From the NCBI RefSeq assembly GCF_000092225.1, contig NC_014158.1, positions 3,038,001 through 3,102,000 on the forward strand: a DNA stretch of 64,000 nt, read 5' to 3'. A model generated the notes under the pieces. The model was not told the origin of the DNA. It searched no databases and saw only the letters and a list, made by a program, of their open reading frames with translations. Source of the stretch: Tsukamurella paurometabola DSM 20162 (GTDB lineage: Bacteria; Actinomycetota; Actinomycetes; Mycobacteriales; Mycobacteriaceae). This document shows positions 1 through 64,000 of this stretch, piece after piece. Position 1 is the stretch's first letter. The number at the start of each line of letters is the position of its first letter. The position numbers and the translations under genes are program-made.

Positions 1-2
1 TT

Positions 3-878
3 GGCCCCGTCGAGGGCCGCAAGACCGTCGATGACGTGCAGTCCGGCGAGGGTGTCACCTTCCCCGAGGTCGATGAGGAGTGGATCACCGTGTCCGGCGG
101 CCCCACCGGCGAGGTCCGCACCCGTATCGTCCGGCCGAAGGGTGCGACCGGCGTGCTGCCGGTGATCTTCTTCATTCACGGCGCGGGCTGGGTGTTCGGC
201 AATGCCCACACCCACGATCGCCTCGTCCGCGAGCTCGTCGTGGGAACCGGCGCGGCAGCGGTCTTCCCCGAGTACGACCTCTCCCCCGAGGCGCGGTACC
301 CGATCGCGATCGAGCAGAACTACACCGTGGCGCAGTGGGTCGTGAAGTCGGGCGCCGAGAAGAACCTCGACGGCGCTCGTATTGCCGTGGCCGGCGATTC
401 GGTGGGTGGCGATATGTCCGCAGTGCTCGCGTTGCAGGCCAAAGCCCGCGGCGATGTGAAGCTGGCGGCGCAGGTCCTGCTGTACCCCGTGGTCGATGCG
501 AACTTCGACACCGAGTCGTATCGGGAGTTCGCCGAGGGGTACTTCCTGCGCCGCGACGCCATGCAGTGGTTCTGGGATCAGTACACGACCGACGAGGCGC
601 AGCGCGCCGAGATCTTCGCATCGCCTCTGAACGCGACGGTCGAGCAGCTCACCGACCTGCCGCCGGCCACCATCATCACTGCCGAGGCCGATGTACTGCG
701 CGACGGCGGTGAGGCCTACGCCGCCAAACTCCGCGAGGCCGGCAACGAGGTGACCGCCGTGCGGATCGGCGGCGTGATCCACGACTTCATGATGCTCAAC
801 GCCCTGCGGGAGACCCGCGGGGCGCAGGCGGGGATCGATCTGGCGGTGCTCGCCCTGCGCCGCGCGCTCGGCGTCTAG
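3..878 (+). CDS. alpha/beta hydrolase, HSL-type esterase (5' partial)
   Basis: This is a carboxylesterase of the hormone-sensitive-lipase family, probably cytoplasmic, hydrolysing short acyl esters. The frame is open back to base 3, so the true start probably lies outside the window. Numbering from an internal GTG at 36, the oxyanion motif HGAGW is at about residue 48, the nucleophile elbow GDSVGG has Ser122, and the rest of the triad is probably Asp219 (AEADVLRD) and His249 (IHDFM). Family members usually have some 60-90 residues before the HG motif, so roughly the first 15-40 residues appear to be missing. It ends 3 bp from the convergent aminotransferase. The substrate cannot be inferred. 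Confidence 0.88.
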   Translation, partial: GPVEGRKTVDDVQSGEGVTFPEVDEEWITVSGGPTGEVRTRIVRPKGATGVLPVIFFIHGAGWVFGNAHTHDRLVRELVVGTGAAAVFPEYDLSPEARYPIAIEQNYTVAQWVVKSGAEKNLDGARIAVAGDSVGGDMSAVLALQAKARGDVKLAAQVLLYPVVDANFDTESYREFAEGYFLRRDAMQWFWDQYTTDEAQRAEIFASPLNATVEQLTDLPPATIITAEADVLRDGGEAYAAKLREAGNEVTAVRIGGVIHDFMMLNALRETRGAQAGIDLAVLALRRALGV

Positions 879-881
879 CGG

Positions 882-2042
882 TCAGCGCCGAAACACCGGC
901 GCCAGCCGGTGCAGCGCCTCCTCGATCTCGGAGGTCGCCCCGGCGAAGCTGAGCCGGATGGTGCGATCACCCCGGGCCGTGTCGAAATCCAGGCCCGGGG
1001 TGATCGCCACCCCGGTCTCGTCGAGCACCGCGGCGCACCAGGCGAGCGAATCGTCGGTCAGGTGCCCGATATCGGCGTACGCGTAGAAGGCACCATCGGG
1101 CGGCGCCAGCTCGGTGACGCCGAGCTCCGCCAGCCCGGCCAGCACGATCTCCCGGTTCCGTGCGTACCCCGCCACATGACCGTCCAGTTCGGCGCGGGCC
1201 TCATCGGAGAACGCAGCGATCGCCGCATGCTGGCTGATCGCCGGCGGGCAGATGGTCATGTTCGCGGTGAGCCGCTCGACGGGCCGGCGCAGGTACTCGG
1301 GCAGCAGCATCCAACCGAGGCGCCATCCGGTCATCGCGAAATACTTCGACACCGAACCCATCACCACCTGCTCACGGGAGAACTCCCAGGCGCACGCGGT
1401 GGTCCGACCGTAGCTCACGCCGTGGTAAATCTCGTCGGAGATGAGCAGCGTGCCGTGCGCCTCGCACCAGCGCGCCAGATCGGCCAGTTCCGACGGTGCC
1501 AGAATCGTTCCGGTGGGGTTCGCCGGGCTCGCCACGATGAGCCCCTTCGGCGGTGTTTCGAGTGCCTCCAACATCGCCACGGTGGGCTGGTACCGGGTTT
1601 CCGCACCGCAGTCGAGCTCGATCACGGTGCAGCCCAGGGCCTTCAGCGTGTCCCGGTAGGCGGGATACCCGGGCCGGGCCATGACGACGGTGTCGCCCCG
1701 ATCGAACGCGGCGAGGAACACCAGCGTGAACGCACCCGACGATCCGGTGGTCACCGCGACCGCCTCGGGCGACACGTCCAGGCCGTAGGTGCGAGCGTAG
1801 TGCGCGGCGATGGTCTCGCGCAGCGGTGCGATGCCCAACGATTCGGTGTACCCGAGCGGTCCAGCATCCAGCGCGGCATGCGCGGCCGCGAGCACCGGCT
1901 TCGGTGCACCGGCGCTGGGCTGTCCCGCCGCCAGCGAGATCACGTCGCCGTGGGTCTCGCGACGCCGCGCCGCTGCGGCCAGCACGTCCATGACGTGGAA
2001 CATCTCGACATCGGACCGGCGTGACTCCTGCATGCGGTCCAT
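882..2042 (-). CDS. class I/II pyridoxal-phosphate aminotransferase
   Basis: This is a fold-type I aminotransferase of 386 residues, a normal length for the AspC-like family. The PLP lysine is K233 in SVSKYFAMTGWRLGW. The motifs SPANPTGTI and SDEIYHG bind the cofactor phosphate and ring, and RTIRLSFA near the C-terminus should hold the arginine for the substrate carboxylate. The frame stays open upstream to 2336, but homology-like sequence begins only at the ATG at 2042 (or 2033), and a longer version would run into the divergent lipoprotein gene at 2140. The amino-acid specificity cannot be told from sequence alone. Confidence 0.9.
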   Translation of the reverse strand: MDRMQESRRSDVEMFHVMDVLAAAARRRETHGDVISLAAGQPSAGAPKPVLAAAHAALDAGPLGYTESLGIAPLRETIAAHYARTYGLDVSPEAVAVTTGSSGAFTLVFLAAFDRGDTVVMARPGYPAYRDTLKALGCTVIELDCGAETRYQPTVAMLEALETPPKGLIVASPANPTGTILAPSELADLARWCEAHGTLLISDEIYHGVSYGRTTACAWEFSREQVVMGSVSKYFAMTGWRLGWMLLPEYLRRPVERLTANMTICPPAISQHAAIAAFSDEARAELDGHVAGYARNREIVLAGLAELGVTELAPPDGAFYAYADIGHLTDDSLAWCAAVLDETGVAITPGLDFDTARGDRTIRLSFAGATSEIEEALHRLAPVFRR

Positions 2043-2139
2043 CGTTTCATGGGCTTTCCGCCGCACCGGGAACCATGACCCCCTAGATTTCACGCGTGGG
2101 CTTCCGCACGTTGGTTCGCGCGCCGTAGCGTCCGAACGT

Positions 2140-2959
2140 ATGACCACGCACGGCACCATCGGACGCCGCTCCGCCCTGGCCGGCCTACTCGCGGCGGGCG
2201 CGGGAGCCGCACTCGCGGGCTGCGGCAGCGCACAGAATCCTGCCCCCCGCGGATCTTTCGGCCCCCTATCCCGTGGACGGCCGCACTCCGCTGACCGCGG
2301 GCCCCGGCAAGAAGTGGGACATCGAGGGGAACGCACAGCGGTTCACCGGTAACACCTTCGTCAGCCCCATCCCGCAGAACTCCGCGTTCTTCCGCGCGGA
2401 GAACCAGGCGCAGCGGCTGGTGCGCGAATCCCGGTTCCGTGATCACTTCGCTCTGCTTCCGCACAACAGCATGCACATGACGGTGTTCGAGGGCGTCAAC
2501 CAGAGCCAGCTCGGCACCCCCGACTGGCCGGCGTGGTTGGCGGGCAAAGAGATGCAGGCCGCACATGTCGCAGTGCTGGACGCGGTGACGCGGGCGAACA
2601 TCGTCGCGCCGCGGCCGATCACGATGCGTGTCGATGGACTGGTTCAGCCGCTGTCGAAGGGATTCGGCGTGAAACTGGTGAGCGTCGACGCCGCCACCGA
2701 GACCGCGCTGCGGGACTTCCGGCGCCGCATGCAGGACCTGCTGCAGATGGCTTCGAAGGGGTTCGACACGTACACCTTCCACTCCACGCTGGGCTACCGG
2801 CTGGTGGAGCAGGCGGCCGAGGAGAACGACGCATCGCAGACCTTGCAGAAGCAGGTCCTGGACCTGTTCACCGGCGACGCCGCGACCGTCACCGTCGATC
2901 CGGTGGCGATGAACATCTTCGACGATATGCTCGCCTTCCCGCAGCTCCGGGTGCTCTAG
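2140..2959 (+). pseudogene. DUF1868-like 2H phosphoesterase lipoprotein, frameshifted
   Basis: The ATG at 2140 opens a lipoprotein leader with twin arginines (GRRSALAG) and lipobox LAGC, pointing to Tat export and lipid anchoring. After about 37 codons the natural continuation, PADLSAPYPVDGRTP, lies in the +1 frame. That frame then runs to the stop at 2957-2959 and contains GKKWDIEGNAQRF, the first H-x-T motif MHMTVFEG and the second HSTLGY. Two HxT/S motifs are the hallmark of 2H phosphoesterases, and the overall sequence resembles DUF1868. The shift falls at a run of six C (2243-2248); five C would restore one open frame of about 272 codons. It is either a real pseudogene or a homopolymer base-calling error. 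The stop overlaps the convergent stop of the next gene. Confidence 0.75.
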
Positions 2960-4104
2960 CGCGTCGGACGGGTCAGGAAGGCCACCACTTCGCGGCCGAT
3001 CCGGGTGATCACCACCGTGATCGGCCGAGTGCCCTGGAGTTTGAGCTTCCTCCGCAGCACGTCGGGGTCGACTCCAGCGCCGCGGGTGAGGATCTCGACG
3101 GCACCCACATCACGGGCACGGAGCTCGGCACGGAGCGACTTCTCGGTGAATTTCAGCGAGTCGAGGATCTCGAATCCCCGCTCACCGTCGGGCACCACAT
3201 CGCCGGTGAGGTAGGCGATGTGCGGATCGATCTGCCACAGATCGTGCTTCGCCGCGTAGTGCCGCACCAGTCCCGCGCGGATCACGGCACCGTCGGGTTC
3301 GATGAGGAACCGCCCCGGCTCCCCCGGATCCACATCGTGCGGATCGTTGGAGAACACCTCGAATCCGCCGCCGTCGCGCAGCACCGACGCGCGCGTCAGG
3401 CCGGGGACCGCGACCGGGCCCGACCACAGGCACGCCTCGCGGACCCCGCCGTCGAGGGAGACGATCTCGACCTCCCCGTCGAATCCCTTGCGGCGCAGCC
3501 CCTCGTAGTCGATCCCCGGCGCGGTCTTGACCGCCAACGACCTTCCCGCATAGGTGGCCCGCAACTCCGACAACGCGGGCGACATCTGCTCCGGATCCAC
3601 GATCCGGCGCCCGCCCGCGCGCCGCGCGGGATCGGCGATCACCACATCGGCGGTCGACGTGGGTGCGAGCGCATCGGCCATGAAGACCAGCGCGCGCGGC
3701 ACGTTGTGCGCCGCCATCCGGGCGCGCAGCGGATCCAGATCACTGCCCACCACCCGCGGGCACACCTGCACCAGCGCCTGGAGCTCGGCGCCGATGGAGC
3801 AGGTCACGTCATGCACCGACAACCACGCCAGGCGCCGCGCACGGTGCTCGGCGACCGCCGAGGGCGTTGCCTGCTGTACCGCCTCGTCGGTGAGCAGCCA
3901 ACCATCGACATCGCGCAACTTGGCTGCGGCCCGGCGCCGGGCCCGGACCTGTTCGATCACGGCGGGAGCGTGCTCGCCCGCGATCGCGCGAACCGTCGCC
4001 ACATCACCGATCAGCGACGCATCCGAGAGAACCAGGCGATCGGCGGCCGCGAGCGCTGCGCCACCCTCCGGCGTGCGCAGGAAGTCGAGGCCCGCCCTAT
4101 CCAC
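2956..4104 (-). CDS. class I SAM-dependent methyltransferase with THUMP-like C-terminal domain
   Basis: This 382-residue protein has an N-terminal helical region, a central Rossmann methyltransferase fold (CSIGAELQAL, then VVGSDLDPLRARMA for SAM binding and VVIADPARR as motif IV) and a C-terminal THUMP-like segment. DPARR resembles the DPPR/DPAR loops of RNA and lipid methyltransferases. It matches M. tuberculosis Rv3037c in position and type (from memory). The GTG start at 4104 directly abuts the TAG of the upstream methyltransferase, so the two are almost certainly co-transcribed and translationally coupled. The substrate is unknown; RNA is plausible given the THUMP-like part. Confidence 0.82.
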   Translation of the reverse strand: MDRAGLDFLRTPEGGAALAAADRLVLSDASLIGDVATVRAIAGEHAPAVIEQVRARRRAAAKLRDVDGWLLTDEAVQQATPSAVAEHRARRLAWLSVHDVTCSIGAELQALVQVCPRVVGSDLDPLRARMAAHNVPRALVFMADALAPTSTADVVIADPARRAGGRRIVDPEQMSPALSELRATYAGRSLAVKTAPGIDYEGLRRKGFDGEVEIVSLDGGVREACLWSGPVAVPGLTRASVLRDGGGFEVFSNDPHDVDPGEPGRFLIEPDGAVIRAGLVRHYAAKHDLWQIDPHIAYLTGDVVPDGERGFEILDSLKFTEKSLRAELRARDVGAVEILTRGAGVDPDVLRRKLKLQGTRPITVVITRIGREVVAFLTRPTR

Positions 4105-5067
4105 CTACTCGGGCTTGGTACCGGTGATCGCCAGGTTGTAGAAGAACTTGCGCGGCACCACACGGCGCAGCACGTTCTCGTCGAGCGCCGACAGCTTCTT
4201 CCAACCGCCGAATGCGAACCCGGCCCACCCGAAGCCCAACTTCTCGGGCGGTACGGCCGCCTCGAAGGTGCGCACCGGCCAGCCCAGGAAAGCTGCGGTG
4301 AACTCGTCGGTGGTGGCCTCCACGTTCACCGCGCCGGCGCGGGCGGCCATGGCCTCCATCTCGTCCGGATCGAAGGTGTGGATGTCGACCACCGCTTCGA
4401 GCGCCGCGGCGCGCGAGGATTCGTCGAGCTCCGCCTGCGGACGACGCCAGTCGGCCAGGAAGGGCAGTTTGGTGAGATTGGTGGTGGCCGCCCAGGTGAG
4501 CCGCCCCAGCCACCGCGCGTAGAAATCGCCGATGGTGGTCGGCTCTCCCGCGAACACGAACCGGCCACCGGGTTTGAGTACCCGAAGCACCTCGCGCAGC
4601 GACTGCTCCACATCCGGAATGTGGTGCAGCACGGCATGACCCACCACCAGGTCGAACGTATCGTCCTCGTACGGGATGGTCTCCGCATCGGCGACGCGGC
4701 CGTCCACCTGGTGGCCGAGGGCCTCGCCGTTGCGGAGCGCCACCTTCACCATGCCGGGCGAGAGGTCGGTCACCGAACCGGTCTCGGCGACACCGGCCGA
4801 CAGGAGGTTCAGCAGGAAGAAGCCGGTGCCGCAGCCCAGCTCCAGGGCGCGACCGTAGGGCTTCTCGTTCTCGCCGCCGGTGGCTGCCTCGAACCGGTCG
4901 CGGGCGTAGTCGATGCACCGCTCGTCGAAGCTGATGTGCCACTTCTCGTCGTAGGTCTCCGCCTCCCAGTCGTGGTAGAGCACCTGGGCGAGCTTCGTAT
5001 CAGAGAATGCGGCTTGAACCTCGTCCGCCGTGGCGTGCGGGTTCGGGGCCGGCTGCTGGTCGGTCAT
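4105..5067 (-). CDS. SAM-dependent methyltransferase (Methyltransf_11 type)
   Basis: This is a 320-residue class I methyltransferase. The SAM site is ALELGCGTGFFLLNLL, followed by GSVTDLSPGMVKVA, VADAETIPYEDDTFDLVVGH and LKPGGRFVFAGEP, the classic motifs I to post-III of small-molecule or lipid methyltransferases. It corresponds in position to Rv3038c of M. tuberculosis (from memory). It is the first gene of a two-gene unit with the THUMP-like methyltransferase, with zero spacing between them. No signal peptide or membrane segment is visible. The substrate is unknown. Confidence 0.85.
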   Translation of the reverse strand: MTDQQPAPNPHATADEVQAAFSDTKLAQVLYHDWEAETYDEKWHISFDERCIDYARDRFEAATGGENEKPYGRALELGCGTGFFLLNLLSAGVAETGSVTDLSPGMVKVALRNGEALGHQVDGRVADAETIPYEDDTFDLVVGHAVLHHIPDVEQSLREVLRVLKPGGRFVFAGEPTTIGDFYARWLGRLTWAATTNLTKLPFLADWRRPQAELDESSRAAALEAVVDIHTFDPDEMEAMAARAGAVNVEATTDEFTAAFLGWPVRTFEAAVPPEKLGFGWAGFAFGGWKKLSALDENVLRRVVPRKFFYNLAITGTKPE

Positions 5068-5142
5068 CTGAGCCTTTCGAAGATATTCCAGCCAAGGTTA
5101 CCGTCCGGTCAGGTCCGAACCCAACCCCGCTCCTCGCCCGTA

Positions 5143-5931
5143 TTACTTGCCGACGAACTTCGCCTTGCCCGGGCCGTTCTCCACGAACGAGGTCATACCG
5201 ATGGTGCGGTCCTCGGTGGCGAACAGGCCCGCGAACAGGTGCCGCTCGATGGCCAGGCCGGTGCTGAGGTCGGTGTCCAGGCCCTGGTCGATGGCCTGCT
5301 TGGCGGCGCGCAGCGCCTGCGAGGCGGCACCCGTGAACTGCTTCGCCCACGCGAGGGCGGCGTTGTAGACCTCGTCGGGGGCCACCACCTGGTCGACCAG
5401 GCCGATCTGCAGGGCCTCCTCGGCGTCGACGAACCGGCCGGTGAACACCATGTCCTTGGCCTTGGCCGGCCCGACCAGGCGAGCCAGGCGCTGGGTGCCG
5501 CCGCCGCCCGGGATCACGCCGAGCAGGATCTCCGGGACGCCCACCTTGGCGTTATCGCCGACGATGCGGCGATCCGCGCCGAGGGCCACCTCGAGGCCGC
5601 CGCCGAGGGCGTAGCCGGTGATCGCCGCGACGGTGGGCTTAGTGATCGTGGCGATCGCGGAGAGGCCTCCCTGTAGGCGCGCGATCGCCTCGCTCATGTC
5701 CGTGTAGCCCATCGCCTGCATCTCCTTGATGTCGGCGCCGGCCGCGAACACCTTGGGGCCGCCGAAGACCACCACGGCCTTGATGTCGTCACGCTTGTTG
5801 ACCTCGGCGGCGAGCTGAATGAGCTCGTCCTGGACCTGCCCGTTGATCGCGTTCATCGGGGGCCGGTTCAGCCGGATCGTCCCGATGCCGGGGTGCTCGT
5901 CGGAGGTGTCCAGGGTCACGAATTCAGTCAT
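5143..5931 (-). CDS. enoyl-CoA hydratase/isomerase (EchA17-like)
   Basis: This is a 262-residue crotonase that should hydrate 2-trans-enoyl-CoA in fatty-acid beta-oxidation. Visible features are the CoA/oxyanion loop FAAGADIKEM, GGGLEVALGADRR with the first catalytic glutamate, and PEILLGVIPGGGGTQRL with the second, so both acid/base glutamates are kept. The start at 5931 is set by MTEFVTLD and a GGTGG-like ribosome site; the frame continues upstream only as open antisense of the Nudix gene. It is syntenic with echA17 (Rv3039c, from memory). It lies 23 bp after the Nudix gene, so the two could be co-transcribed. Confidence 0.92.
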   Translation of the reverse strand: MTEFVTLDTSDEHPGIGTIRLNRPPMNAINGQVQDELIQLAAEVNKRDDIKAVVVFGGPKVFAAGADIKEMQAMGYTDMSEAIARLQGGLSAIATITKPTVAAITGYALGGGLEVALGADRRIVGDNAKVGVPEILLGVIPGGGGTQRLARLVGPAKAKDMVFTGRFVDAEEALQIGLVDQVVAPDEVYNAALAWAKQFTGAASQALRAAKQAIDQGLDTDLSTGLAIERHLFAGLFATEDRTIGMTSFVENGPGKAKFVGK

Positions 5932-5954
5932 GCCACCGGACGTTACCGTGCCCC

Positions 5955-6638
5955 TCAATAGATGGTGGAACCAGCCGCGTACTCGGCGTACCCGGGGAAC
6001 CGACGGTCCTCGCGCGTCATCCCGTCGGTGATGGCCACCGGCGTCAGATCCGCGCTCTCCGCGGCCCAGCCCAGTGCGTCCTCGACGGTCTCGAAGGGCA
6101 GCAGCTGGAACAACTGCGAATAGGTGGGCGCCATCAGTTTGTGCTCGCCCGCGAGCCAGGAATCGATCGAGGCGCGCGGGCTCGACCAGCCCGCCGACAC
6201 CGCCTCGGTGGTCCGGCAGTCGGCCTCCTGCCCCGCGGGCAGCGCGGCGAGGTAGAACATGGTGTCGTAGCGCCGCGGCCGTCCGGGCGGGGTGATCCAG
6301 CGCGACAGCGGCACCAGATCGTCGGGATCGAGACGCACCCCGCACTCCTCCATCGTCTCCCGTGCCGCGGTCACGGTGAGGTCGCCGTCGTCGGCGGGTT
6401 CGATGCCGCCGCCCGGGAACACCGTCACGTCGGGCGCGAACTCCATCCCGCTCGCCCGGTGCTGCAAGAACACCTCCAGACCCGACGGTGCGGTCCGCAA
6501 CAGCACGACGGTGGCCGCCGGCCGGATCGGGACGTCGGCCAGTGAGCGGGGGTGATGGGCACCTTGACCACGACCGCCCGCCGACGATCCAGCACCGCTT
6601 TCGTGGCCCTGCGAAGGCACTGCGCCGGAGCCGCTCAT
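5955..6638 (-). CDS. NUDIX hydrolase (NUDT19-like)
   Basis: This 227-residue protein has a Nudix fold that would cleave nucleoside-diphosphate-linked substrates, possibly acyl-CoA. The Nudix box is recognisable as GGGIEPADDGD followed by RETMEECGV, with the usual REUxEE metal ligands. The glutamate normally seven residues before RE is a glycine, as happens in divergent members. The first 30 residues are Gly/Ser/His-rich and look disordered. The ATG overlaps the stop of the upstream ABC ATPase by 4 nt (ATGA). It corresponds to Rv3040c in position (from memory). The neighbouring enoyl-CoA hydratase makes a CoA-related substrate plausible but unproven. Confidence 0.86.
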   Translation of the reverse strand: MSGSGAVPSQGHESGAGSSAGGRGQGAHHPRSLADVPIRPAATVVLLRTAPSGLEVFLQHRASGMEFAPDVTVFPGGGIEPADDGDLTVTAARETMEECGVRLDPDDLVPLSRWITPPGRPRRYDTMFYLAALPAGQEADCRTTEAVSAGWSSPRASIDSWLAGEHKLMAPTYSQLFQLLPFETVEDALGWAAESADLTPVAITDGMTREDRRFPGYAEYAAGSTIY

Positions 6639-7489
6639 GCCTGCAACCGCCGGCGACCGGGGCGCGCGGCCCTCCGGGCGAAGTAGCGGCCGTCCACCTC
6701 GTCGAGCAGGATGCGCTGGCTGAAGGTCTCCGACAACACCTCCGAGGTGAGCACGTCCCCAAGCAGGCCCTGCGCCACCACGCCACCCTCCTTGAGCAGC
6801 AACGCGTGGGTGAAGCCCGGGGGGATCTCCTCGACGTGATGGGTCACCAGCACCGTGGCCGGGGCGTCGGGATCGTGGGCGAGGGTATCGAGCCGCGCGA
6901 CCAGTTCCTCACGGCCGCCGAGGTCGAGTCCCGCGGCAGGCTCGTCGAGCAGCATCAGCTCGGGATCGGTCATCAGCGCGCGGGCGATGAGCACCCGCTT
7001 GCGCTCGCCCTCGGAGAGCGTGCCGAATCGGCGGTTCGCGAGGTGCTCGGCGCCCATCGACTCGAGCACGTCGACAGCACGGCCGATGTCGACCTCGTCG
7101 TACTTCTCGCGCCACCGGCCGAGCACCGCGTACCCGGCGGAGACCACCAGGTCGGTCACCAGCTCATCGTCGGGGACACGTGAAGCCAGGGCCGCGGAGC
7201 ACACGCCGATCCGGGCGGTGAGATCCTGCACCACGGTCTTCCCGAGCACCTCACCGAGGATGTGCGCACGCCCCGACGTGGGGAACACCTGCGCGGAGGC
7301 CAACCGCATGAGCGAGGTCTTACCGGCACCGTTGGGACCGATCACCACCCAGCGCTCGTCGAGCTCGACGCGCCAGTCGATCGGCCCCACCAGCGTGCGG
7401 CCGTCGCGGGTGAGGAGCACGTCGGCGAAGTCGATCAACAGGTCCTGATCGGGAACGGAGGCGGCGGCGGAAGCGGCGGGGTCGGACAC
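6635..7489 (-). CDS. ABC-type ATPase, ModF/stand-alone class
   Basis: This is a 284-residue ABC nucleotide-binding domain with Walker A GPNGAGKT, signature LSEGERKR, Walker B LMLLDEPAAGLD and H-loop TH. No membrane-spanning partner lies nearby, so its transport role is unknown; it matches Rv3041c of M. tuberculosis in position. The start chosen is the GTG at 7489 (VSDPAAS), which has a GGATGGAGA ribosome site just upstream. An ATG at 7639 is in frame but would overlap the divergent glgX and adds low-complexity sequence. It is the first gene of a run ATPase-Nudix-echA with overlapping or closely spaced ends. Confidence 0.87.
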   Translation of the reverse strand: MSDPAASAAASVPDQDLLIDFADVLLTRDGRTLVGPIDWRVELDERWVVIGPNGAGKTSLMRLASAQVFPTSGRAHILGEVLGKTVVQDLTARIGVCSAALASRVPDDELVTDLVVSAGYAVLGRWREKYDEVDIGRAVDVLESMGAEHLANRRFGTLSEGERKRVLIARALMTDPELMLLDEPAAGLDLGGREELVARLDTLAHDPDAPATVLVTHHVEEIPPGFTHALLLKEGGVVAQGLLGDVLTSEVLSETFSQRILLDEVDGRYFARRAARPGRRRLQA

Positions 7490-7538
7490 ATCTCCATCCT
7501 GCCCCACGGCGACCCCGCCGGGCGGGCAGGATGGTCCC

Positions 7539-9662
7539 GTGTCCACCGACCAACACCTGTCCCCCGGCGCACACACCCCACTGGGCGCCACTCCGCAGCC
7601 CGGCGGCGTGAACTTCGCCGTCCACGCGCCCGACGCCACCGACGTGTGGGTGGGGCTGATCGACGACGACGGTGCCGAACGCCGGCTACGGCTGCCCGCG
7701 CAGACTGCGGGCGTCCACCATGGCTTCGTCGCCGGAATCGGTGAGGGCGCGCGCTACTGCCTGCGAGCCGCGGGTCCATGGGCACCCGAGCGCGGGATAC
7801 GGTTCAACCCGAACAAGGCCCTCATCGATCCGTACGCCCGTCGCATCAGCGGCCGGCTCGGCGATGCGACCGCCCTGCTCCCGCACGACCAGGACGGCGC
7901 GCCGTCGGCCATCGACTCGCTCCCGGACATCCCCCTGTCCGTGGTCACCGGTCCTCCCGCGCCGCCGGAGGCCGGGCCGCGCGTGCCCTGGGACCGCACG
8001 CTGATCTGCGAGCTGCACGTCGGCTCCTACACGGCGCGGCATCCCGGCGTCCCCGACGAACTGCGCGGCACCTACCTCGGCCTCGCACAGCCCGCGGTGC
8101 TCGACCACCTACGCCGCATCGGGGTCACGGCCGTCGAACTGCTGCCCGTCCAGGCGTGCCTCACCGAACCCGGCGTGCGGGCCCGCGGCATGCGAAACCA
8201 CTGGGGCTATTCGACGGGCGCCTACTTCGCCCCGGATCCGCGGTTCGCCGCCCAGCCCGGACGTGAGGTCGAGGAGTTCGCCACCATGGTCTCGGCCCTG
8301 CATTCGGCCGGCCTCGAAGTGCTCCTCGACGTGGTCTACAACCACACCGCCGAATCGGCGGCCGATGGTCCGTCGTTGTCCTGGCGCGGTCTCGACGCCC
8401 CCGGCTACTACCTGCTCGACGGCGGCGAGGACCTCGATTACACCGGATGCGGCAATACCGTCGATTGCGCCTCGCCTGCGGCACTGCGGATGGTGCTCGA
8501 CAGCCTCCGGTACTGGTGCCAGAGCTTCGGAGTGGACGGATTCCGGTTCGACCTCGCGAGCGTGCTCGGCCGCGGTCGCACGGCGACCGGCCCACAGGGC
8601 CCGGCGATTCCGTTCGATCACCGCGCTCCGCTCCTGTCCGCCATCGCCGCCGATCCGGTGCTCGCCACCCGCAAGTTGATCGCCGAGCCGTGGGATGCGA
8701 CCGCCGAAGGCTACCGGGTAGGTGGCTTCCCGCCGGTATGGGCGGAATGGAACGACCGCTACCGCGACACGGTGCGCGCCTTCTTCGCCGGTGGTAGCAC
8801 CGTGGGCGACCTCGCCTCCCGGGTGTCCGGCAGTCAGGACCTGTTCGGGGCGCCGGGACGCACCCCGTTCTCCTCGATCAACTTCGTCACCGCCCACGAC
8901 GGATTCACCGCCCGCGACGTGGTCTCGTACGAGCGCAAGCACAACGAGGCCAATGGCGAGAACGACCGGGACGGCACCGACAACAACCACTCGGTCAATC
9001 ACGGATTCGAAGGCGGCACCACCGATCCCGCGATCCTCGCTGCGCGCGCCCGGCATGTGCGTGCGCTGCTGGCCACCTTGCTGCTGTCCACCGGCACCCC
9101 GATGCTGCTCGGCGGCGACGAGATGGGGCACACCCAGTACGGCAACAACAACGCCTACTGCGTGCCCGAGGATGCCGCGGCGGCCGACGCCTACGCCATC
9201 GATTGGGACGCCGCCGACTCCGACCTCACCGCGTTCGTCGCCCGGGTCACAGCGGTCCGCCGCGCGACGCCGGTGCTGCGGCAACACGAGTTCTTCGGCG
9301 GCCGGCTCACCCGGAGCGGGGAGCCCGACCTCGCGTGGTTCGGTGCCGACGGCGCGCAGATGCCCGGCGACGCCTGGCAATCACCGGATGAGCGCACCCT
9401 GCAGGCCTGGGTCGACGGTTCCGATGTCCGCTCCCCCAGCCACGACCGGTCGGTGCCCGACAAGGACGCGCTCATCGTGTGGCATTCGGGCGACGAGGCG
9501 ACCACGGTGACGCTCGGCGCACCGCAATCGTGTTCGCACGGATGGGAACTCATCGTCGACACGGCGCAGCCCACCGGTGAACCCGCGGGCGACCCGCGGT
9601 TCGCCGCGCGCGCCGAGGTCACCCTCACCGGCCCCACCGTGCTGGTCTTCCAGGAGGCGTGA
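7539..9662 (+). CDS. glgX: glycogen debranching enzyme GlgX (GH13)
   Basis: This 707-residue isoamylase-type enzyme hydrolyses alpha-1,6 branches of glycogen or limit dextrin in the cytoplasm. It has an N-terminal CBM48-like domain (PGGVNFAVHAPDAT), then the GH13 barrel: LLDVVYNHT (region I), GFRFDLASVLG with the nucleophile Asp, LIAEPWD with the acid Glu, and FVTAHDGF with the third Asp. The GTG start at 7539 lies 49 bp from the divergent ABC ATPase start. No other glycogen or trehalose gene is near. It interrupts what is otherwise a continuous mycobacterial gene order between the ABC ATPase and serB. Confidence 0.95.
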   Translation: MSTDQHLSPGAHTPLGATPQPGGVNFAVHAPDATDVWVGLIDDDGAERRLRLPAQTAGVHHGFVAGIGEGARYCLRAAGPWAPERGIRFNPNKALIDPYARRISGRLGDATALLPHDQDGAPSAIDSLPDIPLSVVTGPPAPPEAGPRVPWDRTLICELHVGSYTARHPGVPDELRGTYLGLAQPAVLDHLRRIGVTAVELLPVQACLTEPGVRARGMRNHWGYSTGAYFAPDPRFAAQPGREVEEFATMVSALHSAGLEVLLDVVYNHTAESAADGPSLSWRGLDAPGYYLLDGGEDLDYTGCGNTVDCASPAALRMVLDSLRYWCQSFGVDGFRFDLASVLGRGRTATGPQGPAIPFDHRAPLLSAIAADPVLATRKLIAEPWDATAEGYRVGGFPPVWAEWNDRYRDTVRAFFAGGSTVGDLASRVSGSQDLFGAPGRTPFSSINFVTAHDGFTARDVVSYERKHNEANGENDRDGTDNNHSVNHGFEGGTTDPAILAARARHVRALLATLLLSTGTPMLLGGDEMGHTQYGNNNAYCVPEDAAAADAYAIDWDAADSDLTAFVARVTAVRRATPVLRQHEFFGGRLTRSGEPDLAWFGADGAQMPGDAWQSPDERTLQAWVDGSDVRSPSHDRSVPDKDALIVWHSGDEATTVTLGAPQSCSHGWELIVDTAQPTGEPAGDPRFAARAEVTLTGPTVLVFQEA

Positions 9663-9673
9663 GCGGCCGCGGG

Positions 9674-12126
<2,453 letters not shown>

Positions 12127-12180
12127 CGTCGGGACGCTAGCGGCATCGGGTGACGCGCGGATGGCCGTCCCGGAAACGCC

Positions 12181-12213
12181 GAACGGCGCCTCCCGCAGTG
12201 GGAGGCGCCGTTC
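12181..12213 (-). terminator. hairpin terminator after ctaD
   Basis: A perfect 14-bp inverted repeat (GAACGGCGCCTCCC with its complement) flanks a 5-nt loop. It lies 20 bp past the ctaD stop and before the next gene on the same strand. No clear T-run follows, as is common in actinobacteria. Confidence 0.8.
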
Positions 12214-12232
12214 GCTGAGTGCGTGCGCAGGG

Positions 12233-13978
12233 CTAGATGTCGCCCTTGCCGCTGCTGACCCGTTCGGTGTCGATCTCGGATTTGTGGCCGGGTCCCACGT
12301 GGGCCTCGGTCCGTATCCGTTCGATCATGTGCGGGTAGTGCAGCTCGAACGCCGGGCGCTCCGAACGGATCCGGGGCAGCTCGGTGAAGTTGTGCCGCGG
12401 CGGCGGGCAGCTGGTGGCCCACTCGAGGCTGTTGCCGAAGCCCCACGGGTCGTCGACCGTGACGACCTCGCCGTAGCGGTAGCTCTTGAAGACGTTCCAC
12501 ACGAAGGGCAGGGTCGAGGCGCCCAGGATGAACGCACCCACGGTCGAGATGCGGTTGAGCGTGGTGAAACCGTCGGACGCGAGGTAGTCGGCGTAACGGC
12601 GCGGCATGCCCTCGGCGCCCAGCCAGTGCTGGACCAGGAAGGTCATGTGGAAGCCGATGAAGGTGAGCCAGAAGTGCCAGCGGCCGAGCCCCTCGTCGAG
12701 CAGGCGGCCCGTCATCTTCGGGAACCAGAAGTAGATGCCGGCGTAGGTCGCGAACACGATGGTGCCGAAGAGCACGTAGTGGAAGTGGGCAACCACGAAG
12801 TAGGTGTCGGAGACCGCGAAGTCGAGCGGCGGCGAGGCCAGCAGCACACCGGTCAGACCACCGAAGAGGAAGGTCACGACGAAGCCGATGGAGAACAGCA
12901 TCGGCGATTCGAAAGTTATCCGCCCCTTCCACATCGTGAATATCCAGTTGAAGAATTTCACGCCCGTTGGCACGGCGATCAGGAAGGTCATGAAGCTGAA
13001 GAAGGGCAGCAGCACGGCGCCGGTGGCGTACATGTGGTGCGCCCACACTGCCACGGACAGCGCGGCGATCGCGAGGGTCGCCAGCACCAGGCCGCTGTAA
13101 CCGAAGATCGGCTTGCGGCTGAACACCGGGAAGATTTCCGAGACGATGCCGAAGAAGGGCAGCGCGATGATGTACACCTCGGGGTGTCCGAAGAACCAGA
13201 ACAGGTGCTGCCACAGGATCACGCCGCCGTTGGCGGGGTCGTAGATGTGGGCGCCGAATTGGCGGTCGGCCTCCAGCCCCATGAGCGCTGCGGTGAGCAG
13301 CGGGAAGGCGAGGAGGATCAGCACCGAGGTCACCAGGATGTTCCAGGTGAAGATCGGCATACGGAACATGGTCATACCCGGGGCGCGCATGCAGACCACG
13401 GTGGTCACCATGTTGACGGCGCCGAGGATGGTGCCGAGGCCACCGACCGCGAGGCCCATGATCCACAGGTCGGCGCCGGGGCCGGGCGAGTGGAGGGCGT
13501 CGGTCAGCGGGGTGTAGGCGGTCCAGCCGAAGTCGGCGGCACCACCGGGGGAGATGAAGCCGGAGATCACCATGATCGCGCCGAACACGAACAGCCAGTA
13601 GCCGAAGGCGTTCAGTCGGGGGAAGGCCACGTCGGGCGCGCCGATCTGCAGTGGCAGCACGAAGTTCGCGAAGCCGATCACGATCGGGGTCGCGTACAGC
13701 AGCAGCATCACGGTGCCGTGCATGGTGAACAGCTGGTTGAACTGCTCGGTGGAGAGGAACTGCAGGCCGGGTTCGGCGAGCTCGGCGCGCATCAGCAGCG
13801 CCATCAGGCCGCCGATGAGGAAGAACGCGAAGCACGTGACGATGTACATGATGCCCAGCGTCTTGTGATCGGTCGTCGTCACCAGCTTGTAGATGAACGA
13901 CCCCTTGGGCCCGGTCCGCTGCGGATACGGACGCTCGGCGGTCACCTCGACTGCCGGACGATGCGCTTGCGCGGTCAC
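12233..13978 (-). CDS. ctaD: cytochrome c oxidase subunit I
   Basis: This is the catalytic haem-copper subunit of the aa3 terminal oxidase, with about 12 membrane helices over 581 residues. Ligands visible are FTMHGTVM (haem a His), [11 protein letters not shown] (CuB His cross-linked to Tyr), VAVWAHHMY (two CuB His) and [11 protein letters not shown] (haem a3 and a His). SDTYFVV and the K- and D-channel regions look normal. The GTG start at 13978 has a strong AGGAGG site 7 nt upstream. It is syntenic with Rv3043c. The other oxidase subunits are encoded elsewhere, as is usual in this group. Confidence 0.97.
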
Positions 13979-14234
13979 AAATCCTCCTGCCCTGGGCCGG
14001 TCGATACCGCGGCTGTCGGTACCGGCCTAAAGCCTCTTCATTCAGGTCTATCGCGGGACGTTCGCTCACGGCGGACGCCACGCTTCACGGGTAAGCGTAG
14101 CCCCTCGCCCCCGCACTTGTCCCTGCGGTCCTACTCTGCGTCGTACTCGCGTCGCGCCGGAGCGGGATCGGGGGCGGACGACGCCGCTCCTGCTAGCGTG
14201 GCGCACGTTCGGAACGACAGGTGAGGGCGGTGCC

Positions 14235-15173
14235 GTGAGCAGGGCGAGTAGATCGATGCGGATGGTCGCGATGGCTGCCGCTGCGATGGCCGCAGTGTCC
14301 GCATGCGGCGGCCAGGAGCCCATCCAGCAGCCCTTCGCCTCGATCGCGACGACCACCACCCGACTCGCCTCGGCGAACATCATCGGGCTCGACCGCAAGG
14401 CGGATCAGGCGTGCGCCGCTCCCCTCGCGGGCACCGCGGCCCCGGCCAGCATCGTCGTCGCGGATCCGGATCTGCTCGATGGTCTCTGCGCCCTCGGCCT
14501 GCAGAACCGGGTGAAGGCAGTGGGCGGCGCGGTCCCGTCGTATCTCGGCGGCACGCTCGCGAAGGTCCCGCAGCTCGGCGACGGTGCACAGGCGGACCTG
14601 GTGGTGGGGACCGACCGGTCGGGGGAGGCGAACCGCAGGGCTGGTCGTGCCGTTGTCGTGCCGTCCCCGAGCGCGGACTGGCGTCGCAGCTTCCTCGCGC
14701 TGGCCGATGCGGTGCGCTTGCCGGCCGAGGCGCGAAGTGTGCTGGACCGCTATCAGCGGGACGTCGCCGACGCGACGCTCAAGATCGACGCCATCCACAA
14801 CGTGGTCTCGCTCGTCCGGTTCACCGCCGACAAGCGGTCGTTGGCCGAGGGGACGGCGCCGCTGGCCGCTCAGGTGCTCTCGGATCTGCGGGTGGCACGC
14901 CCCGAACCGCAACGCAAGGCCGAGCCCGTGCTCATGCGTGACGGTGATTTCTCCGCCGCCGAAGGCGACCTCATCTACGTGGGGTATCAGGGCGAACAGG
15001 GTCGCGACTTCGGCATGGAGCAGATGACCTCGAAGTCCTGGAAGGACCTGCGCGCGGTGACCGCGAAGCGCCAGCTCCTGGTGGAGGACTCGTCGTGGTT
15101 CTCGGCGGGCGGCCCGGTGGCAGCCGGGATCGTGGTCCACGACGTCACGAACACCATCAAAGCCTCATCCTGA
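14235..15173 (+). CDS. fecB: FecB-like periplasmic iron-siderophore binding lipoprotein
   Basis: This is a 312-residue lipoprotein with signal peptide and lipobox VSAC, whose mature part has the bi-lobed periplasmic binding fold of class III (ASIVVADPDLL, VGGAVPSYLGG, VVGTDRSGEAN). It corresponds to FecB (Rv3044), which lies divergently next to ctaD in M. tuberculosis exactly as here. That protein has been linked to siderophore binding and cell-envelope integrity. The GTG at 14235 follows a GAGGGCGG ribosome site. No permease or ATPase is adjacent, so it would have to feed an importer elsewhere or act alone. Confidence 0.86.
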   Translation: MSRASRSMRMVAMAAAAMAAVSACGGQEPIQQPFASIATTTTRLASANIIGLDRKADQACAAPLAGTAAPASIVVADPDLLDGLCALGLQNRVKAVGGAVPSYLGGTLAKVPQLGDGAQADLVVGTDRSGEANRRAGRAVVVPSPSADWRRSFLALADAVRLPAEARSVLDRYQRDVADATLKIDAIHNVVSLVRFTADKRSLAEGTAPLAAQVLSDLRVARPEPQRKAEPVLMRDGDFSAAEGDLIYVGYQGEQGRDFGMEQMTSKSWKDLRAVTAKRQLLVEDSSWFSAGGPVAAGIVVHDVTNTIKASS

Positions 15174-15428
15174 CATCGCGACTCGTCACATTTTCCCCGT
15201 GACGCGCCTCACAGCGCTGCGGTAAAAGCGCTGGCCCGAAGCTCGGTGTACATGTGTTCACGGTTTCAGCGCGCAAGACCCTTCATTCATGCTTGTCGCA
15301 AGTGATAGCCTGAGGGCAGTTCAATCTCACGCACGGCTTCTACCTGCAGAAACTCTTGTGGGATTCCCCACAGGATCACAGGGAAAAGTGCAGGCACACG
15401 AGCCGCAGCGTGTATCAGGAAAGGACCG
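15174..15428 (+). promoter_or_regulatory. intergenic region with three inverted repeats upstream of the diiron oxygenase
   Basis: This 255-bp gap holds CGTCAC-N9-GTGACG (15184-15204), CAGCGCT-N8-AGCGCTG (15212-15233, a possible fecB terminator) and TGTGGG-ATTC-CCCACA (15357-15372), the last about 57 bp before the ATG. The ribosome site is AGGAAAGGA just before 15429. I see no confident -35/-10 pair. Confidence 0.45.
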
Positions 15429-16451
15429 ATGATGGCTCTGCTGAACATGCCGCGAGTGACGCACATGGCCCGTATGCGTGGTCGCTCGTTCCCGGGTCAG
15501 ACCGAGTACGAGCAGACGCTCAACGACCTGTCGGAAGCGTCGGTGCGGCGCAACTTCGACCCGTACGTCGACATCGATTGGGATTCGCCCGAGCTGGCGA
15601 TCACCCCGGACGATCCGCGCTGGGTGTGCAACCCGCGTTTCGACCCGATCGGCCGTCACCCCTGGTACCAGGCCCAGCCGCTGGAGAAGCAGATCGAGAT
15701 CGGCATGTGGCGTCAGGCCAATGTCGCGAAGGTCGGCCTGCAGTTCGAGTCGATCCTGATCCGCGGCATCATGCAGTACACCGCTGTGCAGCCGAACAAC
15801 TCCCCCGAGTTCCGCTACGCCACGCACGAGGCGAAAGAGGAGTGCCAGCACACGCTGATGTTCCAGGAGTTCGTCAACCGCACCGGCATGGATGTGCCCG
15901 GTGGCGCGTGGTGGTTCCGACGCCTGTCGCCGATCATCCCGCTGGCGGCCACCACGTTCCCGAACATCTTCTACATGGGCGTGCTCGGCGGCGAGGAGCC
16001 GATCGACCACCTCCAGAAGCAGTTCCTGCGCTCTGCGGATACGCAGCACCCGGCCATGACCGCGGTGATGCAGATCCACGTGGCCGAGGAGGCCCGCCAC
16101 ATCTCGTTCGCGCACCAACTGCTCGAGCACAAGATCCCCACCCGCGGCCCGATCCCCCGCTTCCTGCTGTCACTGGCACTGCCTCTGGTGATGCGCATCC
16201 TGCTCGGCGCGATCATGGTTCCGCCGCGCCAGTTCTGGGACACCTTCGATATCCCGCGGTCGGTCAAGAAGGACATCTTCTGGCGCTCGCCCGAGTCGAA
16301 GGCCATGCGCCAGGAGGTCTTCGGCGATGTGCGGCTGCTGGCCGAGCGCACCAACCTGCTGAACCCGGTCTCGCGCATCCTGTGGCGCGTGCTCGGAATT
16401 CACGGCCGGGTCTCGCGTTTCCGCAGCGAACCGTCTTACGCTGCGCAGTAG
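15429..16451 (+). CDS. AurF-like diiron oxygenase
   Basis: This 340-residue ferritin-like carboxylate-bridged diiron protein resembles the AurF family (p-aminobenzoate N-oxygenase type). The metal-binding helices carry LQFESILIRG, THEAKEECQHTLMF (ExxxxxH-like), GEEPIDHL and HVAEEARHISFAHQ (ExxxxEExRH), enough Glu and His for two irons. A C-terminal hydrophobic stretch (LLSLALPLVMRILLG) may touch the membrane. Two ATG codons are in tandem at 15429, preceded by AGGAAAGGA. The next gene encodes a ferredoxin-fused reductase that could supply electrons. The substrate is not known; a hydroxylase or N-oxygenase role is inference. Confidence 0.82.
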   Translation: MMALLNMPRVTHMARMRGRSFPGQTEYEQTLNDLSEASVRRNFDPYVDIDWDSPELAITPDDPRWVCNPRFDPIGRHPWYQAQPLEKQIEIGMWRQANVAKVGLQFESILIRGIMQYTAVQPNNSPEFRYATHEAKEECQHTLMFQEFVNRTGMDVPGGAWWFRRLSPIIPLAATTFPNIFYMGVLGGEEPIDHLQKQFLRSADTQHPAMTAVMQIHVAEEARHISFAHQLLEHKIPTRGPIPRFLLSLALPLVMRILLGAIMVPPRQFWDTFDIPRSVKKDIFWRSPESKAMRQEVFGDVRLLAERTNLLNPVSRILWRVLGIHGRVSRFRSEPSYAAQ

Positions 16452-16472
16452 CCCCGACTCAGCCCCAACAAT

Positions 16473-16500
16473 CCGGCTCGGCGGTCATCCGCCGAGCCGG
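16473..16500 (+). terminator. strong hairpin between oxygenase and reductase genes
   Basis: A perfect 12-bp stem (CCGGCTCGGCGG and its complement) with a TCAT loop lies 22 bp after the oxygenase stop and 35 bp before the reductase ATG. There is no T-run. It may terminate partly or stabilise the upstream mRNA so the two products are made in unequal amounts. Confidence 0.55.
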
Positions 16501-16535
16501 ACCCGTATGACCGGAGAAAACCGGAGAGGCGAACC

Positions 16536-18068
16536 ATGCCCCACGTGATCACCCAGTCCTGCTGCAGCGACGCGGCCTGCACCTTCGCCTGCCCGGTGAA
16601 CTGCATCCACCCGACGCCCGACGAGCCGGGCTTCGCCACCGCCGAGATGCTGTACGTGGACCCCACCACGTGCGTCGATTGCGGCGCATGCGTGACGGCG
16701 TGCCCGGTGGACGCGATCGGGCCCGCGCACCGCTTGCCCGAGGAGCACAAGGTCTACATCGAGATCAACCGGTCGTTGGCCGCGGCGGATCCGGCGAACT
16801 CCTCGCTCGGCGGCCCGAACCCGCAGGCCCGCAGCCGGCCGCCGATGGCGCATACGGTTCCCCCGAAGCAGCTCCCGATCCCCGATGGCACCGTGGTCAG
16901 CGTGGGCGTGATCGGCAGTGGTCCGGCCGCCATGTACGCGGCCGATGAACTGCTGCGCTGGGAGGGCGTCACCGTCGACGTCTACGAGAAGCTCTCGACG
17001 CCCTACGGCCTGGCCCGCTTCGGCGTGGCGCCCGACCACACCCGCACCCGCAAGGTGTCGGGGCTGTTCGACAAGGTGGCGGCCGACCCGAACTTCCACA
17101 TCCACCTCAACACCGAGGTGGGACGCGACATCTCCCTCGAGGAGCTGCGCCGCCGGCACGACGCGATCATCGTCGCCGTCGGGGCGAGCACCGATAAGAA
17201 GCTGGGTATTCCGGGCGAGGAACTCCCGAACGTGCGCAGCGCGACCGACTTCGTGGCTTGGTACAACGGCCATCCTGAGCACCGCGGTGACGACGTGGAC
17301 CTCAGTCACGACCGCATCGTGATCATCGGCAACGGCAACGTGGCGCTGGATGCGGCCCGGATCCTCACCGCTGAGCCGGAGGAGCTCGAAGGCACCACCA
17401 TCTCGCCCGCCGCGCTCGCGGCACTGAAGAACTCGAAGGTCGAGGAGGTGGTGATCGTGGCCCGCCGCGGGCCCGAGCACGCCGCGTTCACCCTGCCCGA
17501 GGCGCTCGGCCTCGCGGATGAGCGCACCGTGATCGTGCATCCGGACCCGGATGTCGCCGAGTCCCTGGTCGCCGGCAGCGATTCCGAGCTGGTCTCGCAT
17601 AAGCTTCAGCTCCTGGAGTCGCTGGAGACGCAGTCCGACGCCTCGCGCCGCATCCGGCTCCGATTCCTCACCACGCCGGAGTCGATCGAGGACACCGGCG
17701 ACGGGCTGGTGCTGCACGCCAAGCACTCCGAGACCGGCGAGGCCATCGAGCTTCCGGTCGGCATGGTGTTCACGTCGGTCGGTTACCGGGGCGTGCCCGT
17801 CGAGGGGCTCCCGTTCGACGAGCGTCGGGCGGTGCTGCCGAACGAGGCCGGCAGGGTGCTCGGCGACGACGGCGCGCCGATCCCCGGCGTGTACGTGACG
17901 GGCTGGATCAAGCGCGGCCCGAACGGATTCATCGGCACGAACAAGACCGACTCGCAGGAGACGGTGGAGCGGTTCGCCGAGGACGTCGTCAGCGGTGTGG
18001 TCACGGGCCGGCCGCTGAGTTCGCGGGGCAAGCGCAAGCGCGCCCTGGGCCGGTTCCTCGGCGCGTAG
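16536..18068 (+). CDS. ferredoxin-fused ferredoxin/adrenodoxin-type NADP reductase (FprB-like)
   Basis: This 510-residue fusion has an N-terminal bacterial ferredoxin (about 1-75), with cysteines in CCSDAACTFACPVNC and CVDCGACVTACP. The C-terminal part is an adrenodoxin-reductase-like FAD/NADP enzyme with GSGPAAMYAADELL for FAD, VIIGNGNVALDAARIL for NADP and GWIKRGPNGFIGTNK near the flavin. Length and order match mycobacterial FprB. It would move electrons from NADPH through FAD to the iron-sulfur clusters. It lies 84 bp downstream of the AurF-like oxygenase on the same strand, suggesting it is that enzyme's electron donor, which is inference. Confidence 0.92.
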   Translation: MPHVITQSCCSDAACTFACPVNCIHPTPDEPGFATAEMLYVDPTTCVDCGACVTACPVDAIGPAHRLPEEHKVYIEINRSLAAADPANSSLGGPNPQARSRPPMAHTVPPKQLPIPDGTVVSVGVIGSGPAAMYAADELLRWEGVTVDVYEKLSTPYGLARFGVAPDHTRTRKVSGLFDKVAADPNFHIHLNTEVGRDISLEELRRRHDAIIVAVGASTDKKLGIPGEELPNVRSATDFVAWYNGHPEHRGDDVDLSHDRIVIIGNGNVALDAARILTAEPEELEGTTISPAALAALKNSKVEEVVIVARRGPEHAAFTLPEALGLADERTVIVHPDPDVAESLVAGSDSELVSHKLQLLESLETQSDASRRIRLRFLTTPESIEDTGDGLVLHAKHSETGEAIELPVGMVFTSVGYRGVPVEGLPFDERRAVLPNEAGRVLGDDGAPIPGVYVTGWIKRGPNGFIGTNKTDSQETVERFAEDVVSGVVTGRPLSSRGKRKRALGRFLGA

Positions 18069-18078
18069 TGTTCAGGCC

Positions 18079-19023
18079 GTGGCCTCCGCAGCGCACGGTG
18101 AACCGGTCGAGCTGACCGTCGACGAGCGCACCGTGCGCATCTCCAGCCCGGATCGGGTGTATTACCCGCGGATCGGCGCCACCAAGCTCGACGTGGTGCG
18201 CTACTACGAGGCGGTGCGCCCGGGCATCGTGCGGGCATTGCGCGAGCGGCCGACGATGCTGCATCGCTACCCGAAGGGCGTCGACGGCCCGAAGGTGCAC
18301 CAGAAGCGGATTCCCGCGGGTGCCCCGGACTGGCTGGAGACAGTGGAGATCTACTTCCCGCGGTTCGGACGGACGGCCGACGAGGTGGTGGTCACCGAGC
18401 TCGCCACCGTGATCTGGGCGGCGCAGATGTCCACGGTGGAGTTCCATCCGTGGAACTGCCGCCGCACCGATCTGGAGTGTCCGGACGAATGGCGGATCGA
18501 TCTCGATCCGATGCCGGACTGCCCGTGGGAGCGGGTGCAGCGGGTGGCCGGCGTGGTGCACGAGGTGCTCGACGAGCTGGGCATCCGCGGCTTCCCGAAG
18601 ACCTCCGGCGGCTCGGTTTTGCACATCTACGTGCGGATCTCGCCGTCGTGGACCTTCTCGCAGGTGCGGCGGGCGGCGCTGGCGTTCGCGCAGGAGGTGG
18701 AACGCCGCGTTCCGGACGATGTGACGACCGCGTGGTGGCGCAAGGAACGCGATCCGGCGGCGGTGTTCGTGGACTACAACCAGAACGCCCGCGATTACAC
18801 CATCGCCTGCGCGTACTCCCTGCGTGGCACGCCGATCGCGACCGCGTCTGCCCCGGTGACCTGGGACGAGGTGCCCGACGTGCACCCGGACGATTTCACG
18901 ATCCGCACGTTGCCCGCCCGCTTCGCCGAAGTGGGCGACCTGCATGCCGAGATCGACGAGGAGGCCTTCTCCCTCGAGCCGCTGATCGAGTGGGCGGACC
19001 GCGACGGCCTCCCCGACGACTAG
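18079..19023 (+). CDS. stand-alone LigD-type polymerase/primase domain protein
   Basis: This 314-residue protein is an archaeo-eukaryotic primase-type polymerase like the PolDom of LigD. The catalytic Asp pair is in WRIDLDPMP, the phosphate/nucleotide motif is TSGGSVLHIYVRI, and VFVDYNQNARDYTIACAYSLR carries the third acidic residue and the conserved Q-N-R. Ligase and nuclease domains are absent, and no ku gene is nearby. Mycobacteria have similar single-domain paralogues that add nucleotides during repair. The usual TSGSKGLH loop is altered to TSGGSVLH. The GTG start at 18079 lies 10 bp after the reductase gene. Confidence 0.87.
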   Translation: MASAAHGEPVELTVDERTVRISSPDRVYYPRIGATKLDVVRYYEAVRPGIVRALRERPTMLHRYPKGVDGPKVHQKRIPAGAPDWLETVEIYFPRFGRTADEVVVTELATVIWAAQMSTVEFHPWNCRRTDLECPDEWRIDLDPMPDCPWERVQRVAGVVHEVLDELGIRGFPKTSGGSVLHIYVRISPSWTFSQVRRAALAFAQEVERRVPDDVTTAWWRKERDPAAVFVDYNQNARDYTIACAYSLRGTPIATASAPVTWDEVPDVHPDDFTIRTLPARFAEVGDLHAEIDEEAFSLEPLIEWADRDGLPDD

Positions 19024-19083
19024 CTCCGAATCAGATCGATCCGAACGGTGGGCAGCCGTCCATGCGACGCCGAGCATGAGTCC

Positions 19084-19578
19084 ATGACCGTCACCGACGA
19101 ACTCCTCGCGAACAACGCCGCTTACGCCGAGTCCTTCTCCGGGCCGCTCCCTTTGCCTCCCGCCAAACATGTCGCCGTGGTCGCGTGCATGGACGCTCGC
19201 CTGGATGTCTACCGCGTGCTGGGCTTGAAAGAAGGTGAGGCGCATGTGATCCGCAACGCGGGCGGAGTGATCACCGAGGATCAGATTCGTTCACTCGCGA
19301 TCAGTCAGCGCCTACTCGGCACCACGGAGATCATCTTGATCCATCACACCGACTGCGGAATGCTCACCTTCACCGACGATCAGTTCAAGGCCGATATCCT
19401 TGCAGACACCGGGATCAAACCGGCGTGGGCCGCGGAGGCATTCGACGACCTGGAAGCCGATGTGCGGCAGTCGATCAAGCGGATCTCGTCCAGCCGGTTC
19501 ATTCCCGCGACCACCTCGCTGCGCGGATTCGTATTCGACGTGGCCACGGGCCGTCTGCACGAGGTGACACCCGACTAG
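19084..19578 (+). CDS. beta-class carbonic anhydrase
   Basis: This 164-residue cytoplasmic enzyme interconverts CO2 and bicarbonate. The zinc site is complete: Cys and the Asp-Arg dyad in ACMDARLD, then His and Cys in HHTDCGM. IRNAGG is the conserved structural motif. Its length suits the small mycobacterial type. The ATG at 19084 is preferred over an in-frame codon at 19048 because family similarity begins there. It ends 24 bp from the convergent membrane-protein gene. Confidence 0.93.
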   Translation: MTVTDELLANNAAYAESFSGPLPLPPAKHVAVVACMDARLDVYRVLGLKEGEAHVIRNAGGVITEDQIRSLAISQRLLGTTEIILIHHTDCGMLTFTDDQFKADILADTGIKPAWAAEAFDDLEADVRQSIKRISSSRFIPATTSLRGFVFDVATGRLHEVTPD

Positions 19579-19602
19579 CGGACGATTGCCTGCCGTCGCG
19601 TC

Positions 19603-20295
19603 CTAGGTGGATTGGACGAAGCCGAGGAGCCCCGGGACCGGCTGCAACGCGGTAGAGATGTTCGCCGCGGTGACCACCGCCGCCGCAGCGGCCCCGGCGA
19701 GAGTCGCGCCCGCCCAACGCCGACGATTCCGCCTCCCGTCGACGACGCCATACGCGAGCATCACGATGGTCAGCGCCCCGGCCATGACGGCTAACACCAG
19801 GTGGTACCAGGTGAAGTCATCGACGAGGGCACCGACCGCGGGTGAGCACTCCCCTCCGGCGAGCTGGCCCCGCATGGTGCCGAGGGCAGCTGCGAGTTCA
19901 CCGTCGGTCTCGGCGAAGCGATCGCCCACGAGCGAGAACGCCGACGACAGCGGCGCCACTGCTCCCTGGACGTTCGCGATGAGCGCGACCGCGGGGATGA
20001 GCGCCAGCGCCCGGTGTCCGAGATAGAGCGCGAGCGCGACGAGCAGTACCGCGAAGACCACCTTGATGAGGTGGTACCGCGTCCAGTCGTCCACGAGCGA
20101 CCGCAGCCCGGCTGTGAGATCTGCGCGCCCGCCCATGATGTACGGCGGGAATTCGCGGCGTGCCCGATCACCGAAGTCGCGACCCATGAGTTGCGGAGGC
20201 GCGACCAGGAAACCGAAAACAAGGCCGAGCGCGACTCCGATCGCGACGGCCGGCCTTCGGAGCGGAGAGCCCGTCTGGTAGTCCTCGCGCGTCAT
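19603..20295 (-). CDS. multi-pass membrane protein of unknown function
   Basis: I do not recognise a named family. The 230-residue product has about four hydrophobic segments: AVAIGVALGLVFGFLVA, VVFAVLLVALALYLG, HLVLAVMAGALTIVMLAYG and an Ala-rich last helix. Between them are extracytoplasmic loops that repeat a W-x-x-Y-H-L motif (DDWTRYHLIKVVF and DDFTWYHLVLAVM), so the protein looks internally duplicated. The ATG at 20295 begins 4 bp after the stop of the upstream gene, implying translational coupling. It lies last in a run nrdF-membrane protein-membrane protein. Confidence 0.7.
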   Translation of the reverse strand: MTREDYQTGSPLRRPAVAIGVALGLVFGFLVAPPQLMGRDFGDRARREFPPYIMGGRADLTAGLRSLVDDWTRYHLIKVVFAVLLVALALYLGHRALALIPAVALIANVQGAVAPLSSAFSLVGDRFAETDGELAAALGTMRGQLAGGECSPAVGALVDDFTWYHLVLAVMAGALTIVMLAYGVVDGRRNRRRWAGATLAGAAAAAVVTAANISTALQPVPGLLGFVQST

Positions 20296-20299
20296 GGTG

Positions 20300-20800
20300 C
20301 TAGAAGATGGGGGTGTCGGGGGAAGCCGCACGGATGGCCTTGATCGCCTCCGGAAAACGTGGACGAGTGCCGATCTGCCACGTCACACGGTGCCGGCGGG
20401 CGGTCGAAGGCAACCCCATCATGGCCGCGTTGAACCCCGTGAACGGCAGCCGCCAGCCCGATTTCCACGGCACGCCTTGCACGCCCAGCACGTAGATCGT
20501 CGGGCCGAATCTGCCGCCCTGGTAACTCCCGACGTATAACGCCTCGATCGACGACCATTCGAAGGCGAACCCGCTTCGCGGAGAACGAATCCCTCGATCG
20601 TCGACGATCAGCACCGTGCGGCGCACCGTGAGCGTCGCCACTACGAACACGAACGCCACCGCGCAGAAGGCGAGCACGATCGCGCCGATCACCGGGGCGG
20701 AGAAGTACCCGCGAATCTCGGAATCGGGCGACCCGATCATCGCGACCGCGATGAGGGCGAACAGCGGTAACGCGACGAAGTAGAGCAGCAGCACACCCAT
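20300..20800 (-). CDS. small membrane protein with PH-like C-terminal domain
   Basis: This 166-residue hypothetical protein has two N-terminal membrane helices (VLLLYFVALPLFALIAVAM and APVIGAIVLAFCAVAFVF), then a soluble region beginning RTVLIVDDRGIRSPRS and FEWSSIEALYVGSY that resembles bacterial PH (bPH) domains. The ATG at 20800 is 29 bp after the nrdF stop. The frame remains open upstream as a shadow of nrdF, but the hydrophobic N-terminus supports this start. The function is unknown; it may be co-transcribed with nrdF. Confidence 0.68.
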   Translation of the reverse strand: MGVLLLYFVALPLFALIAVAMIGSPDSEIRGYFSAPVIGAIVLAFCAVAFVFVVATLTVRRTVLIVDDRGIRSPRSGFAFEWSSIEALYVGSYQGGRFGPTIYVLGVQGVPWKSGWRLPFTGFNAAMMGLPSTARRHRVTWQIGTRPRFPEAIKAIRAASPDTPIF

Positions 20801-20829
20801 GGTGAGCCGCTGCTTCGCTACGAAAGGGG

Positions 20830-21840
<1,011 letters not shown>

Positions 21841-21874
21841 TCAGTTTTCGCGGGTCTGGATTTCGACGCCCCTG

Positions 21875-21922
21875 ATACTACCCCTTGGGTCTGACAGTTC
21901 CCGGGAACGCAAGGTGTTGTGC
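21875..21922 (-). promoter_or_regulatory. paired NrdR-like boxes and -10 of nrdF
   Basis: Box 1 is ATACTACCCCTTGGGT (21875-21890) and box 2 is ACGCAAGGTGTTGTGC (21907-21922). Both fit the NrdR palindrome (C at 4, A at 6, T at 11, G at 13) and start 32 bp apart. On the minus strand box 1 contains TAGTAT, a good -10, so repressor binding would block the promoter. The nrdF ATG is 41 bp downstream. Confidence 0.72.
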
Positions 21923-21964
21923 CATCAGACCAGTTCGGCGTGTCGCTCGCAGGGTCCGCCGAGG

Positions 21965-22714
21965 TCAGATCACCAGGGTATCGAGGAGGCCATCGAGAAT
22001 GGACCGCTCACCACGCAGGTCGACGGTGTCGACCGGCAACCGGCGCCAGAGCACCAGCTCCAGATCCGATGCGGTGCCACGCAGCGTCACATCGGCCGGC
22101 GCGAGGGCGTCCTCACCACCGAGCACGTCCACGCCGTCCTTCCGCAGCCGGAGCACCCATTCGTCGCCGGTGTCGGTGGCGACGACGGCGATCGTCGCCC
22201 CGTCGAGATGGTCGCCGAGGCCCTGCTTTCCGATGATCAGGGGCATCTGCATCTGGGTCAGCTCGGTGATGCCGTCGGCGGCGACGGCCGGGTCGATCGG
22301 CTCGGCCCCGCCGGGGAGTGAGTTCTGCAGGTCCCACCGGTGCACCGATACCTCCTGCGTCATGCGACGCATCCAGAAGCGCGCCCGGGTCCGGCCGATG
22401 AAGGCACGGGCCGGCTCGTCGGGATCGTGCGCACGCAGCTCGTCGAGCAGGGCGGCGACGACGCCGGAGTACCAGTCGAGCAGCGCGGCACCATCAGGTG
22501 CATCGGAGACGTCGGGGGCGAACCGCTCCTTCGAATCCGGGCCCGCCTGCAAGAACATCGTCGCCCAGCGGTTGGCCGCACCGGTGTGGATCACCAGATC
22601 GCGGACCGTCCACCCGGGACAACTGGGTACCGGCCGGTCGAGCACCGCGGGATCGGTGGCGGCGATCCGGGCGCCATCGGCGGCGATGGAGTCGAACCAG
22701 AGGGATGTGGTCAT
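21965..22714 (-). CDS. mycothiol-dependent maleylpyruvate isomerase-like protein
   Basis: This 249-residue protein belongs to the DinB/MDMPI superfamily of thiol-dependent metalloenzymes. The metal-binding positions are visible as VRDLVIHTGAANRW and MTQEVSVHRWD (Glu and His). The N-terminal VPSCPGWTVRDL and C-terminal ADVTLRGTASDLELVLWRR are typical of actinobacterial TIGR03083-type members. The family uses mycothiol for isomerisation or transfer, but most members, including this one, have no assigned substrate. A second copy, split by an insertion element, lies at 23501-26034 on the same strand. Confidence 0.83.
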   Translation of the reverse strand: MTTSLWFDSIAADGARIAATDPAVLDRPVPSCPGWTVRDLVIHTGAANRWATMFLQAGPDSKERFAPDVSDAPDGAALLDWYSGVVAALLDELRAHDPDEPARAFIGRTRARFWMRRMTQEVSVHRWDLQNSLPGGAEPIDPAVAADGITELTQMQMPLIIGKQGLGDHLDGATIAVVATDTGDEWVLRLRKDGVDVLGGEDALAPADVTLRGTASDLELVLWRRLPVDTVDLRGERSILDGLLDTLVI

Positions 22715-22806
22715 GACCCGACCCTACGAGCGCTCCGCCCGTCGCATCGGGGTTCAGATCAACCGTTCCCGCGTCCATAGGCCGCAACACTGCTACCGTC
22801 ACACTC

Positions 22807-22819
22807 GATATTCAATATC
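22807..22819 (+). promoter_or_regulatory. AT-rich palindrome before the secreted protein gene
   Basis: The sequence GATATTCAATATC is a perfect 6-bp inverted repeat around one C and ends 12 bp before the ATG at 22832. It stands out in GC-rich surroundings and overlaps a possible -10 (CAATAT). It could be an operator; no regulator is identified. Confidence 0.4.
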
Positions 22820-22831
22820 AAGAATGGGGAC

Positions 22832-23464
22832 ATGGTGAAGATCAGCTCGCTCGCCGCAGGCCTTATCGCGAGTGCCGCCGCACTCGCCCTCGTACCCGCC
22901 ATGGCTCAGGCCGCTCCCAGCGCCAGCATCTCGTGCGCGTCATCGCCCGACGTCGGCGCACCCTCGACCGCCGGAGGCCTGTTCGGCACCGCGCCACTGA
23001 CCTTCCCCGCCCCACTGGTCGCGGGCTGGGACCTCGGCAGCGGCTTCTCGCGCGGCGCAGAGACCACGGCGTCGGCACGCTACTCCCCCGGCGGCCACGT
23101 CATGAACCTCGTCGAGGTCGGACGGCTGCGGATCACGCAGAACGACCACGACACCATGGGGATGGCAACACTGTTCTCGCTCTGCCGCTTCCCCGATGCG
23201 ACCCTCTCCGCAGACAAGTCCCGCTCGGCGACCGACCGCAAAGCAGTGCCGATCCAGATCGGCGGCGTCAAGGGAACCCGGCTCGATCTCAACATCAACA
23301 GCGCCGCGGATCCGGCGAAGAACAAGGCACCCGAAACGGATTGGTTCACGATCATCGCCCTCGACACGATTCCCCCGTCGTATTTCCTGGGTGGTTCGAA
23401 CAAGAACAATGCCGATGCCCGCGGCAAGGTCGACGCGGTGATCCGGGAACTGCGGGTCCGCTAG
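22832..23464 (+). CDS. secreted protein of unknown function
   Basis: This 210-residue protein has a clear Sec signal peptide (Lys near the start, then a long Ala/Leu core ending in AMAQAA at about residue 27). The mature part has two cysteines (ISCASSP and FSLCRFPD) that could form a disulfide, and no domain I recognise. IGGVKGTRLDLNINSA and NDHDTMGMATLFSLCRF suggest a compact beta-rich fold. It lies between two isomerase-like genes on the other strand. Its function is unknown. Confidence 0.65.
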   Translation: MVKISSLAAGLIASAAALALVPAMAQAAPSASISCASSPDVGAPSTAGGLFGTAPLTFPAPLVAGWDLGSGFSRGAETTASARYSPGGHVMNLVEVGRLRITQNDHDTMGMATLFSLCRFPDATLSADKSRSATDRKAVPIQIGGVKGTRLDLNINSAADPAKNKAPETDWFTIIALDTIPPSYFLGGSNKNNADARGKVDAVIRELRVR

Positions 23465-23500
23465 AGCACGCAGCCCGTTCCACGACTAGTCACGCGGAGG

Positions 23501-24040
23501 CTACGTGACTTGCACGGCGTCGAGCAGCGCCTCCGCGACCGCAGTCTCGCCACGGACGTCGAGAGCCGCCAGCGGCTTCCGGCGCCACAGAGTCAGGTAC
23601 AGATCCGACGCCGAGCCCCGGAGTGCCACATCGGCCCGGGAGTGCCCGCGCGTGATCGCGAGCGAGTCGCGCGCGAGGGTGAACGTGCACTCCGCGTCGT
23701 CACGATCGGTGCCGTGCAGGTGCACGGTGCGCCCCACGAATTGGTCCGACAGCCCCGCACCTCGCGCAAGGAACCGGGGTGCGAACACCTCGGCCCACTC
23801 CCCTACACCATCGAACGCGAGCCGCGCATCGACGGGCAATGCTGCGGCAGCGGCGTTCTCACCGTCCCATCGATGCACCGCCGTCTCGTGTGCCTGCCTG
23901 CGCATCCAGAACCGCGCAGTAGTGCGCCCGGCGAACGAGCGGGCCGGCTCATCGGGTTCGTGACGACGCAGTTCGCCGACGAGACCATCGAGGCGGTCGC
24001 GGTACCACGCGGTGAGTGCGGCCCCACCGGGGGGCGGATT
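23501..24040 (-). pseudogene. maleylpyruvate isomerase-like gene, 3' part, cut by IS30 element
   Basis: This is the C-terminal two thirds of a second MDMPI-like gene. Translating the minus strand from 24040 gives PPPGGAALTAWYRDRLDG, then RRHEPDEPARSF, FWMRRQAHETAVHRWD and ADVALRGSASDLYLTLWRR, matching the paralogue at 21965-22714 point for point. The 5' part is at 25807-26034, beyond the insertion element. Joining the halves at the CTAG target leaves the frames out by one base, which a run of six C (plus-strand G at 24029-24034) would explain if five were ancestral. An internal ATG at 23905 could give a fragment without the first metal ligand, so no working enzyme is expected. Confidence 0.8.
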
Positions 24041-24044
24041 CTAG
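24041..24044. repeat. left target-site duplication of IS30-family element
   Basis: CTAG here matches CTAG at 25803-25806. Both border the inverted terminal sequences of the element. The length could be read as 3 or 4 bp. Confidence 0.65.
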
Positions 24045-24084
24045 GGATCGTCGCAACACCGAGCCTGGTAGGGCCCACCATACG

Positions 24085-24119
24085 GAAGTGCTCCGCTGAG
24101 TATTCCAGCGGAGCGCTTC
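24085..24119. terminator. strong hairpin inside the element near its left end
   Basis: A 14-bp stem with one G-T pair (GAAGTGCTCCGCTG opposite CAGCGGAGCGCTTC) encloses a 7-nt loop. It lies between the left end and the passenger promoter, so it can stop transcripts entering from the left and those leaving the transposase gene. No T-run is present. Confidence 0.55.
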
Positions 24120-24137
24120 TGGGATCCGCGGTGCTCG

Positions 24138-24167
24138 TTGCATTACGTGCACGCATTCGCATATAAT
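24138..24167 (+). promoter_or_regulatory. consensus promoter of the His-rich passenger gene
   Basis: TTGCAT (24138-24143) and a perfect TATAAT (24162-24167) are 18 bp apart. Transcription should begin at about 24174-24175, which is the ATG at 24175, so the mRNA is probably leaderless. GCAT-ATAATC-ATGC (24159-24172) overlaps the -10 and could be an operator half-site pair. Confidence 0.7.
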
Positions 24168-24174
24168 CATGCCT

Positions 24175-24333
24175 ATGACGATGACGCGCACTGAGCACCT
24201 GGCACACGACCACTCCGACCATGCCCATGGACCCGACTGCGGCCACGAGGCTATCCAGCACGGCGATCACGTGGACTACGTCCACGATGGGCACCGTCAC
24301 GCTCCGCATGGTGACCACTACGACGAGCACTGA
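24175..24333 (+). CDS. very small His-rich putative metal-binding protein (passenger)
   Basis: This 52-residue protein contains 14 histidines and one cysteine, plus many Asp and Glu, as in HGPDCGHEAIQHGDHVDYV and HDGHRHAPHGDHYDEH. The composition and the repeated H-x-H and HGDH motifs point to Zn, Ni or Cu binding; similar His-rich peptides accompany metal-transport genes in actinobacteria (from memory). The promoter position makes ATG 24175 the likely start; ATGs at 24169 and 24181 are in frame. It reads opposite to the transposase and ends 53 bp from the transposase stop. It is probably a metal buffer or resistance peptide; function not proven. Confidence 0.65.
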   Translation: MTMTRTEHLAHDHSDHAHGPDCGHEAIQHGDHVDYVHDGHRHAPHGDHYDEH

Positions 24334-24386
24334 TCCAAACGCCGCACGATGTCCTACGCTCGCGATACGAGCGCGGGGCATCGGTG

Positions 24387-25760
24387 CTAGCGAGCTGTAA
24401 TGAGGTCACGCAAACGCTCGGCTGGTGTCTTCCAGCCGAGCGTTTTGCGTGGTCGGCGATTGAGTTTCTGGGCGACGAGTTCGAGGTCTTCGCGGCCGTA
24501 GGCGCTCAGGTCGGTGCCTTTCGGGAAGTACTGGCGCAGTAGTCCATTGGTGTTCTCGTTGCTTCCGCGCTGCCAGGGTGAGTGGGGATCGCAGAAGTAG
24601 ACCGGAACCCCGGTGGCGACCGTGAATTGTTGGTGGGCGGCCATCTCGCAGCCCTGGTCCCAGGTCAGTGATCCCCGCAAATGTCCTGGGAGATTTCCGA
24701 TCAACGAAACCAGCACGTCACGGACTTCTTCGGCGGAGTGGCCGCCAGGCAGGTGGCCGAGCATGACGTAGCGGGTGGAGCGTTCGACGAGTGTGACGAT
24801 CGCGGACTCGCTGCGAGTACCGACGATCAGGTCACCTTCCCAGTGGCCTGGCACGGCTCGATCCTCGACCTCGGCGGGCCGGTCGGAGATCATCACCATC
24901 TTGTCGACGAATCGTCTGGTGCGATGTTCGGCGCGGCGGTGGGGCTTGCGGCGGGTGCGGCCCGTTCGCAAGGCCATCGCGACTTCACGGCGCAGGCCGC
25001 CCCGAGCCTGAACGTAGATCGACTGGTAGATCGTCTCGACGCTCACACGCATACTTTGCTCGTTGGGGAACTCGGTCACTAGAGAGTGACATATCTGCTC
25101 TGGGGACCACTGGTCCTGCAGTTTGTTCTCGACGTAGTCCCGCAGCGGACCGGCCTGGGCCAGTTTCGCTGGCTTCGGCCGTGACCGGCTCTTTTCCCAC
25201 CTGCGGTGCGCCTGATGCGGGCGATAGGCACCGTTGACAACGCCAGCGTCGATCTCCCGTTTGATCGTCGATGCTGGCCGGCCGAGCTCCCTGCCGATGG
25301 CCCGCAGCGATGCCCCCTCGCGGCGCATGTCAGCGATAGTTTCCCGCTCGGTCAAGGTCAGAAACCGTGGATGCAGGCTCCGCTGCCTCGGTGCATCCGA
25401 TTCCACTCCGACCCACGTGACCGCACCTGTCAGGTAATCGATCTTGCGTCCGTCGGGATGGATACGAGTATCGCCAATCTTGCGCACCCCTCGATCCCAG
25501 TCCCCAGCAGTGCGAACGCTGACACCGACACGCCGAGCAGCGTCCGGCCGCAGCACCCCCTCACGGCGAAGCCGGTCGTACTCGGCCCGGCCGGGATGAC
25601 CACCATTGCTAGTGCTCCCACGTCCACGCAGGCCCGCCCTGCGCATCCATCCAAACGCCGTATTCACTGTCACCCCCGCCGCCCTAGCAGCGACCGACAC
25701 ATTGCCGTCAGACACGTCCAATTCCTTGAAGAACCTCTTCTTCACCATCGGTGAATGCAC
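24387..25760 (-). CDS. IS30-family transposase
   Basis: This is a 457-residue DDE transposase. The N-terminal part has two HTH-like regions (AARAAGVTVNTAFGWMRRAG; RREGVLRPDAARRVGVSVRT), then the IS30 HTH LTERETIADMRREGASLRAI, and a C-terminal rve domain with catalytic residues in WEGDLIVG (Asp), LTWDQGCEM (Asp) and GSNENTNGLLRQYFPKG (Glu). It looks complete. The start is either GTG 25760 or ATG 25748. The GTG sits at the base of a 13-bp hairpin whose loop carries AAGGAG, so outside transcripts should be poorly translated. It interrupts an MDMPI-like gene on the same strand. Confidence 0.92.
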   Translation of the reverse strand: MHSPMVKKRFFKELDVSDGNVSVAARAAGVTVNTAFGWMRRAGLRGRGSTSNGGHPGRAEYDRLRREGVLRPDAARRVGVSVRTAGDWDRGVRKIGDTRIHPDGRKIDYLTGAVTWVGVESDAPRQRSLHPRFLTLTERETIADMRREGASLRAIGRELGRPASTIKREIDAGVVNGAYRPHQAHRRWEKSRSRPKPAKLAQAGPLRDYVENKLQDQWSPEQICHSLVTEFPNEQSMRVSVETIYQSIYVQARGGLRREVAMALRTGRTRRKPHRRAEHRTRRFVDKMVMISDRPAEVEDRAVPGHWEGDLIVGTRSESAIVTLVERSTRYVMLGHLPGGHSAEEVRDVLVSLIGNLPGHLRGSLTWDQGCEMAAHQQFTVATGVPVYFCDPHSPWQRGSNENTNGLLRQYFPKGTDLSAYGREDLELVAQKLNRRPRKTLGWKTPAERLRDLITAR

Positions 25761-25802
25761 GATCCCCGCAACTCCTTGCTATCCGCGGTGTTGCGGGGAT
25801 CG
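25760..25802 (-). promoter_or_regulatory. hairpin at element end covering the transposase start
   Basis: CGATCCCCGCAAC (25802-25790) pairs perfectly with GTTGCGGGGATCG (25772-25760). The 17-nt loop ends in AAGGA of the ribosome site, and the last stem base is the first base of GTG 25760. Transcripts entering from outside would fold and hide the start, a known IS safeguard. Confidence 0.6.
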
Positions 25803-25806
25803 CTAG
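25803..25806. repeat. right target-site duplication of IS30-family element
   Basis: CTAG here is the partner of CTAG at 24041-24044, directly outside the right end of the element. Confidence 0.65.
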
Positions 25807-26034
25807 AACCCACGGGGCGTCGTCGTCGGCGAAGGGCACGCGCTCCTCGGAGTCGGGTCCGGCAGCGAGGAACGCCGCGGCCCACCGGTGCACGGCGCCG
25901 AGGTGGACGATCAGGTCGCGTACGGTCCAGCCGGGGCAGCTGGGCACGCCGAGGTCGAGGCGGTCGGGCGGTGTCGCGGCCACCGCACCGCCATCCCGTT
26001 CCAGCGCATCGATCCAGTCCGTCGGCGTGATCAT
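25807..26034 (-). pseudogene. maleylpyruvate isomerase-like gene, 5' part
   Basis: This is the N-terminal 76 or so codons of the split MDMPI-like gene. From ATG 26034 it reads DWIDALERDGGAVAA, then VPSCPGWTVRDLIVHLGA with the first metal His, HRWAAAFLAAGPDSEERV and ADDDAPWV, after which the insertion element begins at the CTAG site. The match to the intact paralogue at 21965-22714 is close (VPSCPGWTVRDLVIHTGA; QAGPDSKERF). The native promoter presumably still fires leftward into the element. The remainder of the gene is at 23501-24040. Confidence 0.8.
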
Positions 26035-26071
26035 GTGCGCGACGATACCGGCGAGGAGGCATGCTGGAGAC

Positions 26072-26689
26072 GTGACCGAACTGCCGATGTTTCCGCTGGG
26101 CGCCGTGCTCCTGCCGGGCGAGGAGTTGCCGTTGCGCGTCTTCGAACCCCGCTACCGGCGGATGGTGGAGCGCTGCCTCGCCACCGACGGCCGCTTCGGG
26201 GTGGTGCTGATCGAACGGGGCAGCGAGGTGGGCGGTGGCGATGTGCGGACCGATGTCGGCACCATCGCCCAGATCGACCGGTACGTGCGCCGGACGGGCG
26301 GCGAATTCACGCTGGTGTGCAAGGGAGCAGAACGGATCGCGGTGCAGCACTGGCTGCCCGACGATCCTTTTCCGCTCGCCGAGGCGGCGCCGTGGCCCGA
26401 CGAGTCACAGCCCGCCGTCGACCTGATCCCCCTGCTCGACAAGCGCAACGAGATCGAGCGGCTCTCGGCACAACTCACGCGGCGCCGGGGCGGGAAGCCG
26501 CGCTCGTGGCCGAAGCTCACGCTGCCCGAGCATCCGGTGGAGCGCAGCTATCTTCTCGCTCGCGCTCTCCCGCTGTCCGATGTCGACCGGTATCGCGCGC
26601 TGGCAGCGCCGGGTCCGGCGGATCGCGTCCACGTGCTGACCGACGCACTGGACGACCTGATCGCCACCCTGAAGTTCCAGCTGCAGTAG
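26072..26689 (+). CDS. LON substrate-binding-domain protein
   Basis: This 205-residue protein consists of the N-terminal (substrate-binding) domain of Lon protease alone, with no ATPase or protease part. TELPMFPLGAVLLPGEELPL and RVFEPRYRRMVERCL are the family's opening motif, followed by FGVVLIERGSEVGGGD and VGTIAQI. Such single-domain proteins are common in actinobacteria and may bind unfolded protein. The GTG at 26072 starts right at the conserved motif. It is divergent from the disrupted isomerase gene and lies 59 bp before the nitroreductase-like gene. Confidence 0.88.
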   Translation: MTELPMFPLGAVLLPGEELPLRVFEPRYRRMVERCLATDGRFGVVLIERGSEVGGGDVRTDVGTIAQIDRYVRRTGGEFTLVCKGAERIAVQHWLPDDPFPLAEAAPWPDESQPAVDLIPLLDKRNEIERLSAQLTRRRGGKPRSWPKLTLPEHPVERSYLLARALPLSDVDRYRALAAPGPADRVHVLTDALDDLIATLKFQLQ

Positions 26690-26701
26690 CGGATCCGTCG
26701 A

Positions 26702-26719
26702 GTAGACCGTATGGTCTAC
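26702..26719. promoter_or_regulatory. TetR-type operator before the nitroreductase-like gene
   Basis: GTAGACCGTATGGTCTAC is a perfect 7-bp inverted repeat with a 4-nt centre, 29 bp before the ATG at 26749. It shares the ACC-N4-GGT core with sites at 27844 and 28058. Confidence 0.68.
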
Positions 26720-26748
26720 CTAGCGAGATCCACCGACCGGAGAGTGTC

Positions 26749-27213
26749 ATGACACCACGCGAAGATCAGGAACAGCGGCGACGTGCGGTCCGGAAGTTCC
26801 ACCGCGAGAGACTGATCGGCCGGTACGTCGCCAACCCCATCGTGCGCGGCCTGCACCGGCTCGGGGTACGAACCACACTCGCCACCACACTGGAGACCAC
26901 CGGACGCAGATCAGGACTGCCCCGCACGGTCCCGGTGGCGGCCACGTTCGACGACGACGGCGCGTGGATCGTGAGCCAGCACGGTCGACGGTCGGGATGG
27001 GCCATCAACGTGGCCGCCGACCCGGCGGTTCGGATCTTCCAGGGCGAGACCTGGCGCGCCGGCGTCGGCGAATTCCGGCCGGATGACGACGCCATCGCGC
27101 GCATGCGCACCTTCGCGCCGAATGCCGCCCTGGCGGGTGTCACCACCTCCGCGTTTCGAGCGCTCGCCTCGGATCCGATCAGTGTGCGCATCACCTTCAC
27201 CGATGCGGACTGA
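26749..27213 (+). CDS. deazaflavin (F420)-dependent nitroreductase-family protein
   Basis: This 154-residue protein is of the DDN/PF04075 family, split-barrel proteins that bind cofactor F420 and reduce quinones or nitro compounds. Family features are LETTGRRSGLPRTVPVA, WIVSQHGRRSGWAINVAADP and the C-terminal RMRTFAPNAALA. The ATG at 26749 lies behind a perfect TetR-type palindrome, and the convergent next gene is a TetR regulator 6 bp away. A detoxification role under that repressor is a reasonable inference. The exact substrate is unknown. Confidence 0.85.
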   Translation: MTPREDQEQRRRAVRKFHRERLIGRYVANPIVRGLHRLGVRTTLATTLETTGRRSGLPRTVPVAATFDDDGAWIVSQHGRRSGWAINVAADPAVRIFQGETWRAGVGEFRPDDDAIARMRTFAPNAALAGVTTSAFRALASDPISVRITFTDAD

Positions 27214-27219
27214 TCGACC

Positions 27220-27780
27220 CTAAGGCCGGTCGCCGTACATCGCGAGCAGCGAGGCCTCGACATCGTCGAGCGGCTGCGAGGATTGCGTCGCGATACTCAC
27301 GATCACCGCGCCCTCGATGGCGGCGATGATAGTGGTGGCCGCCTGACGAGCCGCGAGCGGCTGACCACCATCGTCCTCGAACCTGCTCGCGAGCAGAGAG
27401 ATCCACGTTTCGAAAGCTTCTCCGGCGGCATCGGCGGCCGGCGCCGACTCCGCGCGCCCCAATGTCGCGGCGACGATGGGACAGCCCGACCGAAAGCGCG
27501 AGGACACCAACACCTTGCGCCACATCGATCCCACGTGTTCGAGCATGTCGGTACGACCGGTGGACTTCGCGACCGCCGTTTCGATCAGCGCCGTGATGTA
27601 GCCGCCGGCAGCGCGTGTGGCCGCCTCCACGAGCTCCGCCTTCCCCTCGGGGAAGTTCAGATAGACCGTGCGCCGCGATCGCCCGCTGTCCTCAAGGATG
27701 TCGGCGATACCGGTACCCGCTACACCACGCTCACGCATCAGATCGATGGTGGTGCGAATCAAGTCATCCCTCGATGTCAT
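27220..27780 (-). CDS. TetR-family regulator, LmrA/YxaF type
   Basis: This 186-residue repressor has an N-terminal TetR HTH (about 8-50: GVAGTGIADILEDSGRSRRT then VYLNFPEGKAEL) and a C-terminal ligand domain containing RSGCPIVAATLGRAES, typical of LmrA/YxaF-like members. The ATG at 27780 has a GGCGGAGAG site; the frame is open further upstream but lacks similarity. The palindrome TATACCGATCGGTATA lies 64 bp upstream, and a close copy precedes the MmpL gene 317 bp away. It probably represses itself, the exporter and perhaps the nitroreductase-like gene. The inducer is unknown. Confidence 0.88.
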   Translation of the reverse strand: MTSRDDLIRTTIDLMRERGVAGTGIADILEDSGRSRRTVYLNFPEGKAELVEAATRAAGGYITALIETAVAKSTGRTDMLEHVGSMWRKVLVSSRFRSGCPIVAATLGRAESAPAADAAGEAFETWISLLASRFEDDGGQPLAARQAATTIIAAIEGAVIVSIATQSSQPLDDVEASLLAMYGDRP

Positions 27781-27843
27781 CTCTCCGCCTCGCTCCGTCG
27801 TCGGCCTCCGCGAGTCTTGCGCGCGGCCCCTCCGATACGCCAC

Positions 27844-27859
27844 TATACCGATCGGTATA
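27844..27859. promoter_or_regulatory. TetR operator (autoregulatory site)
   Basis: TATACCGATCGGTATA is a perfect 16-bp palindrome, 63 bp upstream of the TetR start and on the side facing the exporter gene. It shares ACCGATCGGT with the site at 28058. Confidence 0.78.
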
Positions 27860-28057
27860 CTTGCCGGCGCGGGATTCGCGTGCACGGAGAGACGAGCCGA
27901 GGGGCCACTCGTGACGCACGGCACTACGACCCGCGTGATCCGCGCCGACCGATAGGCGGCATCGACTGCGCCGGAACCGAATACGGCGATCGCAAAGTTC
28001 ACCCCAATCGGCCGATAGAACTTGCGCTATTGACTATCACTCAGTTAGCGTCCTCGG

Positions 28058-28073
28058 TAGACCGATCGGTGTA
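28058..28073. promoter_or_regulatory. TetR operator before the MmpL exporter gene
   Basis: TAGACCGATCGGTGTA contains the same 10-bp core ACCGATCGGT as 27844-27859 and ends 23 bp before the GTG start at 28097. Confidence 0.75.
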
Positions 28074-28096
28074 ACGAATGACGGCGGAGGCGCGCG

Positions 28097-31000
28097 GTGA
28101 AACACGAGAGCAAGCGTTTCGAGGCACTGGGCCGATGGTGTGCTCGCCACGCGTGGCTCGTGCTCGGGCTCTGGGTGGCACTGGCGGGCGTGCTGAACGT
28201 CGCCGTGCCCCAGTTGGAGAAGGTGGTCTCGCAGCATTCGGCGCCGTTCGTCGCGCAGAATCTCGAGGCGGTCGACAACCTGCGGGCCATGGCCGCAGAC
28301 TTCGGCACCGTGCCCACCACCGGGATCGGTTCCGTGGTGATCACCAATCCCGCTGGAATCTCCGATGCCGACCGCGCGTACTACCAGCGGCTACTGGAGA
28401 AACTGCAGGCCGATCGGGAGAACGTGGCCTGGCTGTTGGACACGTACTCGAAGCCGGAGACCCGCGCCGTCGGTCTGTCACCGGACGGGAAGGCCATCAA
28501 CCTCGTCTTCGCCGTCACCGGCGACGCCGGTTCCACGCAGGCGCACCACGCCACCACCGCGGTACGGGCGATGGTCGACGACGCCGCGGCGCCGGAAGGC
28601 ACCGAGGTCCACTACACCGGGCCGTCCCCCACGCTCGCAGATCTGTTCTCCGCCATCGACTATTCGCTGCTGATCATCACCGTGATCTCGGTCCTGCTCA
28701 TCACGATGGTTCTGCTCGTGGTGTATCGATCACTGTGGACCGCGATGGTGCCGCTCGTGACGATCGGGCTGGGACTCGCGGTGTCCCGGCCGATCATCGG
28801 CCTCCTCGGGATGAACGAGGTTCTCTCGATATCCAATTTCACGATCGCCATCGGCACCGCGCTGGTGCTCGGCGCCGGTACCGATTACGCCATCTTCGCC
28901 ATCGCGGCCTACCACGAGGGGCGCCGGCGCGGGATACCGGCACGTGAGGCCGCCGCGTACTCCTCGCTGAAGATGTCCACCATTCTGGTGGCTTCGGCGC
29001 TCACCATCGCCGCTGCGTGCTGCTCGATGGCGTTCACTGAGATCGGCATGTTCCGCACTGCGGGGCCGCCGACCGCGATCGCGGTGGCCGTCACTTTGCT
29101 CGTGGCACTGACGGTTCCGCCCGCGCTGCTGCGGCTGCTGGGTGAACGCGGCAAGGCCGAGCCCCGCCCGCTCGACGAGCGCAAATGGCGCCACCGGGGC
29201 GCCCGCATCGTGCGACATGCCGTGCCGATCACGGTGGTGTGCCTCGCGATCCTGGTGGCGGCGGCCTCCGTGCTGCCTACCCTGCGAATCGGCTTCGACG
29301 AGAACAGCATGCAGCTCCGCAGCACCGATTCCAAGGTCGGTTACGACCGCGTCTACGAGCACTGGGGCGTCAACGAGGTGAGCCCCGAGTACATCCTCAT
29401 CAGGTCCGACCGCGATATGCGTAACACCAGGGACCTGGCCGCCCTCGAACTCGCGGCCGCCCAGGTGGCGAGCCTGCCCCAGATCGCGTACGTGCGATCG
29501 ATCACCCGGCCCGACGGTCAACCGATCGCCGAATCGGCGGTCGGGTTCCATACCGGCCAGGTGGCCGACCGGCTGGCCGGCGGCGAGAAGCAGATCGCCG
29601 ATGCCACACCGCAATTGAAGCGGCTGGCGTCCGGAGTCGCCGAACTGCACGACGGCGCGCAGCAGGCCAGTGACCGCCTTCCGGAGCTCAAGGCCGGAAC
29701 CGACCAGGTGGTTGCCCTCGCCAACGGCGTGCTGTCGGCGTACGGCGCCGTCGAAGACGTGGTGCGCACGGCCTCGTCAGGGCGCGCCGGCAGTCGCGAA
29801 GCACTCGCGACCGCCACCGGCGCCATCGACGCGGTGCGCGGGACGTTACCGGCGTTGACCAGGCTGGCCACGCAGGTCGACCCACTGGCTCGCGATGCCC
29901 GGTCGGTCCTCGGGCCGCTGGTCACCGGCGAACCGTCCGCCGCGTGCCGGGCCGACGGTGCCTGCATGCGCGCCCGGGCCGCTCTGGCCGAGCTCGACGC
30001 CGCCACCGGCGGCCGGGCGCGACCCGTTCTGGAACAGACCGTCGCTCTACAGCCGGTCGGCGCGGTCACCCTACTGGGCACCGTCATCGACAAGGTCCAG
30101 GTGGCGATCGCGAGCCTGGGCGGCCTGATGGACCAGCTCGGCGACCGCAGCCCCGAACAGGTCCGGGCCGAGCTCCAGCGCCTCAGTGCGGGCGTCGGCG
30201 AGCTGCAGTCCGGGATGGCCCGGCTGACCGCGGGACTCGGCGAAGTGCGTGCCGGGACCGGGCAGATGCTCACCATGACCGGCGCTCTGCAGGCCGGGTT
30301 GCAGCAGGCCGTCGACTACCTGCGCGGCGTGCAGACGGGCACCGATGCGGGCGCCGGCCGCGGCTTCTACCTCCCGGAACAGGGTCTGACCGACCCTCGC
30401 TTCGTGACCGGTTCCCAGTTGTTGATGTCGCCGGATGGCCGCAGCGCCCGGATGCTCGCGGTGTGGAAGATCAATCCGTACGGTTCCGAGGCGCTCGACG
30501 AGGTGCCGCAACTGACCGACGCGGCCCGTCATGCACTGGTGGGAACCGGTCTCGAGGGATCGGAGGTCCGCACCTCGGGCCTGACCTCACTCTCGGCGCA
30601 GATGCGCGATCAGGTGTGGAAGGACTTCGCCACCTTCGGTGTGATCGCGGTGCTCGCGGTGCTGATCCTGCTCTGCGTACTGCTGCGCAGCCTGGTAGCC
30701 CCTCTGGTGATGGTGGCGGCGGTGATCGTCTCGTTCGCCGCAGCGGCGGGCGTCAGTACCTTGGTGTGGCAGTACATCATCGGGATCGACCTGGACTGGA
30801 GCGTGTTGCCGATCGCGTTCATGGCACTGGTCGCGGTGGGCGCCGACTACAGCATGCTGTTCGCCGCACGGATTCGGGAGGAATCCGGTTCCGGCATGAT
30901 CAGCGGCATCCTGCGCGGCTTCGGTAGCACGGGCTCCGTGATCACCACCGCCGGAATCGTCTTCGCGCTCACCATGCTCGGACTGATGGGCGGTACCGTG

Positions 31001-31132
31001 ATCAACCTGTTGCAGATCGGCTCGACCATCGCGCTCGGCCTGGTCCTGGACATCACGGTGGTGCGCACCTACCTCCTGCCCTCGGTGATGGCCATCGCGG
31101 GCAATCGGATCTGGTGGCCCGCCAAGGCGTGA
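28097..31132 (+). CDS. MmpL-type RND exporter
   Basis: This 1011-residue inner-membrane exporter of the MMPL family is driven by protons. About 12 helices come in two halves, each opening with a periplasmic porter domain. The Asp-Tyr proton-relay motifs are GAGTDYAIFAIAAYHEG and GADYSMLFAARIREES. A long helical region rich in A, Q and L (SGVAELHDGAQQASDRL onward, about 490-760) replaces the second porter loop, as in MmpL proteins carrying lipids or siderophores. GTG 28097 follows GGAGG. No mmpS gene is adjacent. A TetR operator lies in the promoter; the exported substrate is unknown. Confidence 0.92.
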   Translation: MKHESKRFEALGRWCARHAWLVLGLWVALAGVLNVAVPQLEKVVSQHSAPFVAQNLEAVDNLRAMAADFGTVPTTGIGSVVITNPAGISDADRAYYQRLLEKLQADRENVAWLLDTYSKPETRAVGLSPDGKAINLVFAVTGDAGSTQAHHATTAVRAMVDDAAAPEGTEVHYTGPSPTLADLFSAIDYSLLIITVISVLLITMVLLVVYRSLWTAMVPLVTIGLGLAVSRPIIGLLGMNEVLSISNFTIAIGTALVLGAGTDYAIFAIAAYHEGRRRGIPAREAAAYSSLKMSTILVASALTIAAACCSMAFTEIGMFRTAGPPTAIAVAVTLLVALTVPPALLRLLGERGKAEPRPLDERKWRHRGARIVRHAVPITVVCLAILVAAASVLPTLRIGFDENSMQLRSTDSKVGYDRVYEHWGVNEVSPEYILIRSDRDMRNTRDLAALELAAAQVASLPQIAYVRSITRPDGQPIAESAVGFHTGQVADRLAGGEKQIADATPQLKRLASGVAELHDGAQQASDRLPELKAGTDQVVALANGVLSAYGAVEDVVRTASSGRAGSREALATATGAIDAVRGTLPALTRLATQVDPLARDARSVLGPLVTGEPSAACRADGACMRARAALAELDAATGGRARPVLEQTVALQPVGAVTLLGTVIDKVQVAIASLGGLMDQLGDRSPEQVRAELQRLSAGVGELQSGMARLTAGLGEVRAGTGQMLTMTGALQAGLQQAVDYLRGVQTGTDAGAGRGFYLPEQGLTDPRFVTGSQLLMSPDGRSARMLAVWKINPYGSEALDEVPQLTDAARHALVGTGLEGSEVRTSGLTSLSAQMRDQVWKDFATFGVIAVLAVLILLCVLLRSLVAPLVMVAAVIVSFAAAAGVSTLVWQYIIGIDLDWSVLPIAFMALVAVGADYSMLFAARIREESGSGMISGILRGFGSTGSVITTAGIVFALTMLGLMGGTVINLLQIGSTIALGLVLDITVVRTYLLPSVMAIAGNRIWWPAKA

Positions 31133-31208
31133 GGCACGCGTGAGGCACGCGGTGTCCCGGTAGGCGCGCCACCGGGTGTGATCGCTCGGGAGTCACTACG
31201 CTGAAGCG

Positions 31209-31718
31209 GTGCAGCTGACCGACTTCAACGCCCTCTCCCCCGCCGAGGCGGCCCGCATCGCGGCGGTGTGGGCCGCGATTCCCGCATGGGTCGACGGGGT
31301 GGTCACCGGCCGTCCGTACCGAACGATCAGTGATCTCGAAGCCACCGCTACCGGACTCGCCGCGGCGTGGACGGACCGCGACCTGGATGCCGCGCTCGCT
31401 CACCATCCCCGGATCGGTCAGCGCGCGGAGGGCGACGGCGCCGACGCCCGCGCCTCAGCGTCCGAGCAGGCCGCGGTCGCGGACGCGACGGCAGCACTGC
31501 ACGCGGCGATCACGGATGCGAACGCCGCGTACGAGTCCCGGTTCGGCCGTGTCTTTCTGGTCCGTGCGGCAGGCCGGACTGCCGCGGAGATCCTCGGCGA
31601 GGCGCACCGGCGGCTCGGTAACGACGACGATGCCGAGCTGCGCGAGGCGCTCGATGCGCTCAACGAGATCGCCCTGCTCCGAATCCGTTCCGATCTGACC
31701 GAGGAGGCACCGGCATGA
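31209..31718 (+). CDS. uraD: OHCU decarboxylase UraD
   Basis: UraD decarboxylates 2-oxo-4-hydroxy-4-carboxy-5-ureidoimidazoline to S-allantoin, the last step of urate degradation here. The 169-residue protein keeps the catalytic His in HHPRIGQRA and the substrate-binding Ser-Glu-Gln in ASASEQAAVADA. AYESRFGRVFLVRAAGRT and AHRRLGNDDDAELREAL follow the family pattern, with Arg near the C-terminus. GTG 31209 starts the protein; the stop overlaps the hiuH ATG by 4 nt. A second OHCU-like domain, altered in its active site, is fused to the permease at 34851-36773. Confidence 0.92.
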   Translation: MQLTDFNALSPAEAARIAAVWAAIPAWVDGVVTGRPYRTISDLEATATGLAAAWTDRDLDAALAHHPRIGQRAEGDGADARASASEQAAVADATAALHAAITDANAAYESRFGRVFLVRAAGRTAAEILGEAHRRLGNDDDAELREALDALNEIALLRIRSDLTEEAPA

Positions 31719-32035
31719 GCCGGATCACCACGCACATCCTGGACGCCGTTCAGGGCAGCCCCGCCGCCGGCGTGGAAACCGTGCTGGCGCGGCCCGGCGG
31801 TCCCGAGATCGCCCGGGGCCGCACCGACGCGGACGGACGCCTCGCTCTCGGTCCCGACGATCTGCCGGACGGCGACTACCAACTCCGGTTCGACACCGGC
31901 CGCTACTTCGCGGAATCCGGCCGCGCGAGCTTCCATCCGTCCGTGACCATCGCCTTCACCGTGGCCGACGCCCCGCACTACCACGTGCCGTTGCTGCTCA
32001 GCCCGTACTCGTACACCACGTACCGGGGAAGCTGA
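31715..32035 (+). CDS. uraH: 5-hydroxyisourate hydrolase (transthyretin-like)
   Basis: This enzyme opens 5-hydroxyisourate to OHCU. The 106-residue protein is of normal length for the transthyretin-like tetramer. The N-terminal ITTHILDAVQG carries the first active-site His, HYHVPLLLSPYSYTTYRGS carries the second His, and the C-terminal YRGS signature separates hydrolases from transthyretin. It overlaps uraD by 4 nt, so both are made from one mRNA, and acts on the product of HpxO encoded next to it. Confidence 0.95.
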   Translation: MSRITTHILDAVQGSPAAGVETVLARPGGPEIARGRTDADGRLALGPDDLPDGDYQLRFDTGRYFAESGRASFHPSVTIAFTVADAPHYHVPLLLSPYSYTTYRGS

Positions 32036-32114
32036 CCGACGCGAAACACCGCCGTAATCCGCTGGGCCGGATCGGAAATACTCGCGTGACACGGCCCGCA
32101 TAGCGTGCCGAAGC

Positions 32115-33308
32115 ATGAAGGTCATCATCATCGGCGCCGGCGTCGGCGGGACCAGTGCCGGTATCGCCCTGCGCAGGCTCGGTCACGACGTGACCATCTA
32201 CGACAAGATGCGCGAGAACAAGCCGGTGGGTGCGGCGCTGTCGCTGTGGTCGAACGGTGTGAAGGTGCTGAACTGGCTCGGCCTCGCCGAGCAGGTCGCC
32301 GCGCTCGGCGGAGACATGGCGACCATGGCGTACCACGACGGGCACAGCGGCGAGCAGCTGTGCCGGTTCAGCCTCGCTCCGGTTACCACCATGACCGGGC
32401 AGAAACCGTATCCGGTGGCGCGCGCGGATCTTCAGGCGCTCCTCATGCGGACCTTCGGCGTGGACGACATCCGCCTGGGCATGCGGTTGACCGAGGTGCA
32501 CGACGACGGCACCACCGTCACCGCGACCTTCGCCGACGGCAGCACCGACACCGCCGACATGCTGATCGGAGCCGACGGGGCCCGGTCCACGATCCGTGAC
32601 TACGTGACCCGCGACGGCGCGCCGCGGATCGAGCGGAAGTACTCGGGCTACACCAACTTCAACGGGCTGGTCGCACTCGATGCGGATATCGGGCCGGCGG
32701 ATCAGTGGACCACCTATGTGGCCGAGGGGAAACGGGCCGCGGTGATGCCGATCGCGGGCGGCCGGTTCTACTTCTGGTTCGACGTTCCGCAGCCCGCAGG
32801 CCTGGCCCACGATCCCGACGACGGGATCGCCCCGTTGCGCGCGGCATTCGCCGGCTGGGCGCCGGGTGTGCAGACCCTGTTGGACGCCATCGACCCGGCG
32901 TCCTCGCTCAATCGGGTCGAGATCTGGGACGTCGATCCCTTCCACACCTGGGTCAAGGGCCGCGTCGCGATCCTCGGCGACGCCGCACACAACACCGCGC
33001 CCGATATCGGCCAGGGTGCGTGCTCCGCGCTCGAAGACGCCTTCGCCCTGGGGATCACCGTTGCCACCAACACCGTGTCGGTCGAGGACTCACTGTTGCG
33101 GTACCAGCGGATCCGCTCGGAGCGCGCCGGCGAACTGGTGCTGCGAGCGCGGCGACGCGGCGACGAGACACACGCCTTCGACCCCGCGATCACGCAGGCC
33201 TGGTACGACAGCCTCCGCGGTACCGACGGGGCTGGAATCATCCGGGGCATCGTGGGAAACATCGAGGACAGCCCGATCAACCTCGGGGGCGGCGTGCTCG
33301 GAGCCTGA
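32115..33308 (+). CDS. hpxO: FAD-dependent urate hydroxylase HpxO
   Basis: HpxO oxidises urate to 5-hydroxyisourate using NADH, FAD and oxygen, in place of uricase, in the cytoplasm. The 397-residue protein has the dinucleotide motif VIIIGAGVGGTSAGIALRR, then VGAALSLWSNGVKVL, the DG motif MLIGADGARSTIRD and the second FAD motif GRVAILGDAAHNTAPDIGQG. TNFNGLVALD and FYFWFDVP align well with Klebsiella HpxO as remembered. It lies 79 bp after uraH on the same strand and abuts the convergent xdhC stop. No uricase gene is present in the island. Confidence 0.92.
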   Translation: MKVIIIGAGVGGTSAGIALRRLGHDVTIYDKMRENKPVGAALSLWSNGVKVLNWLGLAEQVAALGGDMATMAYHDGHSGEQLCRFSLAPVTTMTGQKPYPVARADLQALLMRTFGVDDIRLGMRLTEVHDDGTTVTATFADGSTDTADMLIGADGARSTIRDYVTRDGAPRIERKYSGYTNFNGLVALDADIGPADQWTTYVAEGKRAAVMPIAGGRFYFWFDVPQPAGLAHDPDDGIAPLRAAFAGWAPGVQTLLDAIDPASSLNRVEIWDVDPFHTWVKGRVAILGDAAHNTAPDIGQGACSALEDAFALGITVATNTVSVEDSLLRYQRIRSERAGELVLRARRRGDETHAFDPAITQAWYDSLRGTDGAGIIRGIVGNIEDSPINLGGGVLGA

Positions 33309-34130
33309 TCACCGGTGTGCGATCACCTCGGCGGCGATGGCCACCGCGATCTCACCCGGCCCGCTCGCCCCGATCGCGATCCCGACGGGTGAGCGGAGAG
33401 CCGCGATGGCGGTTCCGGCGACACCGGCGGCAGCGAGGGCGGTGCGGTGCCTCTCCGCGGTCGTGACCGACCCGAGAGCACCGACGTACCCGACGCCGGC
33501 GCGCAGCGCCGCCGCGAGCACCGCCGTGGCGTATCGCTCGTCGTGGGTCAGCAGAACGAGCGCGTCGTGCGGCCCCGGATTTGCGCGTCCGAGTTCTCTG
33601 TCGGGCCATCCACAGATCACCTCATCCGCATCAGCGACCTGCATCGCGGTGGCGAAGGCCGGCCGGGGGTCCATCACCACCACTCGATACCCCAGTGGAC
33701 CTGCGATGGACGCGAGCGACGCCGCGAGCGTGGTCGCCCCCACGAGGAACAGCCGGCGCGTGGGCGCGGCCCGCCGACCTCGCTCGGCGATGGCGGCGAG
33801 AACCTGGTCCGGATCGCCTCCGGCGGTGACCGGTTCAATCCCTACCCGCAGCGTTCCACCGCAGGTGGTCGCCGCGAAGGGCGCGCCCTCAGGGCCGTAC
33901 GTCCGGGTGCGCGGCCTACCGTCCGCGAGGACCCGGTGGGCGACCGCGATCACATCGCTCTCGACGCATCCGGCCGAGATGGAGCCCACCGCTCCGCCTT
34001 CCCACACCAGCAGCTGTTCACCCACCGGTAGCGGCGCGGGCCGGGTGACCTCGTCGATCGTCGCCACGGCGAATGGCCCAGGGAGCGCGCTCACAGCCAG
34101 GCGGAAGGATTGCGGGAGTGCGTGTCTCAC
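33309..34130 (-). CDS. xdhC: XdhC-family molybdenum cofactor insertion protein
   Basis: XdhC binds molybdenum cofactor, helps its sulfuration and inserts it into xanthine dehydrogenase. The 273-residue protein has GSISAGCVESDV and ATTCGGTLRVGIEPV, whose cysteines are typical, then a Rossmann half (LFLVGATTLAASLASIA, VVVMDPRPAFA) and the closing motif RSPVGIAIGASGPGEIAVAIAAE. The GTG at 34130 overlaps the stop of the upstream MobA-like gene by 4 nt (GTGA). The xanthine dehydrogenase it serves is at 39674-43093. Confidence 0.92.
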   Translation of the reverse strand: MRHALPQSFRLAVSALPGPFAVATIDEVTRPAPLPVGEQLLVWEGGAVGSISAGCVESDVIAVAHRVLADGRPRTRTYGPEGAPFAATTCGGTLRVGIEPVTAGGDPDQVLAAIAERGRRAAPTRRLFLVGATTLAASLASIAGPLGYRVVVMDPRPAFATAMQVADADEVICGWPDRELGRANPGPHDALVLLTHDERYATAVLAAALRAGVGYVGALGSVTTAERHRTALAAAGVAGTAIAALRSPVGIAIGASGPGEIAVAIAAEVIAHR

Positions 34131-34717
34131 GGTCCGACTCCAGGAGCGAGACGATCGATATCCCGTCCGGTCGCGATGTCGCCGCATTCGACCCGCACCG
34201 TCGCCCCCGGAAGGTGCGGTCCGAGACCGTGATCCGCGTGCAGCGGTCCAGCGGCGCGAAGCGCCCGCGCCAGCGGACGGCGATGCTCCGCCGAGACGTA
34301 TACCGGATGCCCCACCGTCCCGCGGTAGACAGCGCGGGCGATACCCGACGATGCGCAACACCCTGCCGCGATCACCCGCCGCACGCACTCGGCGTTCACA
34401 TCCGGAGTGTCGACGGGCATCAGCACCACCGCACCGTCGGCGCGCGTGAGCCCCGCCGCCACCGACCTGCTCAAACCCACCTGCCAATCGGGGGCGAGCA
34501 CGGTCCGCGCCCCGGCGATCCGCGCCGACGGGTCGGCCCCGAGAACGACGAGCACGCTGCCGCACCCGCCCGCTCGGAGCGCCCGTACCGCGGAGTCCGC
34601 CCAGCGACCGCCGTCCGCGCGCACCTTGGGCATGCCGAATCGGCTGCCCGCACCGGCGGCGAGCAGCACTCCGGTGGGGCGGAATCCGGCGTCCTCACCG
34701 GCCTGTCGGTCGTGCAT
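34127..34717 (-). CDS. MobA/MocA-like nucleotidyltransferase
   Basis: This 196-residue protein opens with the nucleotidyltransferase motif VLLAAGAGSRFGMPK and contains VVLGADPSARI, MPVDTPDVNAECVRR (the metal Asp) and a GHPVYVSAEHRRPLA active-site loop. Relatives attach CMP or GMP to molybdopterin, so it most likely matures the cofactor of the xanthine dehydrogenase. It is translationally coupled to xdhC. The ATG at 34717 begins right before the fold; the frame is open to 34885 without similarity. The nucleotide used (CTP or GTP) cannot be told. Confidence 0.85.
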   Translation of the reverse strand: MHDRQAGEDAGFRPTGVLLAAGAGSRFGMPKVRADGGRWADSAVRALRAGGCGSVLVVLGADPSARIAGARTVLAPDWQVGLSRSVAAGLTRADGAVVLMPVDTPDVNAECVRRVIAAGCCASSGIARAVYRGTVGHPVYVSAEHRRPLARALRAAGPLHADHGLGPHLPGATVRVECGDIATGRDIDRLAPGVGP

Positions 34718-34850
34718 CGCCGCAGTGTAGGCACGACCTCCCCGCCTCCGCGCGGCACCTGTGCGATCCTCCAAAGCCACGCCCGTGCGCGCCGTACTTT
34801 TCGTTTCTCCGGCGCAGGCGCGACGCGCGCACCGCGAGCACGCTGGTGCC

Positions 34851-36773
34851 ATGACCGCATCCCTCTCGCCCACGCGTGCCGCCACGACGCACCCCGTTGA
34901 CCGGGTGCCGTCCGCCGGTCGGCTTGTCGCGTACGGCGCACAGCACGTCGTCGCCTTCTACGCGGGGGCGGTGCTGGTCCCCATCATCATCGCGCGGTCG
35001 ATCGGCTTGTCGGCCGACGAGCTGCGCCTACTGATCATGGCGGACCTGTTCACCTGCGGTATCGCCTCGATCATCCAGTCTGTGGGCTTCTGGAAGGTAG
35101 GCGTGCGACTGCCCCTGTTGCAGGGTGTCACCTTCGCGTGCGTGAGCCCGGTGGTGGCGATCGCGCTCAGTAAGGGCGGCGGAACCGCGGGCCTTTTGTA
35201 CGCCTACGGCGCCGTCATCGTCGCAGGGATCGTCACCTTCCTGATCGCGCCGTATTTCGCGCGCCTGCTGAAGTTCTTCACTCCGGTGGTCACGGGCACG
35301 GTGCTCACGCTGATCGGCATCTCACTGCTGCCGGTGGGTGCGCGCGATGCCGTCACGAATCCACATACCGGACAAGAAGACCCCGCGAACGCCCGGTGGC
35401 TGCTGTATGCACTCGGCACGATCGCGGTGATCGTGCTGATCCAGCGCTTCTTCCGCGGCTTCATGAAGACGGTCGCGGTCCTGATCGGCCTCGTGGGCGG
35501 CACCGCCGTCGCCTTCCTGCTCGGCGACGCCTCCTTCGACGAGGTGGGTCGCGCCGACGCGATCGGCTTCGCGCATCCGTTCGTCTTCGGTATGCCCCGG
35601 TTCGACCCGATCGCCATCATCTCGATGATCGTCGTCATGCTCATCATCGCGGTCGAATCGACCGGCAGTGTGTTCGCCACCGGCGACATCGTGGGCAAAC
35701 GTATCGGCAAGGAGGAGATCGCCGCCACCGTCCGCGCCGACGGGGTCGCCTCGATCATCGGTGGAGTCTTCAATTCCTTTCCCTACACCTGCTTCTCGGA
35801 GAATGTCGGGCTGGTGCGCCTGACCGGCGTGAAGAGCCGCTGGGTGGTGGCGGCGGCCGGTGGCATCATGATCGTGCTGGGCCTGCTGCCCAAGGGGGCT
35901 GCCGCGGTGGCGGCGATTCCCGCGCCCGTGCTCGGCGGCGCGGCGCTCACCCTGTTCGCCACCGTTGCGGTGATCGGTATCCAAGTGCTCTCACGGGTGG
36001 ACTTCTCCGATCACCGCAATCTGATCATCGTCGCCACGTCGCTGGGAATGGGACTGCTGGTGACCACCTACCCGAAGATCTCCGAGGCGGTACCGCCGTG
36101 GCTGGAGATCCTGTTCGGATCGGGGATCACGCTCGGCAGCGTCACCGCGATCGCCCTGAACGTGTTGTTCTTCCACGTCGGCCGACGCGAGGGACCGGCG
36201 GTCGCAGGAGGCCCGGCGGTGGGGGTTATCACGCTCCCGGAAGTCAACCGCATGTCGCGACAGCGGTTCGGCGAGGTCTTCGGATCGGTGGTGCAGAACA
36301 ACGATTGGGTTCTGGACCGCGCGTTCGCCGAGGCGCCGTTCGCCGATACCGGAGCACTGCGCGCCGCCTTCGCGGAAGCGATCCTCGGCGGATCCGATGC
36401 TGAGAAGACCGATCTCATCCGTTCCTTTCCCGATCTCGGCGCACGAAGCTCCGACGGCGAGGCCTTGGCGGCCGATCACGTCGCCCTCGCCGAGCTCGGT
36501 CCCGAAGAGCGGGCCGAAGTCGACGCACTGGCGGTGGCTTACCGCGACCAGTTCGGCTTCCCGTTGGTGGTGTGCGCCCGGGAGATCGCGCACTACGACC
36601 GGGTCCTGCGATCGGGGCGCGAACGCCTGGAGAACTCTGCGGCCACCGAACGCGCCTTCGCGGTGGTCGAGGTCGCCAAGATCGTCAACTACCGGTTCGA
36701 CGACACCGTGGCGAACGCGAACCCGATCGCCTCGGCGCTCGGGGCGGGTCCGGCGATCGAGCGTCGGTGGTGA
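34851..36773 (+). CDS. NCS2 purine permease fused to an OHCU-decarboxylase-like domain
   Basis: This 640-residue fusion starts with a nucleobase:cation symporter-2 permease (about 1-442; 12 or more helices; YGAQHVVAFYAGAVLVP and the signature SENVGLVRLTG). Residues about 461-630 form an OHCU-decarboxylase-type domain (LPEVNRMSRQRFGEVFG, RSFPDLGARSS, AYRDQFGFPLVVCAR, RLENSAATERAFAVVEVAKI). The catalytic His of HPDL is Phe and the S-x-x-E-Q motif is lost (AADHVAL), unlike stand-alone UraD. It probably imports purines, with the tail binding an intermediate. The stop overlaps the guanine deaminase ATG by 1 nt. Confidence 0.88.
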   Translation: MTASLSPTRAATTHPVDRVPSAGRLVAYGAQHVVAFYAGAVLVPIIIARSIGLSADELRLLIMADLFTCGIASIIQSVGFWKVGVRLPLLQGVTFACVSPVVAIALSKGGGTAGLLYAYGAVIVAGIVTFLIAPYFARLLKFFTPVVTGTVLTLIGISLLPVGARDAVTNPHTGQEDPANARWLLYALGTIAVIVLIQRFFRGFMKTVAVLIGLVGGTAVAFLLGDASFDEVGRADAIGFAHPFVFGMPRFDPIAIISMIVVMLIIAVESTGSVFATGDIVGKRIGKEEIAATVRADGVASIIGGVFNSFPYTCFSENVGLVRLTGVKSRWVVAAAGGIMIVLGLLPKGAAAVAAIPAPVLGGAALTLFATVAVIGIQVLSRVDFSDHRNLIIVATSLGMGLLVTTYPKISEAVPPWLEILFGSGITLGSVTAIALNVLFFHVGRREGPAVAGGPAVGVITLPEVNRMSRQRFGEVFGSVVQNNDWVLDRAFAEAPFADTGALRAAFAEAILGGSDAEKTDLIRSFPDLGARSSDGEALAADHVALAELGPEERAEVDALAVAYRDQFGFPLVVCAREIAHYDRVLRSGRERLENSAATERAFAVVEVAKIVNYRFDDTVANANPIASALGAGPAIERRW

Positions 36774-38104
36774 TGCCCGTGCGCACGAGTGTCTTCCGGG
36801 CACGGCTGGTCGACACCGTCTCCGGTGCCAACGGCCCCGAGCTGCGGATCGAGCCCGACGGTGCGCTCGTCGTGCGCCCAGACGGAACGATCGGCTACCG
36901 CGGCCCGTGGTCCCGGTTGCCCGCCGAGTACTCGGCGGCACCGGTCACCGACCATCGCCGGGGCTACCTGCGCCCCGGGTTCGTGGATACCCATGTGCAC
37001 TTCCCGCAGGTCTTCTCGACCGGTGCCTACGGCGGAGGTCGGTTGCTCACCTGGCTGGAACGCTGCATCTTCCCGGCGGAGGCGCGCCTGCGTGACCCCG
37101 CCTTCGCTGAGGTCGCCGCCGAGGCATTCTGCGCGCGCCGGGCCGCGGTGGGCACCACCACCGCCCTGGTGTTCGGATCGGCCTTCCCACAGGCGCAGAA
37201 GGCGCTGTACACGCGGTCGCTCGCGTGGGGGCTACGCACCGTCTCCGGGCGCGGTGTGCAGACGCTCGGGCCGCCCGCGGCCGGTCCGCTGCTGACCGAC
37301 CTCGATACCGCACTCGGCCTGTGCCGCGATGAGATCGATGAGTGGCACGGGGCCGGTGGCGGATTGATCGGCGCAGCCGTGGTTCCGCGCTTCGCGCTGT
37401 CGCTGGCTCCCGCCGATATGCAACGACTCGCCACGCTCTACGACGAGGTTCGAGGGCGGGGCGTCTACTTCCACACCCACCTCTCGGAGAACGACTCGGG
37501 CCCTGACGGCGAGGTGGCTACCGTGCGCCGCACCTACGGGGTCGCGAACTACCTCGACGCCTACACCGGGTTCCTCGGCCGCCGTTCGGTCTTCGCCCAC
37601 GCCGTGCACTGCCACGACGACGAACTCGCCCGTCTGGCCGGGGCGGGCTCGTCGATCGCGCACTGTCCCGTCTCGCAGCTCTTCCTCGGGTCGGGCACGA
37701 TGCCGTGGCGGCGCACCGCCGACGCCGGCGTCACCGTGGCACTGGGCACCGATGTCGGTGCCGGCGACGAGTGGCTCCTGCCCCGCGTCGCGAACGCCGC
37801 GTACAAGGTGCACCTCAGCGACGGCGAGGGTTCGATCGCACTCGACGCCGCGACCTTGCTCGACCTGTGCACCCACGCAGGTGCCCGAGCCCTCGATCTC
37901 GATGATCGCATCGGAAACCTGGATGTGGGCATGGACGCCGACTTCGTGGTGATCGATCCCGACCGCTCGCCGGGGCTACGCGATCAGCTCGAGCACAGCG
38001 GCGGGAATGGGGCCGAAGCGGAGGTGTTCACCCTGCTCATGACGATGCGCGAGGACGCCGTGGCCTCGACCCACGTGCGTGGGCGGCGGGTTCACGCCCC
38101 CTAG
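36773..38104 (+). CDS. guaD: guanine deaminase
   Basis: This amidohydrolase converts guanine to xanthine, feeding xanthine dehydrogenase. In the 443-residue protein the metal site is PGFVDTHVHFPQ (His-x-His), HTHLSEN, FAHAVHC and the Asp in GTDVGAGDEWLLPR. HVHFPQ and RCIFPAEARL are hallmarks of guanine deaminases. The ATG at 36773 overlaps the permease stop (TGATG), so uptake and first breakdown step are coupled. It ends 1 bp before the convergent pucR stop. Confidence 0.93.
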   Translation: MPVRTSVFRARLVDTVSGANGPELRIEPDGALVVRPDGTIGYRGPWSRLPAEYSAAPVTDHRRGYLRPGFVDTHVHFPQVFSTGAYGGGRLLTWLERCIFPAEARLRDPAFAEVAAEAFCARRAAVGTTTALVFGSAFPQAQKALYTRSLAWGLRTVSGRGVQTLGPPAAGPLLTDLDTALGLCRDEIDEWHGAGGGLIGAAVVPRFALSLAPADMQRLATLYDEVRGRGVYFHTHLSENDSGPDGEVATVRRTYGVANYLDAYTGFLGRRSVFAHAVHCHDDELARLAGAGSSIAHCPVSQLFLGSGTMPWRRTADAGVTVALGTDVGAGDEWLLPRVANAAYKVHLSDGEGSIALDAATLLDLCTHAGARALDLDDRIGNLDVGMDADFVVIDPDRSPGLRDQLEHSGGNGAEAEVFTLLMTMREDAVASTHVRGRRVHAP

Positions 38105-38105
38105 C

Positions 38106-39566
38106 TCAGAGCAGTTCGAGCGCCAGCGAGACATCGACCCGGGCCCGGTTGTCCGCCAGATCGCGGCCGCTCAACTCGGCGGCTTTACCGATCCGGTAGC
38201 GCACGGAGTTCGGATGCAGGTGCAGCTCGTCGGCGGTCCGTACCCACGAGCCTCCGGTCGCCAAGAACACTCGTAGTGTAGCCACCAGCTCCGCACCGGA
38301 CCGCTGGTCGTGCTCGATGACGGGACCGAGAACCCTGGCCACGAAGTCTTCGCGAACCCGATCGGGGACGTAGGCGAACAACGCACGGGCCGAACTCAGT
38401 TCAGCGGCGGTGTGCATGCTCACGGAGTCGCCGTCCCCGAGATCGGCGGCCAGTCGCGCGGCCCGCACGGCGCCGCCCACCCCCTCGGCCGGCGACGGAT
38501 CGGAGACACCGATGCGTATGCGCCCGTCCACGATCGGTGCGACCCGCTCCAGGTGTCGGCGTAGCTCGGCACAGGCCGCCGCGACCGCTCCACCGGGCAC
38601 GTGCGCGATCACGTCACCGGTGTCCACGCCGACGGTGACCCGTGCCAGCGATACCAGGCCATCGCGCACCAGCCCGCGGAGCACCCGGGGATCGCGGCCA
38701 CGCACCACGACGACGCTGCCCGGACCGAGCGCACCGTCGCCGCCGACCATAGCCGCGACGGCCGCATCGCCGTCCGCGTCCACCAGTCTCGCGACATCGG
38801 ACTCCCGGGCGCGCACCAACGTGGTGATCGCGATGAACTCGTCATAGGCGTCCCATGCGTCGCGGCCGATCGCAGCGGGGACGGCTCCGAGGAACAGGTA
38901 CCACGCGGACGCGAGATTCCGGCGCGATCCCACCGGGACGAGCGTGCCGCCCGCGACCGCGAGCGGGAAGCTCCGGGTGGTCCGCGCGGCGGCGGCGATC
39001 TCGTCCAGCTGGTTATCGGTGGTCGCGAGCCCCACCGCCGCGACCCGCTTCCCGGCCGCGGTGATCAGCTGGCAACCGATTCCGGTGGCCGCCACCACCG
39101 AGGCCGCGATCTCGTCGAGCGCGCGACCCTCCGCGAGCGCCGCCAGCAACTTGCGGGACCGGTCGAGGGCCGCGTGTACCTGCTCCGCCTGCCGCTGGGC
39201 GGCGTGGATGAACGCCTGGGTCAGATCACCGAAGGAGACATCGGCCGGCACCGCGAACAGGGCCATCCCGGCTCGGGCGCAGGCGTCCACGAAATGGTCG
39301 GGTACCGCCCCGAAGTGATCCATACCCGCGCCGATCGCGACGGCACCGCCGGCAGCAGCGGAGTCGACGAACCGCACGCTCTCGGCCGCGTCCCCCGAGT
39401 GGAACAACAGCCCCGTCAGCACGAGTTCGCCGCCGCTGAGATACCGCTCGGGAACGGGTTGGTCGGTAGTGAAGACACGGCCGAGTTCGATCGCGCGGGC
39501 GTCACCGGGGTCGACGAGCAGGCGCAGCCGGAACTCCGGGTCGTCGATCAGCTGGCCCAGCCGCAC
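38106..39566 (-). CDS. pucR: PucR-family regulator of purine catabolism
   Basis: This 486-residue regulator has an N-terminal PucR sensor domain (RLGQLIDDPEFRLRLL to about 120, then a GAF-like middle) and a C-terminal HTH_30 domain (ELHLHPNSVRYRIGKAAEL, then a long terminal helix). Family members sense purine breakdown products and control xanthine dehydrogenase and ureide genes. GTG 39566 has a clear GGAAGGAG site; an upstream codon at 39617 lacks one. It is divergent from the xanthine dehydrogenase gene with a 107-bp shared promoter region, the likely binding place. Confidence 0.92.
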   Translation of the reverse strand: MRLGQLIDDPEFRLRLLVDPGDARAIELGRVFTTDQPVPERYLSGGELVLTGLLFHSGDAAESVRFVDSAAAGGAVAIGAGMDHFGAVPDHFVDACARAGMALFAVPADVSFGDLTQAFIHAAQRQAEQVHAALDRSRKLLAALAEGRALDEIAASVVAATGIGCQLITAAGKRVAAVGLATTDNQLDEIAAAARTTRSFPLAVAGGTLVPVGSRRNLASAWYLFLGAVPAAIGRDAWDAYDEFIAITTLVRARESDVARLVDADGDAAVAAMVGGDGALGPGSVVVVRGRDPRVLRGLVRDGLVSLARVTVGVDTGDVIAHVPGGAVAAACAELRRHLERVAPIVDGRIRIGVSDPSPAEGVGGAVRAARLAADLGDGDSVSMHTAAELSSARALFAYVPDRVREDFVARVLGPVIEHDQRSGAELVATLRVFLATGGSWVRTADELHLHPNSVRYRIGKAAELSGRDLADNRARVDVSLALELL

Positions 39567-39673
39567 GGCGCACTCCTTCCGTCGTAGATTCCCACAATAA
39601 GGTCGCCGTGTAACCACAGGATTTCGTAGCCGGAGCGGTGTCCTCGGACTGCGGAAGCCCGTTGAATCGACCC

Positions 39674-42600
39674 ATGGACCTCCCCACCATCGCCACCGTG
39701 ATCGCCCCCGGCGAGCGGGGCGCGCTCCCCGGATCCGGGCTGCTCGTCGCGGGTGGCACCTGGGTCTTCTCCGAGCCGCAGCTCGAACACACCACGCTCG
39801 TCGACTTGATGGCCCTGGGCTGGCGGCCGGTCACTGTGCGATCCGACGGCGTGGACGTGGCGGCCACCGCGACCCTCGAGGAGTTGGCGACGTTCGCATT
39901 CCCCGGCGACTGGCCGGCGACGCGACTGTTCGGGGAGGCCGCGCAGTGCCTGCTCGCCTCGTTCAAAGTGCTCGGTGCCGCGACGATCGGCGGGAATCTC
40001 GCGCTGGCCTACCCGGCCGGGGCCATGATCGCGGTCGCGGTGGCGCTGCAGGCCGAGGTGCTCATCTGGCGGGCCGCCGGCACCGTCGACGTGGTTGCGG
40101 CGGAGGACTTCGTGCGCTGGAGCGGTCGCACCGTGCTCGAACCCGGCGATGTGATCCGCAGTCTGCTCTTTCCGGCCGCCACTCTCGCCGCGCCCACAGC
40201 GCTACGGAAAGCCGCGATGGCCGATCGCGGACGTTCTGGAGTGCTGGTGATCGGCCGCACCGAACCGGACGGAACTCCGCGGCTCGTGGTGACGGCGGCC
40301 ACGCACCGGCCGGTGGTCCTCGGCTCGGGAACCCCGTGGGCGTCGGCGGGTTCGACGATTCCGGACGAGCTGTTCGTCGACGATGTCCACGGGGCCGCCG
40401 ATTGGCGGCGTGCGGTGGTCGGGGTCCTCGCCGCCGAGGTCCGCCGCCGAGTTGGGCTGGGCGTCGTGAAGCTCACCGTGGACGGTCGCGCCGTCGAGGT
40501 CGACGCGGGCCCCGGCCGCTGCCTGCGCACCGTGCTGCGCGATGTGGGTGCCCACGCGGTCAAACGCGGCTGCGACCACGGCGACTGCGGAGCGTGCACC
40601 GTGCTGGTGAACGGCATCGCTCGGCACTCATGCATCACTCCGGCGTTCCGGGCCGACGGTGCGGAGATCGTCACCGCCGAGGGGTTGGCCCCGGCGGGCG
40701 AGACCGGCGCTGTGGCCGGCGATTTCGTCGCTGCGGCGGGATTCCAGTGCGGTTACTGCACGCCGGGAATGGTGGTCACGGCGACCGCGCACCGCCAAGG
40801 GCAGGGCCCCCGCGACGAATCGGAGGCCTTCAAAGGCAACCTGTGCCGGTGTACGGGTTACCGGTCGATCCGCAGCGCGCTCGCCGGCGAGGCCGGCGCC
40901 GAGTGTCCGCGGGCGCCCGCGGCGCACCCCGTGGCGACCGGGACGGCGGCGTTCACCCTGGACGAGGCGCCACCCGTGGGAACCCTCCACCTGCGATTCG
41001 TGCTGAGCCCACACGCGCACGCCCGGATGCTCACCGTGGATGCGACACCCGCGCTGGCGATCGCCGGTGTGCGCGCGGTGCTCGGCCCGGACGACGATCC
41101 CGGTGTGCTGCATTCCTGGGCCCGTCACCATCATCGCGAGGACGATCCCGACGATACGGTGCTCTACGACAGCATCGCCCGGTACGTGGGCCAGCGGATG
41201 GTCGCCGTCCTCGCGGACGATCCGCGGGCGGCCGAGCGCGGCGCCGCGGCGGTGATGGTGGAGTACGAGGTCCTGCCCCCGGTGCTCGACCCGGAAACGG
41301 CGATGGGCTCGACGGTCCTGGTGCACGGGGACAAGGGCGCCGCCTCTCGGATCGCCGACGCCGGGCGCAATCTCGTGGCCGCTGGTTCGGCGCACACCGG
41401 AGACGTCGAGCACGGGCTCGATGCGGCGGCGTACACGGTGGACGAGGTATGGCGCACCGGGCGAGTACAGCACGTCCATCTGGAGACCCATTGCGCCCGA
41501 GCGTGGGTCGCCGACGACGGCCGCCTGACTGTGCGCAGTTCCACGCAGGTGCCCTTCCTCGTCCGTGACGAGCTGGCGCTGGTGCTGGGTCTCGACCGGG
41601 ACCGGGTACGCGTGCTCACGGGACGGGTCGGTGGCGGTTTCGGGGGGAAGCAGGAGATGCTGCTGGAGGCCTACGTCGCGCACGCCGCACTCCGTCTGGG
41701 CGTTCCGGTGCAATGCGAGATGACCCGGCGCGAGCAGTTCGTCTCCGCGCCCTCGCGGCATCCGATGCGGGTGCGTGTCCGCGCGGGTTGCGATAGCGAC
41801 GGCGTGCTCACCGCGCTCGACATCGATGTGCTCGCCGATGCCGGTGCCTACGGCAATCATTCGACAGGCGTGATGTTCCATGGCTGCAGCGAATCCGTCG
41901 CGGTGTATCGATGCCCGAACAAGCGGATCGAAGCGCGGGCGGTGTACACGAATACGCTGCCGTCCGGCGCCTTCCGGGGATACGGGCTGGGGCAGGTCGG
42001 CTTCGCCATCGAGGGTGCGATGACCGAACTGGCGGTGCAGGCGGGGCTGGATCCGGTGGAGTTCCGGCGCCGCAATGTAGTCCGCCCCGGAGACCCGCTG
42101 GTGGACTTCCACGTGGCCGGCCCGGATCCGGAACACGGTGATCTCACCTACGGCGGCAGCTACGGACTGGACCAGTGTCTCGACGCGGTGGACCGGCGGT
42201 TGGGCACGCCGGCGGACGGTCCGCCCGGGTGGGCGATCGGCCGTGGCGCCGCACTTGCGATGATCGCGACACTGCCGCCGCGGGGGCACGTCGCCGATGC
42301 CACCGTCGAGCTGACGACCGAGGGGCCGGTGCTCTCGGTGGGCACGGCGGAGTTCGGGAACGGCACCACTACCGTGTTGGGACAACTCGTGGCCCGGTCG
42401 CTCGGTTGCCGCCCGGACGAGGTGACGATCCGGCAGTCCGATACCGACGCGGTCGGGCACGACACGGGCGCCTTCGGATCCGCGGGCACCGTCGTGGCGG
42501 GGCGGGCGGTGCTCGCCGCCGCCGAGGACGCAGCCGGACAGGTGCGCGCCGCCCTGAGTCTCGGACCGCAGGCACCGCTCGATGGAATCTCGTTGCGGGA

Positions 42601-43093
42601 CTTCGCCGGGACGGTCGGACGCGGGCGGCACGACGGTACGCCGCGCTCGCTGGCCTTCAATGTGCAGGGTTTCACGGTGGCCGTGCGGCGCGAGACCGGC
42701 GAGGTGCGGATCCTGCGGTCCGTGCATGCGGCCGATGCCGGGACGGTACTCAATCCCGAACAGTTGCGGGGGCAGATCGAAGGCGCGGTGGTGCAGGCGC
42801 TCGGCACGGCGATGTACGAGGAGATGCGGATCGATGAGTCCGGGGCGGTGGAGAATCCAGAGCTGCGGAACTACCACGTGCCCCAGATCGGCGATGCCCC
42901 CGACACCGAGGTGGTCTTCGCAGAGACGCACGACGAGCTCGGCCCACTGGGCGCGAAGTCGATGAGTGAAGCGCCGTACAACCCGGTGGCCCCGGCACTG
43001 GCCGCCGCCGTCGCCGACGCGATCGGCACGCCGATCCGGACGCTGCCCTTGTCCCGGGATCGAGTGTGGCGGGCGAGCTCGGACAGACGCTGA
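39674..43093 (+). CDS. single-chain xanthine dehydrogenase, domain order FAD-2Fe2S-Mo
   Basis: This 1139-residue molybdenum hydroxylase oxidises xanthine (and hypoxanthine) to urate. Residues about 1-260 are the FAD domain ([27 protein letters not shown]). About 263-405 is the 2Fe-2S part with [25 protein letters not shown] and [10 protein letters not shown]. The rest is the molybdopterin part: [32 protein letters not shown] with the substrate Arg, and the catalytic Glu in [15 protein letters not shown]. Animal enzymes run 2Fe2S-FAD-Mo and most bacteria use separate chains, so this order is unusual. ATG 39674 is preferred over GTG 39638. Confidence 0.9.
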
Positions 43094-43157
43094 CACGCAT
43101 CAGGCGCCGGACGGCCGTCCACGACGTCGTGCGGAGGCCTCTCGCGAAGACGACGGA

Positions 43158-43188
43158 GGGCGCCGCCCGGATAATCCGGATGGCGCCC
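43158..43188. terminator. bidirectional hairpin between xanthine dehydrogenase and nrdE
   Basis: GGGCGCC pairs with GGCGCCC, and inside CCGGA pairs with TCCGG around a TAA loop, with a 2-nt internal mismatch. It sits in the 113-bp gap between two convergent genes and can stop transcription from both. Confidence 0.65.
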
Positions 43189-43206
43189 GTTCGCCGTGCG
43201 CGCTGA

Positions 43207-45390
43207 CTACAGCATGCAGCTGACGCAGCCCTCGACCTCAGTGCCCTCGAGCGCCATCTGCCGCAGGCGGATGTAGTACAGGGTCTTGATCCCCTTGCGC
43301 CATGCGTAGATCTGGGCACGGTTCACATCGCGGGTGGTGGCGGTGTCCTTGAAGAACAGCGTCAGCGACAGGCCCTGATCCACGTGCTGCGTGGCCGCGG
43401 CGTAGGTGTCGATGATCTTCTCGTACCCGATCTCGTAGGCATCCTGGTAGTACTCCAGGTTGTCGTTGTCCATGTAGGGCGCCGGGTAGTAGACGCGGCC
43501 GATCTTCCCCTCCTTGCGGATCTCGATCTTCGCCGCAACGGGGTGGATCGAGCTGGTGGAGTGGTTGATGTAGCTGATCGAACCGGTGGGCGGCACGGCC
43601 TGCAGGTTCTGGTTGTACAGACCGTACTGCTGCACATCGGCCTTGAGCGCGCGCCAGTCGTCCTGCGTGGGGATGCGGATCTCGGAGTCGGCGAACAACC
43701 CGATCACCTTGTCGGTGGCCGGCTTCCACTCCTGATCGATGTACTTGTCGAAGAACTCGCCCGACGCGTACTTGCTGTCCTCGAAGCCTCCGAAGGACTG
43801 ACCGCGCTCCCGTGCGATGGCGTTCGAGGCGCGGATCGCGTGGAAGAGCACCGTGTAGAAGTAGATGTTCGTGAAGTCGACGCCCTCCTCCGAACCGTAG
43901 AAGACGCGCTCACGGGCGAGGTAGCCGTGCAGGTTCATCTGCCCCAGACCGATGGCATGGCTCAGGTTGTTGCCGTGCTCGATCGACGGCACCGACGTGA
44001 TGGCGGTCTGGTCCGAGACCGCGGTGAGGCCGCGGATCGCGGTCTCGATGGTGGCGCCGAAGTCGGGGCTGTCCATGGTCTTCGCGATGTTCAGCGAGCC
44101 CAGGTTGCACGAGATGTCCTTGCCGATTTCGGCATAGGACAGGTCGTCGTTGTACGTGGACGGCGTGGACACCTGCAGGATCTCGCTGCACAGGTTGGAG
44201 TGAGTGATCTTGCCCGCGATCGGGTTCGCCCGGTTCACGGTGTCCTCGTACATGATGTACGGGTAGCCCGACTCGAACTGCAGCTCGGCGAGCGTCTGGA
44301 AGAACTCGCGGGCGTTGATCTTGGTCTTGCGGATCCGCGAGTCGTCGACCATCTCGTGGTACTTCTCCGTGACGTTGACGTCCGCGAAGGGAACCCCGTA
44401 CACGCGCTCCACGTCGTACGGCGAGAACAGGTACATGTCGTCGTTGTTCTTGGCCAGCTCGAAGGTGATGTCGGGGATCACCACGCCGAGACTCAGCGTC
44501 TTGATGCGGATCTTCTCATCCGCGTTCTCGCGCTTGGTGTCGAGGAAGCGGTAGATATCGGGGTGGTGCGCGTGCAGGTACACCGCGCCCGCGCCCTGGC
44601 GGGCGCCCAACTGGTTGGCATAGCTGAAGGAGTCCTCCAGCAGCTTCATGATCGGGATGACGCCGGAGCTCTGGTTCTCGATCTTCTTGATCGGCGCGCC
44701 GTGCTCGCGGATGTTGCTGAGCAGCAGCGCCACTCCACCGCCGCGCTTGGACAGTTGCAGCGCCGAGTTGATGGAGCGGCCGATCGACTCCATGTTGTCC
44801 TCGATGCGCAGCAGGAAGCAGGAGACGGGCTCGCCACGCTGCTTCTTGCCCGAGTTCAGGAAGGTGGGGGTGGCCGGCTGGAAGCGGCCCGCGATGATCT
44901 CGTCGACCAGGCTTGTTGCCAGCTTCTCGTCGCCATCGGCGAGGGTGAGCGCCACCATGCACACACGATCCTCGAAGCGCTCCAGATACCGCTTACCGTC
45001 GAAGGTCTTCAGCGTGTAGCTGGTGTAGTACTTGAACGCGCCCAGGAAGGTGGGAAACCGGAACTTCTTGGCGTAGGCGGCATCGAAGAGGTTCTTGACG
45101 AAGGCGCGGCTGTACTTGTCCAGCACCTCGGGCTCGTAGTAGTTCTCCTCGACGAGGTAATCGAGCTTCTCGTCGAGGTTGTGAAAGAACACCGTGTTCT
45201 GGTTGACGTGCTGCAGGAAGTACTGCCGCGCCGCCTCTCGGTCCTTGTCGAACTGGATGTTGCCGTCCCGGTCGTACAGGTTCAGCATCGCGTTGAGCGC
45301 GTGGAAGTCGAGCTCGGAGTGGCCGCCCGGACCGGCGTGGACGCCGGACTGGCTGACGGAGGGTGCGAGGTCTTCTTGGGTTGCGGTCAT
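43207..45390 (-). CDS. nrdE: class Ib ribonucleotide reductase large subunit NrdE
   Basis: NrdE (727 aa) is the catalytic subunit that reduces ribonucleoside diphosphates. Active-site cysteines are in [19 protein letters not shown] (the thiyl-radical Cys with its Asn and Glu neighbours) and DISCNLGS, and the C-terminal CVSC pair is re-reduced by NrdH. The two tyrosines of the radical path (KTLYYIRL) are kept. The N-terminus is the short class Ib type without the usual ATP cone. The ATG overlaps the nrdI stop by 4 nt. Gene order nrdHIE equals that of M. tuberculosis (Rv3053c-Rv3051c). Confidence 0.97.
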
Positions 45391-45851
45391 GAGCGCGCGG
45401 TTTCCTTGCGGTCGGTGGTGCGGTGTTCGGGGGCGGCGAAGAAGTCAGTGAGCCCGCTGCGGACGCGATCCACGTCCTCTGCGGTTCCCATGAGCTCGAA
45501 CCGGTAGAGGTAGGGGATCTTGCACTTGCGGGAGATGACGTCTCCCGCGTAGCAGAACTCTTCGCCGAAGTTGGTGTTGCCGGCCGCGATGACGGCCCGG
45601 ATCAGCGAACGGTTGTGCGCATCGTTGAGGAACCGGATCACCTGCTTGGGGACGTATCCCCCGCCGGAGACCGCCGTGGCCTGCTTCCCACCGCCGTAGG
45701 TGGGGGTGATCAGGACGAAGGGTTCGTCGACGGTGATCGGCTCGCCCGCTCGGGCCACCGGGATGCGCTTGGCGCGCAGACCCAGCTTCTTCACGAATCG
45801 GTGCGTGTTCTCCGACACCGACGAGAAGTAGACGACGAGCGGGGCCGACAT
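45387..45851 (-). CDS. nrdI: NrdI flavodoxin-like activator
   Basis: NrdI is an FMN protein that supplies the oxidant for assembling the dimanganese-tyrosyl radical in NrdF. The 154-residue protein has the flavodoxin-like opening [15 protein letters not shown] (phosphate loop), [16 protein letters not shown] and [15 protein letters not shown], all typical of the NrdI family. It overlaps nrdE by 4 nt and follows nrdH by 3 nt, so the three are made together. Its partner NrdF is encoded about 24 kb away at 20830-21834. Confidence 0.96.
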
Positions 45852-45854
45852 GGT

Positions 45855-46103
45855 CTAAGCCGTGGCCGTGGCGGCGACGAGTGCCTTGATCCGATCGGGG
45901 CGGAAGCCCGACCAGTGATCCTCGCCCGCGACGACGACCGGCGCCTGCAGGTAGCCGAGGGCCATCACGTAGTCCCGCGCCTCCGGCTCCTCCGTGATGT
46001 CCACCAGCCGGTACTCGAGGCCGGCCTTGTCCAGCGCCTTGTACGTGGCGTTGCACTGCACACACGCGGGCTTGGTGTAGACGGTGATCTCGACCTGGCT
46101 CAT
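45855..46103 (-). CDS. nrdH: NrdH glutaredoxin-like reductant
   Basis: NrdH is the thioredoxin-reductase-dependent electron donor for NrdEF. The 82-residue protein has the redox motif CVQC in VYTKPACVQCNATYKALD, and the NrdH-specific WSGFRPD near the C-terminus. The ATG at 46103 has a GGGGAGCC ribosome site. The same frame stays open to 46346, but that upstream part covers the NrdR boxes and is not protein-like. First gene of the nrdHIE operon. Confidence 0.96.
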   Translation of the reverse strand: MSQVEITVYTKPACVQCNATYKALDKAGLEYRLVDITEEPEARDYVMALGYLQAPVVVAGEDHWSGFRPDRIKALVAATATA

Positions 46104-46456
46104 GGGACGGCTCCCCTTCATCGGATGTGAGTTCCCGGCGGCGCCTGGAACTCGATTATGGACCTGTGGACTGACAAGTTCTTCGTCGCCCGCATCCGCC
46201 GGTACGGCGTTTGCCTGCGTGAACTCGTTCCGCCCGCCGAGGCGTCTTCCGATGCCCGTGGAGCCGTCCGTTCGCCCGGTGAGGGCGCCCGCTCGCGCAG
46301 TGCTCAGAACACTACACCTAGTGGTCGTCACTAGGAAGCGACACAACCACTTGCGAACAACATTTGTGAAATTACCAGGTCGTAAGGCTGCCGGTCACTC
46401 CTTGTACATCGTGAATCCCCAGGACACGCCGCGTGCGCGCGACACGCCGGGCGGCG
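46104..46456 (-). promoter_or_regulatory. nrdH upstream region with paired NrdR-like boxes
   Basis: This 353-bp stretch without a gene holds ACACTACACCTAGTGG (46309-46324) and ACACAACCACTTGCGA (46341-46356), two NrdR-like boxes starting 32 bp apart. On the minus strand the first contains TAGTGT, a possible -10, which would give a leader of about 200 nt. A second possible -10 (CATAAT) lies near 46155-46160. I see no riboswitch fold I recognise and no small gene. Confidence 0.72.
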
Positions 46457-46990
46457 CTATCGCACCGGCTGCACGAGCCGCTCGACGAGGTCCCCGGCGC
46501 GTCGCACCGCCTCGTCGTGCTCGCGGGGCGACTTACCGTCCAGGCCCGAGATCGGGAACTCCTCGACGAGCCCCTCGGGAACTTCGCCACCGGCGATCGT
46601 CACGGCCCGCTCGGCGTCACCGAGCGTGGTGTCGAGCCGATGCCCCACTCCGGCCAGCGCGACGCGCTTGCCGGACAGCACGCTGTCGCCGTAGGGCCGC
46701 GAGCCCCAATCGATGACGTTCTTCAGCACGGCACTCAGCGTGCCGTTGTTCGGAGGCGCCAGCAGCAGCAGCGCGTCCGCCGCACGAATCCGCTCCCGGA
46801 GCGCCACCGCGGCGGCAGGCGCCTGCGCACCGTCGATGTCCTCGTTGTAGAAGGGCACCTCGGCGATGCCGTCGGCGATCTCGACCCGCACACCGTGCGG
46901 CGGGTTCTCGGCGATCACTTCGGCGAGCTCGCGATTGAGCGATGCATTCCGCAGCGATCCGACGATCGCGAGGACGGTGATATCGGACAT
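46457..46990 (-). CDS. NADPH-dependent FMN reductase-family protein
   Basis: This 177-residue flavodoxin-fold oxidoreductase has the FMN phosphate loop IVGSLRNASLNRELAEV, VPFYNEDIDG and the flavin-contacting APPNNGTLSAVLKNVIDWGSR. The family reduces quinones, azo compounds or free FMN with NADPH. It is syntenic with Rv3054c of M. tuberculosis (from memory). It is divergent from a TetR regulator with a palindrome between the two starts, so that regulator probably controls it. The physiological substrate is unknown. Confidence 0.88.
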   Translation of the reverse strand: MSDITVLAIVGSLRNASLNRELAEVIAENPPHGVRVEIADGIAEVPFYNEDIDGAQAPAAAVALRERIRAADALLLLAPPNNGTLSAVLKNVIDWGSRPYGDSVLSGKRVALAGVGHRLDTTLGDAERAVTIAGGEVPEGLVEEFPISGLDGKSPREHDEAVRRAGDLVERLVQPVR

Positions 46991-47055
46991 GTTCTGAACT
47001 CCTCAGTTCGCAGGCCGGATCGTCGGCCCGGGCGGGCCGCTTCCACCTGAAGCTA

Positions 47056-47071
47056 ACGGACTTCGGTCCGT
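47056..47071. promoter_or_regulatory. palindromic operator between FMN reductase and TetR genes
   Basis: ACGGACTTCGGTCCGT is a perfect 6-bp inverted repeat with a TTCG centre, 65 bp from the reductase start and 55 bp from the regulator start. It is a likely TetR site serving both genes. Confidence 0.65.
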
Positions 47072-47126
47072 ATTTCTTCCCCGAGATCATGGTGAGTGGA
47101 AATCGCGCCCGGTACGCTCACTTTCG

Positions 47127-47723
47127 ATGACCGGTCCACTGATCCCCCTCGCCCAGCCGCAGGCCGGCCCGCGGCGCGATGCCGCGCGCAATCGCGAACT
47201 GCTGATCGATGCCGCACAGCGTCTGTTCGCCGAGCACGGCGTGGATGCGGTGAGCATGGACGCGGTCGCGCAGGCGGCGGGGGTGGGCAAGGGCACCGTC
47301 TTCCGCCGCTTCGGTTCCCGCGCGGGCCTGCTCCAGGCCCTTCTGGACCACGACGAGATCGAACTGCAGCAGACCTTCATGTTCGGTCCGCCACCTCTGG
47401 GGCCCGGTGGAGATCCGACGGAGCGCCTCGTCGAATACGGCAAGGCCCGGATGCAGATGATCGCGCGCCACGGCGACCTGCTCCGCGGCGCCGAACAGGC
47501 CGCCCGCGATCCGTACGACGAGCCTCCGTGGCGGGTGTCCGCGATGACCGTGCGATCCATGCTGGTGGCAGCGGGCCGCACCGCGCAGGCCGATGTGTGG
47601 GCTGCTGCACTGATGTCCACGCTGAGTCCCGCCTGGGTGCTACACCAGCTCGCCTCCGGCGTCTCGCAGGAGACGCTGGACTCGGTGTGGTCAGAGCATG
47701 TACGACTATTGACCGCTCTCTGA
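47127..47723 (+). CDS. TetR-family regulator
   Basis: This 198-residue repressor has an N-terminal HTH: LLIDAAQRLFAEHGVDAVSM, then DAVAQAAGVGKGTVFRRFGS. The C-terminal ligand-binding half is Ala-rich with no recognised subfamily. It corresponds in position to Rv3055. It is divergent from the FMN reductase and shares the palindrome at 47056, suggesting it represses itself and the reductase. Its last 18 bases overlap the convergent SDR gene. Confidence 0.9.
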   Translation: MTGPLIPLAQPQAGPRRDAARNRELLIDAAQRLFAEHGVDAVSMDAVAQAAGVGKGTVFRRFGSRAGLLQALLDHDEIELQQTFMFGPPPLGPGGDPTERLVEYGKARMQMIARHGDLLRGAEQAARDPYDEPPWRVSAMTVRSMLVAAGRTAQADVWAAALMSTLSPAWVLHQLASGVSQETLDSVWSEHVRLLTAL

Positions 47724-48635
47724 GAGCTCCTCGGCCGGGACGGCCTGGCCGCGTTCGGAGATCTTCGCCAGGTAGGCGAAGCGGTCATTGGCGATCCGCA
47801 TCGCGATCTCGTAGGGCGGCGCGAACTTCTGCTTCCAGAAGTAGCCGAATCGGGTGTCGAACGAGGTGTACACGAGGTACTTGTTCTTGAGCACGCCCGC
47901 GATGATGGCGCGGGCCGCCTTCTCCGGGGAGACCTTCGGGAAGGAGTCGATGCCCGCGTTCACCTTCGGATTGGTGCGGTCGACCCCGTTGATCTCGACG
48001 GTCTTGACCAACCCGGTCTGTACGGCACCGGGACACACGACACTGACGCCGATGTTGTAGCGCCGCAGGTCGTATCGCAGCACCTCGGAAACTCCCACCA
48101 GACCGAACTTGGCGGCGGAATACGCCGAATGCCAGGGCAGGGCGAGCAGGCCTGCGGCGGAGGCGACGTTGACAAGTTGTCCACCGCGGCCCGCTGCGAT
48201 CATCGGCGGCACGAACGACTCGATCACGTGGATCGGCCCCATGAGGTTGATGTCGACGGTCTTGCGCCACTGCTCGTGGGTCAGATTCTGCACGGTGCCC
48301 CACACCGAGATCCCGGCGATGTTCATCACGATGTCGAGGGAGCCCACCGCGGCGTGCACCTCGTCCGCGAAGGCGACGACCGCGTCGTAATCGGAGACGT
48401 CGAACGCCCTGGACGCGATGACTTTGGCGCCCAGGGCGGTGACGTGGCGGGTGACGGCGTCGAGCTGCTCGGCGTTGATATCGGTCAACACGAGCTCGGC
48501 GCCGTGCGCCGCGAGAAGATTCGCGGTAGCGCGCCCGATCCCACTGGCAGCGCCGGTGACGAGGACCTTCTTCCCCTTCAGGTCCTTGATCGGCGGAGCC
48601 ATGTGGACGAGCCGGACGATATCGCGAAGTGCCAT
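47706..48635 (-). CDS. short-chain dehydrogenase/reductase
   Basis: This 309-residue classical SDR uses NAD(P) to oxidise or reduce an alcohol/ketone. The cofactor motif is VLVTGAASGIGRATA, followed by TDINAEQ, MNIAGIS, NVASAAG and the catalytic YSAAK with PG after it (VCPGAVQTG). A C-terminal extension (KYLVYTSFDTRFGYFWKQKF) is common in mycobacterial members and may touch membrane. It is syntenic with Rv3057c. The start could be 48635 or the ATG at 48602. The substrate is unknown. Confidence 0.88.
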   Translation of the reverse strand: MALRDIVRLVHMAPPIKDLKGKKVLVTGAASGIGRATANLLAAHGAELVLTDINAEQLDAVTRHVTALGAKVIASRAFDVSDYDAVVAFADEVHAAVGSLDIVMNIAGISVWGTVQNLTHEQWRKTVDINLMGPIHVIESFVPPMIAAGRGGQLVNVASAAGLLALPWHSAYSAAKFGLVGVSEVLRYDLRRYNIGVSVVCPGAVQTGLVKTVEINGVDRTNPKVNAGIDSFPKVSPEKAARAIIAGVLKNKYLVYTSFDTRFGYFWKQKFAPPYEIAMRIANDRFAYLAKISERGQAVPAEELSESGQ

Positions 48636-48711
48636 ATCGCCAGCTTGCCAGAACCGGCCGCGCTACCGCTTCCCGTCGGGGCGTGACGTCCCCGACGGAA
48701 GCAGAGGGGTA

Positions 48712-50103
48712 CTAGCGCGGAAGCAGTGCTCCGGCGCCCAGGATCGACTTCAGGATGTCGGCCGCTGCTGCGGGCCCCTGGGCCGATTGCAGCGATGCGA
48801 GCGCCTGCGGGCTCGACATCAGCGTGCTCACCAGTTGCGAGCCCTGCGGGCTGGACAGGAACTCGACGGCCTTCGGCCCCATCTCGAACAGCGTGTTGAT
48901 TCCGAGGGGCTGACTCTGGCCGGGGATGGTGATCTGCGGAAGCTGCGGCAGTGTCAGCTGGCCCACACCCGGGATCGAGACCGACGGTGCCGGCTGCTGC
49001 GCGGCGACCTGAGGCACGCCGGGCACGGTGGCCGTCGGCGCCTGCTGCGTCCCCGCCGGGGCGCCGCCCTGGAGCATGGGAACACCGGAGACGATCGGCG
49101 AGGTTCCGGGCTGGCCGGGCGTCACCGGGCTCACCGGCGTGGTGGCGGTGCCGCCACCCGGCACGGCCGGCACGATCGGAGTCTGAGCGGGGGCAGCCGG
49201 AGCCTGCGCGGCCGGCGCGGTCGCGGCCGGGGCCTGCGCCGCGGGCGCGGTGCCGACGGGCGGCTGCGGGATGGCACCCGGATCGGTCTGCACCGGCGCC
49301 TGCACGGGCTCGGCGACGGCCTTCCCTGCCACCGGCTTGCCGGTGAGCTGGGAGATCACGCCGTTGGCGATCGTGGCGGCGTACTGCACCTGGCCATCGG
49401 GCGAGGTGAGAAGCGCGGCGTCCTCCGGGTTCGCGAGGTTGCCGAGGTTGGCGTAGACGAGCGGGATGGTGACCAGCGACGGCAGGGCACTGACGGTCTG
49501 CGCGAGGCCGTCCTTGCCACCGAGGTACTGCGCGGGGACGAAGCCGCCGACCCGCTGTGCATCACGGACGACGGTGCTTGCGGGCGCACTGACGGCTTGC
49601 GCATCGCCGACCTTCGCATCCTTGGCGCCTGCGGCCGGGGTCTCTAAGAGGAAGCCGCGCTGGGCCGCGTCCTGGACCACGTTGTTGATGCTCACGGCGA
49701 GATCGGCGCCCGAAGCGTTCGCCTTGGTGGCGCGCTCGTCGATGCAGCCGCCGAAGCCGGCGTCGTCGGCGCGGGACAGAATCACCTTGGCGCCCTGGCT
49801 CTGCAGCGCGGCTTCGACCATCTTGGTGACGGCGAAGTTGATCTTGTGATCGGGGGTTCCGTTGGCCGCGATGGCCACCGGGTTCACGCACGGGACGGAT
49901 CCGCCGCGACCGTCGGCGACCTTCCTCGCCTGATCGATCGCCGACGAGACCGACGAGCCGGCATCGAGGAACACCGTCTTACCGTCGAGGGGCTTTGCGG
50001 GGGCAGGGGCGGGAGCGGGGTCTGCGGCGGCGAGGCCGGGCGTCGCGAACAGGGCGACGGCGGCGACAGCCAGCGGGCCCGCGAGGACACTGGTCTTCTT
50101 CAT
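48712..50103 (-). CDS. secreted amidase_3-fold protein lacking catalytic ligands, Pro/Ala-rich tail
   Basis: This 463-residue exported protein has a signal peptide ending in GLAAADP. Residues about 40-235 align with the peptidoglycan amidase Ami1 (Rv3717): KTVFLDAGSS, GRGGSVPCVNP, GGCIDERATKANA, ANLGNLANPEDAALL. The zinc ligands are gone: PGH is DAGS, PEH is PDH and SLH is SIN, and VELGN lacks the catalytic Glu. Two cysteines that could form the family's disulfide remain. Then comes about 110 residues of Pro/Ala/Gln/Thr and a C-terminal part (LPQLPQITIPG; LFEMGPKAVEFLSSPQG). Probably a wall-binding or regulatory pseudoenzyme. Confidence 0.82.
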   Translation of the reverse strand: MKKTSVLAGPLAVAAVALFATPGLAAADPAPAPAPAKPLDGKTVFLDAGSSVSSAIDQARKVADGRGGSVPCVNPVAIAANGTPDHKINFAVTKMVEAALQSQGAKVILSRADDAGFGGCIDERATKANASGADLAVSINNVVQDAAQRGFLLETPAAGAKDAKVGDAQAVSAPASTVVRDAQRVGGFVPAQYLGGKDGLAQTVSALPSLVTIPLVYANLGNLANPEDAALLTSPDGQVQYAATIANGVISQLTGKPVAGKAVAEPVQAPVQTDPGAIPQPPVGTAPAAQAPAATAPAAQAPAAPAQTPIVPAVPGGGTATTPVSPVTPGQPGTSPIVSGVPMLQGGAPAGTQQAPTATVPGVPQVAAQQPAPSVSIPGVGQLTLPQLPQITIPGQSQPLGINTLFEMGPKAVEFLSSPQGSQLVSTLMSSPQALASLQSAQGPAAAADILKSILGAGALLPR

Positions 50104-50262
50104 GGCAGCTGGGCACCGGGGAAGTGGTGCCGCTCTCCTTCCAAGTCTCTTGTGCAACTTTCGTCACATCAGTCACACGAGAAACAGTGAACCATTAATT
50201 GAGACTTTAGGGAAACCCGCCTGGCGATCGTTACCGTTCCGTTATCTTCCGCGCGCCGGTGG

Positions 50263-51342
50263 TCAGACCTCGGTGATGGTCGAATCCTCCTGGGCTGCAG
50301 CGGAGAAGCGCAGCAGGGAGAGCACACCCGCGGTATCAGCGATCGACTCGGGCGTCGCCGCGCACGCCTCGACCCGGGCCCGGAGATCGTCACCATCGAG
50401 ACCCACACCCAGGAAGACGAGCACGGTGGGCTCCCCGGTCCGGCGACCACGCTCCAGGCCGGTGCGCACGTGCCGACCCACCGTGTGCACCTCGAGCCGG
50501 GTGCCGTCGGCGACGGTCACGAAGCCCTTCACCCGAAACACCCCGGGCGGCGGATCGCACAGCAGATCCGCCATCCGCCGCGCGTCGACCGGTCCCGCGG
50601 CGACGTCGACAGCGGCATAGGCATCGTGCAAGTGCTCGTGATCGCCGTCGTGCTCACCGTGGTCGTGGTGCGCCTGCGCCCGCAACGCTTCATCGAGGGT
50701 GAGCTGGCGTGCGATGCGGTCGCGCGCGGCGGCGCGGTCGGCCAGCACCTGCGGATCGACGAGCAGGGCCGTGGGCATGGCCGCGTCGACCGTCCGGACG
50801 AGCGGGGCCGACGGTGCGTATCCACGTACGACGGCGGCCACCCGGTCCGGTTCGTCAGCGAGATCGATCTTGTTGAGCACCACCAGGTCGGCGAGCGCCA
50901 AGTGGTGCCGCAGCGACGGGTGCCGGCGCATGGTCTCATCGAGGTGCGCTGCATCGGCCACGTACACCAACCCGCCGTAGTCGATCCGGGGATCGGAGGC
51001 GAGCACGACGCGGCGCACCATCGCGGCGGGCTCCGCGAGACCGGAGGCCTCGACCACGATGACGTCCAGGTCACGTGCGGCCAACGCGCCGAGCACGTCC
51101 TCGAGCTCGTCGTCATCGACGGTGCAGCACACGCACCCGTTGCTCAGCGATACCGTCTGTACTGCGCCGGAGCCACTCCCGCCCGCCACCAGCATCGCAT
51201 CGATGTTGACCGCACCGAAGTCGTTGACCACTACCCCGATCCGGGCTCCCGTGGCATTGGACAACAGGTGATTGAGCAGCGTCGACTTGCCCGCCCCGAG
51301 GTATCCGGCGACCACCACCACCGGCACCGGGCGCCGGCTCAC
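50263..51342 (-). CDS. CobW/COG0523 metal-chaperone GTPase
   Basis: This 359-residue G3E-family GTPase has the P-loop [18 protein letters not shown], the metal-binding CxCC in [26 protein letters not shown], the base motif [10 protein letters not shown] and a His/Asp-rich linker ([19 protein letters not shown]) that should bind zinc, then the CobW C-terminal domain ([12 protein letters not shown]). Such proteins deliver zinc or other metals to client enzymes. The GTG at 51342 overlaps the TrhO stop (GTGA), so the two are coupled; TrhO has four cysteines that could be a zinc site. The actual client is unknown. Confidence 0.88.
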
Positions 51343-52175
51343 GATGCGCAGTCCTCGCACAGCACGGCCAGCTCACGGTCGCGCGGTTCAGGCAGGTTGG
51401 CCACGTTCGACGTGGGCGTCCCGCACTGCGCACACCGGCCGATGCGCTTGCTGCGGTCGGAGAACGACACGCTCATGCGGCGGTCGAAAACGTACATCGC
51501 GCCCTCCCATAGGCCGCCGTCGCCGAACCGTTCGCCGTACCGGGCGATGCCGCCGTCGAGCTGATAGACCTCGCCGAACCCGCGGTTGCGCATGAGCGCA
51601 CTGAGCACCTCGCAGCGCACGCCCCCCGTGCAGTAGGTGATCACCGGGCGGCCCTTGAGGTGGTCGTACTCACCGGAGTCCAGGAGACCCACGAAGTCGC
51701 GCGTGGTCTTGGCCGGGGTCACCACCGCGCCCGCAAAGCGTCCGATCTCGGCCTCAATCGCATTGCGCCCGTCGAAAAAGACGGCGTCCGGGCGCTGCCG
51801 TACGAGCTCGTTCACCTCCTCGGGGCTGAGTGCGGTTCCGCCGTCGCGCACCCCGTCGGCATCGACGACGATCTCATCGGGCACGCCGAAGGTGACGATC
51901 TCGTCGCGGGCCCGCACCGACAACTTCGGGAAGTCCTCGGCCGAGCCGTCGGACCACTTGATATCGGCTCCCGCGAAGGCCCGGTATTCCTTGGTAGCGC
52001 GCACGTAGCGTTTGACCGCCCGGATCTCGCCCCCGACGGTGACGTTGATCCCGTGCGGCGACACCAGGATCCGGCCACGCAGGCCGTTCGCCTCACACAG
52101 CGCCCGCTGCCACAGCCGGATCGCCTCGGGATCGGCCAGCGGGGTGAACACGTAGAACAGCACGATCTTGCCCAT
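51339..52175 (-). CDS. trhO: tRNA uridine-34 hydroxylase TrhO (rhodanese type)
   Basis: TrhO uses oxygen to hydroxylate U34 in tRNA anticodons. The 278-residue protein has the N-terminal acylphosphatase-like domain ([30 protein letters not shown]), a rhodanese domain with catalytic Cys in [16 protein letters not shown], and a C-terminal part with CAQCG and CEDC that may hold zinc. CTGGVRCE is the diagnostic loop for this family (YceA). It is the first gene of a coupled pair with the CobW-like GTPase. Confidence 0.9.
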
Positions 52176-52261
52176 GACACCGCCATTCTATCGACGCGGC
52201 GTTCGGCTCAGACTGCGTGCAAGGGTTTCGCAGGGCGGGGCCGAACCGAACACTGTCTCCC

Positions 52262-53281
52262 ATGCGTTTTCGCCCGCCGCGCCTTGTCGCGGCCCTCGTC
52301 ACGGCTGTCGCCGTCACCGCGTGCTCGGCCCCGGCGGGTCCGGAATACGACCCGCTCGCTCCGATCGCCGCCGAGGTGCCTGCCGGCACCTCGATCACCG
52401 TGGCCGATCAGCAATCCATCCTCAAGACGATGCTCACCGCATCGGGCGAGTTGGAGAAGCTGCCGTTCTCCGTGAAGTTCGCGGACTTCGCCGGCGGTCC
52501 GGCGATTCTGGAGGCGTTCCGCGCCGGAGCGGCGCAGGTCGCGGTCGTCGCCGATGTCCCGCCGATCCACGCCCGCATCGCGCGTTTCCCCAGCCCGATC
52601 ATCAAGGCCTGGCAGCAGGAACGCGGCGGAGTCGCAATGGTCGCGCGCCCCGGCGTACCCCTGCGCACCCCGGCGGACCTGCGCGGCCGCAAGATCGGCT
52701 ACGCCGAGGGCACGGCGCACCAGGCGATGGTGCTGCGCCTGCTTCGCATCGCCGGCCTGTCCAAGACGGATGTGCAGCTCGTGCCGCTTCAACTCACCGA
52801 GGTCGGTGAGGCGCTCGGCGCCGGACAGATCGACATCGCGCCGTTGATGGAGCCGATCAACACCAAGTACCGCAAGACCCACCCGGATGCCCAGGCGCTG
52901 CCCGACGACGTCACGCAGGCCGCCCAATCCGGCCTGATGTTCCTCTACTCGCCGCAGTCCGCCCTGGCGGATCCGGCCACTGCGTCCGCACTACGCAAGC
53001 TGTCCCCCGCGCTCGACCGGGCGCGCGCATGGGTGGACGCCGACAAGGAGCGCTGGGTACAGACCTATTACGCGGGCGCGTTGAAGATCCCCGCCGCTGT
53101 GGGGCGGATCGCCTACGAGGGCGGCGGCGGCTGGCGCCCGCTCCCGGTCGATCGGGCGCTCGTGCAGCGGCAGCAAGACACCATCGACATCCTCGCGGAC
53201 TTCAACGAGATCCCGGGCGGCCGTGTCTCCGCCGAGGGGTCCGTTGACTTCCGTTTCAACACCGACAAGGAACCCTCATGA
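52262..53281 (+). CDS. ABC transporter substrate-binding lipoprotein (SsuA/AtsR-like)
   Basis: This 339-residue lipoprotein has a signal ending at lipobox VTAC and a periplasmic binding fold of the sulfonate/sulfate-ester type: AEGTAHQAMVLRLLRIAGL, DLRGRKIGYAEG and ALGAGQIDIAPLMEP. It would capture an organosulfur compound at the cell surface. The ATG at 52262 begins the leader; another in-frame codon at 52217 is not leader-like. It is the first gene of a five-gene operon with 4-nt overlaps, whose enzymes (arylsulfatase, TauD/AtsK) suggest a sulfate ester as ligand. Confidence 0.88.
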   Translation: MRFRPPRLVAALVTAVAVTACSAPAGPEYDPLAPIAAEVPAGTSITVADQQSILKTMLTASGELEKLPFSVKFADFAGGPAILEAFRAGAAQVAVVADVPPIHARIARFPSPIIKAWQQERGGVAMVARPGVPLRTPADLRGRKIGYAEGTAHQAMVLRLLRIAGLSKTDVQLVPLQLTEVGEALGAGQIDIAPLMEPINTKYRKTHPDAQALPDDVTQAAQSGLMFLYSPQSALADPATASALRKLSPALDRARAWVDADKERWVQTYYAGALKIPAAVGRIAYEGGGGWRPLPVDRALVQRQQDTIDILADFNEIPGGRVSAEGSVDFRFNTDKEPS

Positions 53282-54168
53282 CCAGCACACCGCTCGGCCG
53301 GCTCGGCAGCGGGCTCGGCGGCGACGCCGTTCCCGAACAACGACCCGGCGCCCTGGACCCTGACCACGAATTGCTCCCCCGCCCCGCCACCCGTCGCGCT
53401 CTCGTGGACTCGCGGCCCATTGGTGCGTGGATCCTGGCGGGCCCCGCCCTGGTGATCGCGCTGTGGGCCGTCGGGTCGGCCACCGGGGTCATTCCCGACA
53501 CCGTGCTGTCCGCGCCGTGGACCGTGCTGCGGACGGCGTGGACTCTGGCGCTCGATGGTTCGCTGTGGTCCAACATTCTGGCTTCGGCACAGCGCGCGAT
53601 CGTCGGCGGTGTACTCGGGGTCGCCCTGGCGGTGGTGCTCGCGCTGTTCTCCGGTCTCACCAGGCCCGGCGAAGCGCTCATCGACGGGACGGTCACCATC
53701 TATCGGGCCATCCCCGCGCTCGCACTGCTGCCCCTGTTCATCGTGTGGTTCGGCATCGGCGAGGAGATGAAGATCGTGCTGATCACTCTGGCCGTAGCGA
53801 CACCGGTGTACCTGAACACCCATGCCGGGCTCCGCGGCATCGACCGCAAGTACGTCGAGCTCGCCGAGACGGTGGGCCTGCGCCGCGCCGCCTTCGTCCG
53901 GCACATCGCGATTCCCGGTGCGTTGCCCGGATTCTTCACCGGCCTGCGCCTCGGAGCGACGGTGGCCTGGCTCGCGCTGGTCGTGGTCGAGCAGGTCGGG
54001 GCGTCAGACGGCATCGGCTATCTCATGTACAAGGCGCGGCTGTACGGCCTCACCGATGTGATCGTGGTGGGTCTCGCGGTGTACGCGGTCCTCGGCTTCG
54101 GCACCGATCTCGCCGTCCGCACCCTCTCCCGAAAGGCACTCTCATGGCAGAGCACGTTGGCCCACTGA
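53278..54168 (+). CDS. ABC transporter permease (SsuC/AtsB-like)
   Basis: This 296-residue inner-membrane permease has about six helices and the EAA loop ELAETVGLRRAAFVRHIAIP that docks the ATPase. Openings such as WILAGPALVIALWAVG and YRAIPALALLPLFIVWFGIG are typical of the SsuC/TauC/AtsB group. The ATG overlaps the upstream lipoprotein stop by 4 nt, and the end overlaps the ATPase start by 25 nt. The N-terminal 40 residues are hydrophilic. Confidence 0.92.
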   Translation: MTSTPLGRLGSGLGGDAVPEQRPGALDPDHELLPRPATRRALVDSRPIGAWILAGPALVIALWAVGSATGVIPDTVLSAPWTVLRTAWTLALDGSLWSNILASAQRAIVGGVLGVALAVVLALFSGLTRPGEALIDGTVTIYRAIPALALLPLFIVWFGIGEEMKIVLITLAVATPVYLNTHAGLRGIDRKYVELAETVGLRRAAFVRHIAIPGALPGFFTGLRLGATVAWLALVVVEQVGASDGIGYLMYKARLYGLTDVIVVGLAVYAVLGFGTDLAVRTLSRKALSWQSTLAH

Positions 54169-54911
54169 ACGATTCCCCCGCCGACGAGCCGGTGATCGTC
54201 GCGCAGAACCTGGTGCGCGGGTTCGACGGCCGGGCGGTGTTGCGCGGCGTCGACCTGACGATTCGCCGGGGCGAATTCGTCGCTCTGCTGGGCCGGTCCG
54301 GTTCGGGCAAGTCGACGCTCCTGCGCGCTATCGCCGCTTTGGACGACGGTGTGCCCGGTTCGGGCCTGCTGGAGGTGGATCCGAGCCGCGCCGTGGTGTT
54401 CCAGGACTCGCGCCTGCTGCCCTGGGCGCGTGTGCTGGAGAACGTGGTGCTCGGCCTCACCGGCGCCGACGCCAAGGACGTGGGCCGCGCACTGCTCGCG
54501 GAGGTCGGCCTCGCGGGACGAGAGAAGGCCTGGCCGAAGGAGCTTTCCGGCGGACAGCAGCAACGAGTGGCGCTGGCTCGCAGCCTGGTCCGGGAACCGG
54601 CGGTACTCCTGGCCGACGAGCCCTTCGGGGCGCTCGACGCGCTCACCAAACTGAAGATGCACGATCTGCTGCGCGCGCTGGTCGCTCGACACCGGCCCGG
54701 TGTGCTTCTGATCACCCACGACGTGGACGAAGCCATCGTCCTGGCCGACCGGATCCTGGTGCTCGATCACGGCATTCTCTCGGTCGATCTGGAACTCTCC
54801 GACGAAACGGGCCGCCGACCGGGCGAGAACGGATTCGCAGAGCTTCGCAGCCGGCTCCTCGATGCGCTCGGTGTGGAGCGCGAGCCCGAGCCGGTGACCG
54901 CGCCCGCATGA
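54144..54911 (+). CDS. ABC transporter ATPase (SsuB/AtsC-like)
   Basis: This 255-residue ATPase powers the organosulfur importer. Walker A is LLGRSGSGKSTLL, the Q-loop is VVFQDSRLLPWARV, the signature LSGGQQQRVALARSL, Walker B VLLADEPFGALDA and the H-loop LLITHDVDEA. RLLPWARV after the Q-loop is characteristic of the SsuB/TauB group. It starts inside the permease gene (54144) and its stop overlaps the sulfatase ATG by 4 nt. Confidence 0.94.
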   Translation: MAEHVGPLNDSPADEPVIVAQNLVRGFDGRAVLRGVDLTIRRGEFVALLGRSGSGKSTLLRAIAALDDGVPGSGLLEVDPSRAVVFQDSRLLPWARVLENVVLGLTGADAKDVGRALLAEVGLAGREKAWPKELSGGQQQRVALARSLVREPAVLLADEPFGALDALTKLKMHDLLRALVARHRPGVLLITHDVDEAIVLADRILVLDHGILSVDLELSDETGRRPGENGFAELRSRLLDALGVEREPEPVTAPA

Positions 54912-57208
54912 CGATCCCCGACTACGCTCGCGGCTACGAAGGATTCGCGGGACGGATCGGGCGGACGGAGGCGGAGTCCGAACCGGCGTGGCCGGCCGAG
55001 CGCCGCGCTCGCCCCGGATCTCCCAACATCATCGTCGTCCTCGTCGACGATATGGGCTTCTCCGATATCGGGCCGTACGGCTCGGAGATCCCCACACCGC
55101 ATCTGGACGCCCTGGCCGCACGCGGAATCCGATCCGTCAACCACCACACCACCCCGGTGTGTTCACCCGCCCGCGCAGCTCTGCTCACCGGTATCAATCC
55201 GCACCGGGCGGGCTACGCTTCGGTGGCCAATTCCGATCCGGGCTACCCGAATCTGCGCCTGAGCCTGGCCGATGACGTGCTGACCCTGCCCGAGATCCTC
55301 CGTGAGGCCGGCTACGCCACCTACGCCGTGGGCAAATGGCATCTCGCGAAGGACTCCCGGCTCGGCCCGGACGCGGACCGCGGATCATGGCCTTTGCAAA
55401 GGGGATTCGATCACTACTACGGCTCCCTGGAGGGACTCAACTCGTTCTTCCACCCGAACCAGCTGGTACGCGACAACACCGCCGATCCGGTCACGGAGTA
55501 CCCGGATGACTTCTACGTGACCGACGCACTCACCGACACCGCGACGAGCTGGCTCAAGGACCTGCGCGCGCACGATGCCGACAAACCCTTCTTCCTGTAC
55601 TTCGCCCACATCGCGATGCACGGACCACTGCAGGTCAAGGAATCCGACCTCCTCCGAGGCGACGTGGACTACGCCCGCGGCTGGGACATCGTGCGGGAGA
55701 GACGGTTCGCTCGGCAACGCGAACTCGGGCTGTGGGGCGACGGGGTCGAACCCGCCGGTCGCAACCGTGAGCCCGGATACGACGTGCCCGCCTGGGAGGA
55801 GCTCACCCCCGACCGGCAGCGCCGGTTCGCGAAGTACATGCAGGTGTACGCCGCGATGGTGCGCACCGTCGACGACAGCCTGGGCCGGCTGCTCGCCACA
55901 GTCGACGAGCTGGGCGAACTCGACGACACCATCGTGGTGTTCAGCTCCGATAACGGCGGCACCGCAGAGGGCGGTCCGGAGGGAACGCGCAGCTACTTCG
56001 CCGAATTCGCGAAGTTCGCCTCCGGCACCGCACCCGAGGGCTGGGAGGGCGACGTCGACCACCCCGAGGAACTCATCGGATCCGCCCGACTCGGCGTGCA
56101 CTACCCACGGGGCTGGGGACAAGTCTCGAACACCCCGTTCCGGTTCTACAAAGGACAGACATTCGCCGGCGGCGTCCGCGTTCCGCTCGTGCTGTCCTGG
56201 CCGGGCGGACTGGACGCCCGTGGCGTGCGCGACCAGTACTCCTTCGTCACCGACGTGGCACCGACGCTGCTGGACCTCGCCGGGGTCGGCACTCCGGGCA
56301 CCCGCAACGGCATCGCCGCGAAGCAACGCGATGGACTCTCACAGCGAACCGCCTGGTCGGACCCGACAGCACCGTCGGCGCGATCACATCAGTACTCGGA
56401 GTTCCGGGGCCACCGCGGGTATTACCGCGACGGCTGGAAACTGCTGAGCCGCTTCGACCCCGGTGACGATCCGGTGAGCCCGCGATGGGAGCTGTACGAC
56501 AATCGCACCGACCCGGCGGAGACTCGCGATCTGGCTGCCGAGCGTCCCGCCCTGGTGGCCGAGCTCGCCGCGGAGTGGGAGGAGCAGGCCTGGCGGAACA
56601 CCGTGTTCCCCATCGTGATCGACGGCTCCGCGCGCAACCCCGCCGAACGCCGCCTCGCCGAGCCGGTGCGCCTGCTCCCGGGCACGCCGGTCCTGGAGCG
56701 GTACCGATCGGCGAAACTGGTGCAGTACCGGGACTTCCGGGTGGAGATCGATGCCGCTGTCGGGATCGCCGACGAAGGCGTGCTGGTGGCCCACGGCGAC
56801 GCTTTGGGCGGATACCTGGTGTATGTCGAAGCAGGCGAGATCGTGGTCGGCTACAACGCCTACGGCCGGTATCACGAGGCGAGGGCACCGATCGAGCCAG
56901 GAGAGCACCGGATCGACCTGGCCGCAACGGTTCGCCCGGGGCTGCGCTGGGACCTGCTACTCAGCATCGACGGAGCCCCCGCCGCGCACCTTCCGAACCA
57001 GGTGCAACTGATCGGCATGGCGCCGTGGACGGGTATCTCGGTGGGACTCGACGCCCGCGGCCCGGTGGCGTGGGACCTGCGCGAGCGGCGCGGCACCTTC
57101 CCCTATTCGGGCGTAGTGCGATCCGTGACATACAGACCGGGCCCGATCGGGGTTCCCGACCGCGATATCGAGCGGCTCGAACAGGAAGCCGAGGAGGAAG
57201 CGGACTGA
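54908..57208 (+). CDS. arylsulfatase (formylglycine type)
   Basis: This 766-residue type I sulfatase releases sulfate from aryl or related sulfate esters. Cys85 in CSPARAALLTG is the residue converted to formylglycine, so an FGly-generating enzyme must exist elsewhere. Metal ligands are Asp47-Asp48 in VLVDDMGFSD and the SDNGG pair; GKWHLAKD holds the active-site Lys and His. A C-terminal beta-rich part of about 190 residues (from VLERYRSAKLVQYRDF) resembles a lectin-like sandwich. There is no signal peptide, so it is cytoplasmic and works on imported substrate. Confidence 0.93.
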   Translation: MTIPDYARGYEGFAGRIGRTEAESEPAWPAERRARPGSPNIIVVLVDDMGFSDIGPYGSEIPTPHLDALAARGIRSVNHHTTPVCSPARAALLTGINPHRAGYASVANSDPGYPNLRLSLADDVLTLPEILREAGYATYAVGKWHLAKDSRLGPDADRGSWPLQRGFDHYYGSLEGLNSFFHPNQLVRDNTADPVTEYPDDFYVTDALTDTATSWLKDLRAHDADKPFFLYFAHIAMHGPLQVKESDLLRGDVDYARGWDIVRERRFARQRELGLWGDGVEPAGRNREPGYDVPAWEELTPDRQRRFAKYMQVYAAMVRTVDDSLGRLLATVDELGELDDTIVVFSSDNGGTAEGGPEGTRSYFAEFAKFASGTAPEGWEGDVDHPEELIGSARLGVHYPRGWGQVSNTPFRFYKGQTFAGGVRVPLVLSWPGGLDARGVRDQYSFVTDVAPTLLDLAGVGTPGTRNGIAAKQRDGLSQRTAWSDPTAPSARSHQYSEFRGHRGYYRDGWKLLSRFDPGDDPVSPRWELYDNRTDPAETRDLAAERPALVAELAAEWEEQAWRNTVFPIVIDGSARNPAERRLAEPVRLLPGTPVLERYRSAKLVQYRDFRVEIDAAVGIADEGVLVAHGDALGGYLVYVEAGEIVVGYNAYGRYHEARAPIEPGEHRIDLAATVRPGLRWDLLLSIDGAPAAHLPNQVQLIGMAPWTGISVGLDARGPVAWDLRERRGTFPYSGVVRSVTYRPGPIGVPDRDIERLEQEAEEEAD

Positions 57209-57303
57209 TCGCATTGCGCTTGCGGTGAATTCAACCCTGGCGACGACGGGCTCGGTCGGGTGTTCTGAAGCGACACGATCCACCATCCGCCCAGGAGGCC
57301 CTC

Positions 57304-58221
57304 ATGACCGCGACGATCGAACCCACCACCGCCACTTCCGAGATCACCGTCACGAAGCTGAGCGAACACATCGGGGCGATCGTGCACGGCGTGCGATTGG
57401 GCGGCGATATCGATGATGCGACCGCCGAACGCATCCTGGATCTCCTGGCCGAGTACGAGGTGATCTTCTTCCGCGACCAGCACCACCTCGATGACGCGGG
57501 CCAGCACGCTTTCGCCGGCCGGATCGGAGTACCCACCACACCGCATCCCACGGTGCGTTCGGATTCGGATCTGCTGCCGATCGAGGGCGCCGCGAACAGT
57601 TGGCATACCGATGTCTCCTTCGTGGACCGGGTGCCGAAGGCGTCCATCCTGCGCCCGGTCACGCTGCCCCCGCACGGCGGCAATACCACCTGGGCGTCGA
57701 CCACGCGCGCCTACGACCGGCTTCCGGAACCGCTCAAGGTGCTCGCCGAGAACCTGCGTGCGATCCACACCAACGATTACGACTACGCGGGCCACAACTC
57801 GACCTACCAGCGCGCGGAGTACCACCAGGAGTTCATCCGGAACATCTTCGAGGCCGAGCATCCGGTGGTGCGCATGCACCCCGAGACCGGCCGCCGATCG
57901 TTGCTGTTGGGACACTTCGTCAGCAAGTTCGCGGGCCTGAGCTCGCAGGATTCGGCACCGATCCTGGCGCTGCTGCAGCGGCGGATCGAGAACCCGGACA
58001 ACACGGTGCGGTGGGCCTGGCAGCCGGGCGACGTAGCGATCTGGGACAACCGGTCGACGCAGCACTTCGGCATCAACGACTACGGCGACCACAAGCGTCT
58101 GCTGCGCCGCGTCACCCTGGCCGGCGATCTCCCCGTCGGCGTCGACGGCCGTGAGGGTGTGGCACTCAAGGGAGATGCGTCGGACTACTCCCCTGTGACG
58201 CCAGCTCGGCAGCGCGGCTGA
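57304..58221 (+). CDS. TauD/AtsK-type Fe(II)/2-oxoglutarate dioxygenase
   Basis: This 305-residue non-haem iron enzyme oxidises a carbon next to a sulfonate or sulfate ester, releasing sulfite or sulfate. The iron facial triad is His101 and Asp103 in SWHTDVSF and His254 in [11 protein letters not shown], with Arg265/269 in [10 protein letters not shown] for 2-oxoglutarate. The neighbouring arylsulfatase and AtsR/B/C-like importer favour an alkylsulfatase (AtsK) role over taurine. It follows the sulfatase by 95 bp on the same strand, with GGAGG before the ATG. Its end overlaps a convergent lipase gene by 37 bp. Confidence 0.88.
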
Positions 58222-59498
58222 GTCAGCCACTCGCGGAGCTGGGTGTACACCGCGTCGGAGCGGAGCAGCGTGAAATGGTGCGCTCCGCCGAGGTGCATGC
58301 CGGCCTCCGCCGCGAATCCGATGCGACGAGTTCTGCCGCGACCATGATCCGCCCCGCAAGCGGCACCGCCGGCGGCGCTCGGACCCAGCACGAGGCCATC
58401 ACCAATAATGCGCCCCAACGGGTTCCGGGCATCGCGCGTCACGGTGGCGGCCACGAAGAAGTGCTCGGCGCCGGCCATGAGCGGCACCTCGGCGGCGATG
58501 GCACCTCCGAGGGCGTCTGCATCCCGGCCGCGCCAGTCCTCGTCGACCACGGAACCGCCGCGCAGATCCCGGATCCCGGCGCTGCGCCGACGCAACAGAC
58601 GACCGAACGGGGCGGTCTCGGGTACGGCGGCCAGTGCCGCACTCCCGTAGTGCGCGGCCTGTTCCAGCGGCGCACCGAGGTGCGGCGTCCCGAGACTGAC
58701 GGTGGCGGTCACCACGTCCGGCCAGGCCGCACCGCGCGACTGCGCGCGGTGCACCGCACCGCGGACCACCAGACCGCCCATCGAGTGTCCGATGAGCACG
58801 AGCTCGGTGATCGCGACCGGCCAGACGGCGACCAGGCGCTCCAGGAGATCGGCGAGCGCATCGCCGTTATCGCTGATGTGCCGGCCGCTGTTGTAGCGCA
58901 CGTAGACCGGTGTCGCACCGAGGTCCACCGCGAGCCGCACACCGTAGTCATCCGCGTCGAGCCCGCCCAGGCCCCACGCGTGTTCGGTCTCGCAGAGGCC
59001 GTGGAGGAACACCACCACCCGGCCGGAAGCGCCGTCGAATACCTCGCCCGGATCGAGTCGGCCCAGGGGCGCGCGCCCCTCGCCGAGGTGCACGACCGCA
59101 CCATCGACTCGGATGGTCATCGGCTCGTCGGCTAGCGGTGATCCGGCGGCGTCGAGGTCGTCTCCGATGAGGCCGAGAAGCGCGCCGATCAGGGCAGCGC
59201 CTCGTGGGGTCTCGGAGGGCGGACGATCCCCGGGCCACGCGGCACCGACGGCCGCGACACGTCCCGCGGTGCGCGCGGCGATGCCGATGCCGGCATACAC
59301 CCCGTCAGTGATGCCGTTGTGGAGTGCACGAACCGGCACGACCGCGGGCCCGACACCGAGGCGGACCGCGGAGAAGACCCGGTCCGATATCGCCCGGTGC
59401 ACGCTGTGAATTCCCCCCACAGCGCCCGCAATCTCGACACCGCCGAGCGCGGCCAGGGCCTTGACCTCGGCGCGACCGCGCTCATCGACAGTATTCAT
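58185..59498 (-). CDS. alpha/beta hydrolase, lipase/PGAP1-like
   Basis: This 437-residue esterase has the oxyanion motif [16 protein letters not shown] and the nucleophile elbow [28 protein letters not shown] after it is typical of triacylglycerol-lipase or PGAP1-like enzymes. The catalytic His is probably in [11 protein letters not shown] near the C-terminus. The first 90 residues ([19 protein letters not shown] onward) form a helical cap without a signal peptide. It overlaps the dioxygenase gene tail. The substrate is unknown; a lipid ester is plausible. Confidence 0.86.
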
Positions 59499-59540
59499 CG
59501 AACTTGAGTGTACAGTCGTGCACTCAAATCTGTCGAACAG

Positions 59541-60845
59541 TCAGACGCGGTAGTCCCACCCGGCAGCGCGCCACTGCTGCGCCGGCATGCAGTTGCGGCC
59601 GTCCAGGAGCGACCTGCGGCGCACCACAGTGCCGACGGCGGCGGGGTCGAGCTCGCGGAACTGCTTCCACTCGGTGAGCACGAGCACGACATCGGCGCCC
59701 TCACAGGCCTCCAGTGCGGTGGTTGCGTAGTCCAGCGTCGGGAACACCCGGCGCGAATTATCCATCGCCTCGGGGTCGTAGACCGAGACCGCGGCGCCCT
59801 GCAACTGAATCTGGCCGGCGATGTTGAGCGCTGGAGAATCACGCACGTCGTCCGAATCGGGCTTGAACGCGGCACCGAGCACGGCGACCTTCGCACCGAG
59901 CAGCGAACCGCCGCAGGCGTCCCGCGCCAGATCCACCATGCGGGTGCGGCGACTCATGTTGATGGCATCGACTTCCCGGAGCAGACCGTGCATGTGACCG
60001 GCACCCAATTCGCCCGAGCGGGCCATGAAGGCACGGATGTCCTTGGGCAGGCAGCCGCCACCGAATCCGATTCCGGCACCGAGGAATCGGCGACCGATAC
60101 GCGAGTCCACTCCGATGGCATCCGCGAGCGCGACTACATCGGCGCCTGCCGCCTCGCACACCTCGGAGACGGCGTTGATGAACGAGATCTTGGTGGCGAG
60201 GAAAGCGTTCGCCGAGATCTTCACCAGCTCCGCTGTCGCGGTGTCGGTGACGAAGAACGGGGTGTCGCGGGCGATGATGGGCGCGTAGATCTCTCGGGCG
60301 ACCTGCTCGGCCCGGCCGCCGGGCTCGATGCCGAGCACCAGTCGGTCGGGCTCGAGGGTGTCCTTGACGGCGTGCCCCTCGCGGAGGAATTCCGGGTTCC
60401 AGGCGAATTCGACGCCGATTCCGGCGGGGGCCAGCTCGGCGGCTCGAGCGCGTAGCAGGTCGGTGGTGCCCACCGGCACCGTCGACTTACCGAGGATGAC
60501 GGCGTCGCGGCGTAGGTGCGGCACCAGCGAATCGATCACGGAGTTCACGTAGGTCAGGTCGGCGGCGAACTCACCCTTGCGCTGCGGTGTTCCGACGGCG
60601 ATGAAGTGCGCATCACCGAACTCGGCCGCTTCCTCGTACGAGTCCGTGAACCGCAGACGCCCCGCCTCGAGGTTGCGCTTGAGCACGGCGGGCAGGCCCG
60701 GCTCATGGAAGGGCACCTTGCCCTCCGAGAGGGCGGCGATCTTGCTCAGGTTCACGTCGACGCCGAGCACCGCGTGGCCCAGCTCCGCCATGCACGCCGC
60801 GTGCGTGGCTCCCAGGTATCCCGTACCCAGCACTGTGATCTTCAT
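59541..60845 (-). CDS. ugd: UDP-glucose 6-dehydrogenase
   Basis: This 434-residue enzyme oxidises UDP-glucose to UDP-glucuronate with NAD. The N-terminal Rossmann motif is VLGTGYLGATHAACMAELGH, the middle has STVPVGTTD, and GFGGGCLPKDIRAF carries the catalytic Cys; the C-terminal UDP-binding part includes GAAFKPDSDDVRDSP. Length is normal. The ATG at 60845 is chosen because the Rossmann strand begins right there; the frame continues upstream to 60905. The product feeds cell-wall or exopolysaccharide synthesis, but no such genes are nearby. Confidence 0.95.
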   Translation of the reverse strand: MKITVLGTGYLGATHAACMAELGHAVLGVDVNLSKIAALSEGKVPFHEPGLPAVLKRNLEAGRLRFTDSYEEAAEFGDAHFIAVGTPQRKGEFAADLTYVNSVIDSLVPHLRRDAVILGKSTVPVGTTDLLRARAAELAPAGIGVEFAWNPEFLREGHAVKDTLEPDRLVLGIEPGGRAEQVAREIYAPIIARDTPFFVTDTATAELVKISANAFLATKISFINAVSEVCEAAGADVVALADAIGVDSRIGRRFLGAGIGFGGGCLPKDIRAFMARSGELGAGHMHGLLREVDAINMSRRTRMVDLARDACGGSLLGAKVAVLGAAFKPDSDDVRDSPALNIAGQIQLQGAAVSVYDPEAMDNSRRVFPTLDYATTALEACEGADVVLVLTEWKQFRELDPAAVGTVVRRRSLLDGRNCMPAQQWRAAGWDYRV

Positions 60846-60984
60846 GCGCCGAAGGTAGGTCGCGCAGGCCGCGACACGGAAGGTCGCCGAGCCCGAGTTC
60901 GGCAAGGGTTATGCAGGGATTCACGCGAGAGGCGACCACGCCGCACGGCGTTCGCCCGGCGGCCACACCGTGTTCCCCCGGTGG

Positions 60985-61983
60985 CTACTCCGCGTCGCCC
61001 GGAGCGGCGGTGTCCTCAGCAGTAGGGCCGCGCCGGCCCTCCCGCCCCTTGAGAATGCGCTTGGGCAAGCGGTTGACCAGGTCGCTCATCGGGTTCACGG
61101 CCGCGGTCATGAGCGCAACCGCCTCATTCAGCTCGGCCACCACGTCGGGCAGCTGCGAAACGGCGTCGAGAGTGCCGCCGGGCGCCACCGCGCGTTCGAT
61201 CGCGCCCTGCTGCCCCAGTAGCTGATCGACCAGACCGCCGTCCTCGATGGCACGGTCGATCACACCGCCCTTCTCGGTGAGCTTGTCGATGAGTCCGTCC
61301 TGACCGGTGATCTTGTCCAGCACGCCGTCCTTGGCCGCCAACTTGTCGAGCACACCGCCTTTCTCGGTGAGCTTGTCCAGCACGCCGTCCTTCGACATCA
61401 GCTTCTCCAGGACGCCGTCAGGCGCGGTGAGCTTGTCGATCACGCCGCCTTCGGAGGTGAGCCGCTCCAGCACGCCCTCCGAGTCGGTGATCTGATCGAC
61501 CACACCGCCGGGCCGGGTGAGCCGGTCGAGGGGACCACCCTCGTTGGTCAGCCGGGAGATCGGCCCGTCGTCCTTGGTCGCCTGATCCAGCAGGCCACCA
61601 GGCGCGGTGAGCTTCTCCAGCATGCCGCCGGGCTCGGTCAGGCGGTCGACCACACCGCCCGGCTTGAGCACCCGATCGAGCGGACCACCGCGCTTGATGA
61701 TGATGCCGATCGGCCGGTCCGGTTCGAGCATGGCGGCGAACCTCTGCAGCAGTTGCGTCGGAGACAGCGTGCCGTGCTCACCCTCCACATGCAGTGCGTT
61801 GTTCACCTCCGACTCCACGTTCTGCACCGCGAAGCGGGTCACGGCGACCCCGCCTTCGACGGCCGCCATCGCGGCATCGGCGGTGGAGAATGCGACGCGA
61901 AGCGGCGCCGTGACCAAGCCCTTCAGATCCATACCGGGCATCGTAGGCGGACGAGTGAGAGGAATCTGCACTAATTCACTCAT
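60985..61983 (-). CDS. decapeptide-repeat protein of unknown function
   Basis: This 332-residue protein has an N-terminal part of about 98 residues with a predicted helix (LRVAFSTADAAMAAVEGGVA), then 17 tandem copies of a 10-residue unit of the type GGVLDKLTEK (residues about 99-268), and a C-terminal helical tail ending in charged residues. Each unit places hydrophobics at 3, 4 and 7 and charge at 5 and 6, suggesting an elongated repeat fold or coiled structure. No signal peptide is seen. The start at 61983 is uncertain (61941 and 61932 are alternatives); it leaves only 29 bp to the divergent AraC gene. No function is assigned. Confidence 0.72.
   Translation of the reverse strand: MSELVQIPLTRPPTMPGMDLKGLVTAPLRVAFSTADAAMAAVEGGVAVTRFAVQNVESEVNNALHVEGEHGTLSPTQLLQRFAAMLEPDRPIGIIIKRGGPLDRVLKPGGVVDRLTEPGGMLEKLTAPGGLLDQATKDDGPISRLTNEGGPLDRLTRPGGVVDQITDSEGVLERLTSEGGVIDKLTAPDGVLEKLMSKDGVLDKLTEKGGVLDKLAAKDGVLDKITGQDGLIDKLTEKGGVIDRAIEDGGLVDQLLGQQGAIERAVAPGGTLDAVSQLPDVVAELNEAVALMTAAVNPMSDLVNRLPKRILKGREGRRGPTAEDTAAPGDAE
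61180..61689 (-). repeat. coding 30-bp repeat tract (17 decapeptide units)
   Basis: The consensus unit is [GDE]-G-[VLP]-[LVI]-[DE]-[KRQ]-[LI]-T-x-x. Units such as GVLDKLTEK recur almost identically, while others diverge at the last two positions. The DNA copies differ at third bases, so the repeats are old and kept by selection. Confidence 0.85.
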
Positions 61984-62012
61984 TGCGACGTTGCCGGCCG
62001 GATACTGAGGCG

Positions 62013-62459
62013 GTGACCCCGCGCGCTCCGGACGACCTGCTGCCGCACCTGCGACGCGCGCGTGATCACGCCGATCGCAATTACGCCGAACCGCTCGACC
62101 TGGCGACACTCGCGGCGATCGCCGGCGTCAGCAAGTTCCACTTCCAGCGGCTGTTCACCGCCACGTACGGCCTCTCGCCCGCCGAGCACCTCAGCCGCCG
62201 CCGGATCGAGCGCGCCCAGGACCTGCTGCGCGCCACCAATCTCACGGTGACCGAGGTGTGTACGGCGGTCGGCTTCACCAGCCTGGGGTCCTTCAGCAGC
62301 CGGTTCCGGGAGTTGGTGGGCGAGTCGCCGACGCAGTTCCGCCTCCGGTGGTCCGACGGGGCGCCGCGCATCCCCAGTTGCTACATCTTCATGGCGGGTT
62401 TGGCGGAGCGCCATGTCACCGCAAGCGAGGAGAAGCCGGATGGTCCCGCGCCCGCCTAG
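62013..62459 (+). CDS. AraC-family regulator, single-domain type
   Basis: This 148-residue regulator consists of an AraC HTH pair only. The first helix-turn-helix is LDLATLAAIAGVSKFHFQRL, the second VTEVCTAVGFTSLGSFSSRF, ending in REL.GESPTQFR. The ligand domain typical of full-length AraC is missing, with a short C-terminal extension. The GTG at 62013 follows ACTGAGG. It lies 9 bp before the VOC-family gene and is likely co-transcribed with it, so it may control that gene. Confidence 0.88.
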   Translation: MTPRAPDDLLPHLRRARDHADRNYAEPLDLATLAAIAGVSKFHFQRLFTATYGLSPAEHLSRRRIERAQDLLRATNLTVTEVCTAVGFTSLGSFSSRFRELVGESPTQFRLRWSDGAPRIPSCYIFMAGLAERHVTASEEKPDGPAPA

Positions 62460-62468
62460 GGTCGATCC

Positions 62469-62915
62469 ATGCTCATCAAGAACATCTCTCTCGTTTCCCT
62501 CTGGGTTCGCGATCTCGATGCGGCCCTGTCCTTCTACACCGAGATCATGGGCTTCGAGCCCCGCGACGACATCAGCATGGGCCCGGATTTCCGGTGGGTC
62601 ATCATCGCGCACCCTTCTCAGCCAGAGCTCCAGATCCACCTGACCACCCCGTCGAAACCGCTCTCGGACGACCTGATCGCCGCGATGCAGCGGGCCCAGG
62701 CCGAGGGCGGGCTGCCCGGACTCGGCCTCGCCGTCGACGACTGCCGGGCCACCCACCAGGCGCTCTCGGCGAAGGGCGTCGAGTTCATCCAGCCGCCCGA
62801 AGAGCGACCGTACGGAGTCGAGGCGATCATGCGCGATAACTCGGGCAATTGGATGGTGCTGGTCGAACATCGCGACTACACGCCGGAGGACTTCGAGGGC
62901 GCCGACCTCGGCTGA
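62469..62915 (+). CDS. VOC-family glyoxalase/dioxygenase-like protein
   Basis: This 148-residue protein has the beta-alpha-beta-beta-beta repeats of the vicinal-oxygen-chelate fold: ISLVSLWVRDLDAALSFYTE, FRWVIIAHPSQPELQIHL and AIMRDNSGNWMVLVEHRDY. VRDLDAALSFYTEIMGFE is the usual opening. Likely metal positions are limited, so it may bind a toxic compound rather than catalyse. It follows the AraC regulator closely. The substrate is unknown. Confidence 0.87.
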   Translation: MLIKNISLVSLWVRDLDAALSFYTEIMGFEPRDDISMGPDFRWVIIAHPSQPELQIHLTTPSKPLSDDLIAAMQRAQAEGGLPGLGLAVDDCRATHQALSAKGVEFIQPPEERPYGVEAIMRDNSGNWMVLVEHRDYTPEDFEGADLG

Positions 62916-62980
62916 AGTCGAGATTCACCGCGTTCGCTGAGTGCGTCGCGGCCGGGGTCAGGTACGCCGAGTCCGCAACG

Positions 62981-63016
62981 TGTCGGAAATTCTTGACACG
63001 TCGGGTTCTTCCGACA
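62981..63016 (+). promoter_or_regulatory. ArsR-operon promoter bracketed by an inverted repeat
   Basis: TGTCGGAA (62981-62988) and TTCCGACA (63009-63016) form a perfect inverted repeat spaced 20 bp. Between them lies a perfect -35 TTGACA (62993-62998); the -10 is CATATT (63015-63020). Transcription should start close to the GTG at 63029, so the mRNA may be leaderless. It is a likely operator of the ArsR regulator. Confidence 0.68.
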
Positions 63017-63028
63017 TATTCTCTCGTC

Positions 63029-63349
63029 GTGACCACCGAGAGCGCCGACCGCGTCTTCGTCGCGCTTGCCAACCCGATACGCCGCGAACTGCTCCAAATC
63101 CTCCGGACCGGACCGCTCGCCGCCGGCGAACTGAGCGAACGCTTCACTCTCAGCCGGCCCGCGGTGACAGAACACCTCAAAGTGTTGCGTGAGGCCGGCC
63201 TGGTCGTGGACGAACCGTCGGGCCGCAGGCGGATCTACCGCCTGACCGCCGAGCCGCTCGCGGAACTCGAAGAATGGTTGCACCCTTTCGAGAAGTTCTG
63301 GCGCGCACGCCTATCCGCGCTCGCCACCGTCGCCGAGGAGTTGGAATGA
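63029..63349 (+). CDS. ArsR-family winged-helix regulator
   Basis: This 106-residue small repressor has the ArsR opening VFVALANPIRRELLQILRTG and DNA-recognition helix FTLSRPAVTEHLKVLREAGL, then GRRRIYRLTAEPLAEL (wing). No metal-binding Cys or His cluster is visible, so it likely responds to something other than metals. GTG 63029 lies 12 bp after a TGTCGGAA-N20-TTCCGACA site that brackets its promoter. Its stop overlaps the next gene's ATG by 4 nt, a typical pairing with an SRPBCC protein. Confidence 0.92.
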   Translation: MTTESADRVFVALANPIRRELLQILRTGPLAAGELSERFTLSRPAVTEHLKVLREAGLVVDEPSGRRRIYRLTAEPLAELEEWLHPFEKFWRARLSALATVAEELE

Positions 63350-63738
63350 CGAGCATCACCCTGGACCAGTTCGTGGCCGCAACCCCGGAGTCGGTCTGGC
63401 GAACCATTACGGAACCCGAACTGGTACAGCGCTGGTGGGCGTCCGGAGACATCTCCGACGAGGCGGGCCACGAGTTCACGCTCGATATGCCCGGTTTCGG
63501 CGCGCAACCGTGCCGTGTGATCGAGTCGGTACGACCGATTCGATTCAGCTACACCTTCACCACCGCATGGACTCTCACATGGGATCTGAAACCCGAGGGC
63601 AACGGGACACGGCTGTTCTTGGAACACAGCGGTTTCGACCTCCAGGACAAGCGAATGGCCGCAGCGTTCGAACGTATGGGACCGAGGTGGCGAGACGAGG
63701 TCCTCCCCCGTCTCGCCGCCACCGCCGAGGCCGCCTGA
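63346..63738 (+). CDS. SRPBCC/AHSA1-type ligand-binding protein
   Basis: This 130-residue protein of the START/Bet v1-like AHSA1 family has the opening ITLDQFVAATPESVWRTITE and LVQRWWASGDI, then FSYTFTTAWTLTWDL and the C-terminal helix MGPRWRDEVLPRLAAT. The fold binds hydrophobic ligands. It is translationally coupled to the ArsR regulator, as in many actinobacteria where such pairs sense or handle a toxic compound. The ligand is unknown. Confidence 0.9.
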   Translation: MTSITLDQFVAATPESVWRTITEPELVQRWWASGDISDEAGHEFTLDMPGFGAQPCRVIESVRPIRFSYTFTTAWTLTWDLKPEGNGTRLFLEHSGFDLQDKRMAAAFERMGPRWRDEVLPRLAATAEAA

Positions 63739-63766
63739 CGAACGCGCCGTCTGGAATGATCTGGGC

Positions 63767-64000
63767 GTGACCGAGAAACGCGTCCTGTCCGATCCGGTGA
63801 ACGCTTCGCTCGATGGGCCGCACCGCGGATTCCGCCGAACGAGCGGGCGTATCAGCCGATACGACCCCGATGTTTCGGTCTTCTTCGGACACCCGCGTGA
63901 CCTGACGGAGGCCGACTACGCCGATGTCGCCCGGCTCGCTGACCGCCGGGGGATCGTGCTGCTCCGCGATCGGACGACGCCCCTACCCGCAGCGTGGCGC
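63767..64000 (+). CDS. 3'-partial gene, probable GNAT-type acetyltransferase N-terminus
   Basis: From GTG 63767 the frame stays open to the window end (78 codons). The sequence reads DGPHRGFRRTSGRISRYDPD, VSVFFGHPRDLTEADYADV and GIVLLRDRTTPLPAAW, resembling the start of FR47-like GNAT proteins in actinobacteria. The acetyl-CoA site would lie outside the window, so this is a weak call. It begins 28 bp after the SRPBCC gene and could belong to the same operon. Confidence 0.5.
   Translation, partial: MTEKRVLSDPVNASLDGPHRGFRRTSGRISRYDPDVSVFFGHPRDLTEADYADVARLADRRGIVLLRDRTTPLPAAWR

Follow-up and report, generated by a model that had tools for sequence, protein, structure and literature searches.

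The locus lies in a 64,000-nucleotide window of the Tsukamurella paurometabola DSM 20162 genome (NC_014158.1, positions 3,038,001 to 3,102,000), and window positions are used throughout. It holds an IS30-family insertion sequence of 1,782 bp (24033 to 25814) that carries a passenger gene, with limits given by the boundary common to ten copies in the genome. The terminal inverted repeats (left, 24033 to 24061, plus strand; right, 25786 to 25814, minus strand), placed by this shared boundary and a genome-wide search for end-like sites, have 26-nt arms that are 85% alike, and repeats of about 20 to 30 bp are usual in the IS30 family. Comparison of the flanks of the ten copies identifies GGG target-site duplications immediately outside the repeats, at 24030 to 24032 and 25815 to 25817; the family typically duplicates 2 to 3 bp. 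An earlier note made from the sequence correctly recognized inverted ends and CTAG at both sides of the element, but its limits (24045 and 25802) each fell 12 bp inside the actual end. The ten-copy flanks place CTAG within the inverted repeats and not outside them, which rules it out as the target duplication. A composite transposon is ruled out too, as each copy has one transposase gene and one pair of ends. The element splits an identifiable gene, as the note proposed: a minus-strand MDMPI-type (mycothiol-dependent) gene, with its C-terminal part at 23504 to 24029 (PF07398 in 23504 to 23905) and its N-terminal part at 25815 to 26034 (PF11716 in 25811 to 26034). We note that the open reading frame at 21965 to 22714 (minus strand) resembles, by eye, a paralog of the interrupted gene, so the gene loss may be covered.

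Most of the element is occupied by a complete 457-aa transposase frame on the minus strand (24387 to 25760), which scores 296 bits against the IS30 equivalog NF033563 (cut-off, 80) and also matches PF00665 (rve) and PF13936. The DD(33)E triad, the catalytic motif of the IS30 family, is present by eye (D in HWEGDL, D in LTWDQG, and E in SNENTNG, with D-x33-E spacing). The profile match, the inverted ends, and the 3-bp duplications bear out the family assignment that was read initially. IS30-family elements prefer symmetric targets, and over 12 offsets the sites of seven relatives (L064, L068, and L069 being omitted for want of a matching duplication) give at best 56 of 91 symmetric pairs, equaled by 4 of 2,000 random pairings. 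For the ten sites in T. paurometabola, the lowest count over the same offsets is 72 of 2,000 random pairings (53/150 pairs), and the offset with the most pairs (72/160) is equaled by 92 of 2,000. Symmetry about a fixed spacer is negative for these ten sites (64/150 pairs; 1,592 of 10,000 random pairings equally good), and their reading as palindromes was rejected as not significant. Both the ten copies and the relatives have GC-rich flanks, in which GGCCCC often precedes the left end and GGGGCC follows the right end.

The genome is 4,479,724 bases long, and all ten full-length copies of the element are on the main contig (4,379,918 bases), each with the His-rich passenger gene. Nine are identical and the tenth (L010) differs by a single mismatch within the transposase gene. 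A search of the whole genome for end-like sequences with up to two mismatches returns 20 sites, all of them ends of the ten copies (two per copy), so the genome has no passenger-free copy and no solo end at this threshold. Copies whose ends exclude the His-rich gene, which the earlier note named as evidence against its proposal, thus did not appear. Target duplications are 3 bp and match in eight of the ten copies; in the other two they are reciprocally swapped. The ten copies of one 1,782-bp unit, eight with matching duplications, suggest that the element moves as a whole.

The two copies with swapped duplications (L005 at position 2,802,205 and L008 at 1,610,764 of the main contig) are in opposite orientations and 1.19 Mb apart, with CAC/ATA at one and ATA/CAC at the other. 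In all 15 congeners, the sequences corresponding to the left flank of L005 and the right flank of L008 are on one contig, separated by 7 to 798 bp (a single junction; the match of one flank in G010 is limited to 58 bp, and the matches in G011 are partial). The arrangement likely reflects a 1.19-Mb inversion by recombination between copies, or else misassembly across identical repeats.

Related elements were compared at 21 chosen loci, comprising 20 stretches from 12 genomes (among 247 with a match listed) and one plasmid. The left repeat coincides with the transposase stop codon in 19 of these; in L066 its position follows from the element length, which leaves 20 of the 21 with a resolved left end (all but L079). 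Ten of the 21 were measured, and nine are 1,457 to 1,471 bp long; seven of the ten have matching 3-bp duplications. The remaining one, L064 (G395:C1, 150500 to 154500), is 1,053 bp and appears to be a deletion derivative that has kept both ends and lost part of the transposase gene. The nearest full-length relative transposases are 66 to 73% identical to that of the T. paurometabola element, and those of L064 and L066 are 87% and 84% identical over part of the protein. Among the closest simple elements of the Mycobacteriaceae, those of G395, G363, and the Gordonia rubripertincta plasmid pGCWB2 have similar ends, 3-bp duplications, and a 73% identical transposase in the same orientation, but they are 1,462 bp long, their left repeat abuts the stop codon, and they have no passenger. 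The statement that simple IS30 elements carry a transposase only thus holds for the relatives with resolved ends. With relatives of about 1.46 kb and the left repeat at the stop codon, the present element has about 320 bp of additional DNA, located inside the left end, in the segment from the left repeat to the transposase stop (24062 to 24386, approximate limits). One simple route of capture would be use of the outer left end of a neighboring copy, followed by internal deletion.

The passenger gene (24175 to 24333, plus strand) lies in this segment and codes for a 52-aa peptide with 14 His and 1 Cys, as counted in the translation and as first described. The peptide has no match in Pfam, NCBIfam, or PHROGs, nor among PDB sequences at an E value of 0.01. 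Metallothioneins bind metals in Cys-rich clusters, and a metallothionein is ruled out by the single Cys in 52 residues and the lack of a Pfam or NCBIfam match. No native copy of the peptide was found elsewhere in the genome, two weak hits (E values of 0.015 and 0.39) not being counted; the former looks like a low-complexity alternative frame. The sole PF00950 permease of the genome ends in merely a short HDHRHAH.

The expression signals of the passenger are uneven. The TTGCAT-18-TATAAT motif described earlier is present (24138 to 24167, plus strand), with a perfect -10 (24162 to 24167) ending 7 nt before the ATG; it is weaker than first described, as the TTGCAT at 24138 to 24143, spaced by 18 nt, agrees with TTGACA at only 3 of 6 positions and a consensus scan found no promoter. 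The position of the -10 suggests a leaderless transcript, if it is used. Between the left end and this promoter is a strong hairpin (about 24083 to 24121, plus strand; -31.1 kcal/mol, z -6.6, with 0 of 200 shuffles equally stable). The hairpin that the note took for an insulator is therefore real, but it has no T-run. A second hairpin (24412 to 24446, plus strand) lies within the 3' end of the transposase gene (24405 to 24455 folds at -37.4 kcal/mol, z -8.6), and simple relatives show a similar sequence. Its 3' arm ends in TTTT, and it could possibly stop passenger transcripts, although a terminator scan reported neither hairpin.

Relatives of the peptide occur in 131 of 401 genomes of the host's taxonomic family and, within the genus, in 4 of 16 genomes, the T. 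paurometabola genome being included in both counts. Two Rhodococcus plasmids carry a peptide named 'zinc transporter permease', and literature searches under the PGAP name of the peptide and by title and abstract found no paper on it. The family has a conserved His-rich core (27 invariant columns in an alignment of eight sequences), and four free homologs are 73 to 84% identical to the passenger. The C-terminal tails of ZnuB-type permeases and the free peptides of the Rhodococcus plasmids have this same core; unlike the passenger, those examined lie outside any copy of this element. We note that the C termini of actinobacterial ZnuB-type permeases (L116, L128, L130, and others) carry a His-rich domain for which there is no model.

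In the 88 peptide loci that we examined, the peptide forms the C-terminal tail of a ZnuB-type permease in 36, a tandem double in 32, and a single unit in 20; the set comprises the best 80 of 531 confirmed stretches in named genomes plus eight others (87 are distinct, as L083 and L122 are the same), so these class counts are no random sample, and the singles include L121 and L175, which are cut by contig ends, and L159, which has a frame-broken look. All 36 fusion loci contain a ZnuB-like permease, as do those of 2 of the 20 singles and 4 of the 32 doubles (6/52 free forms); a ZnuA-like gene is in the locus of 34 fusions, three singles, and no doubles. One of the six free loci with a ZnuB-like permease, L159, looks like a broken fusion. 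ArsR-type regulators, which usually respond to metal excess, show the opposite distribution, being within 1.5 kb of 23 of the 52 free forms and of none of the fusions. The zinc-import link thus runs mainly through the fusions, whereas regulators of the ArsR type are the more frequent companions of the free forms. Profile searches of 107 chosen from the 331 neighboring open reading frames (41 from fused, 36 from double, and 30 from single loci) gave 16 ABC_tran, 8 ZnuA, 8 ArsR HTH_5, and 2 ABC-3 matches; the 331 were picked mechanically, with any frame that overlaps the peptide omitted, and the neighbors therefore do not include fused permeases. In the fusions the tail comes after the last membrane segment, often with an Arg-rich stretch in between, which suggests that it is cytosolic. 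The transposase has no match in the 88 loci at an E value of 1e-10, and the peptide relatives there are therefore not copies of this element.

All five homolog comparisons give pN below pS (for instance, 0.08 versus 0.78 for L056), a sign of protein-level constraint in the family. L056 is a congener homolog, and the 50 nt upstream of the passenger resemble its upstream region (2 of 1,000 shuffles equally good) and show no clear likeness to those of four other homologs (79 to 784 of 1,000 shuffles equally good). Because both the nearest homolog and the similar upstream region are in a congener, a Tsukamurella-like donor of the passenger is probable. Another congener homolog, L057 (G004:C1, about 45532 to 45648), has no start codon in frame and looks like a truncated remnant.

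Beyond T. paurometabola, the left end is not joined to the passenger gene in any match listed from the 401 genomes of the family, nor in any listed from 394 genomes of the host's class (two candidates being scored per genome in both searches, each of which included the T. paurometabola genome itself). Plasmid records cover at most 54% of the element and lack the passenger, and viral contigs have no exact match to the left-end pattern, in collections that may omit records near the T. paurometabola genome; phage records have no match. The spread that the earlier note envisaged is thus not seen in these matches, and the element has amplified within one genome.

Insertion sequences with passenger genes are already described as transporter ISs (tIS; passages of PMC3129680, PMC9330008, PMC7986276, and PMC8496243). 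As in the tIS described in these passages, the ends of the T. paurometabola element enclose a gene unrelated to transposition, which would move with the element; the families named there are IS1, IS1595, and IS6, whereas this is an IS30 element. The closest parallels in cargo are ISPst2 (ISL3 family) and ISArsp12/ISPfr21 (IS481 family), whose passengers code for an ArsR regulator and a permease (passages of PMC6305408) and are, as here, perhaps connected to metals, but these are other IS families and carry a regulator and permease in place of a lone His-rich peptide. In the same passages, the element of the IS30 family has a transposase and nothing else. Passages of PMC7371123 and PMC11092175 mention no IS30-family tIS and no His-rich IS cargo, and neither was found in a literature search covering mostly nonsubscription papers; no literature was found that joins Tsukamurella, insertion sequences, and IS30.

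We consider it probable that this is an IS30-family tIS that gained its passenger between the left end and the transposase gene and that the peptide binds zinc, a reading that covers the anatomy and zinc binding but not a benefit to the host. The passenger was probably captured from a Tsukamurella-like donor and then amplified in T. paurometabola, with the transposase presumably moving the whole 1,782-bp unit. Its own TATAAT may drive transcription of the passenger into a leaderless message, and the 52-aa peptide would be cytosolic, bind zinc with its His residues, and buffer it. Metal binding by the passenger is suggested by homology (the zinc-permease tails and the ArsR neighbors of free forms). 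Whether the peptide would serve at low or high zinc is read differently from the two classes, in that the fusions point to import and the ArsR neighbors of the free forms to excess.

Neutral carriage, in which a gene trapped once is carried with no effect on host or element, shares this anatomy and overlaps it in odds, and we give it a little short of an even chance. It is a serious rival, because copies so similar to one another can reveal no selection after capture; moreover, their near identity would fit a recent burst for which the transposase alone was responsible, the -35 matches poorly, and the passenger-bearing form is not found elsewhere among the matches listed. The intact reading frame, start, and perfect -10 speak against it, as does the protein-level constraint in the family, although these may only reflect time before capture.

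Metal-resistance cargo, with the peptide protecting against excess zinc, nickel, cadmium, or copper, is the reading that the earlier note put forward and would accord with the ArsR-type regulators within 1.5 kb of 23 of the 52 free homologs, few of which are near import genes, and with the ArsR regulator and permease carried by other ISs (passages of PMC6305408). We think it unlikely, given that 36 of the 88 homologs are zinc import permease tails, none of which has an ArsR neighbor, and that the element has neither a regulator nor an efflux gene. More speculative still is a zinc-permease tail domain turned self-amplifying zinc buffer, in which each transposition would add a zinc-responsive leaderless copy, copy number would tune zinc handling, and zinc selection would have favored the burst. 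That the peptide serves the element itself, for example by making transposition depend on cellular metal levels, is very improbable: the gene is inside the ends of all ten copies, but 20 relatives with resolved ends have no room for it beside the left end, and the peptide relatives examined lie apart from this transposase.

As an IS30-family tIS with a putative zinc-binding passenger, this very small element appears to capture the transition of a simple insertion sequence into one that carries a gene, with simple relatives available for comparison. It also points to a His-rich domain, as yet without a model, that free mini-genes have in common with the tails of ZnuB-type permeases. Provided that the peptide is functional, the copy number of the insertion sequence would be the gene dosage for zinc handling.
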